Positions 1-44,476 of a stretch of 44,476 nucleotides of DNA are shown piece after piece. The stretch spans positions 1 through 44,476 of the IMG/VR virus record IMGVR_UViG_3300042863_001369; one strand, 5' to 3'. Both the position numbers and the translations under genes were made by a program. Under the pieces are notes generated by a model, which was given only the letters and a program-made list of their open reading frames with translations, was not told where the DNA came from and ran no database searches. The DNA is from a virus. Position 1 is the stretch's first letter, and every line of letters begins with the position of its first letter.

Positions 1-832
1 GAGTTAGTCCTGCAAATCCATAATCGGGATATGTTCTTGACACTTTACGTTTTTGACCTTCAATATCCACATAAACCCAACTTCTCATCGCCCTTAATGG
101 CCAATCCAAAACAGGGTTGTCTTTTGTGAAGAAAAAATAATCGCAAAGTTTTGTAACCGATTCAGGTAATGATATTGGACTAATTGCAATAACATCCAAA
201 CCATGTCCCTTAACCAATTTTATATTTTTTTCTAAAACATCAATCTTTTCTTGGGTGTCACAAAAAGTACTAATTAAAGCAACTTTCTTTTCCAGAACAG
301 GTTTTTTTCTATAGATACCAACTGAGTCGTCCCAATATCTGTTTGGCTCATTTGGGCCTGAGGGTGTTGTGGTATCAATATAATGTTCAACCAATTCAAT
401 ATCATAACCTAATTTTTTACCCCATTTTTCAAGAGCTTTCCAACTATCAATATAAAATCTCCAATTGTCACCAGGCCAACCGTGATATGCCCCATTTGAT
501 GGTGCTTGAATGTACATGTATCCACCTGGTTTTAAAACTCTACACATTTCGTGGAATGAAACCCAAAACATGTCGTCATGTTCAAAACAAGATGATGATA
601 TCACAATATCCATTTCATTATCAGAAATTGGAATATCATGAGAAACTCCAACAATATCAACATTTGGTCCTTCTTCCATGTCCAACCCAATATATTGACC
701 TTTTTCAAAAATTGGTTTCATTGTCCCGTTCACATCATATGAACCAACATCTAATATTTTTTTATTTTCAATATTTTTTTCACAATACTTGTGATAGAAT
801 TTTTCCGCGTTTACGTAGGCTGAGTGATGCAT
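1..832 (-). CDS. Methyltransferase type 11 fused to a glycosyltransferase-like domain (partial)
   Basis: This gene leaves the window at base 1, so its C-terminus is missing; 277 residues are visible. Residues 1-170 look like a class I SAM-dependent methyltransferase of the type 11 group. There is a motif I at DVGSYDVNG (about residues 28-36), an acidic strand end in YIGLDMEEGP, then a motif IV-like strand DIVISSSCFEH and the post-motif VLKPGGYMYI. After about residue 185 a new domain begins (KKVALISTFCDTQEK, later LCDYFFFTKDNP). It resembles the N-terminus of GT-A-like glycosyltransferases seen in phage and surface-glycan clusters. ATG at 832 is the only in-frame ATG near the start. The gene is divergent from the GT4-BAHT glycosyltransferase gene, 68 bp away. 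A role in making or decorating a glycan is inferred. The methyltransferase fold is well supported, its acceptor is unknown. Confidence 0.75.
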   Translation of the reverse strand, partial: MHHSAYVNAEKFYHKYCEKNIENKKILDVGSYDVNGTMKPIFEKGQYIGLDMEEGPNVDIVGVSHDIPISDNEMDIVISSSCFEHDDMFWVSFHEMCRVLKPGGYMYIQAPSNGAYHGWPGDNWRFYIDSWKALEKWGKKLGYDIELVEHYIDTTTPSGPNEPNRYWDDSVGIYRKKPVLEKKVALISTFCDTQEKIDVLEKNIKLVKGHGLDVIAISPISLPESVTKLCDYFFFTKDNPVLDWPLRAMRSWVYVDIEGQKRKVSRTYPDYGFAGLT

Positions 833-851
833 ATCTTTATGTTAATTTATA

Positions 852-885
852 ATTGAAATATAAACAACCACAACTATATTTCAAT
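852..885. promoter_or_regulatory. Inverted repeat with possible back-to-back promoters between divergent glycan genes
   Basis: A perfect 11-bp inverted repeat, ATTGAAATATA (852-862) and TATATTTCAAT (875-885), lies around 12 bp in the 68-bp gap between two divergent genes. On each strand the repeat yields ATTG-N19-TATATTTC, one mismatch in each element from the Bacteroidetes promoter TTTG-N19-21-TAnnTTTG. On the plus strand the elements are 852-855 and 875-882, with the ATG at 901. On the minus strand they are 885-882 and 862-855, with the ATG at 832. It could be a symmetric divergent promoter, an operator, or both. The repeat is certain, the promoter reading is tentative. Confidence 0.45.
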
Positions 886-900
886 AAAAGAAAAATTATT

Positions 901-3177
901 ATGCTAAAAATATTCGGTCATGGTTCTTACATTGGGAACACAGGTTACAATCAACACACGAGGGATTTTTTCAGACATCTTTCAAAACACTCTCAAATAA
1001 AGTTCAGAAATTTCACGGTTGGAGATAGTTGGAAAGGAATGAGTGAGGAACCCCATAATGGTGAATATTATTTTAATGCGACCGACAGAAAATTACTTTA
1101 CCAACAAGTTTTATGGAACAACGATAGAACAAGAAGTGATTATAAAATGTATAATGACCCATCAAAAGAGTTTTCACCTGACTTAAATATTGTTTTGTGT
1201 GAGACCAACCATAATTTATTTTATGATGAATACTATGGTCCAAAGATTGCTTATAACGTCTGGGAATCAACATTACAGCCTGAAGTTTATTTCAATAAAT
1301 TAAAAGAGTTTGACGAGTTATGGGTTCCATCAAAATGGCAAAGAGATTGTACAATCTCACAAGGTTATGACCCGAATAAAATTAAAGTTGTTCCTGAAGG
1401 CGTGGATATCTATACATTTTTTCCTGAAGAAACATCACATGAATTAACATCGGACGGAAGATTCAAATTCTTTTTGGCTGGTAGATGGGATTATAGAAAA
1501 TCAATCAAAGAAATTATTGAAACATTCTTAAAAACTTTTGATAAGGATGAACCTGTTGATTTGATTATTTCTGTTGATAATCCTTTTTCAGGTGATGGAA
1601 TGAAAACAACCGAAGAAAGATTGGCACATTATGGTCTTGAAGATGAACGAATCAAAATCTTACATTTCCCACCAAGAGAAGATTATATTAAAATATTGAA
1701 ATCTTGTGATGCATTTGTTTCATGTGCCAGGTCTGAAGGTTGGAACTTACCTTTGATTGAAGCAATGGCTTGTGGTGTTCCATCAATATATTCAAATTGT
1801 TCGGGTCAGTTGGAATTTGCTGAAGGTAAAGGTATCCCTGTTAGTATCGTTGGTGAAAAACCAGTTGATGCAAGCACCTATAGCCATTTCAATGATTCTG
1901 TTGGAAATTATTATGAACCTGACTTCAAAGATTTAGGGAAAAAAATGTGGGAAGTGGTTACAAACCATTCAAAATATAAACAACTCGCCCTAGAAGAATC
2001 CGAAGAAATTAGATTTAAGTTCAATTGGGAAAAAGTTGCTGAAATTGGTGTCAACACAATAAATGAGTTTTTGGAAAAACATAAAACAACTGAAGATACG
2101 AACCAAGTTATTGTCTCTTACTTGGATGGTCCAAGAGTGGACATAAAAGGAAATGAAGGTAGAAAATACTTTGTTGAATTTATTGACGGTGATGGTAAGG
2201 TTAGATATTCAGACACTATTTCAAACAACATGTGGACAGCTTGTGGTATCAAATATTATGTTCCATGGACAATAAGAATTAACGGTGAAGTTGTTGATAA
2301 GTTTAATATTGAAAACAAAACGATTTTAATATCACTTGAATCCAAATCTGTTGGTGATACCATTGCTTGGGCGCCATATTCCATAGAACTAATGAAACAA
2401 AAAAATTGTAAGGTAATTTTAAGCACATTCCATAACGAATGGTTTGAAGGTTCTGAATCTTACAAAGATATAAAATTCATTAAACCAGGTGAGTCAATAT
2501 CTTGCGACGCAATTTATAAATTGGGTTGGTTCAGAGACAACAATAAAGGATGGAAAAACTTCAACTTGCATCCAAATCAACCGAATTTAATTCCATTACA
2601 AAAAACAGCATCAGACATTTTAGGTTTGGAATTTAACGAAGTAAATCATGGTTTGAATTTCAAACCAGGTAAAAGACCTATTGAAAATAAGTATGTTGTA
2701 TTTGGACCTCAATCAACCGCAGGTTGTAAAGAATGGTCTTTTGAATATTGGACAGAGCTAACCAAAATGGTAAGAAATCTCGGATATGAAGTGGTGATTT
2801 TATCCTTGGAAGAATATCACATAAAAGACACTATTTGTATCACAAGTCGTGATTGGAATGATGTGTTTTCATGTTTATATCACTCCGAGTTTTTCGTTGG
2901 TTTGAGTTCAGGTTTGTCTTGGGTCAATTGGACTTTGAATAAGAAAACCGTAATGATTGGTGGATTCAGTCAAGATGACCATGAATTCACAAACAATACC
3001 ATTAGAGTTTCAACTAATACTTGTATTAAATGTTGGAATGACCCAGTGTTAGTTTTTGATTCAGGTGATTGGGACTGGTGTCCTGTGTATAAAGGAACTG
3101 AAAGACAACATATTTGTCAGAAATCAATTACACCTCTTATGGTATTTGGAAAAATATTAGAGAATTTTAAACAATAA
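901..3177 (+). CDS. Two-domain glycosyltransferase: GT4 plus autotransporter-type O-heptosyltransferase (BAHT)
   Basis: A 758-residue protein and the only plus-strand gene in the window. Residues about 50-400 are a GT4/GT-B glycosyltransferase, with WVPSKW and PEGVD strands and the EX7E motif SEGWNLPLIEAMACG (E279, E287). Residues about 400-758 match the bacterial autotransporter O-heptosyltransferase family (TibC/Aah; GT9-like). They start with a beta-rich section (YLDGPRVDIKGN, YSDTISNN), then SLESKSVGDTIAWAPY, YKLGWF, LQKTASDILGLE and FVGLSSGLSWVNW. At the end come four cysteines, C708, C711, C727 and C739, around FDSGDWDWCPVYKGT; this is the iron-binding finger of the family. ATG 901 is preferred over a TTG at 853, which would add 16 low-complexity residues. 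It converges on the Ser/Thr-rich fibre gene. Protein O-glycosylation is inferred from the family; donor sugar and target are unknown. Confidence 0.85.
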   Translation: MLKIFGHGSYIGNTGYNQHTRDFFRHLSKHSQIKFRNFTVGDSWKGMSEEPHNGEYYFNATDRKLLYQQVLWNNDRTRSDYKMYNDPSKEFSPDLNIVLCETNHNLFYDEYYGPKIAYNVWESTLQPEVYFNKLKEFDELWVPSKWQRDCTISQGYDPNKIKVVPEGVDIYTFFPEETSHELTSDGRFKFFLAGRWDYRKSIKEIIETFLKTFDKDEPVDLIISVDNPFSGDGMKTTEERLAHYGLEDERIKILHFPPREDYIKILKSCDAFVSCARSEGWNLPLIEAMACGVPSIYSNCSGQLEFAEGKGIPVSIVGEKPVDASTYSHFNDSVGNYYEPDFKDLGKKMWEVVTNHSKYKQLALEESEEIRFKFNWEKVAEIGVNTINEFLEKHKTTEDTNQVIVSYLDGPRVDIKGNEGRKYFVEFIDGDGKVRYSDTISNNMWTACGIKYYVPWTIRINGEVVDKFNIENKTILISLESKSVGDTIAWAPYSIELMKQKNCKVILSTFHNEWFEGSESYKDIKFIKPGESISCDAIYKLGWFRDNNKGWKNFNLHPNQPNLIPLQKTASDILGLEFNEVNHGLNFKPGKRPIENKYVVFGPQSTAGCKEWSFEYWTELTKMVRNLGYEVVILSLEEYHIKDTICITSRDWNDVFSCLYHSEFFVGLSSGLSWVNWTLNKKTVMIGGFSQDDHEFTNNTIRVSTNTCIKCWNDPVLVFDSGDWDWCPVYKGTERQHICQKSITPLMVFGKILENFKQ

Positions 3178-3184
3178 ATCCTTA

Positions 3185-3225
3185 TCTTGGATGGAATTGT
3201 CCTCTATGGAACAATAAGTCCAAGA
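3185..3225 (+). other. Two-tier hairpin in the 3' untranslated region
   Basis: A 41-nt segment starting 7 nt after the glycosyltransferase stop codon can fold into a two-stage stem. The outer arms are TCTTGGA (3185-3191) and TCCAAGA (3219-3225). The inner arms are ATTGTCC (3196-3202) and GGAACAAT (3208-3215, one bulged A), closing a 5-nt loop. It precedes the terminator and may protect the mRNA end or slow the polymerase. Function is unknown. Confidence 0.4.
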
Positions 3226-3239
3226 ACCATATCTACAAA

Positions 3240-3270
3240 AAAAAAATAACCCGTTTGGGTTATTTTTTTA
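3240..3270. terminator. Bidirectional intrinsic terminator between convergent genes
   Basis: Stem AATAACCC (3245-3252) and GGGTTATT (3257-3264) with a GTTT loop. It is flanked by an A run on one side and a T run on the other, so it has a U tract in both directions. It can end the plus-strand glycosyltransferase transcript and the long minus-strand fibre transcript, whose last stop is at 3376. The rest of 3178-3375 shows no gene. Confidence 0.85.
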
Positions 3271-3375
3271 CTCCAACTATTATAAATGTCTTTTGATTTT
3301 TTGTAATATGAACACACACAGTATTCATTACAATCATTTCATGGTCAATAAGGTTATGTCCATTCACAACACCAA

Positions 3376-6300
3376 CTATTGAGTACAATTAGTATACGCC
3401 TTAAAAGTGTAACTAATTTTTACGTCTCTCGCGTCAGGTAAATCACTTACATTAAAACCTAAAAGGAATAACACATTACAATCATCTAAAGTATCCTCAA
3501 CTGTAAAACCTAAATTAAAACACGAAGTGTATGAGTCATCGTTTTTAAAATAATCAGTACGAGTAGTCAAATTATTTGTGGTGAAAGCGGTAGTAACTAC
3601 CTCAGAACAAAGAAAATAATTTAAAGCAATATTTATCGCATTGGTTTCAGTTGCTCCTGAACAATATACAATACCACAGACCTCAATTTTGTCACCAACA
3701 CTTAAAATATATGGATTTGGTATTCCGCAATTAACATATCGTGTACTTAAGGTAGGACTGTTTTGGAGATTTCTCACATTAAGGTCATATGAACAAGAAT
3801 CCCAACCACATCGACTGTCCCCATACCAATAGTCTTCACTACTATTTGTTTCAGAATATGCAAAAGAATGTGAAGCTATTAACCATTTTGAACCCACAGT
3901 TATATTAGCCTGACCTCCTCCACCATCTGTTGCAACAATACAACTACCTTGAAAATTCATTGCTGTTGTTGAAGACATTACAAATACATTTTCATCGTAG
4001 ATAGTTAATGCTCCAGATGTTCCACTTGTTCCACTTGAACCATTAACACCACTTATACCGCTTGTTCCTGATGAACCATTAGTTCCGCTTGAACCTGAAG
4101 TACCTGATGAACCACTTGTTCCACTTGAGCCCGAGGCACCTGAAGAACCACTTGTTCCACTTGAGCCCGAGGCACCTGAAGAACCACTTGTTCCGCTTGA
4201 GCCAGATGAGCCGCTAGTCCCTGAAGAACCCGAAGTACCACTTGAACCTGAAGACCCACTAGTACCACTTGAACCTGAATCACCTGATGAACCGCTAGTC
4301 CCTGATGAACCGCTAGTCCCTGATGAGCCAGATGAACCTGAGGTTCCACTTGTTCCTGAAGAGCCTGAAGCACCTGATGAACCGCTTGTTCCTGATGAAC
4401 CGCTTGTTCCTGATGAACCACTTGTTCCTGAACTACCACTAGTACCTGATGAGCCAGATGAACCGCTAGTTCCCGATGAACCTGATGAACCTGATGAACC
4501 TGAAGCACCTGATGAACCAGATGAACCTGATGTTCCTGAACTACCACTTGAACCTGAGGTACCTGAAGAACCACTAGTTCCTGATGAGCCACTAGTTCCT
4601 GAAGAACCAGATGTTCCTGATGAGCCATTAGAACCCGAAGTACCGCTAGTTCCTGATGAACCTGAACTACCTGAAGTTCCTGAAGAGCCAGATGAACCAC
4701 TTGTACCCGAACTACCACTTGTTCCTGACGAACCTCTACATACACAATCTGTTGAAGTTATATCTGCGCTTCCACTAGTTACTTGCGGAGTTGTTATTGA
4801 GCAAACTTGTACGGTTTGACCAAACCCAAGAGTTAAACCTGAAGTACCACCAACACAACAATCGTCATAACTAATATTGGTCTCAACTTCCTCTGCTCTG
4901 ATACTCCATACATAACAAGTTAATCCGTCAATACCACTAGTTCCACTTGAACCTGAAGAACCACTAGTCCCTGAACTACCACTATTTCCTGAAGAGCCAC
5001 TAGTTCCTGATGAACCGCTAGTTCCCGATGAACCTGACGAACCGTTAGAACCCGAAGTACCGCTTGAACCTGATGTTCCTGAACTACCACTAGTCCCTGA
5101 AGAACCGTTAGAACCCGAAGTACCGCTTGAACCTGATGTTCCTGAACTACCACTAGTCCCTGAAGAACCGTTAGAACCCGAAGTACCGCTTGAACCTGAT
5201 GTTCCTGAACTACCACTAGTCCCTGATGAACCGTTAGAACCTGATGTTCCTGAAGACCCACTAGTTCCACTTGAGCCAGATGAACCACTTGTTCCTGAAG
5301 AACCACTTGAACCGCTAGTTCCACTTGAACCACTTGAACCACTAGTCCCTGATGAACCGTTAGAACCTGAAGTTCCGCTAGTTCCACTTGAGCCAGATGA
5401 ACCACTAGTTCCTGATGAACCAGAAGAACCACTAGTTCCTGATGAACCAGAAGAACCACTAGTTCCTGAAGAACCTGATGTTCCACTACTACCGCTTGTC
5501 CCTGACGAACCTGATGTTCCATTAATTATACCTAACGTAGTTTGACCATATGAATAGTGAGTTGTACCTTCGGTTACGAAAGTAATTGTATGTGATTGGT
5601 TTGATGTATTTGTAGATTGAACTTTAACTAATATCCTATCAGTAGTATTGATAGAAGAACCACTCTGAAATCCATCAGATAATACCATTGATGGATTTGG
5701 TGAATTTGTTGTTACAGGTACTGGGTCTGTTGAAAATAATAAAGTTTCAGTCCCACCTGTTGTTCTTGAATAAACTTCACAGAAAATATTAAAACTCGCA
5801 TTATTATTTTCTTTATATGCGTGTAAGAAGAAAGACCAAATTCCCGCAGGTATAGTTGATACATTTGGATAATTTGAAGGTGTTAAATAGGATTGAATAG
5901 TTGATGTTACACCATTCGCAATCGTAACAGTTACCGTTTGTTGAGCACCACTTGTTGGTATAGGTGAAAATTCTTTATAAGGCGTTTGTGTTACTGACTC
6001 ATTAAAATAATAAATAGCTCCACCTGAAATACCATTAACACCACTTGTTCCAGAAGTTCCAGAAGAACCACTAGTTCCACTTGAACCAGATGAACCTGAT
6101 GTTCCGCTTGTTCCCGATGAACCATTAGAACCTGAAGTTCCGCTTGTTCCACTTGAACCAGATGACCCACTAGTTCCTGAAGAACCACTAGTTCCTGAAG
6201 AACCACTTGAACCGCTAGTTCCACTTGAACCACTTGAACCTGAACTACCCGAAGTACCGCTTGAGCCAGATGAGCCTGAAGTTCCTGAACTACCCGAAGT

Positions 6301-9300
6301 ACCACTTGAACCTGATGAACCGTTAGAACCCGAAGTACCACTTGAACCTGATGTTCCTGAACTACCACTAGTTCCCGAAGAACCGCTTGAACCTGATGTT
6401 CCTGAACTGCCTGAAGTACCGCTTGAACCTGATGAACCACTATTCCCACTTGAACCTGAAGAGCCACTAGTTCCTGATGAACCACTTGTCCCTGAAGAGC
6501 CAGATGAACCGCTAGTTCCACTTGAACCTGAAGACCCACTAGTACCACTCGAACCTGAGTCACCTGATGAACCACTAGTCCCTGCTGAACCAGATGAACC
6601 ACTTGTACCCGAACTACCACTAATTCCTGATGAACCTGAAGAACCGTTAGTTCCACTTGAACCTGAAGAACCGTTAGTTCCACTTGAACCTGAAGAACCA
6701 CTTGTTCCTGATGAACCACTCTCTCCACTTGAACCTGAGGTTCCGCTGCTACCAGAATCACCCGGTGCTCCCTCAAGATTTATAGTCCAAACACAATACT
6801 GTGAATTACCGTTAAGTATTGATGTTATTTCAACAACAAACGCACCTGTTGTTGGGTTATACGATACTATATCACCAGTAAACAAATTATTAACATCGTA
6901 AGCAACCAAGATTCCTTGCCCTATAGTCATACTTAAATTAGTAGTTCCTGTGAAATATATTAAATTACCTATAGAATATGCCGAAAGAGTTAAACAAGTG
7001 TTTGATATTCCATTATATATTGGACTTACTCCTGAAGTCCCTGAACTACCACTTGTTCCACTTGAACCTGATATTCCTGAAGAACCACTTGTTCCGCTTG
7101 AGCCACTAGTTCCGCTTGAGCCAGAAGTCCCTGAAGAACCTGAACTACCGTCAGTTCCGCTTGAACCGCTAGTTCCTGAAGAGCCGCTAGCTCCCGAAGA
7201 ACCACTAGTTCCTGAAGAGCCGTTAGAACCTGAAGTTCCACTAGTACCACTTGAACCGCTAGTTCCTGAAGAACCACTAGCACCTGAACTACCACTTGTT
7301 CCGCTTGAACCAGAAGTTCCTGACGAACCACTTATTCCGCTTGAACCTGAAGTTCCCGACGAACCTGAACTACCACTAGTCCCTGAAGAACCGTTGGAAC
7401 CTGAAGTTCCCGAACTACCGTCAGTTCCGCTTGAACCGCTAGTCCCTGAAGAACCACTAGCACCTGAACTACCACTTGTTCCGCTTGAACCAGAAGTTCC
7501 TGACGAACCACTTATTCCGCTTGAACCTGAAGTTCCTGATGAGCCAGATGAACCGCTTGTACCCGAACTACCACTTGTTCCTGAAGAACCACTATTTCCA
7601 CTTGTCCCTGATGAACCACTTGTACCAGAAGAACCATCTGAACCCGAAGTACCACTTGAACCACTAGTTCCTGAAGAACCACTAGTTCCTGAAGAACCAC
7701 TAGTTCCTGAAGAACCACTTGTACCAGAAGAACCATCTGAACCCGAAGTACCACTTGAACCACTAGTTCCTGAAGAGCCACTTGAACCACTCGAACCTGA
7801 GGCACCTGAAGAACCACTAGTCCCACTTGAACCTGACGCTCCGCTAGTACCTGACGAGCCATCCACACCTGAAGTACCACTTGAGCCGTTAGTTCCTGAT
7901 GAACCAGAAGTTCCTGATGAACCAGAAGTTCCTGATGAACCGCTAGTACCTGACGAGCCATCCGCACCTGATGTACCACTTGAGCCGTTAGTTCCTGACG
8001 AACCAGAAGTTCCTGATGACCCACTTGAACCTGAGGTTCCGCTGCTACCAGAATTACCCGGTGCTCCCTCAAGATTTATAGTCCAAACACAATATTGCGA
8101 ATTACCGTTAAGTATTGATGTTATTTCAACAACAAATTCTCCTGTTGTTGGGTTATACGATGCGACATCGCCAGTGAACAAATTATTAACATCATAAGCA
8201 ACCAAGATTCCTTGCCCTACAGTTATACTTAAATTAGTTGTTCCTGTGAAATATATTAAATTACCTATAGAATACCCTGAAAGGGTTAAACAAGTGTTTG
8301 ATGTTCCATTATATATTGGACTTATCCCTGAACTACCACTTGAACCAGAAGTCCCTGAAGAACCTGAGCTACCATCCGAACCGCTAGTTCCTGATGAACC
8401 TGAGCTACCATCCGAACCACTTGAACCATCTGTACCTGAACTACCGCTTGACCCGTTTGTACCTGAGCTACCACTTGTTCCACTTGAACCATTAACACCA
8501 CTTATACCACTTGTTCCTGAACTACCGCTTGAACCTGAAGTTCCTGATGAACCACTTGTCCCTGATGAACCTGAAGTTCCAGATGAACCACTTGTCCCTG
8601 TACCACCTGTAAAATTGATTAAAACATTTCCACCACCTTGGTTAATAACCGTAGCACCTGAAAATGTCATACCTGTAACAGATGTTACAGTAACACCTGA
8701 TGTGGAATCATATACCGTTAAAGAACCTGAACCTGAAGTAATACCTGTAACATTAACAACACTTCCATCACTATTATTTAAAGTCAATGTTGAAGTACCG
8801 CTATTGTATGTTCCGCCAGTTATAGTTCCTGTGAATCCTGTAATTGTTACAGTACCACCCGTATTATTATATAAATCTAAAATTTGTGTACCCGAAAAAT
8901 ATGTACCACCTGTAATTTGAACATCACTTCCCGAAAATATTCTCCATCTTGCATCATTATGTGAAACACCATTAACCCCTTCAATTGTGCTTCCTGTCCA
9001 AGAATTGATAAAATCTTTACCAGCTTGAGAACGATTGTTTACAATAGTACTATACTCAGAAGTAGTAATAGCCGAACTACCAGTTAAACCTGTTACCGCA
9101 TTCCATAAAGTGTCATAGTTCGGAATTGTATATTGATAAACAGTATCTGTTTCTTGAACATAAACCTGCATACCTAATCTTCTTCTACCTGAAGATATAT
9201 TATCAGAGTTTAATGTAACAAAATCAGGTGAGAAAGCAGAACCAGTTCCTTTTGTAAAATTGATTGGAATAGTGTTTGCAGATAATTGAATGTTAGCAGG

Positions 9301-9468
9301 ATAAGTTGTTGCCGTCAACACTAAATCTAAATCACTTAAGTTATAAACTTCCATGTGTCCACCTGTCTGTAATACAGAAAAGTTAGTACCGAAAGTGCTA
9401 GTCCTTACAACACTAGTAGGTCCTGCTAATTGAGCCGAAGATAGGGGGTTTTTATATGGAAATGACAT
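3376..9468 (-). CDS. Giant collagen-like tail fibre with Gly-Ser-Ser/Gly-Thr-Ser repeats
   Basis: A 2030-residue fibre-type protein. Residues 1 to about 289 form a non-repetitive N-terminus, probably the virion attachment part, ending in Thr/Gly-rich beta strands. About 1,100 residues in five blocks (roughly 289-381, 469-812, 903-1146, 1316-1512, 1578-1818) are Gly-X-Y triplets, almost all GSS and GTS with occasional GSD, GSN, GAS or GIS. This is collagen-like but has no proline in the repeats. Four globular inserts separate the blocks: two near-identical ones (about 381-469 and 812-903), one Thr-rich (about 1146-1316), and one small Cys-rich (about 1512-1578). The last 210 residues form a Cys-rich C-terminal domain, probably the tip that binds the receptor. 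It is the last gene of the minus-strand run and converges on the BAHT-type glycosyltransferase gene. Fibre function is inferred from architecture and context. Confidence 0.85.
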   Translation of the reverse strand: MSFPYKNPLSSAQLAGPTSVVRTSTFGTNFSVLQTGGHMEVYNLSDLDLVLTATTYPANIQLSANTIPINFTKGTGSAFSPDFVTLNSDNISSGRRRLGMQVYVQETDTVYQYTIPNYDTLWNAVTGLTGSSAITTSEYSTIVNNRSQAGKDFINSWTGSTIEGVNGVSHNDARWRIFSGSDVQITGGTYFSGTQILDLYNNTGGTVTITGFTGTITGGTYNSGTSTLTLNNSDGSVVNVTGITSGSGSLTVYDSTSGVTVTSVTGMTFSGATVINQGGGNVLINFTGGTGTSGSSGTSGSSGTSGSSGTSGSSGSSGTSGISGVNGSSGTSGSSGTNGSSGSSGTDGSSGSDGSSGSSGTSGSDGSSGSSGTSGSSGSSGISPIYNGTSNTCLTLSGYSIGNLIYFTGTTNLSITVGQGILVAYDVNNLFTGDVASYNPTTGEFVVEITSILNGNSQYCVWTINLEGAPGNSGSSGTSGSSGSSGTSGSSGTNGSSGTSGADGSSGTSGSSGTSGSSGTSGSSGTNGSSGTSGVDGSSGTSGASGSSGTSGSSGASGSSGSSGSSGTSGSSGTSGSDGSSGTSGSSGTSGSSGTSGSSGTSGSSGTSGSDGSSGTSGSSGTSGNSGSSGTSGSSGTSGSSGSSGTSGSSGISGSSGTSGSSGTSGSSGASGSSGTSGSSGTDGSSGTSGSNGSSGTSGSSGSSGTSGSSGISGSSGTSGSSGTSGSSGASGSSGTSGSSGTSGTSGSNGSSGTSGSSGASGSSGTSGSSGTDGSSGSSGTSGSSGTSGSSGTSGSSGISGSSGTSGSSGTSGVSPIYNGISNTCLTLSAYSIGNLIYFTGTTNLSMTIGQGILVAYDVNNLFTGDIVSYNPTTGAFVVEITSILNGNSQYCVWTINLEGAPGDSGSSGTSGSSGESGSSGTSGSSGSSGTNGSSGSSGTNGSSGSSGISGSSGTSGSSGSAGTSGSSGDSGSSGTSGSSGSSGTSGSSGSSGTSGSSGTSGSSGSSGNSGSSGSSGTSGSSGTSGSSGSSGTSGSSGTSGSSGTSGSNGSSGSSGTSGSSGTSGSSGSSGTSGSSGSSGSSGTSGSSGSSGTSGSSGTSGSSGSSGTSGTSGSNGSSGTSGTSGSSGSSGTSGSSGTSGTSGVNGISGGAIYYFNESVTQTPYKEFSPIPTSGAQQTVTVTIANGVTSTIQSYLTPSNYPNVSTIPAGIWSFFLHAYKENNNASFNIFCEVYSRTTGGTETLLFSTDPVPVTTNSPNPSMVLSDGFQSGSSINTTDRILVKVQSTNTSNQSHTITFVTEGTTHYSYGQTTLGIINGTSGSSGTSGSSGTSGSSGTSGSSGSSGTSGSSGSSGTSGSSGSSGTSGTSGSNGSSGTSGSSGSSGTSGSSGSSGTSGSSGSSGTSGSSGTSGSNGSSGTSGSSGTSGSSGTSGSNGSSGTSGSSGTSGSSGTSGSNGSSGTSGSSGTSGSSGTSGSNGSSGSSGTSGSSGTSGSSGNSGSSGTSGSSGSSGTSGIDGLTCYVWSIRAEEVETNISYDDCCVGGTSGLTLGFGQTVQVCSITTPQVTSGSADITSTDCVCRGSSGTSGSSGTSGSSGSSGTSGSSGSSGTSGTSGSNGSSGTSGSSGTSGSSGTSGSSGTSGSSGSSGTSGSSGSSGASGSSGSSGSSGTSGSSGSSGTSGSSGTSGSSGTSGSSGTSGSSGASGSSGTSGTSGSSGSSGTSGSSGTSGSSGDSGSSGTSGSSGSSGTSGSSGTSGSSGSSGTSGSSGASGSSGTSGSSGASGSSGTSGSSGTSGSSGTNGSSGTSGISGVNGSSGTSGTSGALTIYDENVFVMSSTTAMNFQGSCIVATDGGGGQANITVGSKWLIASHSFAYSETNSSEDYWYGDSRCGWDSCSYDLNVRNLQNSPTLSTRYVNCGIPNPYILSVGDKIEVCGIVYCSGATETNAINIALNYFLCSEVVTTAFTTNNLTTRTDYFKNDDSYTSCFNLGFTVEDTLDDCNVLFLLGFNVSDLPDARDVKISYTFKAYTNCTQ
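5041..5229 (-). repeat. Three 63-bp tandem repeats inside the fibre gene
   Basis: The 63-bp unit beginning ACCGTTAGAACCCGAAG at 5041 recurs at 5104 and 5167 almost unchanged, and a diverging fourth copy starts at 5230. Each unit encodes 21 residues (seven Gly-X-Y triplets), so adding or losing units keeps frame and triplet register. Confidence 0.85.
6755..8330 (-). repeat. Duplicated insert domain of the fibre
   Basis: Two segments of about 280 bp (6755-7030 and 8045-8330) are nearly identical in DNA and protein. Each encodes an insert of about 90 residues running from SPIYNG to NLEGAPG, with differences such as SITV versus SMTI and GDVA versus GDIV. They are separated by about 1 kb of collagen-like repeats. 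This is a domain duplication within one fibre. Confidence 0.9.
7261..7535 (-). repeat. 180-bp period segmental duplication inside the fibre gene
   Basis: Bases 7261-7355 and 7441-7535 are nearly identical, a period of 180 bp (60 residues, 20 triplets). Similarity continues into the flanks, for example TCAGTTCCGCTTGAACCGCT near 7150 and 7420. This points to unequal recombination or polymerase slippage within the collagen-like tract. Confidence 0.75.
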
Positions 9469-9503
9469 ATTATATTTCGTTATTTATTAGTATATTATTA
9501 TTA

Positions 9504-10604
9504 TTATGATTTAGTATCACCTTTAACCCAGAAAGTCGTTGTTAATGGAGGTGAAGATGGTTCAGAACACAATTCATTCATCCACAACACTCTATATGTT
9601 CCAACAGGAATTGCACATCCACTTGGAACTACCACATTTACACCCGCATTTATAACATCAGGTACACCATTATCAATTATTGATGTTGAACATGCATTAC
9701 CTAATCCCACATCTAAAGTCATGTTGGTCATTGTTCCTCCAACACCAGATAAAGGTATCCAAACAGTATATGTATATTGAATTGATGGGTTCACTTGTGA
9801 TGTTGTCACAGGGATACTACTAAAACTATATTGATTTTGAGAACATCCATAAGAATCAACACCCGAACCTGAAGATTGTCGTATTGGACCATTCAATGTT
9901 GATACGTTTGTTATGAAATTACCAACAGACCCTGTCCAACCTGAGAATTTAGCATAAATTGCCATATCTGATGCGTAGTTTAGTCCCGCAGGTGTTCCAC
10001 TATTACCCCATCCAAAGAAGGATACCGCACCTGTATCATACATATATTGACCCAAATTATTCAATGATGTTGGGTCTTGAGGTTCAGGGAATAAATAAGC
10101 ACTGAACGCTGCCGGACTCGGTGTTGGAGTATTTGTAGGTGTTGAGGTATTTGTAGGCGTTGCAGTATTTGTAGGCGTCGGTGTTGGTGTTTGTCTTGTT
10201 GGTGTTACAGTTGGAGTTTGAGTTTGTGTTGGAGTTGTAGTATTTGTTGGTGTTGGGCTTGGAGATAATCCTGGTGTAGGTGTTATAGTAGGTGTTATAG
10301 TTGGTGTCGCAGTATTTGTTGGTGTAGGTGTAGGTGTTTGGTTTGTTGGAGTAATACTTGGTGTTGGAGTAGGTGTTGGAGTAATACATTCAACATTTAC
10401 AAGAACCCCATTCAACATTTCAGTTCTTGTTTGGTCTTCATAAACCAGTGTAGAACCCAAATAAACATTAAATGGACCTAAAGCGCTTGAATTAGATGTT
10501 AATCTGACAATATATGTTGAACAACCCGATACCGTTATTTGCTGTTCAATTTCATTATCACAACCAACAGCATTATTGGTAACGGTTATAGTGTATGTAG
10601 CCAT
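9504..10604 (-). CDS. Mucin-like virion protein with Pro-Thr-rich linker
   Basis: A 366-residue protein of unknown function, probably a fibre or virion decoration. Residues 1-75 form a small beta-rich domain with cysteines. Residues about 76-165 are a Pro-Thr/Ser linker ([12 protein letters not shown]-type repeats), much like O-glycosylated mucin or cellulosomal linkers. Residues about 166-366 form a C-terminal beta-rich domain with motifs such as [22 protein letters not shown] and YRVLWMNE. It sits between the small 91-residue gene and the collagen-like fibre gene in the same direction, only 35 bp from the latter. The linker is a second candidate substrate for the nearby O-glycosyltransferase. 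No family is recognised with confidence. Confidence 0.65.
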
Positions 10605-10668
10605 CCTCGGTATTTTATTAAATAAATACCTTAAACGATTACTTTTATTTAGAAATTGGGAAAATTAA

Positions 10669-10694
10669 ACAACTAATGAATTAAGTTAGTTGTT
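10669..10694 (-). terminator. Weak intrinsic terminator or attenuator
   Basis: Arms AACAACTAA (10669-10677) and TTAGTTGTT (10686-10694) form a 9-bp stem with an 8-nt loop. Read on the minus strand the stem is followed by TTTAATTTT. It lies 16 nt past the stop of the 91-residue gene and before the mucin-like gene. The stem is AT-rich, so it is probably a partial terminator that lowers expression downstream. Confidence 0.5.
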
Positions 10695-10709
10695 GTTAAT
10701 ATTGAAAAC

Positions 10710-10985
10710 CTATGTATCAAGTTCAACAATGATTTCAAATGCACATCCAAAGGTACAATCTAATATTTTGAATAATTCACAACCATTATCGTCAATCAAT
10801 TTTAACATCACCTCAGGTGCCGTTTCAAAAATTGACGGGATTGTTGAATTGTAAGTTTGAACAGGAGGCACAGGTCCTGGATTTATTGTTGCAAGTTGAT
10901 ATTGGTTGTTTCCATAAACATCCGAAATAAAAACTTGAACCGGGTACGTAACTCCTGATATTTCTGTAATTCTTATTTGTACCAT
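10710..10985 (-). CDS. Small protein of unknown function, probably virion-associated
   Basis: A 91-residue protein that I do not recognise. It begins MVQIRITEISG and is predicted from its sequence to be mostly beta strands, with a central Pro-rich stretch (PGPVPPVQTY). Three cysteines near the C-terminus lie in CELFKILDCTFGC. It has no signal peptide or membrane segment. It lies 10 bp after the SprB-repeat gene and before the mucin-like gene, so it is probably made with the fibre components; it could be an accessory subunit or a chaperone. The ATG at 10985 is preceded by an A-rich leader. Confidence 0.6.
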   Translation of the reverse strand: MVQIRITEISGVTYPVQVFISDVYGNNQYQLATINPGPVPPVQTYNSTIPSIFETAPEVMLKLIDDNGCELFKILDCTFGCAFEIIVELDT

Positions 10986-10995
10986 TTTTTTATTT

Positions 10996-13134
10996 TTAAC
11001 AAGTTAAACACATTATATCATAGACAATTATTAATTCAACAATAATTTCTTGTCCGTTTAATGTATTGTCACCAGATTTAGTGTTAATAGTTATTTGATT
11101 ATTTAATGAATCAATTGTTACTCCTCCAACACCAGGAACAGTCAATAATAAATTTTTAACTGTATCATAGTATAAGTTATCACTTGGTGCGCTAACCAAT
11201 GTTGTACCTGTGAAGAAAGCATCGCTTGTTGTTAAACCTAATGGTTGTACACTCACATTAACACTAAATACTGCAGATATCAAATCACAATTTGTTCCAC
11301 CGCTAGTCAAATCGTTAAATCCTTCATTCAACATTTGAAGTAATCCATATTTTGTTTGTGATTGGATTACAAATTGTTCTCCACCCATAACATATGTTTG
11401 ATAAGAAACATATTGAGTTTGGCAATCTATATTTGTAGTTCTGCTTAATGAACACCCAATTGAATCAACAACTGTTAAACTATATGTTCCGGCAGTTAGT
11501 CCTGTTATTTGTATTTGTTGTGGATTACCCTGAACATTATTTGACCAATTGAAATTAAATGGTGGTGTGCCTGTAGATATTAGAGCAGTTAAAGTTCCGT
11601 CCGAACCATTACCACATGAAGTGCTGTATAATGTAAAATCTAACGGGTCACTTTCACTAACATAAACTTGTGTTGTTTGTGTACATCCTGTTGCATCTGT
11701 AACGGTAACAGTGTGTTGACCTGAAGAAACATTTGTAAATGTTATTGCCGAAAGTGTCGTGTTAAAAACATTTTGAATCCCATCTAACGAATAATTGAAT
11801 GGTGATTGCCCCCCATCTGTTTTTTCAACATAAACCGCACCATTACTTTGATTACAAGTTGTTCCTGTAATTTCAGTAGTAATTTCAAAAGAATTTGTTG
11901 CAAATAAAGTAATTTCATCCGTGTAAGAACATCCCGACGAATCTTGAATTACAACTGAATAAGTTCCTGTTGATAAATTACTAAATAATTGAGAAGTTTG
12001 ACTATTAACAATATTAAGTGTGTTTCCATTGGGATATATTAAGGTGTATGTATATGGTGAAACCCCTCCAGCAACTGAAACGGTTATTGAACCGTCGGTA
12101 CTTGAACATGTTGAACCTTGACTTGATATTGTAACTGAAGCAATCCCAAGTGGTGTTAGTAATGTTGTACTAACAACTATACTACAAAAAGCGGAATCTG
12201 TTACCGAAATTGAATAATCCCCCGCAGATAATCCTGAAATTGACCATGTTTGACCATATTGAATTTGAACATTACCTGTAGATGCAGAGTAATAATAAGG
12301 TGCAGTACCTCCAGTTATCTGAAGAGTTAAAACACCATCTGAAGAAAAACAAGTTGGTTGTGTCGCAGTAAACACACCAAACCCAAGAACATTAACATCA
12401 GTAACTACACCTGTTTGAGTTTGAGAACAACCCAAACTGTCTGTTACAACAACAGAATATGTCCCCGATGTTAATCCCGTAATACTACTTGTTGTGAACC
12501 CATTACTCCATAGATATGTGTAAGGTGCAACTCCTGTTTGTCCAGTTACAATAATTTTTCCAATTGGCGTTCCCCCGCAACTTGAATTTGGAACAACATA
12601 TAAACCATAATTAAAAGGTCCACTATCTTCCACAATAAAATCAGATGTCTTACCTGTACATCCCCCTAAATCTTGGGCTATCATATAATATGTTCCCGCA
12701 GTTAAATTGCCAAAAACTATGTTTGATGTATTAGTGTTTCCTGAATTTATGTATGTATTGTCGGACAAATATAAATAAAAATTTGTTGACGAATAATTTG
12801 AAGAAGATGTGCTCGTTACCGAACCATTATCCAAACCACATGTGGTATTTTGGACTGAAAGTACACTCGCACATACACCTGAAGAAACAGGGATGTTAAT
12901 ATAAAATTGTAAGTTTGTCGGTACGGTACTATCATTAACATTTACCGCATATGTATCAGCACTTAATGAAGTTCTGATAGATGGATTAGTTGTTACAACA
13001 TCAACACCCAAATTAGGTGATACCCATTGAACAGTATAGGGCGGTGTTCCTCCCGTTAGATATAATTCGACGGCACCAGAATTTGTATTCTGACAATCTC
13101 CCGTTATTATAATATTATAATTAAATGCCGACAT
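10996..13134 (-). CDS. SprB-repeat adhesin-like tail protein
   Basis: A 712-residue protein. Residues about 1-560 are made of roughly seven tandem Ig-like repeats of the SprB type. Typical unit features are a start like TCxxSDG, a middle GGTxPYxYxWS, then ITGLTSGTYSVVVTDSxGC at the end. The most regular units centre on LWSNGFTTSSITGLTSGTYS and NLSTGTYSVVIQDSSGC. Residues about 570-712 are a unique C-terminal domain beginning near YVMGGEQFV. SprB repeats are known from Bacteroidetes gliding-motility and surface adhesins. There is no signal peptide, so this is an intracellularly assembled phage part rather than a secreted host adhesin. It follows the 993-residue tail gene after 2 bp. A fibre or receptor-binding role is inferred. 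Confidence 0.75.
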   Translation of the reverse strand: MSAFNYNIIITGDCQNTNSGAVELYLTGGTPPYTVQWVSPNLGVDVVTTNPSIRTSLSADTYAVNVNDSTVPTNLQFYINIPVSSGVCASVLSVQNTTCGLDNGSVTSTSSSNYSSTNFYLYLSDNTYINSGNTNTSNIVFGNLTAGTYYMIAQDLGGCTGKTSDFIVEDSGPFNYGLYVVPNSSCGGTPIGKIIVTGQTGVAPYTYLWSNGFTTSSITGLTSGTYSVVVTDSLGCSQTQTGVVTDVNVLGFGVFTATQPTCFSSDGVLTLQITGGTAPYYYSASTGNVQIQYGQTWSISGLSAGDYSISVTDSAFCSIVVSTTLLTPLGIASVTISSQGSTCSSTDGSITVSVAGGVSPYTYTLIYPNGNTLNIVNSQTSQLFSNLSTGTYSVVIQDSSGCSYTDEITLFATNSFEITTEITGTTCNQSNGAVYVEKTDGGQSPFNYSLDGIQNVFNTTLSAITFTNVSSGQHTVTVTDATGCTQTTQVYVSESDPLDFTLYSTSCGNGSDGTLTALISTGTPPFNFNWSNNVQGNPQQIQITGLTAGTYSLTVVDSIGCSLSRTTNIDCQTQYVSYQTYVMGGEQFVIQSQTKYGLLQMLNEGFNDLTSGGTNCDLISAVFSVNVSVQPLGLTTSDAFFTGTTLVSAPSDNLYYDTVKNLLLTVPGVGGVTIDSLNNQITINTKSGDNTLNGQEIIVELIIVYDIMCLTC

Positions 13135-13136
13135 TG

Positions 13137-16118
13137 TTATGAACAGTTAATACTAATGTTTATTCCCACATTTAAAGAAACCGTATCAACGATATTCTGA
13201 GTTAAACATGATAAATTTGTAATGGTTAATGTATTACCATTTAGATAATATGTGTAGCCATAATTGTATAATTGGGGTAAATAATTTATTAAAGCATTTC
13301 TCCATTGTGTGTTAGTTGGTACATCCATCATACCATAACCAGTGTAAAACGAATCTTTAATAATTTGTTGTCCATTTATTTCTAAATCAACATACCAATC
13401 ACTCAATACCGAGTTTTGAGAACATTGATTTAATGTTAAACCACTTTGAGCCAACATATTATTAACCCTATTCACTAAAATAGAACTGAAGTTTGATACA
13501 TTAACATCTCCATTAAACCAAGGGTAGATATTAAAATCCGCATATTCAGTGTTACATGTATAATCAAAGATATTAGAAATGATATAACATGGGTCAACAG
13601 GAACTGGAACAAACTGACAACCTCTTTGTCTTCTATAAACAAATTTTTGTTTGTTCAAAATAGAGTTTTCTAATCTCACACCACCATTCCAAATTGTTGT
13701 TGCAGGAACCATTTGTTCAACCAACTTTGTCCAATAAGGACCAATACCATTTACATAATCAATTAACTTTTGGTAAGTATATTTGTTATTGGGTAATCCA
13801 ACTGTTTGTTCTGATTCAATGTATTTCCAAAAAATAGATTGTAGTGTAGGATAACCACCTGTTTTACCATCTGTAATATATTGTCTGTTTCTTGTATTAA
13901 CCATGTTCTCCCAAAATGTTTGAGAAAATTCAAAGAATGTTTTTTTCTTTGGTTCAGGATTCACATATGTCCAATCAACTCCTCCAGGAACAGGATAACC
14001 AACCGTTAATCCTGATTCAGGAATAGGATAGTCATATTGTCTTGATTGTTCCCAAACATCATAAAGTAATCCTTGTGCAGGATTTAAGAATATGTCCACA
14101 TTTTTAACATTCAATACTAATTTTTCATTATCAACGAAATAATAAGCATTGTAATCACCTTGTGTTGAAACCCTAATTTTATCGTCAGTTGACAACCATG
14201 ATTTATTATTATCAACAACTTTTTCCAACTTGAATCCTTCATTCATATATGGGAAATTCCTATATCTGTTAAGATATGTTTGACCATAAGTGAATGGTGT
14301 TAGTTGGGTTTGAATATTATAGTTTTGTCCTGTATACACATTACCCGTAAGTTGAACTTCATCAGGACTTCTGTGTTGAGGAGTTGTCTCATACCAACCT
14401 GCACCGATTTGGAAGAAGTATGTTTCCGTATTTACAGGTGATTTTGGATAACCCTCAACATCCATCGGATAATCTTCTAATAGAATATTAACATTTTGAT
14501 AGGTTGCCGTTGAAGTAAATGCAGTATATAATTGACCTTTAACTTTATATGTTTCTCCAGGTAAATAACTCGGAACATTGTCCACATAAGTACCACCTGA
14601 TATCTGAGCCCATTGAGTGTAAAATTGGTCAAGGTTAATTTTTTGGTCCGCCAAGTAAATGTGTTCATTATATTCTATCAACGAATCAGGAGCACCAATC
14701 AATCTTAATAAAAATTCAATTGACCTTCTTGTTCCCTTTGACTTGAAAAGATAAGACGCATTTAAGATTAAATTTCTATAGTACGCATAATTTAACTCTG
14801 TTGGTGTAAGAGCTCTTGCATATCCAGGATAAGTCGGTGTTGAGGTGTTACCAAATACTGAACCTAAAAAATCTTCGTTTGTAATTGGTGAGAAATTTGA
14901 AGACCACCCTAAAGTTCTTGACAAGTTAACCAACAACTCTGAAGGTATATCATTTGAAGGATTGTAGTTTACTGAGTTCATGTAAGCCAACCCATCAATA
15001 AATTGTTTGATTTGGTCAAAACTTCGGCCATAAATCTGAAATATTTTCTCAACTTTTCTACCCAAAGTATCAAACTCTTTTAGAGAATCTGAAACTAAAA
15101 ATCTTGAAATTAAATTTGTTTTAAATGAATCAAGGTTTACGGCAATTGATTGAATTTGTTCCAAATAATTGTCAAACAAAAATGAACGAATATCTAAGTT
15201 CCATGTACCTTGTTTCGGCCATGTCACTTGTTGATAATCTGTATATGTTTGACCATATTCATTTTGTTGAGGTACTTGGAAAACGGCAGTGTATTCAGGT
15301 CTAACCAATCTATTCACCAAGAATTTTTCAACCTCATCAAAAGATTCTTGGAAAACTTTATCAACAATGTAATCATTAGGTCTGATTTGATAATCGTCAT
15401 TGATTGTAGTTGCAGTTGTCCCAAATGGCGCACCCGAAACATAAAATTGAAGATAACCTAAAGATAAAGTTTCAGATGGTACAAACGACAATACCTTATA
15501 TATGTTATCGTTAATACTAATACAATAATCAAGGTAAGTATTATATAAATTTCTGTATGGAGATACGATAATTTCTCTGATTGACAAATTGGTTGCCGCA
15601 CTTATAGAATAATCAATATCAAAAGGATTATTGATTCTATCTACATTCACTTTGAAATATGTATCATCATTCTGAGTGTCATAAACAATGTCGTATGCAG
15701 TGTTAGCGGTAACATAAAAATCATTATTGAACATTACATCCAATGATGCTGGAAAATAATTTATAATTTTTGTAATTGAAACACTAAATCTTTTAGATAA
15801 CGACCCATACATCGAAAAGTTTAGAACTTGTGAAATGTCATAATTAGGATAAACTCTGAATTGAGTTGCAAGAATCCTCCTACTTTGTTCCAAATCATCA
15901 ATCCCCAACATATCAAGGGATATCGGTTCAGAGAAAGCCCCGACATTAAAAGTTCTGTTAACCTTTTCCGTTACACCAGTGGTAAATTCAAAATTACCTT
16001 GAGTAAGTCCTCCACCCTCAACAGTTTGTAATCCTACAATGTTGTCAGAGAAGGTACCCGCACCACTACCTGGTCTTGGGGGATAAAAATATTTCGTATT
16101 TTTTATATCTACCGCCAT
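13137..16118 (-). CDS. Large tail/baseplate structural protein
   Basis: A 993-residue phage structural protein, not assigned to a named family with certainty. Near residues 455-480 it has the segment YLFKSKGTRRSIEFLLRLIG. Such KGT-RRSIEFLL motifs recur in large phage tail or baseplate proteins that connect fibres. The rest is rich in Tyr, Asn and aromatic beta-strand segments, with no signal peptide or membrane helix. Its ATG overlaps the stop of the preceding gene by one base (TAATG), and its stop is 2 bp before the SprB-repeat gene. The position between baseplate genes and fibre genes fits a baseplate-to-fibre adaptor. This is inference. Confidence 0.6.
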   Translation of the reverse strand: MAVDIKNTKYFYPPRPGSGAGTFSDNIVGLQTVEGGGLTQGNFEFTTGVTEKVNRTFNVGAFSEPISLDMLGIDDLEQSRRILATQFRVYPNYDISQVLNFSMYGSLSKRFSVSITKIINYFPASLDVMFNNDFYVTANTAYDIVYDTQNDDTYFKVNVDRINNPFDIDYSISAATNLSIREIIVSPYRNLYNTYLDYCISINDNIYKVLSFVPSETLSLGYLQFYVSGAPFGTTATTINDDYQIRPNDYIVDKVFQESFDEVEKFLVNRLVRPEYTAVFQVPQQNEYGQTYTDYQQVTWPKQGTWNLDIRSFLFDNYLEQIQSIAVNLDSFKTNLISRFLVSDSLKEFDTLGRKVEKIFQIYGRSFDQIKQFIDGLAYMNSVNYNPSNDIPSELLVNLSRTLGWSSNFSPITNEDFLGSVFGNTSTPTYPGYARALTPTELNYAYYRNLILNASYLFKSKGTRRSIEFLLRLIGAPDSLIEYNEHIYLADQKINLDQFYTQWAQISGGTYVDNVPSYLPGETYKVKGQLYTAFTSTATYQNVNILLEDYPMDVEGYPKSPVNTETYFFQIGAGWYETTPQHRSPDEVQLTGNVYTGQNYNIQTQLTPFTYGQTYLNRYRNFPYMNEGFKLEKVVDNNKSWLSTDDKIRVSTQGDYNAYYFVDNEKLVLNVKNVDIFLNPAQGLLYDVWEQSRQYDYPIPESGLTVGYPVPGGVDWTYVNPEPKKKTFFEFSQTFWENMVNTRNRQYITDGKTGGYPTLQSIFWKYIESEQTVGLPNNKYTYQKLIDYVNGIGPYWTKLVEQMVPATTIWNGGVRLENSILNKQKFVYRRQRGCQFVPVPVDPCYIISNIFDYTCNTEYADFNIYPWFNGDVNVSNFSSILVNRVNNMLAQSGLTLNQCSQNSVLSDWYVDLEINGQQIIKDSFYTGYGMMDVPTNTQWRNALINYLPQLYNYGYTYYLNGNTLTITNLSCLTQNIVDTVSLNVGINISINCS

Positions 16119-17026
16119 TAAGTTGTTATTGTTGTGAAGTTTTTACTGAAATCAATATTATTTCCTCTACTTTGTCTAACCTCATAAAGAAGAGCATTAA
16201 ATTGGTCTCTAATCTCATACAAGTTGTATTGTCTGTAGATATTATTTTGAGAGTCGTAGATTGTGTAAATTCCGTCATCAATAGATTTTGTTTGATTACC
16301 GTAAAGAGCAATCGCAAGAGACGAAATATCATATTCAACCATATCAACTTCTATCGTAACAGGATTAAAAAATGTGTTAGATATAATAATATTTTGATTT
16401 GGTTGCCCAATAAATGGAGTTGCATTTGGTTTGTTTGTTGGTGACGATGATGGCGATAAAGTCAAAAATATTAAGTTTGAATTACCGTCAACATATCTAT
16501 ATCTTATTGATTTTTGTGTTGTATTGATTTCATTAGTTACAACAGGCTCACAGAAAAAAGATGATGTCACAACCCTAAAGAAGTTAGGAATTTTTGAACC
16601 ATCGGCATTTAAGTATTCAATTCTAAAACCCACTAATCCTTGAGGTACGAATTTATTTTGGAATTGTGCTGGTACATTTGTAATATCAATAACGATACCC
16701 TTAACATTTGGTAATGCGCTTAACACACCACAATCCGTAATTACTGTTCTAATTTGAGCAGGTCTCAAATACAAAGTGTAAATTCCAATCGCATTGAATT
16801 GTTCTGCAGGTAATGTTAAATTATATAACCCACCCAAAACCTCAACATTAGCATTTCCTCCTGTTTGAGTATTATTAAAATAAGGTTTTAATAATGTTTG
16901 TGCATCAAGTTCCGTTAGGATGAAATTATCCGTTACATCCCTTGTTGGGGTATAGTTCATTATTATCTGCACATCTTCAGGTGATACGTCTGAAGGTCTT
17001 ATTGTTCCATATGAGCCGATTGCCAT
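16118..17026 (-). CDS. Tail/baseplate-associated protein of unknown function
   Basis: A 302-residue protein starting MAIGSYGTIRPSDVSPEDV. I recognise no domain. Predicted content is mixed: a beta-rich middle (YNLTLPAEQFNAIGIYTLYL, IVIDITNVPAQF) and a C-terminal section, EIRDQFNALLYEVRQSRGNNI, that looks helical. No signal peptide or membrane segment. Placement between the PKD-domain protein and the 993-residue tail protein, with a one-base stop/start overlap to the latter, suggests a virion structural role and coupled translation. An upstream TATTTATAA element lies 23 nt before the ATG. Confidence 0.6.
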   Translation of the reverse strand: MAIGSYGTIRPSDVSPEDVQIIMNYTPTRDVTDNFILTELDAQTLLKPYFNNTQTGGNANVEVLGGLYNLTLPAEQFNAIGIYTLYLRPAQIRTVITDCGVLSALPNVKGIVIDITNVPAQFQNKFVPQGLVGFRIEYLNADGSKIPNFFRVVTSSFFCEPVVTNEINTTQKSIRYRYVDGNSNLIFLTLSPSSSPTNKPNATPFIGQPNQNIIISNTFFNPVTIEVDMVEYDISSLAIALYGNQTKSIDDGIYTIYDSQNNIYRQYNLYEIRDQFNALLYEVRQSRGNNIDFSKNFTTITT

Positions 17027-17053
17027 AGTTTCTTTTTATTTTATAAATACTTA

Positions 17054-18163
17054 TTAATTCTTTTTCACAACATTAAAGAATCCGTAACCATAGTTAATCA
17101 TATCTCCAAGATTATCAACCTCACCAATTCTTTGGATTCTTTCATATGCTGAGTTCTTTCCTCGTTCAATGAACAGGTTAGTTTGTATTTGCGCTTGGTC
17201 AACAACTTTTAATAATACTTCATCTTTTGTGATTGGCACTTGCGTTAAATTGTTTTCAGTAAATCCTGATGATGGTTCAAAGAATATTGTTGTCCCATCA
17301 ATATAATCATAATAACTAACACCGTTTATTGTGTACGCAGTATAAATTGGATTCATATCTGTAATTACCCCCCATATTTGTCCGTTTTTAATCACAGGGA
17401 CCCCAACTTGATATTTTACAGAACCGTAGAGTGTCAAATCTGTTATACTTGATTTTGTTAATCCTGAAACCGTGTAAGGTACACTAACATAATTCCAAGA
17501 TGTTTGAGCAGATACTTGATTGATTGCATCTCCTGAAAAAATATAATCATAACTTACAGGTGTACCAGCCCAGTTTCCACCAACGGGAATAAAAAACGCC
17601 TCTCCATTTGGATTTGTTGGTGTAACCAAACTATAAGGTGTTGTTATTGTTTTAGAGACCCTTGTTATTCCCCAAGGATTTGTTTGTTCTAATGAAATAG
17701 TATATTGAGCATTTGCCGTTGGATAAGTATGACTCAACGAATTTGGAGTGTAACTTGTAATTGTTTGTTTTGGTGAACCGTCACCCCAATCTACTTTATA
17801 TGAAGATAAATCTAAAAACTTTTGAAATTCACTTGATGTATTATAAATGTTATAAACATAAGGATTGATGGTTGTTGATGAAAATATGAAATTTGCAACA
17901 ACATCTTTTTGTAATACCGCTCCATCAAATGGACTATAGTATCCAACATCAACCGCAGTTTGTCTGATAAGAATTGGAATTGTCAATCCAGTTAATAATG
18001 AAGTACCATTTGGTCCTGCGGTTAATACTTGGGTCATTGCAGAATAAACCCCAACAGTTTGACCTGTGTAAGTATTATTCACATTCTGACCTTCAAGATT
18101 TACAAGGAATAAATCTCCAAGTATTGTTTCGGGCGATACTATTACTTTATAAAAATCTTCCAT
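17054..18163 (-). CDS. Tail protein with a PKD domain
   Basis: A 369-residue protein. Residues about 85-177 form a PKD-type Ig-like domain: the hallmark DWGDG is at 125-129, followed by SHTYPTANAQYTISL (HTY at 145-147) and a final strand with NPWGITRVSKTITT. PKD domains are common in secreted Bacteroidetes proteins and as binding modules in phage tails. The N-terminus and the C-terminal 190 residues are of unknown fold. The end, SAYERIQRIGEVDNLGDMINYGYGFFNVV, looks helical and may anchor the protein. Its ATG overlaps the upstream stop (TAATG). Structural role inferred from neighbours. Confidence 0.65.
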   Translation of the reverse strand: MEDFYKVIVSPETILGDLFLVNLEGQNVNNTYTGQTVGVYSAMTQVLTAGPNGTSLLTGLTIPILIRQTAVDVGYYSPFDGAVLQKDVVANFIFSSTTINPYVYNIYNTSSEFQKFLDLSSYKVDWGDGSPKQTITSYTPNSLSHTYPTANAQYTISLEQTNPWGITRVSKTITTPYSLVTPTNPNGEAFFIPVGGNWAGTPVSYDYIFSGDAINQVSAQTSWNYVSVPYTVSGLTKSSITDLTLYGSVKYQVGVPVIKNGQIWGVITDMNPIYTAYTINGVSYYDYIDGTTIFFEPSSGFTENNLTQVPITKDEVLLKVVDQAQIQTNLFIERGKNSAYERIQRIGEVDNLGDMINYGYGFFNVVKKN

Positions 18164-19005
18164 TATTTTGGATTAACATATTCATACCATTTTATGGGTA
18201 CTGAAGCCCCCGCTCTTTGTCCTAAATTACTATAATCCGTTTGGTAAGGATTCATATTAAAAACTTGATAGTTTCTTTTTTCATAATCTAACTCAACTCT
18301 ATAATAGAAATATTTCGTACTATCAAAAGTGAATTTATCACCGACAATTGATGATTGCGACATATTCATCATCTTTGTGAAATATCCATTTTTAGCATCA
18401 TAAAATTTAGCGGTCATGTAGAACGTGTTTATGTTCAAGAAATTTCTCTTCTTTAACCAATAAATGAAAAATCCTTCTTTATCCCCAACATAATCCAAAA
18501 CGAAATAAGGTTTTTTTATTTTAACAGGAGTTCTTTGCATTATAGCATCCATTTTTAAACCTTGTTGTGTTGGTATAATAATCGTTATATAATTTGTTTG
18601 ACGTTTTTCATCCACATTGTCATAGAAATCCAACTTAAAAAATGAATTAGAAAAATTGTTTGTATAATAATAAATTTCTTGAGTTGTAAAACCCTCCATT
18701 AGGTAATTACATTTCCAATTGGTAGAATCACTTAACGAACCGCCAGAATAAAAATTAAACTCGTATTGAATATCCGTAATTTCATTCAAATTATTTGTTA
18801 AAGGGTCTTGAATTATAAGAGGTGCATGTGCAAACCTATCAACCTCAAAGTCACCATAAGTACCCGTAACTTTCTTAATGACCTCAGTTTCATATTCATC
18901 AATACTTTGGTCTAATCCTAAGTAATCCCACGTCAATTCAATTGGTATGACCAACTCTTTATTGGTAAATCCGTCTTTTCTTATTTCTATTTTATTCACA
19001 TCCAT
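18163..19005 (-). CDS. Tail/baseplate-associated protein of unknown function
   Basis: A 280-residue protein starting MDVNKIEIRKDGFTNKELVIP. It is rich in Tyr, Phe, Asn and Asp and looks all-beta. No signal peptide, membrane segment or known motif was found. It overlaps the preceding 564-residue gene by 14 bp and the following PKD-domain gene by one base, so the three genes are tightly coupled. Its place among tail genes suggests a virion component. Confidence 0.6.
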   Translation of the reverse strand: MDVNKIEIRKDGFTNKELVIPIELTWDYLGLDQSIDEYETEVIKKVTGTYGDFEVDRFAHAPLIIQDPLTNNLNEITDIQYEFNFYSGGSLSDSTNWKCNYLMEGFTTQEIYYYTNNFSNSFFKLDFYDNVDEKRQTNYITIIIPTQQGLKMDAIMQRTPVKIKKPYFVLDYVGDKEGFFIYWLKKRNFLNINTFYMTAKFYDAKNGYFTKMMNMSQSSIVGDKFTFDSTKYFYYRVELDYEKRNYQVFNMNPYQTDYSNLGQRAGASVPIKWYEYVNPK

Positions 19006-20686
19006 CTATCAAAGGTTTAACAGGGTATGGTACTCCAAGTAAGTCGGAGTTGTAGTTTATTCCTTCAGGAATCAATCTGAATTGAGTTTCCTTGAATGGA
19101 TAATGAGCAAAGTTTAAAAACGGATAATTAACACCTCTATCTAAATTATCTCTGAACCCATATGTATATAAATCCCTCCATCTGAATTGTTGGTCAGAAT
19201 TTGAGAAATAGGCATACGTTGGAACACCTTCAACAAACTGAATGTCTCCCGTTTCAACATAATCAGAAAAAACTCTAATCGTCATTGGGATATGTGGTTC
19301 ATAATAAAATCCTGGAGCATTTGTTGTTGTGGTTTGTGTTGTTTGAAACACATTCTCATTATATTTCAATTTGTGATAATAAGGTGAAACAACTCTCTCC
19401 AATTGCTCATAGTCATTCCACTCACAAAAATCACCATCAATTGTGTCACCTGACATTAAATCTTGGTTATAATAAAAAGTTTTTGTAACTCCGCTTGATA
19501 AAGTATAATTTGAAGTTTGGATATTTGTATTTGAATTTAAGTTTGTTAAGTCCCACCAAGTGTTTGATGTTTTTGTCAGATTAAATTCCCAACCTTGTTT
19601 CAAACCAATACCGTTGTTAGGATAATTGAAATATCCCGTATATCCTTTATTGATTATTGTTAAGTATAACTCACTTATTGGTCGTTTTTGATTATCAATC
19701 AATCCTTCAAGATTTATGTCATAGTTTACAGTTACGTTATAAGAATTACTACTTGTTTTTTGAGAAACTCTTGAAACATTATTAGGTGTTATGGAACTAA
19801 ACTCATATTTTTTTTCCTCAACAAACACATTTTTTTCAAAACCATTTTTGGTCATGACACAATCATTCACATTTGTTAAAATTTTATGTTCTCTGACATA
19901 GTATTTTGACCTTGTTTCTAAAATAGTATCAGGATTGATTACCCTTTTAAATGTTCCTGTTGTTTTGTTTGCAAATGTTGTACCAGTATACCCAATATTA
20001 TAAATATTAAACACGTAAACATCACTTCCAAATTGTCCATTACCTAATGAATATACTTGAAATAAATTTGTATTGTTATATGTTAATGATAATTCAACAT
20101 ACTCACCAACAGATAATCCATGTGGGCAAACACATTGGAATGCAATAACATTACTTCCGTTTTGTAATGCGTTGTTCACATAAAAAGGGATTCCATTAGA
20201 TGCTTTCCAATTTAAACTTGTACCATCCAAAGCATAAAATAATTGCCTATCATAATTGTTCTGATAAGCATAACTTATATAGTAAGTCCAATTGTATGTA
20301 TACGCACTTTTAGCATGATAAACAATATGTTGGTCAGCAATATTAGGTCTATAAAAATCAAATTCATAATACTGTGGAAATCCTTTCCAAATTCCACTTT
20401 GTTTTGAGGATATAGGGTCAACATAATAAAGCAAATTTCTAAACGGAACGTATTCTGTTGTTCCTGTATAAGTGTTTGAATATAAGTAATTTACCTTAAA
20501 TGTTGGTCGGAAAATTGTACATTTCTGTCTTTCGTCATCATATAATTGAGCTAAACTAATACTTTGACTTCTACTATATTCAGTAATCTGTTGACTTTGT
20601 TCTTCTAAAGACAAAGAAATCTCTTGGTCAACAAAAGGAGCTGACTTGTATTTTTGACTGCTAGGTATGATTGTGTACTTATTCAC
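18992..20686 (-). CDS. Tail/baseplate-associated protein of unknown function (GTG start)
   Basis: A 564-residue protein. The start is a GTG at 20686 overlapping the end of the 1614-residue gene by 8 bp; no ATG lies nearby in frame. The middle contains CVCPHGLSVGEYVELSL, a phrase of the kind found in phage tail proteins, surrounded by many Tyr- and Asn-rich beta strands. No enzyme motif, signal peptide or membrane helix is evident. A structural role in the tail or baseplate is inferred from the unbroken run of tail genes. Confidence 0.6.
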   Translation of the reverse strand: MNKYTIIPSSQKYKSAPFVDQEISLSLEEQSQQITEYSRSQSISLAQLYDDERQKCTIFRPTFKVNYLYSNTYTGTTEYVPFRNLLYYVDPISSKQSGIWKGFPQYYEFDFYRPNIADQHIVYHAKSAYTYNWTYYISYAYQNNYDRQLFYALDGTSLNWKASNGIPFYVNNALQNGSNVIAFQCVCPHGLSVGEYVELSLTYNNTNLFQVYSLGNGQFGSDVYVFNIYNIGYTGTTFANKTTGTFKRVINPDTILETRSKYYVREHKILTNVNDCVMTKNGFEKNVFVEEKKYEFSSITPNNVSRVSQKTSSNSYNVTVNYDINLEGLIDNQKRPISELYLTIINKGYTGYFNYPNNGIGLKQGWEFNLTKTSNTWWDLTNLNSNTNIQTSNYTLSSGVTKTFYYNQDLMSGDTIDGDFCEWNDYEQLERVVSPYYHKLKYNENVFQTTQTTTTNAPGFYYEPHIPMTIRVFSDYVETGDIQFVEGVPTYAYFSNSDQQFRWRDLYTYGFRDNLDRGVNYPFLNFAHYPFKETQFRLIPEGINYNSDLLGVPYPVKPLIDGCE

Positions 20687-23600
20687 TTACCGAGTATTTT
20701 GTTTTGAATTTATCTAAAGCAGTTTCACCCTTAACAGTTCCAAAATAGAAATGGAATGGTGCTCCAACTATAAATTTATTGCCCGTTGCATTAAAAGCAT
20801 TACTTCCAGTATATTGACCACTTGCATCAACACTGAAAATATATCCTCTCGCATACAAATCATTAATACTTGATGTTGTAGGTCTGAAATAATTTGGATT
20901 ACCCAAAAATGTTCTATCTAAAGATTGATACCTAACATTTTGAACAATATCAGAACTATTTGTCGCCCAGTTATTCAACTGACTACCAAAAATTAAATTA
21001 TTAGTATTATTTCTTAACTCCCATTGATAATGTGGTACCACTTGTGACTTAATACCGTATGGATATGGATAATTTGCACTATTATCTGGTGTTCTAAAAT
21101 TTATTCTACCTGGAGTTAGATAATCTTTCATTTGAATATCTTGAGTAGTTGAAGAAAACCAAACCGCCATTACAGGATTACCCGCACTTCCAAGAACATT
21201 AGTAGGAGAATTTGTCGGTGTTGTTGCATAAAATTCGGGAGAAAAGTTAATATTACCAACTTCACTATTTATTGAACACAATTGAACAAAATCACCGTCA
21301 ACTCTAGCTTTAGGTGCGAAAAACCCTAAAACACCTGAACTACCATTAGGTCTTGAAAATAGAGCCCCAATCGAATCATTTGCAAAACTTACTATTTGTG
21401 TTATAAAACCAGCGTCTACCATTCTTGAAATAACAAAAAGATTTACTAAATCAGAAGTGTCTCCATAACTTGTCGGGTTTAATTCAGGAAGAATATATGC
21501 CTTAGTAGAAGGGTCAAAAACTATTTCAGAATATACAATGTCTTTAAAACCTAAATTTATTAGTGTTGTTGGGAACATAAGATTAAGCACATTAACCGCA
21601 CCACTATCGGTCGCCAATCTTCCAACAAATTGTTTTGTATTGATATTATAAGGACTACTTCTAAAATAAAAATTTGTAGTATTCTTATCAAAATAAACAA
21701 GGTTTTTAGGAATTACAGGGTCGTTAGGTTTGTTTTGTGTATTATAAAAAGTATCCACTTGAATTGGGAACATATATAATGAACCGTTAACCCAATTGTT
21801 TGTAAATGTTTGTGAAAGAACACCTCTACAAAGTCCGTACATAAATCTAAATCTATATCCCCATTCTCCCCAAATTTTCCAATCATCTATGAATCCCAAT
21901 AAATTCAATGGGTTGTGAAATAAAATATAACAACCATTCTTAACAAAGTTATATCCCGTGCCTAAAGGGTCATCACATGGTGTTTTAACTTGGAAAGTGT
22001 TCCCAAAACCTTCATAACAATCCAATGGTGCCATACCTGGACAGCTGAAACTAGCTAATACTTCACCTTCATAAGGTTGTCCGTCTAAATCAGGCCCTAC
22101 TTGAGACGCACCCGCACCGTAACCCGCATTTTGTTCACCATTCGCACGTACAATAAAATACATCGCAAAATTCAAATTTTGTTGTAAAATGCTTGGATTT
22201 ATATTCCAATCAATACCATCTAAATTGTCTGAAGTTGGTAACCTATCAGTCCTCATAACATTATTAACGGGGTTACTTATACTCATCGTAAATGATGGGG
22301 TAAAAGCCTTTGTATAATAATACCTCAGATTGATTGGGTTAGTTGGCCATAATCCCGATATTGGAGTTGCATTATATGGTTGTATGGACATGAAACTTAT
22401 ACCGGACACGTCTTCAGCGTTGTCGTATTTTGAACTATTTGTTGTTATACTATAAAACCCGTTGAAAGTATTTGATATTAGTTTATTACCACTAGTCATC
22501 AACGATGATGAAGGAACAATTACAGGTAAATTATTAACATCTATTGAACCATAATATCCAATATTATTTGTAGTGTATGATGAAAATTGTAATCCAATTG
22601 TACTACTACCAACAATACCAGGTCTGAAAAAATATGATGAATAAAAAATGTCATTTTGATTAGAGAACGGTTGAACACTAATGCTCGTTGTGTTAAGTGC
22701 CTGTATTGGAACATTCAATCTAGTGTTGGCACGTACTATAATATCATCCTCATTTGGATATCCCAATAATTTACCTATTCCATATTTGTTCTCAAACGTT
22801 GGTGAGTATGGGTCAACACCTCTTTGTAATATTAAAATAACTTGATTAGAATAATTTTGTAATTTTTCTAAAGCATTAAACGAATATAACGAAAGTGAAC
22901 TAGTCCATTGAGTTCCTCCAGATGGGATTTGTGTTTCCATCCAATAATCAATATTACTTGGCTCGTTTAATATGTTTGGAAAACTTTGGGTTGAGCCTGT
23001 GTTCCAAATCAATGCCGCCTCAGAAATAGTTATAGCGGTTACAACTTGGTAATATTCAAGGTCTGCCGCATATATATTTTGAGTGATTGTTGACCCTGAA
23101 GGTAGATTGTAACTTATTGGTGTGGAATTAGTTGTTTGAGTTGACGCGTATGTCACATTAACTATTGAAGGACCAGTATTATATGAAGTACCACTGATAC
23201 CATACGTAATACCTGTACTTGTTGAGCCAGTGTATAAATAGTTTTTATCTTTACTGTTTATAGGCGAAACAAAAGTTATTAAATCACCAGCGTTATAACT
23301 TGTAATGCCAGTATTGGCTAAAACGGTTATTGTATTATCAAAGTGAGATTTACCAATATTTGAATTTTCAGCAAAAGTAACTTTAATTTTATTTACACCT
23401 GAAAAGAAACTATTTCTTTGGTTGAAAATGTTTATACGCTCACCTAATGGTAAACTTTTTGAGGACATCGCAACATTTCTTGAATTAGTAAAACTATAAG
23501 ATGGTGTGTCGGTTACAGGTATTTTATAATAACTTTGCGATTTATCTCCCGCAAATCCAGCAGTTGCAATGGATGTCATAGTTGAAAACGTATCAATATC

Positions 23601-25523
23601 TTGACTATTCAAAGTACCGAGGTTTTTATAAAAAATTTGATAACTATTAAAAAAATATGGTGGATACGAAACATAACTCAAAAATCCAGTAGCTGTTGGC
23701 TCATTTGGATTTTTTGGTAAATCTTGTGTTTGGTTATTAGCATCAACAGTACATTCACAAGTTTCACAATCAGGATAAGTTAACATTGTTAACGCCATTG
23801 AAGTGTTCCACGAATCACAATTGATATTTAAACCGCTACAAATCCAACCAAAAGGATATAGTGTTGTGAACCCCAATGGTATTCCTATTCCACATAATAG
23901 ACAGAAAAATCTTATCACTAAACTATATAGGAATAAAACAACACGTGCAATAAAAATTAGAGGTAATCCAATTAATTGAATTATTTGAAATATGAATGAA
24001 AATAAAAAATACAACAAGTCAAAATTTCTAAATCCTTCGTTCACGGGAAATTTATTTACTGTTGATTCACAAGAATTATCATCAATTTCTTTGATACCGA
24101 TAAACCTACCTCTACCACCTCTTTTATATTCATCTACTAATTGAGATACCGTATACACTTTATTAAAATTAAATTCATAAAAAGTATCATCACAATCAAT
24201 AACTTCATTTAACCTATCATAATAGTCAGTACCTGTAAATCCATCTGTATACCCGCTCCACGATAATCCAAAATAATATGAGCTGGCCAATTTTTGTTTG
24301 TTACTTGTACTTAATCCATTCAAAGGGTCCGATGAAGAGTTTACCCATCCATACTCTTTAACATTTGGAACTAAAAAATAAGGTCTTCTAGTTTGTTCAG
24401 TTAGCGTTGGTGATTGTTGCCATTTTATTTTAAATCTATATTTGGCTTTAGTTGGAATACCGACTGTAGGGTCGTTTGATAAAACTTTTTCTCCAAACTC
24501 ATTTGTGATAAAGTAATCCAAATTCATTGGTAATTCGGTTAACCAAACTCCACTACCATCAATAATATTACCAGATTGTTCTAATTGATATTGCTCAAGA
24601 ACAGGATTACCATCACTGTCTTGGTAAATTGTTTGTCTGATTGCCAATATTTGACCAGGTCCCGCAACCAACGAACACAAGTTACCCATATTGTCTTTGG
24701 GTTTGTTATTACGCCTAACCCTCATGTTGTCAGGACTACTAAATATAGAACCCATGAATGTTGCTGTTGGTTGGATATCAATATTTGCCTCATCTCTTAA
24801 ATCAAAATCCAATCTATTGATTGCAATATCACATAACTCAGGGTCACCCCACAAAGGTGAAACCTCAACTGATTTAACAATATTGATAATTTGTGGTAAT
24901 GAATTTAAATCGGTTGATGTTCTAAATCTATTACCCGCAACCTGAGCCTCTGTTGCAAGTCCCATTCTAATTAAATCTTGTGGTGTTAATGAAAACTCAC
25001 CAATATCTGATAAGTCAACATCCATAACTAAAGTGTGGTTACCTTGTGGTACACCCATAATCATGTAATCACCACTTTCATTTGTTTTTGAAGAGAACTT
25101 GTAGTACTTGTCGTATATTTCAATCGCAGTATTACCCGTTAAAGCATCTAATCTTGTGGGTAACGTACCCGTTGAGGCGTGTGTTGAATATGATTTTTCA
25201 TACGGTAAAAGATTGTATCTATATCCATCTTCATTTCTATCATTAGGAGATTTGTACGGATAGATACTTGAAATTAAAGGATTTGATTGGTCAACTGATT
25301 CAATAGGAATAAAGATTGCAACTCTAGCATTTGGAATCCCAAATCCATTATTTGCGGTAACTCTACCTACAACAACTCCATATTCCGCACAACTTTTTAC
25401 GTATACATCTTCCTGTTGTAGTGTTAATGATAATACTTCTAAAAACTCAAACTGTTGGTCCAGTTGAACATTTATTGTTTTATTAACCCCTAACTCAGTC
25501 CTTATTCTATATGATTGACCCAT
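20679..25523 (-). CDS. Giant tail/baseplate protein with carboxypeptidase-regulatory-like domain and membrane-like helices
   Basis: A 1614-residue protein. ATG at 25523 is preferred over the adjoining in-frame TTG. Residues about 47-175 resemble a carboxypeptidase regulatory-like (CarboxypepD_reg) beta-sandwich: VVGRVTANNGFGIPNARVAIF, then FSSKTNESGDYMIMGVPQGN. Residues about 498-551 are strongly hydrophobic, with two or three membrane-like segments (YFLFSFIFQIIQLIGLPLIF, RVVLFLYSLVIRFFCLLC). A short cysteine cluster, CETCECTVD, follows near residue 585. The remaining 1,000 residues are Asn/Thr/Ser-rich beta structure. There is no N-terminal signal. It lies just downstream of the gp6-like gene, so a baseplate or needle-associated role is likely; membrane helices in such a protein are unusual and may act during genome entry. 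The function is not known. Confidence 0.65.
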   Translation of the reverse strand: MGQSYRIRTELGVNKTINVQLDQQFEFLEVLSLTLQQEDVYVKSCAEYGVVVGRVTANNGFGIPNARVAIFIPIESVDQSNPLISSIYPYKSPNDRNEDGYRYNLLPYEKSYSTHASTGTLPTRLDALTGNTAIEIYDKYYKFSSKTNESGDYMIMGVPQGNHTLVMDVDLSDIGEFSLTPQDLIRMGLATEAQVAGNRFRTSTDLNSLPQIINIVKSVEVSPLWGDPELCDIAINRLDFDLRDEANIDIQPTATFMGSIFSSPDNMRVRRNNKPKDNMGNLCSLVAGPGQILAIRQTIYQDSDGNPVLEQYQLEQSGNIIDGSGVWLTELPMNLDYFITNEFGEKVLSNDPTVGIPTKAKYRFKIKWQQSPTLTEQTRRPYFLVPNVKEYGWVNSSSDPLNGLSTSNKQKLASSYYFGLSWSGYTDGFTGTDYYDRLNEVIDCDDTFYEFNFNKVYTVSQLVDEYKRGGRGRFIGIKEIDDNSCESTVNKFPVNEGFRNFDLLYFLFSFIFQIIQLIGLPLIFIARVVLFLYSLVIRFFCLLCGIGIPLGFTTLYPFGWICSGLNINCDSWNTSMALTMLTYPDCETCECTVDANNQTQDLPKNPNEPTATGFLSYVSYPPYFFNSYQIFYKNLGTLNSQDIDTFSTMTSIATAGFAGDKSQSYYKIPVTDTPSYSFTNSRNVAMSSKSLPLGERINIFNQRNSFFSGVNKIKVTFAENSNIGKSHFDNTITVLANTGITSYNAGDLITFVSPINSKDKNYLYTGSTSTGITYGISGTSYNTGPSIVNVTYASTQTTNSTPISYNLPSGSTITQNIYAADLEYYQVVTAITISEAALIWNTGSTQSFPNILNEPSNIDYWMETQIPSGGTQWTSSLSLYSFNALEKLQNYSNQVILILQRGVDPYSPTFENKYGIGKLLGYPNEDDIIVRANTRLNVPIQALNTTSISVQPFSNQNDIFYSSYFFRPGIVGSSTIGLQFSSYTTNNIGYYGSIDVNNLPVIVPSSSLMTSGNKLISNTFNGFYSITTNSSKYDNAEDVSGISFMSIQPYNATPISGLWPTNPINLRYYYTKAFTPSFTMSISNPVNNVMRTDRLPTSDNLDGIDWNINPSILQQNLNFAMYFIVRANGEQNAGYGAGASQVGPDLDGQPYEGEVLASFSCPGMAPLDCYEGFGNTFQVKTPCDDPLGTGYNFVKNGCYILFHNPLNLLGFIDDWKIWGEWGYRFRFMYGLCRGVLSQTFTNNWVNGSLYMFPIQVDTFYNTQNKPNDPVIPKNLVYFDKNTTNFYFRSSPYNINTKQFVGRLATDSGAVNVLNLMFPTTLINLGFKDIVYSEIVFDPSTKAYILPELNPTSYGDTSDLVNLFVISRMVDAGFITQIVSFANDSIGALFSRPNGSSGVLGFFAPKARVDGDFVQLCSINSEVGNINFSPEFYATTPTNSPTNVLGSAGNPVMAVWFSSTTQDIQMKDYLTPGRINFRTPDNSANYPYPYGIKSQVVPHYQWELRNNTNNLIFGSQLNNWATNSSDIVQNVRYQSLDRTFLGNPNYFRPTTSSINDLYARGYIFSVDASGQYTGSNAFNATGNKFIVGAPFHFYFGTVKGETALDKFKTKYSVSE

Positions 25524-25615
25524 CAAGTTACTTTAATTTATAAATAGTTTATGTGGAATTTTTAAAATAGACCGCGTGATTAAATTATAAATTAAAATAA
25601 AAGAAAATAAACTTG

Positions 25616-27454
25616 TTATGAAAAAGTAACTGATTGGAAGTTCTTAACAGAGATTCTAATGTCTTTGTTTGGGTATCTAACTTGATACACTTGAGATGGT
25701 TGTGCAAATATCGTATCATCAACAGGTCCAATCAATTTTGTTTCAGGGTTTGAGTATTCCATTGATGTTTCAGCCGATGAGTACTGTCCGCCAACCTCGT
25801 TAAATACATCTATATTCGTAACCGTCAAAACACCATTTGTATTTTGAATTAAACTTCTAATCTCAGAAAGATATACGTTTTGTCCAAGTTGTCTGATTTG
25901 AGGATTGAAGTATGTAGATACTTTATCCACCACACTTGAAATAACTTGACCTGAGTTTTGAGCAGAATCCAAAACGATTGAGATATCCAAACTTAAATCA
26001 ATAACCTCAGCAGTGAATATTGAAATGTAATCATTCATCATCCTGTAGTTTGATAAATAATTTGCAATATTTTGTTTCAATGTATTTGATACAATGTTTG
26101 TTAACTTACCTGAAGTATCATAAGACAAAATTTGAATTAAGATTTTGTTATCGTTTTCTGTAATTGATACTTTTGCAGGTGCTCCGAATTGAGCTGGCAT
26201 GTTTCTAATTAACGATTCATAATCTTGAACAGTCACCGCTCTTTTTTGAGCAGCAAAGTTAAATGAAACATAATTTCTAATTTCCTCCAATGATGGTATT
26301 CCCGCACCACCAACAGCTGCAGTTACGTTAACACATCTCAAAGAGTTCACAACCGATGAGTTTGTTGTTTCTGAAGGACCATTAACAAAGAAAGAAACCG
26401 TACCAATTTGATTAATAACGTTTGTTCCCAAGTTTGTCGCTAATCCACCACCGACTCTATACTGAATAAACAGTGTTGAGTTAGGTGTTAAAGTTGCCCC
26501 TAAAGATAAGTTGTTTGAATATTTTTGTAATTCTAATGTTGTACCTAAAGTTGTAAATTGATTCAATTGGTCTTGAGCGGTATTTGTTCCACCACCAAAT
26601 GTCATCTTTTTAAATCCTTCAGGTGTATATTCAGTGATAAATCTATCTTGTGTTTGAATGTATTTACCAACTTTGATACCTGGTTGGTCAGAAACTTTTG
26701 TAGGGTCTTCAACAAACACCCTATCTTCCGCCAACGCATCTACTTCATACCATCTGTTTTCTAAACCTAAAAATTCGGCAGTTGTTGGTGTGTTTGTATA
26801 GCTGGTACCATTTTTTAACAATACACTTGTGATACCTAAAACATTTTTTTCAGGTAAGAATAATTCAAAGAACGGCTTTACATCATTTGCATTTATAACT
26901 CTTTTGAATACTTTGGTAATACCATTTACAACCACTTCTCTTTTTGTAATTGTATAATTAACCAAAACATTGTTGGCATTAAAATTAGGTATTTTTAATC
27001 TATTCGGGAAACCTTGAGCATTGTATGGAGACGCAAAATCAATATCATAAACATTTTCAAAAACAATACCAGCACCTACCACTTGAGAACCTCTTGTCAA
27101 TGTTCCAAGATATCTTTCATCTTCTTTATCACCATAAGCAGGAACCGTAACTGAGAAATCAACCAAAGCAACTGAAGGTCTTTGACCCGGTAATTTCAAA
27201 CCATAAGTTCTTGCGATGTTATAAATTGAAGACCTTTGTTGTGCATATTGTAATACGGTTTCCTGAATACTTCTATCAATATTATAATGTAAGTTATCAG
27301 CAACCGCAGCATTTAAATCAAGGAATACAGAGAATACCGAAGCGTCATTAAAATCTTGAATTAAATCAGGATAATATGTTTTTGCGTAGTTTAAGAGCTC
27401 AGTTCTTATTGACTGATAATCCCTACTTGTATATGATATTCTATTATTTGCCAT
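25616..27454 (-). CDS. Baseplate wedge protein, T4 gp6-like
   Basis: A 612-residue protein of the T4 gp6/gpJ-like baseplate wedge family. The N-terminus has the family pattern: YTSRDYQSIRTELLNYAKTY, then DFNDASVFSVFLDLNAAVAD, HYNIDRSIQETVL and IARTYGLKLPGQRPS. The middle and end contain EEIRNYVSFNFAAQKRAVTVQDYESLI, typical of gp6/gpJ C-terminal halves. Length is close to T4 gp6 (about 660). gp6 forms the inner ring of the baseplate around the hub, together with gp25 and gp53. It follows the gp25-like gene by 5 bp, a common neighbour order. The upstream sequence is AT-rich without a clear Shine-Dalgarno site. Confidence 0.9.
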   Translation of the reverse strand: MANNRISYTSRDYQSIRTELLNYAKTYYPDLIQDFNDASVFSVFLDLNAAVADNLHYNIDRSIQETVLQYAQQRSSIYNIARTYGLKLPGQRPSVALVDFSVTVPAYGDKEDERYLGTLTRGSQVVGAGIVFENVYDIDFASPYNAQGFPNRLKIPNFNANNVLVNYTITKREVVVNGITKVFKRVINANDVKPFFELFLPEKNVLGITSVLLKNGTSYTNTPTTAEFLGLENRWYEVDALAEDRVFVEDPTKVSDQPGIKVGKYIQTQDRFITEYTPEGFKKMTFGGGTNTAQDQLNQFTTLGTTLELQKYSNNLSLGATLTPNSTLFIQYRVGGGLATNLGTNVINQIGTVSFFVNGPSETTNSSVVNSLRCVNVTAAVGGAGIPSLEEIRNYVSFNFAAQKRAVTVQDYESLIRNMPAQFGAPAKVSITENDNKILIQILSYDTSGKLTNIVSNTLKQNIANYLSNYRMMNDYISIFTAEVIDLSLDISIVLDSAQNSGQVISSVVDKVSTYFNPQIRQLGQNVYLSEIRSLIQNTNGVLTVTNIDVFNEVGGQYSSAETSMEYSNPETKLIGPVDDTIFAQPSQVYQVRYPNKDIRISVKNFQSVTFS

Positions 27455-27459
27455 CTTAT

Positions 27460-27930
27460 TTAAATATTGATAATTACAAAATCACTTTGCCCAAATGTAG
27501 AACCATTGGTTGAGTAATCTATTCTTATTTTTGCAGTATATTCTGAAGTTCCTTTACCAGGGAATCTGTAAATTGATGATTCACTACTTCCAACTAAATT
27601 TTGACCTGTCGCAATATCAACTTCTTCTTGTGGGTCTGCCGGTGTAATACTTAAACTATTTACTAATAAATTCGGCATAAAGTTTTCAATCGCATCCCTA
27701 ATATCCGATTCAATCGCATTGAATGTTAGTCCATCAAACGGTTCAAAAAGAAATTCATACAATCTTGTACCAAATTGCGGTAAAAAATATCTTGAACCTT
27801 TTCTAGTTAATAACAAATGAATGAGGTCAGCTTTAATTTCTTGTGATTGAAATTCAGTTAATTCCAAATAATCACCCCTTCTGGAATCCCTAAAGGGGAA
27901 ATTTAAACCGTATGTTACTCCATTAGCCAT
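27460..27930 (-). CDS. Baseplate wedge protein, gp25-like (GPW/gp25 family)
   Basis: A 156-residue protein of the GPW_gp25 family, homologous to T4 gp25, P2 gpW and T6SS TssE. Visible hallmarks are the central QSQEIKADLIHLLLTRKGSRYFLPQFGTRLYEFLFEP, where family members conserve R-G-x-R-x-x-x-P-x-F-G-(S/T)-x-L, followed by the helix IESDIRDAIENFMPNL. gp25 starts sheath assembly at the baseplate and binds gp6. The gene overlaps the DUF5522-like gene by 8 bp at its start and precedes gp6 by 5 bp. Confidence 0.93.
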   Translation of the reverse strand: MANGVTYGLNFPFRDSRRGDYLELTEFQSQEIKADLIHLLLTRKGSRYFLPQFGTRLYEFLFEPFDGLTFNAIESDIRDAIENFMPNLLVNSLSITPADPQEEVDIATGQNLVGSSESSIYRFPGKGTSEYTAKIRIDYSTNGSTFGQSDFVIINI

Positions 27931-28135
27931 TGTTTATAAATATAGTAGTATTTCCTTTTTGTGCCTTGGGCTCAAATGCACAATGTCTACAATTATTCCC
28001 ACAACAATAACCCCTCTTTAAATGAAAATGTTCGGTAAACACATATTTCCCATCTTCAATATAAAAGTCAAAAGGGGGAATATCTTCCCCCTTGTTTGAC
28101 TCATCAATATTTGTATGTGTTTTATTTAATTTCAC
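27923..28135 (-). CDS. Small DUF5522-like cysteine protein
   Basis: A 70-residue protein of the DUF5522 type, a short family of unknown function found in Bacteroidetes. The conserved part is DGKYVFTEHFHLKRGYCCGN followed by NCRHCAFE: four cysteines in the order CC-x3-C-x2-C with nearby histidines, suggesting metal binding. It starts with GTG at 28135, overlapping the 3' end of the ribonucleotide reductase gene by 14 bp, and its end overlaps the gp25 gene by 8 bp. No in-frame ATG precedes the conserved core. The gene was probably taken from a host. A link to redox or metal handling for the reductase is possible but unproven. Confidence 0.7.
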   Translation of the reverse strand: MKLNKTHTNIDESNKGEDIPPFDFYIEDGKYVFTEHFHLKRGYCCGNNCRHCAFEPKAQKGNTTIFINNG

Positions 28136-29981
28136 AACCTAAAGCCCCACATGCAATTTCACCACTCAAATCAGTTTCATCACTTAGTTCAATAACTTTA
28201 CTTAAATCAATTGAGTGAAGTTTCGAGAACAATCTTTCAAATTCTTCTTTGGTACAGTCGGTAAAAGGTGCTTGGATATACGAACCCCCATCGTAGGGTA
28301 ATACAGATAGACCGTTATAGAAATCTCTGTTTTCCCACATCCACTCACCAGCTAATTCCCAATCTTCAGGTTTTAAACTGATTGTTGCAGATACGTTGTG
28401 ACTGTTTGAACCAGTTCTGTGTCCAGGTCTAACCCATTCTTGTGTGATTTTCTTAACACGCTCCAGTAATTGGAAAGGGCTTTCACTTCTTAAAATTGCC
28501 CCTTCAGGTGCTTTTTGTGGGACTGAAATTACCGCTGTGTCGTGTGGACGGAAAAACTCATCTTCAACCAATTCAGGGTGATTTGTCGCCAAGTAACTAT
28601 AAATCGCCTCATTTTTACCTACACGGATTCTACGGATGTAGTAATCATTGTGCCAAGCATGAATACCTGATGAAGTACCTAAAGTTAACGAAGTTGTCCC
28701 CGCAGGTTTAACAGTTGTCATACGAGCTGATTTATTAATACCAATCAATTCAGCAACTCTTGTATTTTCTTCTTTAACCGCCTTTGCAGCTTCTTTCATG
28801 TTATAACCTAAAACAACACCCGAACCAATACCCGTCATAGATACACCAATCAAAGCATCTTTTTCTGTTGTTCTTTTCCAAATGTCTCTTAAGTAATGGA
28901 AATCAGTGTAACCCGCCTGTAATGTTCCGATGAACGCAGCCGCTTTAACACGAGCATTTAAATCTTCTTGTGATTCAATGTCAGATACATTAACCTCACA
29001 TAAATTACAGAATTGGTTTGGTCTCAACGCAATTTCACAACAAGGATTTGTTCCCCAATCTTTATCGTTTGTAAAGTAGATACCAGGCTCACCTGCACCT
29101 GAAGCCTCAACACGTTTCCATAAATCCAAGAAAAATTCTTTTGTAATTTTATGTCTAACAAGAGCCGCTGAGTTATTAGCTCTACCTCTTTGTGGATTTG
29201 TTTCCCACCATGAACCTGATTTACAAGCAATCATTTCGTGGTCATCTGCACTGAATAAAGAAATAAGTGCAGCTCTGCGAATACCTCCCGCCAACACCGC
29301 GTCAGCAATATGACAAACCATATCATGAACTTCAATTGGAGTCAATTTTTCACCGTCTTCTTTCGCATCCAACATCCCTTTTAATTTGTGAAGACAATCT
29401 TTCAAAGGTTGAGGACCTGGTGCTTTACCACCCGAAGTTACAAGTTGAGCACCTTTTGGTCTAATATCAGAGAAATCAAACTCAGGAGTTGATAAGTTGT
29501 CACCAAAGTAAGATTTGAATAATACTTTAATTGCGTCAGCCCATCCTTCAATAGAATCACCAATTAAAAATCTTCTTGTTCTGTTTGGGTTTGGTTTTCT
29601 TATTTCAGGTAACTTTTCAACATGATGTTTTTGTACTGAGTAACCAACACCTGTTCCTCCTAACAATAAGAACATCGACTCAGCAAATGCATCCAAATGG
29701 TCAATAGGTAAGTAAGCACAGTTGTAGATTCTATTTGGAGAAATCTCAATTGGTTTACCACCAAATTGCATTGACCTCATTGAGGGTAATACTTTCTTAT
29801 TGTATACCATTTGATATACATCTTTAATTTCATCTTTCAATGATGGGTATTTTTTAATATGCATGTTCATATTACGGGTTACCAATTCTTCCCATGTTTC
29901 ACGTCTGTTTAATTCTGGTACGAACTTTGCGTACTTCATGTAAACTGTTAAGTCTGACAATATCTTTTGTGATGCGTCCAT
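28122..29981 (-). CDS. Adenosylcobalamin-dependent (class II, monomeric) ribonucleotide reductase
   Basis: A 619-residue reductase that makes deoxyribonucleotides for phage replication. It resembles the monomeric class II enzyme of Lactobacillus leichmannii. Residues visible: C88 in YNCAYLP and C325 in FCNLCEVN, matching the active-site disulfide pair; the catalytic motif NPCCEI with C314 and E316; the nucleotide-binding phrases RPKGAQ and GGIRR; and the C-terminal relay pair C611 and C616 in ACGALGCEIK. All key cysteines are present, so the enzyme should be active if B12 is available from the host. It is about 120 residues shorter than the L. leichmannii protein; most of the loss lies between the GGTGVGYSV and SDIRPKG segments, the region of the family's effector-site insertion. 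No partner R2 or NrdG gene is in the window. Confidence 0.92.
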   Translation of the reverse strand: MDASQKILSDLTVYMKYAKFVPELNRRETWEELVTRNMNMHIKKYPSLKDEIKDVYQMVYNKKVLPSMRSMQFGGKPIEISPNRIYNCAYLPIDHLDAFAESMFLLLGGTGVGYSVQKHHVEKLPEIRKPNPNRTRRFLIGDSIEGWADAIKVLFKSYFGDNLSTPEFDFSDIRPKGAQLVTSGGKAPGPQPLKDCLHKLKGMLDAKEDGEKLTPIEVHDMVCHIADAVLAGGIRRAALISLFSADDHEMIACKSGSWWETNPQRGRANNSAALVRHKITKEFFLDLWKRVEASGAGEPGIYFTNDKDWGTNPCCEIALRPNQFCNLCEVNVSDIESQEDLNARVKAAAFIGTLQAGYTDFHYLRDIWKRTTEKDALIGVSMTGIGSGVVLGYNMKEAAKAVKEENTRVAELIGINKSARMTTVKPAGTTSLTLGTSSGIHAWHNDYYIRRIRVGKNEAIYSYLATNHPELVEDEFFRPHDTAVISVPQKAPEGAILRSESPFQLLERVKKITQEWVRPGHRTGSNSHNVSATISLKPEDWELAGEWMWENRDFYNGLSVLPYDGGSYIQAPFTDCTKEEFERLFSKLHSIDLSKVIELSDETDLSGEIACGALGCEIK

Positions 29982-29999
29982 AATTCTTCTTTGTTTATT

Positions 30000-31382
30000 T
30001 TAATTTGTATTATTGTTTTGTTCTCTTTGTTTTCTTTTCTCCAAAAGTTCTTTAACTCGGTCACGTTTTCTTTCTTCTTGTTGTCCTTCAAAACCTAAGA
30101 ATGTTACCGAACTTTCTGTATCTATTTCAAGTAGTTCGTTGTTGAATTTGCAATTTTCAAAAACCACACCATCTTTACCAATACGTGACTTGGTAATTGC
30201 AATTGTTGCCAAGTTCATTTCTTTTTGTTGTAGTGTTTTTGCTACCGATATGATGACGTGTCCTACTTGGGCTTTCTTAATTGACCCACCCATTTGGTCT
30301 GTTGTTACAACCTCAGAAGAGATTGATGACCTGTTACCTTGTGTTGCCGTCCAACCTACCAATGATAACTCATGACACATTGCCTCAAATCCTCTCATTA
30401 CTGACCCCTCAGCCTTCCACTCATCTTTAGAACTACTTTCAGGAACCACACAATCAATATAGTCCAAAAGAACTAAATCAATTTTTGTTCCGTCAGCAAT
30501 CATTTTTCTGATTTGACTTTTGATTTGATTCATTGTCATAGAATCTGAAGGGAGTTTCTTTAAAATCAACTCGTTCTTCATTGTCTCTTTAATCTCAGTG
30601 ATTTTACTAATTACGGTTTCTTTATGTAGAACCAAATTATCAGGTTCAATACCAGTCCATAAGGTGAAGTGTTTACGTTGTACAATCTTCGGATTGTCTT
30701 CAAAGAAGATTTGTAAAACATTATACCCAAGATTAAAAGCCGTGTTAGCAATTTTAGTTAAGATAGTTGTTTTACCAACCCCCGTAGGAGCCAATATAAC
30801 ACCTATCTCACCCTTTGCAAGACCACCCTTAAGTAATCTGTCAATTCCTGGTATTCCGATTGGAATTGGGTGTCTAAAATCCTCATCTAATACCGTATCA
30901 AGGTTAGAAAAGATATCGGTTGTACCCATATCTCTTTCTCCAACTTGTAACGCCAAACGAATTAATCCCTCAACTTTATCATAAGATTCAAAATCACCTT
31001 CTGTGATAATCTTTTGAGATTTATCCATCGCTTTTTGAAGTTCTTGTTGTTTACAAAACTTCAAAGCCTTTTCTTGAACAAATTGAGTTCCTTCAAATGG
31101 TGCGTCTTTGATTTGTGAAATAGTGTCAAGAACGATTTTAGCAACCAATTCTTGTGAGATTTCGGATTTGACGATTTGCTCAAGAGTATCAAAGTTAGGG
31201 GTTGATTGATATTTCGCATGATACTCCTTTGTCATCTGTAGGATGATTTTAAAGTACTTGTTGTCAAAATAAACACTTTCAATTACATCCATAATTGATG
31301 TTGAAAATTCTTTATCTACAATAAGTTGGTTTAATAACTGTATTTGAAATGTGTTCCCTAAATAATCAAAATTCTTGTTCAT
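30000..31382 (-). CDS. Replicative DNA helicase, DnaB/T4 gp41-like
   Basis: A 460-residue RecA-fold hexameric helicase of the DnaB family. Residues 1-150 form the helical N-terminal domain. The motor domain carries a Walker A at APTGVGKTT (198-206), the strand IDLVLLDYID with Walker B acidic residues (D307, D310), and a later GWTATQGNRSS sensor-like motif. It unwinds DNA at the phage replication fork, 5' to 3', together with a primase that is not in the window. It is encoded between the 150-residue unknown and the ribonucleotide reductase in the replication run. The last 40 residues are highly charged and hydrophilic. Confidence 0.9.
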   Translation of the reverse strand: MNKNFDYLGNTFQIQLLNQLIVDKEFSTSIMDVIESVYFDNKYFKIILQMTKEYHAKYQSTPNFDTLEQIVKSEISQELVAKIVLDTISQIKDAPFEGTQFVQEKALKFCKQQELQKAMDKSQKIITEGDFESYDKVEGLIRLALQVGERDMGTTDIFSNLDTVLDEDFRHPIPIGIPGIDRLLKGGLAKGEIGVILAPTGVGKTTILTKIANTAFNLGYNVLQIFFEDNPKIVQRKHFTLWTGIEPDNLVLHKETVISKITEIKETMKNELILKKLPSDSMTMNQIKSQIRKMIADGTKIDLVLLDYIDCVVPESSSKDEWKAEGSVMRGFEAMCHELSLVGWTATQGNRSSISSEVVTTDQMGGSIKKAQVGHVIISVAKTLQQKEMNLATIAITKSRIGKDGVVFENCKFNNELLEIDTESSVTFLGFEGQQEERKRDRVKELLEKRKQREQNNNTN

Positions 31383-31417
31383 ATATCGTTTTTGTAATCC
31401 CCTGTTTTATTAAATAG

Positions 31418-31870
31418 TTACTTTCTTAGGTCAAGACCCAAATAATCAAAACTTAATTTTCGGGATGAAAAAATGTAAGTTAATTCTCTCAAAACTTCTT
31501 TTAAAAATGGTCGTACATCCACCGTATAACGAACTTTTGGTGGGAATAATTTTCCATCAAAAAATCTATGACAAATTGTCTGTTCTCCAATTTTGATGTA
31601 AAGGTTAAATTGTTCACTTTCATCGGTAAATGATGTATTCATAATTGATGTGTCACTCATAATTGCTTCTGTGTTGTCAATCATGTAGGTGACCGTTTTC
31701 ATCTTTAAATAATACTCAAGTTCTTGTTTGAATTGTATCATGTAATAATACAATTCCAATGAATTTTTTGCGTTTGGATTGAATCCTCTGACATTGAAAA
31801 ATCTTTGGACGACAATGTTGTCATTCAATGTCATCAGGAACTCCATTTTGGTGCTGTCTTGCTCTTTCAT
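31418..31870 (-). CDS. Conserved phage protein of unknown function in the replication block
   Basis: A 150-residue protein that I do not recognise. It starts MKEQDSTKMEFLMTLNDNIVVQRFF and contains the helix-like LELYYYMIQFKQELEYYLKM; a second copy-like phrase, HRFFDGKLFPP, echoes QRFFNVRGFNP, so it may have two related halves. There is no signal peptide, cysteine cluster or catalytic motif. The location between the exonuclease (3 bp away) and the helicase suggests a role in replication or recombination, perhaps as a loader or accessory factor; no homology to gp59 or primase is evident. Confidence 0.6.
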   Translation of the reverse strand: MKEQDSTKMEFLMTLNDNIVVQRFFNVRGFNPNAKNSLELYYYMIQFKQELEYYLKMKTVTYMIDNTEAIMSDTSIMNTSFTDESEQFNLYIKIGEQTICHRFFDGKLFPPKVRYTVDVRPFLKEVLRELTYIFSSRKLSFDYLGLDLRK

Positions 31871-31873
31871 AAT

Positions 31874-32878
31874 TTAATTTTTGTTTGTTATATTTCTTTT
31901 TTCTTTTCTTGTTAATTTCATAAACGGTTTTAGGAAGTTGACCCACGCCTCATCGTTCTTCGGTAGATACTTAAACAGACCATCCTCCATCATCATTCTC
32001 ATCAAGTTTTTATATCCCCTATCTGTAGGGTCTATACTGTCTGTCAATATCTGTTCAACCAATTCTTTTCCATCATCTGTTATCAAAGGGTTAGTTAAAT
32101 CAACAATCTTTTTGTTTGTTGTATAGAACTCTTCCCCAAGTATAGACAATTTTGTCTTACCGGTCAAAATATTAACCAATGTTTTTATGGGTTTATTTTG
32201 TGGGATATTTCGTGCATAATCCAAGATTTCTTCTACTGTACATGGTTTCTCCTGCACCTGAGGGAAATATTTGATTAATGTTTTTTCCCCAAGCCCTTCA
32301 ATTCCACTGATGTTATCGGATTTGTCCCCTGTAAAGATTTTAGTTAATAATACATTATAATGGGGAATATCAACCTTATTAATGGTTATCATATCCCCAT
32401 TCTTATAATATTGTTTTGATATTGGCGAATAAATGGTTACCCTCTCGGAGATGAGTTGGGTAAGGTCTTTGTCCGCAGAGAAGATTATAATGTCCTCATC
32501 GGTTGCAATTTGTGTATAAAACGCCATAAGGTCATCCGCCTCGTTGTTAACCATTTCAACCTGACGAACAAATATTTCTTCAAGGTATTGTTTAACACGG
32601 GACTGTTGATACAAATACGATTCGTACTTGTATTCATTCATATCCTGTCTTCTGTTCGCTTTATACTGGGGGTATAGACCTTTTCTGATGGATGAATTTG
32701 AGTCCCCATCCCACATCACAATTACTTTATCATGGTTGTGCTCTTCAAGGAATTTGCGGAGTATGTTCACAAAGTGAAATACCCCACCCACATGAGCACC
32801 GTCATTATACACGTCTTTCGCTCCGTGGAATCCTATCTTGAATAAATTATTTCCGTCTACTAATAATGTTCTAATCAC
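31874..32878 (-). CDS. 5'-3' exonuclease / flap endonuclease (T4 RNase H-like)
   Basis: A 334-residue FEN/PIN-family nuclease that would remove RNA primers and flaps during lagging-strand synthesis. Metal-binding residues are easy to see: D8 in LVDGNN, D57 in VMWDGD, E113/D115/D116 in NNEADDLM, D136 and D138 in FSADKDL, and D185/D188 in the helix-3-turn-helix GDKSDNISGIEGLGEKTL. Translation starts at a GTG (32878); it must, because D8 is needed and no ATG precedes it in frame. It is 29 bp downstream of uvsX and 3 bp before the next gene. Confidence 0.9.
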   Translation of the reverse strand: MIRTLLVDGNNLFKIGFHGAKDVYNDGAHVGGVFHFVNILRKFLEEHNHDKVIVMWDGDSNSSIRKGLYPQYKANRRQDMNEYKYESYLYQQSRVKQYLEEIFVRQVEMVNNEADDLMAFYTQIATDEDIIIFSADKDLTQLISERVTIYSPISKQYYKNGDMITINKVDIPHYNVLLTKIFTGDKSDNISGIEGLGEKTLIKYFPQVQEKPCTVEEILDYARNIPQNKPIKTLVNILTGKTKLSILGEEFYTTNKKIVDLTNPLITDDGKELVEQILTDSIDPTDRGYKNLMRMMMEDGLFKYLPKNDEAWVNFLKPFMKLTRKEKRNITNKN

Positions 32879-32907
32879 CTGTGTGATTTAAAGTGTGATA
32901 CAATATA

Positions 32908-33912
32908 CTAATCTTCCTTTTCTTCTTTCAAATCAAAATCTAATGATGTTACACCAAGAATATCTTTCCAATAGTCAGCATATTCTTTTTTGTAAGATTC
33001 AATAGATACCTTTTCTTCAGCCGCTTCTTTTCCCGCCAAGAAACCGTGTGGTGTTACAATTATCTTTCCGTCTTCATAACCCAATCCATTGATGTGGTTT
33101 TTCATAACAGAAACTTTTGTTCTAATCGCAAACTTTACACTTCTCTTGTCTTTTGTTGCGGTAATCTTGTTTGTTCCCGCACCTTTTTGGTTACCAAACA
33201 AAAATACCAATGATGAGTTTAACCAAATGGCTTCACCACCTTTAGCCTTAATTTTTGGTTGACCGAATGGATTGTCAGGTAATTCAACCCAAGGTTGGTT
33301 AACAATAACCAATGTATTTTCGTATTTAGAATCTGCTTTACGAGAACCTGAAATACGCTGATTGATACCCATACCAATTTTGTCAGCAAGTGTAGATGCG
33401 TTGTGTTGCTTCCCACCTTTACCTTCAAAGGTCATTTTACAAGGAACTGAACCAACAGAATCCCATAAGAACAACAAACTATAATCTAACTCACCTTTTT
33501 CTTGAGCATCTAACAAACTGTTGATATAGTCCGTGATTTGCTCAATGTAATCAAAGTCATTATTAAAGATGTAGAAACCATCCCAATCAACTTCACCTGT
33601 AGATTCATCAACAACTTCTTCACAATCAAAACCCATAAGTTTTGCATGTTCAAAAGACCATTTTTGTTCTGTAATAATGAATACAGGTAAAATACCTTTC
33701 TTCTGAGCATCAACGGCAGTTTTAACCAACGCTGTAGTTTTTCCTGTATCTGAGTGACCCAAGAACATATTCAAATGTCCGATAGCGGGACCAGGTAATC
33801 CAACCGCATCTAAGAAATCTTGTCCTAAATCAAAAAATCTTTGGGGTTTGTATTTTGCAGAAGTTGAGAATTTCTTCTTAACTGAACTGAAATCGTTTTT
33901 CTTTATTGCCAT
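32908..33912 (-). CDS. uvsX: UvsX/RecA-like recombinase
   Basis: A 334-residue RecA-family strand-exchange protein, shorter than T4 UvsX (391). Walker A is GHSDTGKTT (52-60), and Walker B ends at D151 in LLFLWDSVGS. The phrases IITEQKWS and a Gln-containing VIVNQPWVE correspond to RecA motifs, and AKGGEAIWLNSSLVF matches the UvsX C-terminal core. The acidic tail KEEKED is typical. It coats ssDNA and drives recombination-dependent replication together with gp32. It lies 63 bp after gp32, across a hairpin that may set its expression. No UvsY is recognised in the window. Confidence 0.88.
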   Translation of the reverse strand: MAIKKNDFSSVKKKFSTSAKYKPQRFFDLGQDFLDAVGLPGPAIGHLNMFLGHSDTGKTTALVKTAVDAQKKGILPVFIITEQKWSFEHAKLMGFDCEEVVDESTGEVDWDGFYIFNNDFDYIEQITDYINSLLDAQEKGELDYSLLFLWDSVGSVPCKMTFEGKGGKQHNASTLADKIGMGINQRISGSRKADSKYENTLVIVNQPWVELPDNPFGQPKIKAKGGEAIWLNSSLVFLFGNQKGAGTNKITATKDKRSVKFAIRTKVSVMKNHINGLGYEDGKIIVTPHGFLAGKEAAEEKVSIESYKKEYADYWKDILGVTSLDFDLKEEKED

Positions 33913-33926
33913 AATGATATAAATTA

Positions 33927-33962
33927 ATCATGTATGGTACCATACAAGATACCATACATGAT
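33927..33962 (-). promoter_or_regulatory. Perfect hairpin between gp32 and uvsX
   Basis: A 13-bp perfect stem (33927-33939 with 33950-33962) around a 10-nt loop lies in the 63-nt gap between the gp32 stop and the uvsX ATG, ending 14 nt before that ATG. Overlapping it are a 12-bp palindrome TATGGTACCATA (33934-33945) and two direct copies of TACCATACA(A/T)GA (33938 and 33950). No T tract follows, so a classic terminator is unlikely. An attenuator, RNase processing site, translational operator or protein-binding site are all possible. Confidence 0.6.
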
Positions 33963-33975
33963 GTGTTTTGTTTTA

Positions 33976-34836
33976 TTAGAAAGGTAAATCTGTGTCAACC
34001 TCGTCATTTGATTGAGGGTCAACGATAGGTGCTTTTGTTTCAACTTTTTTAGCCCCACCCATAGATGTTGTAGATTCGGTATCATTACCGTATACATAAC
34101 CACCTTTATCACTATCCCATTTTGGAGTTTCTCCACGAGCAATTGCCTCAAGATAGTCAACAGGTTTTTTAGAATATACATCCAACCAAGTCAACTCGTC
34201 ATTAATCCAAGAATCACCTTGAACTTTTTCTTCGTGTATTGGTGTTGGGTCGTCATACATAACTGTAGACACACTTGTGTATTCTTTACCTGCAGGTGTT
34301 TTAGATTTTGTCAATTCAATGATAAGGTCTCGTCCTTTTTCAGGGTCAGTGATATCACCTTTGTTTCTCCAAATTGGGATGATTTTATCCAAGATACCAT
34401 CGTTCTTGTAATTGTGTTTAAATCTCCAAAATTTTGGACCGTCTTCTTCTCTGTCTCTATCAATAACCTTTACAATATAGAATTTACGAGACTTATATTG
34501 TTTCGCTAATTCTTTATCAGATTCTTTACCTGTTGACATCAATTCTTCATAAACCTCATTTAAAGGAGAACGCTCATTGTCATTCTTTCCTGGGTCATAA
34601 AATTTTTGCCATTGTCCACCTACTTGGATTTCGTGATACCAAGCCTCTTTAAATGGTGAAGAACCATCTGGTGTAGGTAGGATACGTACTCTACGTTGTC
34701 CTGATTTCTCTTTGTCTCCTAAGATTAAAGCGAAATACTTTTTCATTCTTTCGTCTTGCGACATTTTGCTTTGGGCCCCGCCCCCTTGTTGTGCTTTTTC
34801 GTACTGTGCCAATACGGCGTCTAATGAACTCATCAT
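33976..34836 (-). CDS. Single-stranded DNA-binding protein, T4 gp32-like
   Basis: A 286-residue protein of the gp32 family. An N-terminal helical/basic segment (residues 1-35, DAVLAQYEKAQQ) leads to the OB-fold core with RRVRILPTPDGSSPFKEAWYHE, then FYIVKVIDRDREEDGPKFWRF. The end is an acidic tail closing with EVDTDLPF, like the protein-contact tips of SSB proteins. T4 gp32 holds a zinc through cysteines and a histidine; this protein has no cysteine at all, so it is zinc-free. It coats ssDNA and organises the replication and recombination proteins encoded just downstream. Start: two consecutive ATGs (34836, 34833). Its own Bacteroidetes-type promoter and an upstream terminator isolate it from the structural genes. 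Confidence 0.85.
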   Translation of the reverse strand: MMSSLDAVLAQYEKAQQGGGAQSKMSQDERMKKYFALILGDKEKSGQRRVRILPTPDGSSPFKEAWYHEIQVGGQWQKFYDPGKNDNERSPLNEVYEELMSTGKESDKELAKQYKSRKFYIVKVIDRDREEDGPKFWRFKHNYKNDGILDKIIPIWRNKGDITDPEKGRDLIIELTKSKTPAGKEYTSVSTVMYDDPTPIHEEKVQGDSWINDELTWLDVYSKKPVDYLEAIARGETPKWDSDKGGYVYGNDTESTTSMGGAKKVETKAPIVDPQSNDEVDTDLPF

Positions 34837-34869
34837 GTTTTTTAAATTTTAAATTATTAAGTTATGTTA

Positions 34870-34901
34870 CAAAGGTAATCTAGTTTTTTGATTTTGTCAA
34901 A
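34870..34901 (-). promoter_or_regulatory. Bacteroidetes-type promoter for gp32 and the replication genes
   Basis: On the minus strand TTTG (34901-34898), a 20-nt spacer, then TACCTTTG (34877-34870). This matches the primary sigma consensus of Bacteroidetes, TTTG-N19-21-TAnnTTTG, at every fixed position. Transcription would start a few bases beyond 34870, giving a leader of about 25-30 nt before the gp32 ATG. The promoter directly abuts a terminator, so the replication block forms a separate transcription unit served by host RNA polymerase. Confidence 0.8.
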
Positions 34902-34904
34902 TAA

Positions 34905-34932
34905 AAAAAGCCACCTCAAGGGTGGCTTTTGT
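34905..34932. terminator. Strong intrinsic terminator upstream of gp32
   Basis: The stem AAAAGCCACC/GGTGGCTTTT with a short TTGAG-type loop (34907-34930) is followed on the minus strand by a seven-T run. It lies 21 bp past the stop of the 219-residue gene and ends the transcript coming from the right. Its plus-strand reading also ends in four Ts, so it may work weakly in both directions. Confidence 0.9.
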
Positions 34933-34952
34933 AAATAAACTTTTTGTTATTA

Positions 34953-35612
34953 TTAGTATTTCAAATCATCCTTAAATCCGTTTCCTTGGAAAGAACTTTT
35001 GATGTCACTTACGTTAATGTCAGTTACATCATCGGGAGTTAAAACATAATCATTTTTTCCCGTTTTTTCCATATCTTCTTTCTTGTCGTCAAAAAATTGT
35101 GATAATTTCTGATTAAATGGATATGAATCGTAACTTCTTAATTCTAATTTTTCTTGTGGAGTTTTTTCTCTGTATTTCTCAATTTTGTTTTCCAATGCAT
35201 TGAGTTTATTCATAATTGCATCCATCTCACCTAATCTTGATTCCAACTTATTTAATTGACCAAACAAATTTTCAAAATAATCATCTTGTTTTGATTGAAT
35301 ATCTTTTTGAGCGGTTACTAATTCGGTAATATCTAATTCTTCTGAACCAGAACCTTTGTCTTTATTCTCTTCAGATTTACCATTGTCGTCAATTTTTTCA
35401 ACATCGGGGTCGTTATCAACATCAATTGGTTCTGAACCACTTGGTGGTGGAGGAGGAGTTGCAGTTGTTTCTGCCGGTGGAGGTGGAGGAGTTGCTCCGG
35501 CTTCAGGCTCTAATGCTCCTAAAGCAAGAGCGTCAGCATCTTGTTCAAAGATGTAATTATTGATACTTCTGTATCTATTTATTTCGCTCAATATTTTTTT
35601 ATCTAAAGCCAT
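34953..35612 (-). CDS. Pro-rich, coiled-coil phage protein of unknown function
   Basis: A 219-residue acidic protein. After a short helical N-terminus (LSEINRYRSINNYIFEQDADAL) it has a Pro/Ala linker with two PPPPP runs (about residues 42-60), an acidic disordered stretch (DVDNDPDVEKIDDNGKSEEN), and a coiled coil at about 95-150 (FENLFGQLNKLESRLGEMDA). It ends in a charged tail. There is no signal peptide or enzyme motif. It follows the small 74-residue gene after 4 bp and precedes a strong terminator, so it belongs to the structural transcription unit and may be a virion or assembly factor. The function is unknown. Confidence 0.6.
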   Translation of the reverse strand: MALDKKILSEINRYRSINNYIFEQDADALALGALEPEAGATPPPPPAETTATPPPPPSGSEPIDVDNDPDVEKIDDNGKSEENKDKGSGSEELDITELVTAQKDIQSKQDDYFENLFGQLNKLESRLGEMDAIMNKLNALENKIEKYREKTPQEKLELRSYDSYPFNQKLSQFFDDKKEDMEKTGKNDYVLTPDDVTDINVSDIKSSFQGNGFKDDLKY

Positions 35613-35616
35613 TTTA

Positions 35617-35841
35617 TTATCCGTTTAATAATTGTTTTATTCCGTTAGAGGTTTCAACCCTAACTCTTCTGTTGGCAGTTGTTTGATGACCCGCTCTCTC
35701 AATAAGACCATCTCTTTCTCTTACAGTATAACAATCGCCAGTGTCTAAATCACAAACTTGTTTAGTTCCGTCACCGTTATCTTCTTGTGAAAATCTAGTT
35801 GATTTGCCAAGATAGTTATCTAATGCTGTTTTAATATCCAT
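35617..35841 (-). CDS. Small phage protein of unknown function
   Basis: A 74-residue hydrophilic protein starting MDIKTALDNYLGKSTRF. It has two cysteines in QVCDLDTGDCYTVRERDG, a compact hairpin-like segment, and the C-terminal GHQTTANRRVRVETSNGI. I do not recognise a family. It is 31 bp after the giant hub-like gene and 4 bp before the Pro-rich gene, in the same direction. A TATTTATA element lies 21 nt upstream of the ATG. Confidence 0.6.
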   Translation of the reverse strand: MDIKTALDNYLGKSTRFSQEDNGDGTKQVCDLDTGDCYTVRERDGLIERAGHQTTANRRVRVETSNGIKQLLNG

Positions 35842-35872
35842 AATAATGTTTCTATATAAATATACGATTAGT

Positions 35873-38800
35873 TTATAAAGTGAATGGTGGTGATGTTACA
35901 CTACCATTTATTGGTTTACCAAAGTTTGATGAAGTTGTATCAGTAACCACATAATCTTCTGAAGTATATCTAACCTCAAGTTGGAATGCTCCTACACTAT
36001 TCAATTCAATAACATTTGTGTATTTCGTATCTGTATTATTGGTTATTTTAATATTTTGTTTATCCACGCTAGGTATTGAATATACCTCAGCGCCTCCCTT
36101 AGAAATTAGTCCTTTACAAGTAAATTGATATGTAATGTATCCTCCAGTTGGTTTTTTAATATTGTAGTAATCATCACCATTAAAATTTGGTAGATTTTCC
36201 CCATATGTTTCGGAAACTTTAAATAATGCTCCTGGTTGTGTTTGTGTTGTTGAGGATATTGGTCTAAATGCAAAATTAAACGATTGCGATACATTTTGAG
36301 GATTTTTAACTTTATCCGTAGGAACTGCGGTAACTGTAAATTTAATATTAGCAATTTGACCCTCTTTAATAGGAGCTGTTTGGAATTGAGGTATTGGGTT
36401 ATTAACTAACATACCCTCAACATTATTATAAGTCATGGTGAATACATTACCCGAAACATAATTAGAAACTGTTGTTGTTACCGTTCTATTTAATGTTTGC
36501 GTTGTAGTATTGTTAACAACAGAATTATCGTAAACAGAAATAATCATTGTAACATTTTGCTCTAATGTCCATGTATTTAATGCCGCTGCTTGTGGATTAA
36601 CAGAAACCGTTAATTGTTGTGTAACCCCACCTGTCGATGTTTGTGTTTGACCGTCTAAAGTAACGGGTCCTGTTTGTTGTGGTTGTGTGTTTGAGTTATT
36701 TGGATTACTTGGAACAGGTGTAACTTGAGCTGGGTTATATGTGAAGTTAACCACACTTGCACTATCTCCATGAGTACCTAATACAATTATAGAATTGTTT
36801 TGAGCCACCGTTGTATTACTATACGGAACAATAACACTGATATTAAATGAGTTGTTTATTGTAATACCTGTAGTTGTTGTTACACCATTTATTGTTGCAC
36901 CAATAACTTGGTCTAAATCTTTACCAATTATTGATACTATTGTACCACTAATACCCGATAACGGTGAGAACGAAGTTATTGTAGGCGGCACACAAATCAC
37001 AGGTATTATAGTTGTATTTAAATTGTTTGGTGTTGTCGTAATCCCTGCATATGTGTTTTCAATTTTTTCTTTTTGTTTCTTATCTTCTTTTCTTGCTTGA
37101 GTTATTGAATCAACATTCAGACCAACACTACCCGCAGATTTAAAACCTTCAGCAACTTTTGTTTGAAGAGTATTAAATTCACTAAGGTGACTATCATAAT
37201 AACTTTCTGATGTGGTTTCATAAGTTCCATCCCAATAACAAGCATAGTATTTATCTATTGCAATACCAGTACCTGATTGTCCACCAAAAACTCTTTCAAC
37301 ATTATTCGATAATCTTGATATCATAAAATCTAAGAATGTATCAACATTTTCAAAGTTTGCAATTGGTAATGATAATTGCTTGTTTGCCGGTGTGTTTATA
37401 TTCACACAAGAATAAGTTTTAGAAATAAAATAACTATTTCCCTGACCATAATCATTTGTTAATGGTAAATTAACAAAATTATTATTATATCCGTAAAATT
37501 GCTTTCCTTGAAATGTTTGAATATAACAAATGATGTAGATTAAAACTTGTAAGTTGTCGTTTGTGGTTTTGCTCTTTATTTTGTTCGCAAATTCCCCTGA
37601 ACTTAATGGAGATGGTGTTGATTTTTTAGCATCACCCCAATACACGAAAGCTGAGTTAAGTTTTTCACTGCAGGAGTTTTCCGCCGCAGGTGTACTATCA
37701 CCTGTTTGACTAACAAGTTTTGCACTACCAGCATCCGTAACTGGTTTGATATCTACCTCAGTTTTCTTACTCTTAATAATCGCCTCAATCTTACTTAATA
37801 GATTTTTATTTATACTTTGTAAATAATTTTCAATTGCAGGCAAATCATATATTCCTTGTCTTGTACCTGTAAATGTTGTTTTGAAAGAACCTTGCGAAAT
37901 CGCGTGATTTACTTGAGTTATCAAATACGGTCCATTAAACATTGGAACATGTCGTAAGTTAAAATACATTGTTGGTTGCAACAAAGCATTACCTAAACAT
38001 TCTACTTGACATTGATAACTTCTTTGTTTGTATAAGTTATATAAACTGATGTTTTGAGTCGCAACATTTCTACCATTTGCTTGGTCAACCATGTTCAATT
38101 GAGTTTGAAGTGATTCAGATGTTGCTTTACCACTATCCATGGAAACATTCAAAGAATAGAATATATTTTGGTTTCTAATTCCAACATCGACATTAAATCC
38201 GACACATTTATTAGATATCGCCCAATCTTTTTTATTTACTTGGTTCTCTATCAAAGGATTATCCGACGCTCTTCTCAATTCAAATGCATCATCCCTAAAT
38301 CTTGAATTACCTTTTGGCAAATCCAAGTGGCTTGATGGTTGTCCTGCATAGAAACAAATCATTTTTGGACCAGAGTTTCTATAATCCACATTCAAAAATG
38401 TACCCCACATATTATCAGCAAAATCTAAATTTCCTTCAGGTTGAGGGATTGTTGTCCCATCAACATCTTGTATATTATAGAAATTGACATATGCCGGTAA
38501 TGGCATTACATTGAATTTATTTTCAATTAACAACCCACTCATAAATGTGAATACACTCATCTCCATGTTTAAACTGTTTTCACTAAACATGTCTTTTAAG
38601 TCAAAAATATCTACAATGATAGTATCCCCAATATTTCTTGAAGCTCTATCTAAAAACATAACATCTTCAAATAATGTTTTTGATACATAATCTGAACCGG
38701 CAATCCACTTATCATTTAAAGCTTTAAACACTTCATAATTTTCTACTTTACTTTGTTGTCCATCAATCACACTCTGAATTACTCTTTCAGGTAATTCTTG

Positions 38801-41800
38801 TTGGTTTGGTAATGCAACTCTGACATTATTTAATACTTGGTTCAGAATGTTATTTTGGAACACATCGGTCGTTCCCAAATATGTTTGCAATCTATTCTTG
38901 AACACATCATTTGATAAATTTGGTGTATACAATTTTTGAGTGGCATACATTTTAATTATTGGAGATAATAAAACAACATTATTTTCTGTGAACTCAATAT
39001 TATTATCAATGAAGAAATCGGTGATATAGGAACCATTATCATCGTAAACCAAATTCGGTATTGTTGAAAACCCTACTTGGGTTTCCAAAGCTAACCAAGC
39101 GGCGGCGTTTTGAGCTTTAGATGTTCCTAAACTAATTGAACCTGAACTAGATGGTAAACTATTTTTAACATACGGATTGAAAACAATCGGGTCCGTTATT
39201 GGGTAAGGATTGTTTCCTTGCGCCAAATAAGATGCGAATGTTCTTCTTCTGTATCCAGATGGGTTACCATATTTAAGAATAACATCATATTCCATGAAAG
39301 CCTTAATAGTACTGGAAAATAATACAAGTTGTTTTTCACCAATAGTATTAAAGTATTGACCCGTAGTTAGTGTACTATTTTGCGGTTCAATTTCCATCAT
39401 ATTTGTAAATAAATTTTGGAAATTCTTAAATAGAGCATTTGGGTCAACAGGTGATTGACCAATCTGAAGATTTGGTTGAACACCCAAATCAATATCAGCA
39501 ACAGATTTAGAAAAGTTTAAAAACTCTTGTTCAAACTTATCTAATACACTTTTATCAAATACCGAAAATATTTCTTCAATCTTTGAATAATCACCATCTA
39601 TTAATAAGTTGAACGGTGATTGTTTTGTTGTGCCCGTTTGTATTTTATTAACATAAGCATCGGGTTGTGGTTTAGCAATTTGTGAATTATTGAAATAACC
39701 AAAATTTGGTGATGACCAAAGTAATCTTACAGAACCATTATAGATTGATGGATTATCAATAAAAGGACATTTTGGCTCATTTGCAACCAAACACTCAGAA
39801 TTAACTTGGTTAATTGATGAACCAAACGATGGTACCACATAATATTTTAAACTATTAGTATTGTTAGAGGGGTTACAAATCGCACCGTCCGTTATTGGTG
39901 GTCCAATAACACTTGGTAAAATCACAGACCATGTTTGTATTTTTGAGTAACTTATTGGTGTTGTAATCGGAAACGCAATTGTTTGTGCATTTATATTTGA
40001 ATCTGTAAAGTTGAATACTTTAACACCATTATCAATACTTGTTTGAATTTCGGCATCAGTATAATTTACATATAAATCATATCCATTATAAAAAACATTG
40101 AAATCGTTAATCACTTTTGGGTAGAACCCTGTTTGAAGTGAAGTTATATTGTTGGATACATTTTGTAGTGTAATTTTATTTTCACCGTCAAACTTGAATG
40201 TGTATGTTTTTGTATCTGAACTTGTAATTGGGTCAAAATTTGTTTTGAATGCAAAATCTTTCCAACAGGTGTCTAATATGTCAACATTACTTGTTTTATA
40301 GGTTTTATATCTATACCATATTGAACCCATTTTTAAAACCCAAGCATACGGCATTTTATGGATAGCACCATACTTTTTAAAGCATGACGCAATGTAATCT
40401 AAGTCACTTGACGCCCCTAAAGTTTTATATTTTTCTTTTAACGATGCTAAAGGTAAAGAATTAATAAAAAGGTAAGCAGCTTGAGTATAGGGATATGGGT
40501 CTTTTTTTCTCCATTGGTAAACACCATTTTGAATCGCGTTTACAAAATATGGCGTGTTTAACATTGATGTTGTTGTTTCAACACTAATATTTTTACTTGG
40601 TGATAAATAATTTACATATCCTTCAGTTGGTACAAAGAAATCAGGGTCTTTTCTAGTATCATAAAACACAGATAAATTAGTTACCGCAACTTGATTTGCC
40701 GGGTTTGAAACTTTTAGATATGAAAAATTTGTAACAGGTCTATTTGTTGAGTAGTCGTAAACACTGTTGAAATTAGAAATAACATCCCTATCTTCAAAAA
40801 CAGTCAAAACTTTGTTCGTGTTATAAACCGCATTTTTTGCATTATCAACACTATTTGCCATGTGTGTTGACACCCATGTTGGGTCTGTAAATGGATATGT
40901 ATCAATAACCAATGGTTCATTATTTGCGCCTTTAACCAACTGTAATAAACCTTCAGTTTTTGTATTAGTTTGAGGCTCTTTACCTAAATCAGTCAAACTT
41001 AATATGTTAAATGAGTTTTCCGTTAAGTTTTTAATATACGGTGTTACAAAGAAATCTCTTATATAATCTTGATACGCTCTACCTGTTCCTTGGTTTGAAA
41101 TTGTTTTTAGAAACGTAGGATAGTTTTGTGCTGTTATATTATAATTTTTTAATTTAAGGGTAAGGTATGGTGAACTAACACCTAAACCAGTAACAATGTT
41201 ATTTGTTTCGGCACTTACTATTAACTTGGTAAGTTGTTCTAACTGATTATTATTTGCTCGGACGAATCCAGAATAATTTGAACTCAAGAATTGTCTCTCC
41301 CAAATCTCATAGAAAAATTTAATTTCCTCTTTATTAACATATGCAATACCTTCGGAAGGGTATTCTATCGCATTAACATTTATAATGTTTGTAGTGTTTT
41401 GACTATCAATAGGTGGTTGAACAACTGGTTGGGCAAATTTTTGAGCTAATCCCTTCATATACTCTTCAACAAATTCCACTTCAGGCCATTTTTCAAATGA
41501 AAACCCTTTTGTTAAATTCACTACAGATGGGTCGGCAATATATTTTAATTGAAACCTTCCTTTTTTGTCTTCAGGTGTTTCAACAAAAAATTGAGGCCAT
41601 GGGTATACAGGTATTTGACCATTAACCAATCCTTGATTTGAGTCCTGAGCAGTCGGGCTAATTTTTGTATCATCCAAAGTATCGGTTCCTTTTGCCGAGG
41701 ATGGATTATTTAGTATCGCGTTTTTTCTTACTGGGTCATACCTTACGTTCCACGCATTAGTATGTACCTCATCCAATAATCGAATAAATCCTTCTGCAGA

Positions 41801-43543
41801 CGCCATAATAACCGCACAAATGTTTCTGACAGTTGGTTTAAATCCAATACCCGTTGATGAACTTTCAATTTTTCTAGCCAAATCTGTAGTGATAGCGGTT
41901 TCGTATTCCGAAAGTTTTCTATTTGCTTCCGTTTCCATTGCTGACAAAAGATTTTGGAAATTAGAAAAAATAAATAATGGTGGTACCACTTTATCTCCTA
42001 ATGTATTTTCAAATCTTTTATCCGCAGTATCTTTTTCCAAATTTGATTTAATTTGTCCTACCAACAATTCTTGGGTTTTCAAAATATCATTCTCTGTTGG
42101 AGCAAAAATTCCATACAAAGAAGTTGTTGTTTTAACCAAATCGATATCTGTTAACGCAACTTGTTTTACAAAAGTATTATAGGTTATACTATTTTTTATG
42201 GGTGTTTTACTATTAACCCCTAATGTTTTGTTTTCCGCTAAAGAATTTCTGAACTGAATTGTATAACCACTTAATTGACTAATTGCCTCTTGTTTTATTG
42301 TAGGATTGTCTATAATTTCTTTTTTAAAAATATAACACTCTTGACCCGTACCTTGTAATATTATTGGTTTAGGGTTTATATAAGTATTGAACCAAGATTT
42401 ATTACCTCCGTATATTGTATTAAAATAGTTGGTAAGGTTTTCCTTATATGTTCTAATATTAGTTAAGGGTTCTACAATAACAGGTGGGTATGATTCTTGA
42501 ATTGTTTGTTCAAAACGAAGTAATTTATTCATCAATTGAGCTAAAGTCAATTCCGGAAAGTCAGGACTTACTAATCCTTTTGCTTTATATTCACTATAAA
42601 CTTCTGAAATTTTTTGATACCCTTTTTCACTAACAACTTCACTATTAATATTATCTGATGTTATATTTGATTGTTTAGATGTTACATTATCTACCGAATT
42701 AAGTTGGGTTTGTGTTGTTGCATTTCCAGCACCTTCAGGTGAAGTAACTGATTTTGAAACACTAAATGTTTTACTATACATATGTGGTGTTGCAAACAAA
42801 CTACCCATTGATATTTCATTAAGAATGTTGAATTTATACCCAACAAACTCCAATTCAATTCGATAGTTTCCACTGAAACTATTAAAACTGGCATTGAAAG
42901 TTTTTAAATTTAATTGATATCTTATAGCTTGTCCGTAATATCCTTTAAGAGTTAAGTAAAATGGGCAATAAGGTAAGTTAAAAAAAGCAGAGTAAGGTGA
43001 GTCGTTTCCAAGTTGGAAAAGTGCTCTTCCTTGAATATCTTCCAAAGATATACTTACACTTGGAACAAAAGATGTATTAGTTTTTACATTTATACTTGTC
43101 ATACCCAATAAACCATTATCTGTGGCCTTTCCTCCCGGGTCAGTCAAAGTAGTTTTAACATATGGTTTTGTACCATCTTTTGGGTCAATAATTTCAAATT
43201 GTTGTTGATTATCACCTAAACCATTTACAGCACCTTTACCGGTCAACTCATCATAATATCCTGTAGTTAAATTACTTTTTTCCGTTGGTCTTAAAAAATT
43301 CATTTTAGCAACAGAAATAGTTCTGATTCTATCTTCAGGACTTCCTCCCACAGATAGTTTTGTTCTTGGGACCACTTCAGCCTCCAAATTGGCAAACATG
43401 ACCAAATTTTCATGGTCAACCAATCTTTCTTTTACATTTTTTAAAGCATCAATAGTTTTGTTCGGGTCAACTAAAATAATATTGTTGTAATCGAACTCCA
43501 CATATATATGCCCACTTTTGTCACCTTGTACACTACCTGCCAT
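35873..43543 (-). CDS. Giant baseplate hub-like protein with IPT/TIG and Ig-like C-terminal domains
   Basis: A 2556-residue protein, the largest in the window. Residues about 150-245 (SINVKTNTSFVPSVSISLED, then FNLPYCPFYLTLKGYYG and YRIELEFVGYKFNIL) look like a tail-tube/hub barrel domain. Residues about 1660-1895 (SVFTFMSGLLIENKFNVMPL, later VPMFNGPYLITQVNHAIS and FKTTFTGTRQG) resemble the hub domains of gp27/gpD/VgrG-type proteins. Residues about 1955-2135 form a separate Cys-containing domain of unknown fold that could be enzymatic. Residues about 2184-2270 are an IPT/TIG Ig-like domain (PTITSFSPLSGISGTIVSI, GATINGVTT). A further Ig-like region ends the protein. The start overlaps the gp53-like gene by 11 bp. 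A central baseplate role is inferred; T4 gp27 is only 391 residues, so this would be a very enlarged version. Confidence 0.65.
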   Translation of the reverse strand: MAGSVQGDKSGHIYVEFDYNNIILVDPNKTIDALKNVKERLVDHENLVMFANLEAEVVPRTKLSVGGSPEDRIRTISVAKMNFLRPTEKSNLTTGYYDELTGKGAVNGLGDNQQQFEIIDPKDGTKPYVKTTLTDPGGKATDNGLLGMTSINVKTNTSFVPSVSISLEDIQGRALFQLGNDSPYSAFFNLPYCPFYLTLKGYYGQAIRYQLNLKTFNASFNSFSGNYRIELEFVGYKFNILNEISMGSLFATPHMYSKTFSVSKSVTSPEGAGNATTQTQLNSVDNVTSKQSNITSDNINSEVVSEKGYQKISEVYSEYKAKGLVSPDFPELTLAQLMNKLLRFEQTIQESYPPVIVEPLTNIRTYKENLTNYFNTIYGGNKSWFNTYINPKPIILQGTGQECYIFKKEIIDNPTIKQEAISQLSGYTIQFRNSLAENKTLGVNSKTPIKNSITYNTFVKQVALTDIDLVKTTTSLYGIFAPTENDILKTQELLVGQIKSNLEKDTADKRFENTLGDKVVPPLFIFSNFQNLLSAMETEANRKLSEYETAITTDLARKIESSSTGIGFKPTVRNICAVIMASAEGFIRLLDEVHTNAWNVRYDPVRKNAILNNPSSAKGTDTLDDTKISPTAQDSNQGLVNGQIPVYPWPQFFVETPEDKKGRFQLKYIADPSVVNLTKGFSFEKWPEVEFVEEYMKGLAQKFAQPVVQPPIDSQNTTNIINVNAIEYPSEGIAYVNKEEIKFFYEIWERQFLSSNYSGFVRANNNQLEQLTKLIVSAETNNIVTGLGVSSPYLTLKLKNYNITAQNYPTFLKTISNQGTGRAYQDYIRDFFVTPYIKNLTENSFNILSLTDLGKEPQTNTKTEGLLQLVKGANNEPLVIDTYPFTDPTWVSTHMANSVDNAKNAVYNTNKVLTVFEDRDVISNFNSVYDYSTNRPVTNFSYLKVSNPANQVAVTNLSVFYDTRKDPDFFVPTEGYVNYLSPSKNISVETTTSMLNTPYFVNAIQNGVYQWRKKDPYPYTQAAYLFINSLPLASLKEKYKTLGASSDLDYIASCFKKYGAIHKMPYAWVLKMGSIWYRYKTYKTSNVDILDTCWKDFAFKTNFDPITSSDTKTYTFKFDGENKITLQNVSNNITSLQTGFYPKVINDFNVFYNGYDLYVNYTDAEIQTSIDNGVKVFNFTDSNINAQTIAFPITTPISYSKIQTWSVILPSVIGPPITDGAICNPSNNTNSLKYYVVPSFGSSINQVNSECLVANEPKCPFIDNPSIYNGSVRLLWSSPNFGYFNNSQIAKPQPDAYVNKIQTGTTKQSPFNLLIDGDYSKIEEIFSVFDKSVLDKFEQEFLNFSKSVADIDLGVQPNLQIGQSPVDPNALFKNFQNLFTNMMEIEPQNSTLTTGQYFNTIGEKQLVLFSSTIKAFMEYDVILKYGNPSGYRRRTFASYLAQGNNPYPITDPIVFNPYVKNSLPSSSGSISLGTSKAQNAAAWLALETQVGFSTIPNLVYDDNGSYITDFFIDNNIEFTENNVVLLSPIIKMYATQKLYTPNLSNDVFKNRLQTYLGTTDVFQNNILNQVLNNVRVALPNQQELPERVIQSVIDGQQSKVENYEVFKALNDKWIAGSDYVSKTLFEDVMFLDRASRNIGDTIIVDIFDLKDMFSENSLNMEMSVFTFMSGLLIENKFNVMPLPAYVNFYNIQDVDGTTIPQPEGNLDFADNMWGTFLNVDYRNSGPKMICFYAGQPSSHLDLPKGNSRFRDDAFELRRASDNPLIENQVNKKDWAISNKCVGFNVDVGIRNQNIFYSLNVSMDSGKATSESLQTQLNMVDQANGRNVATQNISLYNLYKQRSYQCQVECLGNALLQPTMYFNLRHVPMFNGPYLITQVNHAISQGSFKTTFTGTRQGIYDLPAIENYLQSINKNLLSKIEAIIKSKKTEVDIKPVTDAGSAKLVSQTGDSTPAAENSCSEKLNSAFVYWGDAKKSTPSPLSSGEFANKIKSKTTNDNLQVLIYIICYIQTFQGKQFYGYNNNFVNLPLTNDYGQGNSYFISKTYSCVNINTPANKQLSLPIANFENVDTFLDFMISRLSNNVERVFGGQSGTGIAIDKYYACYWDGTYETTSESYYDSHLSEFNTLQTKVAEGFKSAGSVGLNVDSITQARKEDKKQKEKIENTYAGITTTPNNLNTTIIPVICVPPTITSFSPLSGISGTIVSIIGKDLDQVIGATINGVTTTTGITINNSFNISVIVPYSNTTVAQNNSIIVLGTHGDSASVVNFTYNPAQVTPVPSNPNNSNTQPQQTGPVTLDGQTQTSTGGVTQQLTVSVNPQAAALNTWTLEQNVTMIISVYDNSVVNNTTTQTLNRTVTTTVSNYVSGNVFTMTYNNVEGMLVNNPIPQFQTAPIKEGQIANIKFTVTAVPTDKVKNPQNVSQSFNFAFRPISSTTQTQPGALFKVSETYGENLPNFNGDDYYNIKKPTGGYITYQFTCKGLISKGGAEVYSIPSVDKQNIKITNNTDTKYTNVIELNSVGAFQLEVRYTSEDYVVTDTTSSNFGKPINGSVTSPPFTL

Positions 43544-43856
43544 AATAATAAAAATAATTAGCTAACTCCGCTTTATAATCCTGTAAAGAAGGTAGGAGAG
43601 GAAAAGGAATAATCAATACCGCACCATCATAAATATAATTTTCTAAACCACCAAATTGAGGATTAGCTTGTAAAATCAACCATCCAAAATATGGTGAGTT
43701 ATAGAACTCTTGAGATATAATATCTAACCTACTTCTACCAACTTTATATACATATGTTTGGTCAGTGGTTTTTTGAGGTATTTGCACAAAAGGAACAACG
43801 GTTTGTTCACCATTGATTAAGAATTCACTGTATCTGTTCCAATATTGATATCCCAT
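43533..43856 (-). CDS. Baseplate protein, T4 gp53/LysM-like
   Basis: A 107-residue protein. The core YVYKVGRSRLDIISQEFYNS, then YFGWLILQANPQ and DGAVLIIPFP, has the layout of a LysM-like module: a strand, an R-x-D-x-I-S helix, a YxxPYFGWLI helix, and a final strand ending in P. Small phage proteins of this kind (gp53 in T4, LysM/gpX in others) join the tube or hub to the wedges. Its ATG overlaps the upstream stop by one base (TAATG), and its end overlaps the giant hub-like gene by 11 bp. This order supports a baseplate role. Confidence 0.7.
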   Translation of the reverse strand: MGYQYWNRYSEFLINGEQTVVPFVQIPQKTTDQTYVYKVGRSRLDIISQEFYNSPYFGWLILQANPQFGGLENYIYDGAVLIIPFPLLPSLQDYKAELANYFYYYGR

Positions 43857-44476
43857 TAGTTAAGTTTCGCTTTTGATATAAATACATTTGCAGGACTTTC
43901 GTCATTCCATGTTTTATTATTTGTGTTTTGGTTACCTGTCGCACCCAATCCTTTTATCAATGATTGTTGAGCATCTGTATTTGCATTCTCTGTTGTATAA
44001 GTAAATGTTCTTTTCTTTTTAAGACTAAATGGCGTATATTTTAAGAAATCTTTTAATCTATTTTTTTCCATATCCTCAATAAACGCTTTAGTAATTGTGT
44101 TTTCTTCTTCAAAAACAGATTTAACACTTACTTGATTAGGTGAACCTACTAACCAATACTCATCAAACGCATTACTAATAGCATTACCATCACCTTTTGT
44201 TAAAGCGGTATTATTAAGTATATTACCAATTAACGCATTTTTAAATGATTCATATTTTTTACTATCGGTAACATCATTAGAAACAATCATATAAACTCTT
44301 CTAAAAACATAACCATTAGTATTACTATCAAATAATGAATTAGTACTAAATGGTGTGAATACTTGTTCTGTTGGGAACTTATAATTTGGTTCAAAAACTA
44401 ATTTACCTGTATACGATTTAGCGTTGTATGTAAAAGTATTTGCACTCCATACAACAGTATTAAATTCAGTGATACC
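43856..44476 (-). CDS. Virion/tail protein of unknown function (partial, N-terminus outside window)
   Basis: The reading frame is open from the stop at 43856 to the window edge, so the ATG at 44290 is internal and the true start lies beyond base 44476. The visible 205 residues begin ITEFNTVVWSANTFTYNAKS and read through VFRRVYMIVSNDVTDSKKYE without a break. The later part is hydrophilic and helical (ENTITKAFIEDMEKNRLKDFLKY) and ends with SPANVFISKAKLN. No known domain is recognised. It is translationally coupled to the gp53/LysM-like gene by a one-base overlap. Structural role inferred. Confidence 0.6.
   Translation of the reverse strand, partial: GITEFNTVVWSANTFTYNAKSYTGKLVFEPNYKFPTEQVFTPFSTNSLFDSNTNGYVFRRVYMIVSNDVTDSKKYESFKNALIGNILNNTALTKGDGNAISNAFDEYWLVGSPNQVSVKSVFEEENTITKAFIEDMEKNRLKDFLKYTPFSLKKKRTFTYTTENANTDAQQSLIKGLGATGNQNTNNKTWNDESPANVFISKAKLN

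What the first reader, a model, noticed from the sequence alone, without database searches (positions are those of the whole stretch)
901..9468. Candidate self-contained O-glycosylation system for a phage collagen-like fibre
A BAHT-type O-glycosyltransferase gene converges directly on a gene for a fibre with about 1,100 residues of GSS/GTS triplets. BAHT enzymes act on Ser-rich repeats of surface adhesins, and Thr/Ser glycosylation is known to stabilise proline-poor collagen helices in some organisms. The fibre repeats lack proline, so sugar could replace it as the stabiliser. A sugar coat could also hide the fibre or bind host lectins. A truncated methyltransferase-glycosyltransferase beside it could cap or extend the glycan.
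Basis: inference. Interest (0 to 1): 0.85.

Follow-up and report, generated by a model that had tools for sequence, protein, structure and literature searches.

The report
Phage sugar-transferase paired with serine-rich fibre
A bacterial virus carries, side by side, a very long Gly-Ser/Thr-Ser fibre and an enzyme of a kind known to put sugars on serine-rich surface proteins, and the same enzyme-plus-repeat pairing recurs in many other phages and in ordinary bacteria, which suggests an unrecognised way of coating a repeat protein with sugar.

Summary
Window 901-3177 (+) encodes a GT4 domain fused to a TibC/AAH-type (BAHT-like) O-glycosyltransferase: TIGR04414 201.4 bits (cut-off 200), TibC best PDB match by sequence and by fold, catalytic Asp and all four iron-finger Cys kept. 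It converges across a bidirectional terminator on a 2,030-aa fibre with 378 uninterrupted Gly-X-Y triplets (687 Ser/Thr, 2 Pro). Of 49 viral contigs chosen only for the repeat DNA, 22 encode a BAHT-like domain, against 0 of 38 random contigs and 0 of 30 with proline-type collagen fibres (size-matched 16/41 vs 0/58, p=9e-8). Unexpectedly, bacteria show the same pairing. Sister enzymes sit within 1.2 kb of small secreted or lipoprotein GTS/GSS-repeat genes at 12 of 15 loci, whereas the TibC-type branch sits by AIDA-type autotransporters (0 of 11). The tree separates the branches at 100/100. Best reading: a distinct BAHT-like clade whose acceptor is the G-S/T-S repeat, here a tail fibre. Not shown: glycosylation itself, or the donor (the ADP-contact Arg is lost; GmhA in only 2 of 43 records). 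'Self-contained' and 'sugar replaces proline' are unsupported. Some BAHT-bearing phages show proline-rich collagen beside the enzyme instead.

The parts
901..3177 (+). GT4 + BAHT-like two-domain glycosyltransferase, 758 aa (ORF opens at 853)
   Evidence: dN/dS about 0.08-0.12 against relatives
901..2079 (+). N-terminal GT4 (GT-B, retaining type) domain
   Evidence: Pfam Glycos_transf_1 3.5e-16; phrog_2170 glycosyltransferase 1e-29
2083..3174 (+). C-terminal BAHT-like domain; D486, T606, K610, W674 and C708/C711/C727/C739 match TibC D110, T226, K230, W305 and the four iron-finger Cys; V655 stands where TibC has R286
   Evidence: TibC residues from PMC4358343
3240..3269 (.). bidirectional intrinsic terminator between the convergent genes (AAAAAAATAACCC GTTT GGGTTATTTTTTT)
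   Evidence: sequence; read by eye, not listed by the consensus scan
3376..9468 (-). fibre, 2,030 aa, proposed acceptor
   Evidence: Pfam Collagen 1e-149; PHROG tail fibre
8320..8598 (-). triplet array 1 (31 triplets)
7024..8067 (-). triplet array 2 (116 triplets)
6025..6771 (-). triplet array 3 (83 triplets)
4918..5520 (-). triplet array 4 (67 triplets)
4006..4734 (-). triplet array 5 (81 triplets)
2..832 (-). methyltransferase gene cut by the record's end; complete in the longer record (L122 9417-10874), followed there by a hexapeptide acyltransferase and an FkbM-type methyltransferase: possible glycan-tailoring genes
9504..10604 (-). protein with a mucin-like Thr/Pro-rich stretch (about 90 residues), an alternative acceptor next to the fibre
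   Evidence: sequence

Best explanation
The 901-3177 gene encodes a cytoplasmic protein O-glycosyltransferase of a distinct, BAHT-like clade whose acceptor is the Gly-Ser/Thr-Ser triplet repeat. During infection its BAHT-like domain transfers a sugar from a nucleotide donor, probably supplied by the host and possibly ADP-heptose, to Ser of the repeats of the neighbouring tail fibre before assembly. The fused GT4 domain is then placed to add a second sugar, and neighbouring methyl- and acyltransferases may tailor the glycan. Shown: the domains, key residues, fold, purifying selection, and genetic linkage of this clade to the repeat in phages and in bacteria. Inferred: that the repeat is the acceptor, the donor, the order of sugars, the tailoring, and any benefit such as a stiff, hydrated, protease-resistant fibre.
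For: Family and fold: TIGR04414 201.4 bits; TibC the best PDB match by sequence (8e-32) and by predicted fold (Foldseek 2e-22, TM 0.80 over TibC). D110, T226, K230, W305 and the iron-finger Cys equivalents are all kept. dN/dS about 0.1. Linkage in phages: 22/49 repeat-selected contigs vs 0/38 random and 0/30 proline-collagen contigs; size-matched 16/41 vs 0/58, p=9e-8; 20 of 23 window-type BAHT contigs of at least 25 kb carry the repeat; Microcystis phage Mel-JY01 has all 12 repeat matches of its 190-kb genome within 10 kb of its BAHT-like gene; a 735-kb phage has repeats about 4 kb away. Linkage in bacteria: 12/15 clade-A loci within 1.2 kb of G[ST][STN] repeats vs 0/11 autotransporter-type loci; the strict repeat occurs at only 1-3 places in genomes of 1-9 Mb and in most of the 13 positive genomes one of these lies at the BAHT-like gene. 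Tree splits the two branches at 100/100. TibC itself modifies Ser, not Thr (PMC4358343), and Y in this fibre is Ser in 344 of 378 triplets.
Against: No biochemical evidence. BAHT-like genes are missing from 27/49 repeat-bearing contigs and 24/26 DnaB relatives, many of them fragments. In 11 of 21 fully flanked viral BAHT loci only proline-rich GXY collagen is seen within 10 kb, so in phages the link may be to collagen-like fibres in general. LR756504 has the enzyme but no repeat. Y-position Ser purity does not differ with BAHT presence (p=0.18). R286, which contacts the adenine in TibC, is V here and variable in clade A. Within-contig closeness alone is only moderately significant (16/22 within 10 kb, about 11 expected, p=0.006).
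Confidence: 0.72

Rival explanations
1. The enzyme glycosylates a virion protein other than the triplet arrays, for example the mucin-like Thr/Pro-rich protein 9504-10604 or the SprB-repeat protein 10996-13134.
For: Both are adjacent Ser/Thr-rich structural candidates; in some relatives the fibre beside the enzyme is proline-rich, not Ser/Thr-rich.
Against: Bacterial clade-A partners share only the G-S/T-S repeat with the phage fibres, not PT-rich or SprB segments; TibC modifies Ser rather than Thr.
Confidence: 0.1
2. The enzyme acts on the host surface (LPS core, or a host GTS/GSS lipoprotein) to change receptors during infection; its place beside the fibre reflects a gene-exchange hotspot.
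For: GT9 enzymes include LPS heptosyltransferases; some bacteria carry G-S/T-S lipoproteins beside sister enzymes; the region holds many glycan genes in relatives.
Against: The domain is TibC-like with the iron finger; the LPS heptosyltransferase I model scores far below its cut-off in sister phage proteins (26-32 bits vs 185). A hotspot alone does not explain absence beside proline-type fibres or the pairing in bacterial chromosomes.
Confidence: 0.1
3. Shared ancestry only: both genes are inherited together in a few lineages of large aquatic phages, without functional link.
For: The window's close relatives share synteny; control contigs differ in lineage and habitat; within-contig closeness is only moderate.
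Against: Phage and bacterial sequences interleave in the tree with at least five label changes while the repeat partner persists; partners in bacteria are unrelated proteins apart from the repeat; fusion partners of the BAHT-like domain differ (open frames of 363 to 1,527 aa).
Confidence: 0.08

Closest known systems
BAHT family: TibC and AAH with AIDA-I/TibA autotransporters (TIGR04414 with TIGR04415 repeats; eLife 2014 PMC4358343)
   Same: Fold, catalytic Asp110, Thr226/Lys230/Trp305 and iron-finger Cys; enzyme encoded beside a Ser-rich repeat protein
   Different: Forms a separate clade (100/100); TIGR04414 scores 201-317 against about 650-663 for the classical branch; partner is a G-S/T-S repeat without TIGR04415; Arg286 not kept; thumb residues not kept in the window protein; fused to GT4 in this phage
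Mycobacteriophage virion glycosylation (Freeman et al. 2023, cited in PMC12619734)
   Same: Phage-encoded glycosyltransferase thought to decorate a structural protein
   Different: There capsid and tail-tube subunits carry glycans at their C-termini; different targets; enzymes not compared by sequence here
Glycosylated collagen-like proteins of other systems (mimivirus collagen with its modifying enzymes, PMC9546862, title and abstract only; Bacillus BclA, from own knowledge)
   Same: Sugar on Gly-X-Y repeats
   Different: Mimivirus modifies hydroxylysine with other enzymes; BclA repeats are GPT (own knowledge); this fibre's arrays are nearly free of Pro and Lys

Membership tests
BAHT (TIGR04414) autotransporter heptosyltransferase | score above the curated family cut-off | tested here: met
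   201.4 vs 200 bits, barely; sister phage enzymes 224-317
BAHT (TIGR04414) autotransporter heptosyltransferase | TibC-like fold | tested here: met
   AlphaFold2 pLDDT 80.6 from 15 sequences; Foldseek TM 0.80 over TibC; the Cys-rich segment 711-736 is of low confidence
BAHT (TIGR04414) autotransporter heptosyltransferase | catalytic base D110 and T226, K230, W305 | tested here: met
   D486, T606, K610, W674
BAHT (TIGR04414) autotransporter heptosyltransferase | R286 (adenine contact) | tested here: not met
   V655; R in 12/12 classical but only 11/50 of the sister clade
BAHT (TIGR04414) autotransporter heptosyltransferase | four-Cys iron finger | tested here: met
   C708, C711, C727, C739
BAHT (TIGR04414) autotransporter heptosyltransferase | dodecamer through hydrophobic thumb F265/V266 and F368 | tested here: inconclusive
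   thumb residues differ or are gapped, F368 is H in the window protein; assembly itself not testable
BAHT (TIGR04414) autotransporter heptosyltransferase | adjacent autotransporter with TIGR04415 target repeats | tested here: not met
   fibre has no TIGR04415 hit; the two classical partners scanned do
BAHT (TIGR04414) autotransporter heptosyltransferase | ADP-heptose donor and Ser acceptor in vitro | not testable with these tools
   needs enzyme assay
Collagen triple helix | uninterrupted Gly every third residue | tested here: met
   378 triplets in five arrays; Pfam Collagen 1e-149
Collagen triple helix | imino-acid (Pro/Hyp) content | tested here: not met
   2 Pro in 378 triplets
Collagen triple helix | triple-helical structure | not testable with these tools
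   needs CD or structure; the repeat could form another extended structure

The most novel reading that the evidence does not exclude
A previously unrecognised glycosylation module shared by phages and bacteria: a sister clade of BAHT enzymes, which NCBIfam's model names autotransporter heptosyltransferases, whose real acceptor is the Gly-Ser/Thr-Ser triplet repeat. Bacteria use it on small surface lipoproteins and phages on giant proline-free collagen-like tail fibres, where the sugar may take over proline's stabilising role; the donor may not be ADP-heptose.
Probability: 0.55. Interest if true: 0.87.

Novelty: new variant of a known kind. Interest (0 to 1): 0.78.

Why it matters
If the pairing is enzyme and substrate, it adds a new acceptor class to a protein-glycosylation family known for autotransporters, explains the chemistry of a common phage fibre type (GSS/GTS), and predicts sugar-coated fibres in large aquatic phages, with consequences for adsorption and for how such fibres stay stable without proline. 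It also indicates that database names for this clade are misleading. The prediction is cheap to test, because the bacterial partner proteins are small and some occur in named Methylobacter and Methylomicrobium strains.

Tried and rejected
Y-position Ser purity as a mark of BAHT-bearing phages: no difference (p=0.18). Heptose-pathway gene gmhA as sign of self-supply: only 2 of 43 records, one above cut-off. Literature for phage TibC-like enzymes or GTS-repeat lipoproteins: nothing relevant in the open-licence library; a 2025 paper on Bacteroidota jumbo phages notes several glycosyltransferases but neither collagen nor heptosyltransferase. DnaB relatives as a lineage control gave little power because contigs end inside the repeat. 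The consensus terminator scan missed the terminator. The strict four-triplet DNA pattern missed GTA-mixed repeats, and longest-ORF gene calls hid some overprinted repeat genes, so a six-frame search with relaxed triplets was used.

Full report
Observation. The window is a piece of a virus record and is 100% identical to positions 30034-74509 of a 101,887-base record. The fibre gene 3376-9468 (-) encodes 2,030 aa with five uninterrupted Gly-X-Y arrays, 378 triplets in all: GSS 190 and GTS 128, 687 Ser/Thr, 2 Pro and 14 charged residues. X alternates between Ser (205) and Thr (137) while Y is Ser 344 times and Thr once. Ser codons of both kinds (TCN, AGY) are used, so the register is kept at protein level. 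The gene lies in a tail region (baseplate wedge genes at 25616-27930). The gene 901-3177 (+) converges on it across a bidirectional terminator at 3240-3269.

The enzyme. Pfam finds GT4 and GT9 domains. NCBIfam TIGR04414 (hepto_Aah_TibC) matches the C-terminal half at 201.4 bits, just above its cut-off of 200. phmmer against the PDB gives TibC at 8e-32. AlphaFold2 from 15 own relatives (pLDDT 80.6) finds TibC first in the PDB (E 2e-22, TM 0.80 over TibC), then GT4 enzymes. With residue roles taken from the TibC paper (PMC4358343), D110, T226, K230, W305 and all four iron-finger cysteines are kept; R286, which contacts the adenine of ADP-heptose, is V655 here. dN/dS against relatives is about 0.08-0.12, so the gene is under purifying selection.

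Phage comparisons. A search with the whole protein found 36 viral loci. Of their 35 distinct records tested, 20 carry the repeat, and these 20 are among the 23 records of at least 25 kb; several others are cut at or near the fibre. Distant BAHT-like proteins with other fusion partners also sit by the repeat: Mel-JY01, where all repeat matches of the 190-kb genome lie within 10 kb of the enzyme; LR756501; and G060 and G054, convergent again. LR756504 is an exception without repeats.

Unbiased test from the repeat side. Eighty loci were drawn from viral contigs by the DNA pattern of GSSGTSGSSG alone. Of 49 such contigs of at least 24 kb, 22 encode the domain, against 0 of 38 contigs drawn by an arbitrary 15-mer and 0 of 30 contigs with genuine proline-containing collagen ORFs. 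Restricted to sizes up to 110 kb the counts are 16/41 and 0/58, p = 9e-8. Controls are not matched for host or phage lineage.

Unbiased test from the enzyme side. An alignment search gave at least 569 viral stretches with the domain. Of the 21 returned loci with 8 kb or more on both sides, 9 have the Ser/Thr repeat and 11 others have proline-rich Gly-X-Y repeats, so 20 of 21 have a collagen-like protein nearby, against 2 of 80 (shorter) random loci. Several of these are near-identical viruses, and one of the proline-rich contigs also carries GSS/GTS repeats. The association in phages is therefore with collagen-like fibres, and among repeat-selected contigs it is with the Ser/Thr kind and not the proline kind.

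Bacteria. One scan of 84,980 species genomes by conserved peptides returned 14 loci, chosen without reference to repeats. Neighbouring genes encode small proteins with signal-peptide or lipobox-like starts (read by eye) and GTSGTSGTS or GSSGSSGSS repeats, often among housekeeping-like genes. In 13 of the 14 genomes the strict repeat occurs at only a few places, and in most of them one of these lies at the enzyme. Further searches of 201 and 300 genomes from the orders of two of them added members of both kinds. Of 15 clade-A loci, 12 have the repeat within 1.2 kb (one more has a GTA-mixed repeat in the adjacent gene, one has it at about 6 kb, one none). Of 11 lower-scoring loci none has it; most lie beside very large proteins, and the two partners tested carry the known TIGR04415 target repeats. 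Fisher p = 5e-5.

Tree. Sixty-two domains split 100/100 into an autotransporter-linked branch with TibC and a repeat-linked branch in which phage and bacterial sequences interleave. Phage members L413-L433 were picked because of the repeat; the others were not. The root is assumed to lie between the branches. TIGR04414 scores are 649-663 for two of the first branch and 201-317 for members of the second.

Mechanism and limits. I propose that clade-A enzymes glycosylate Ser of the triplet repeat, in this phage on the tail fibre, and that the fused GT4 domain and nearby methyl- and acyltransferases extend or cap the glycan. Linkage, domains, residues and fold are shown; acceptor, donor and benefit are inferred. 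TibC uses Ser and ADP-D,D-heptose. Loss of R286 leaves the donor open, and gmhA is found in only 2 of 43 BAHT-bearing records, so the system is not self-contained for donor synthesis on present evidence. Whether sugar stabilises a proline-free helix cannot be decided by sequence, and it is not certain that the arrays form a triple helix at all. Y-position Ser purity does not separate BAHT-bearing from other repeat phages, and many repeat phages show no BAHT-like gene on the available contig.

Classification. It works like a BAHT but should not be filed as an autotransporter heptosyltransferase: the partner repeat and R286 were tested and not met. It is best called a BAHT-like sister clade, a new variant of a known kind.

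Noticed in passing
9504-10604 (-): Mucin-like Thr/Pro-rich stretch ([13 protein letters not shown]...) in a protein beside the fibre; a second possible glycosylation target.
   Followed up: no
10996-13134 (-): Virion-region protein with five SprB repeats (Pfam 2e-25), repeats known from Bacteroidota gliding adhesins; hints at a Bacteroidota host.
   Followed up: no
L007 12262-13158 and several other relatives: A second, shorter BAHT-like protein (about 295 aa, lacking the N-terminal barrel, TIGR04414 187 bits) follows the main enzyme in many relatives.
   Followed up: partly
L006 12361-15320 and neighbours of other BAHT loci: Islands beside the fibre, in some relatives between fibre and tail-sheath-like genes, holding sugar-nucleotide epimerase/dehydratase-like, aminotransferase- and acyltransferase-like genes and FkbM methyltransferases.
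   Followed up: partly
L572 8527-8742 and 11255-11881: Two GSS/GTS lipoprotein-like genes flank one bacterial BAHT-like gene on both sides, the only places with the strict repeat in a 3.8-Mb genome.
   Followed up: yes
fibre residues about 384-466 and 816-898 (window 3376-9468): Two near-identical 80-residue domains (SPIYNGTSNTCLTL...) interrupt the triplet arrays.
   Followed up: no
many IMG/VR contigs (for example L003, L007, L033): Assemblies end inside the GSS/GTS repeat, so co-occurrence counts on contigs are underestimates.
   Followed up: partly
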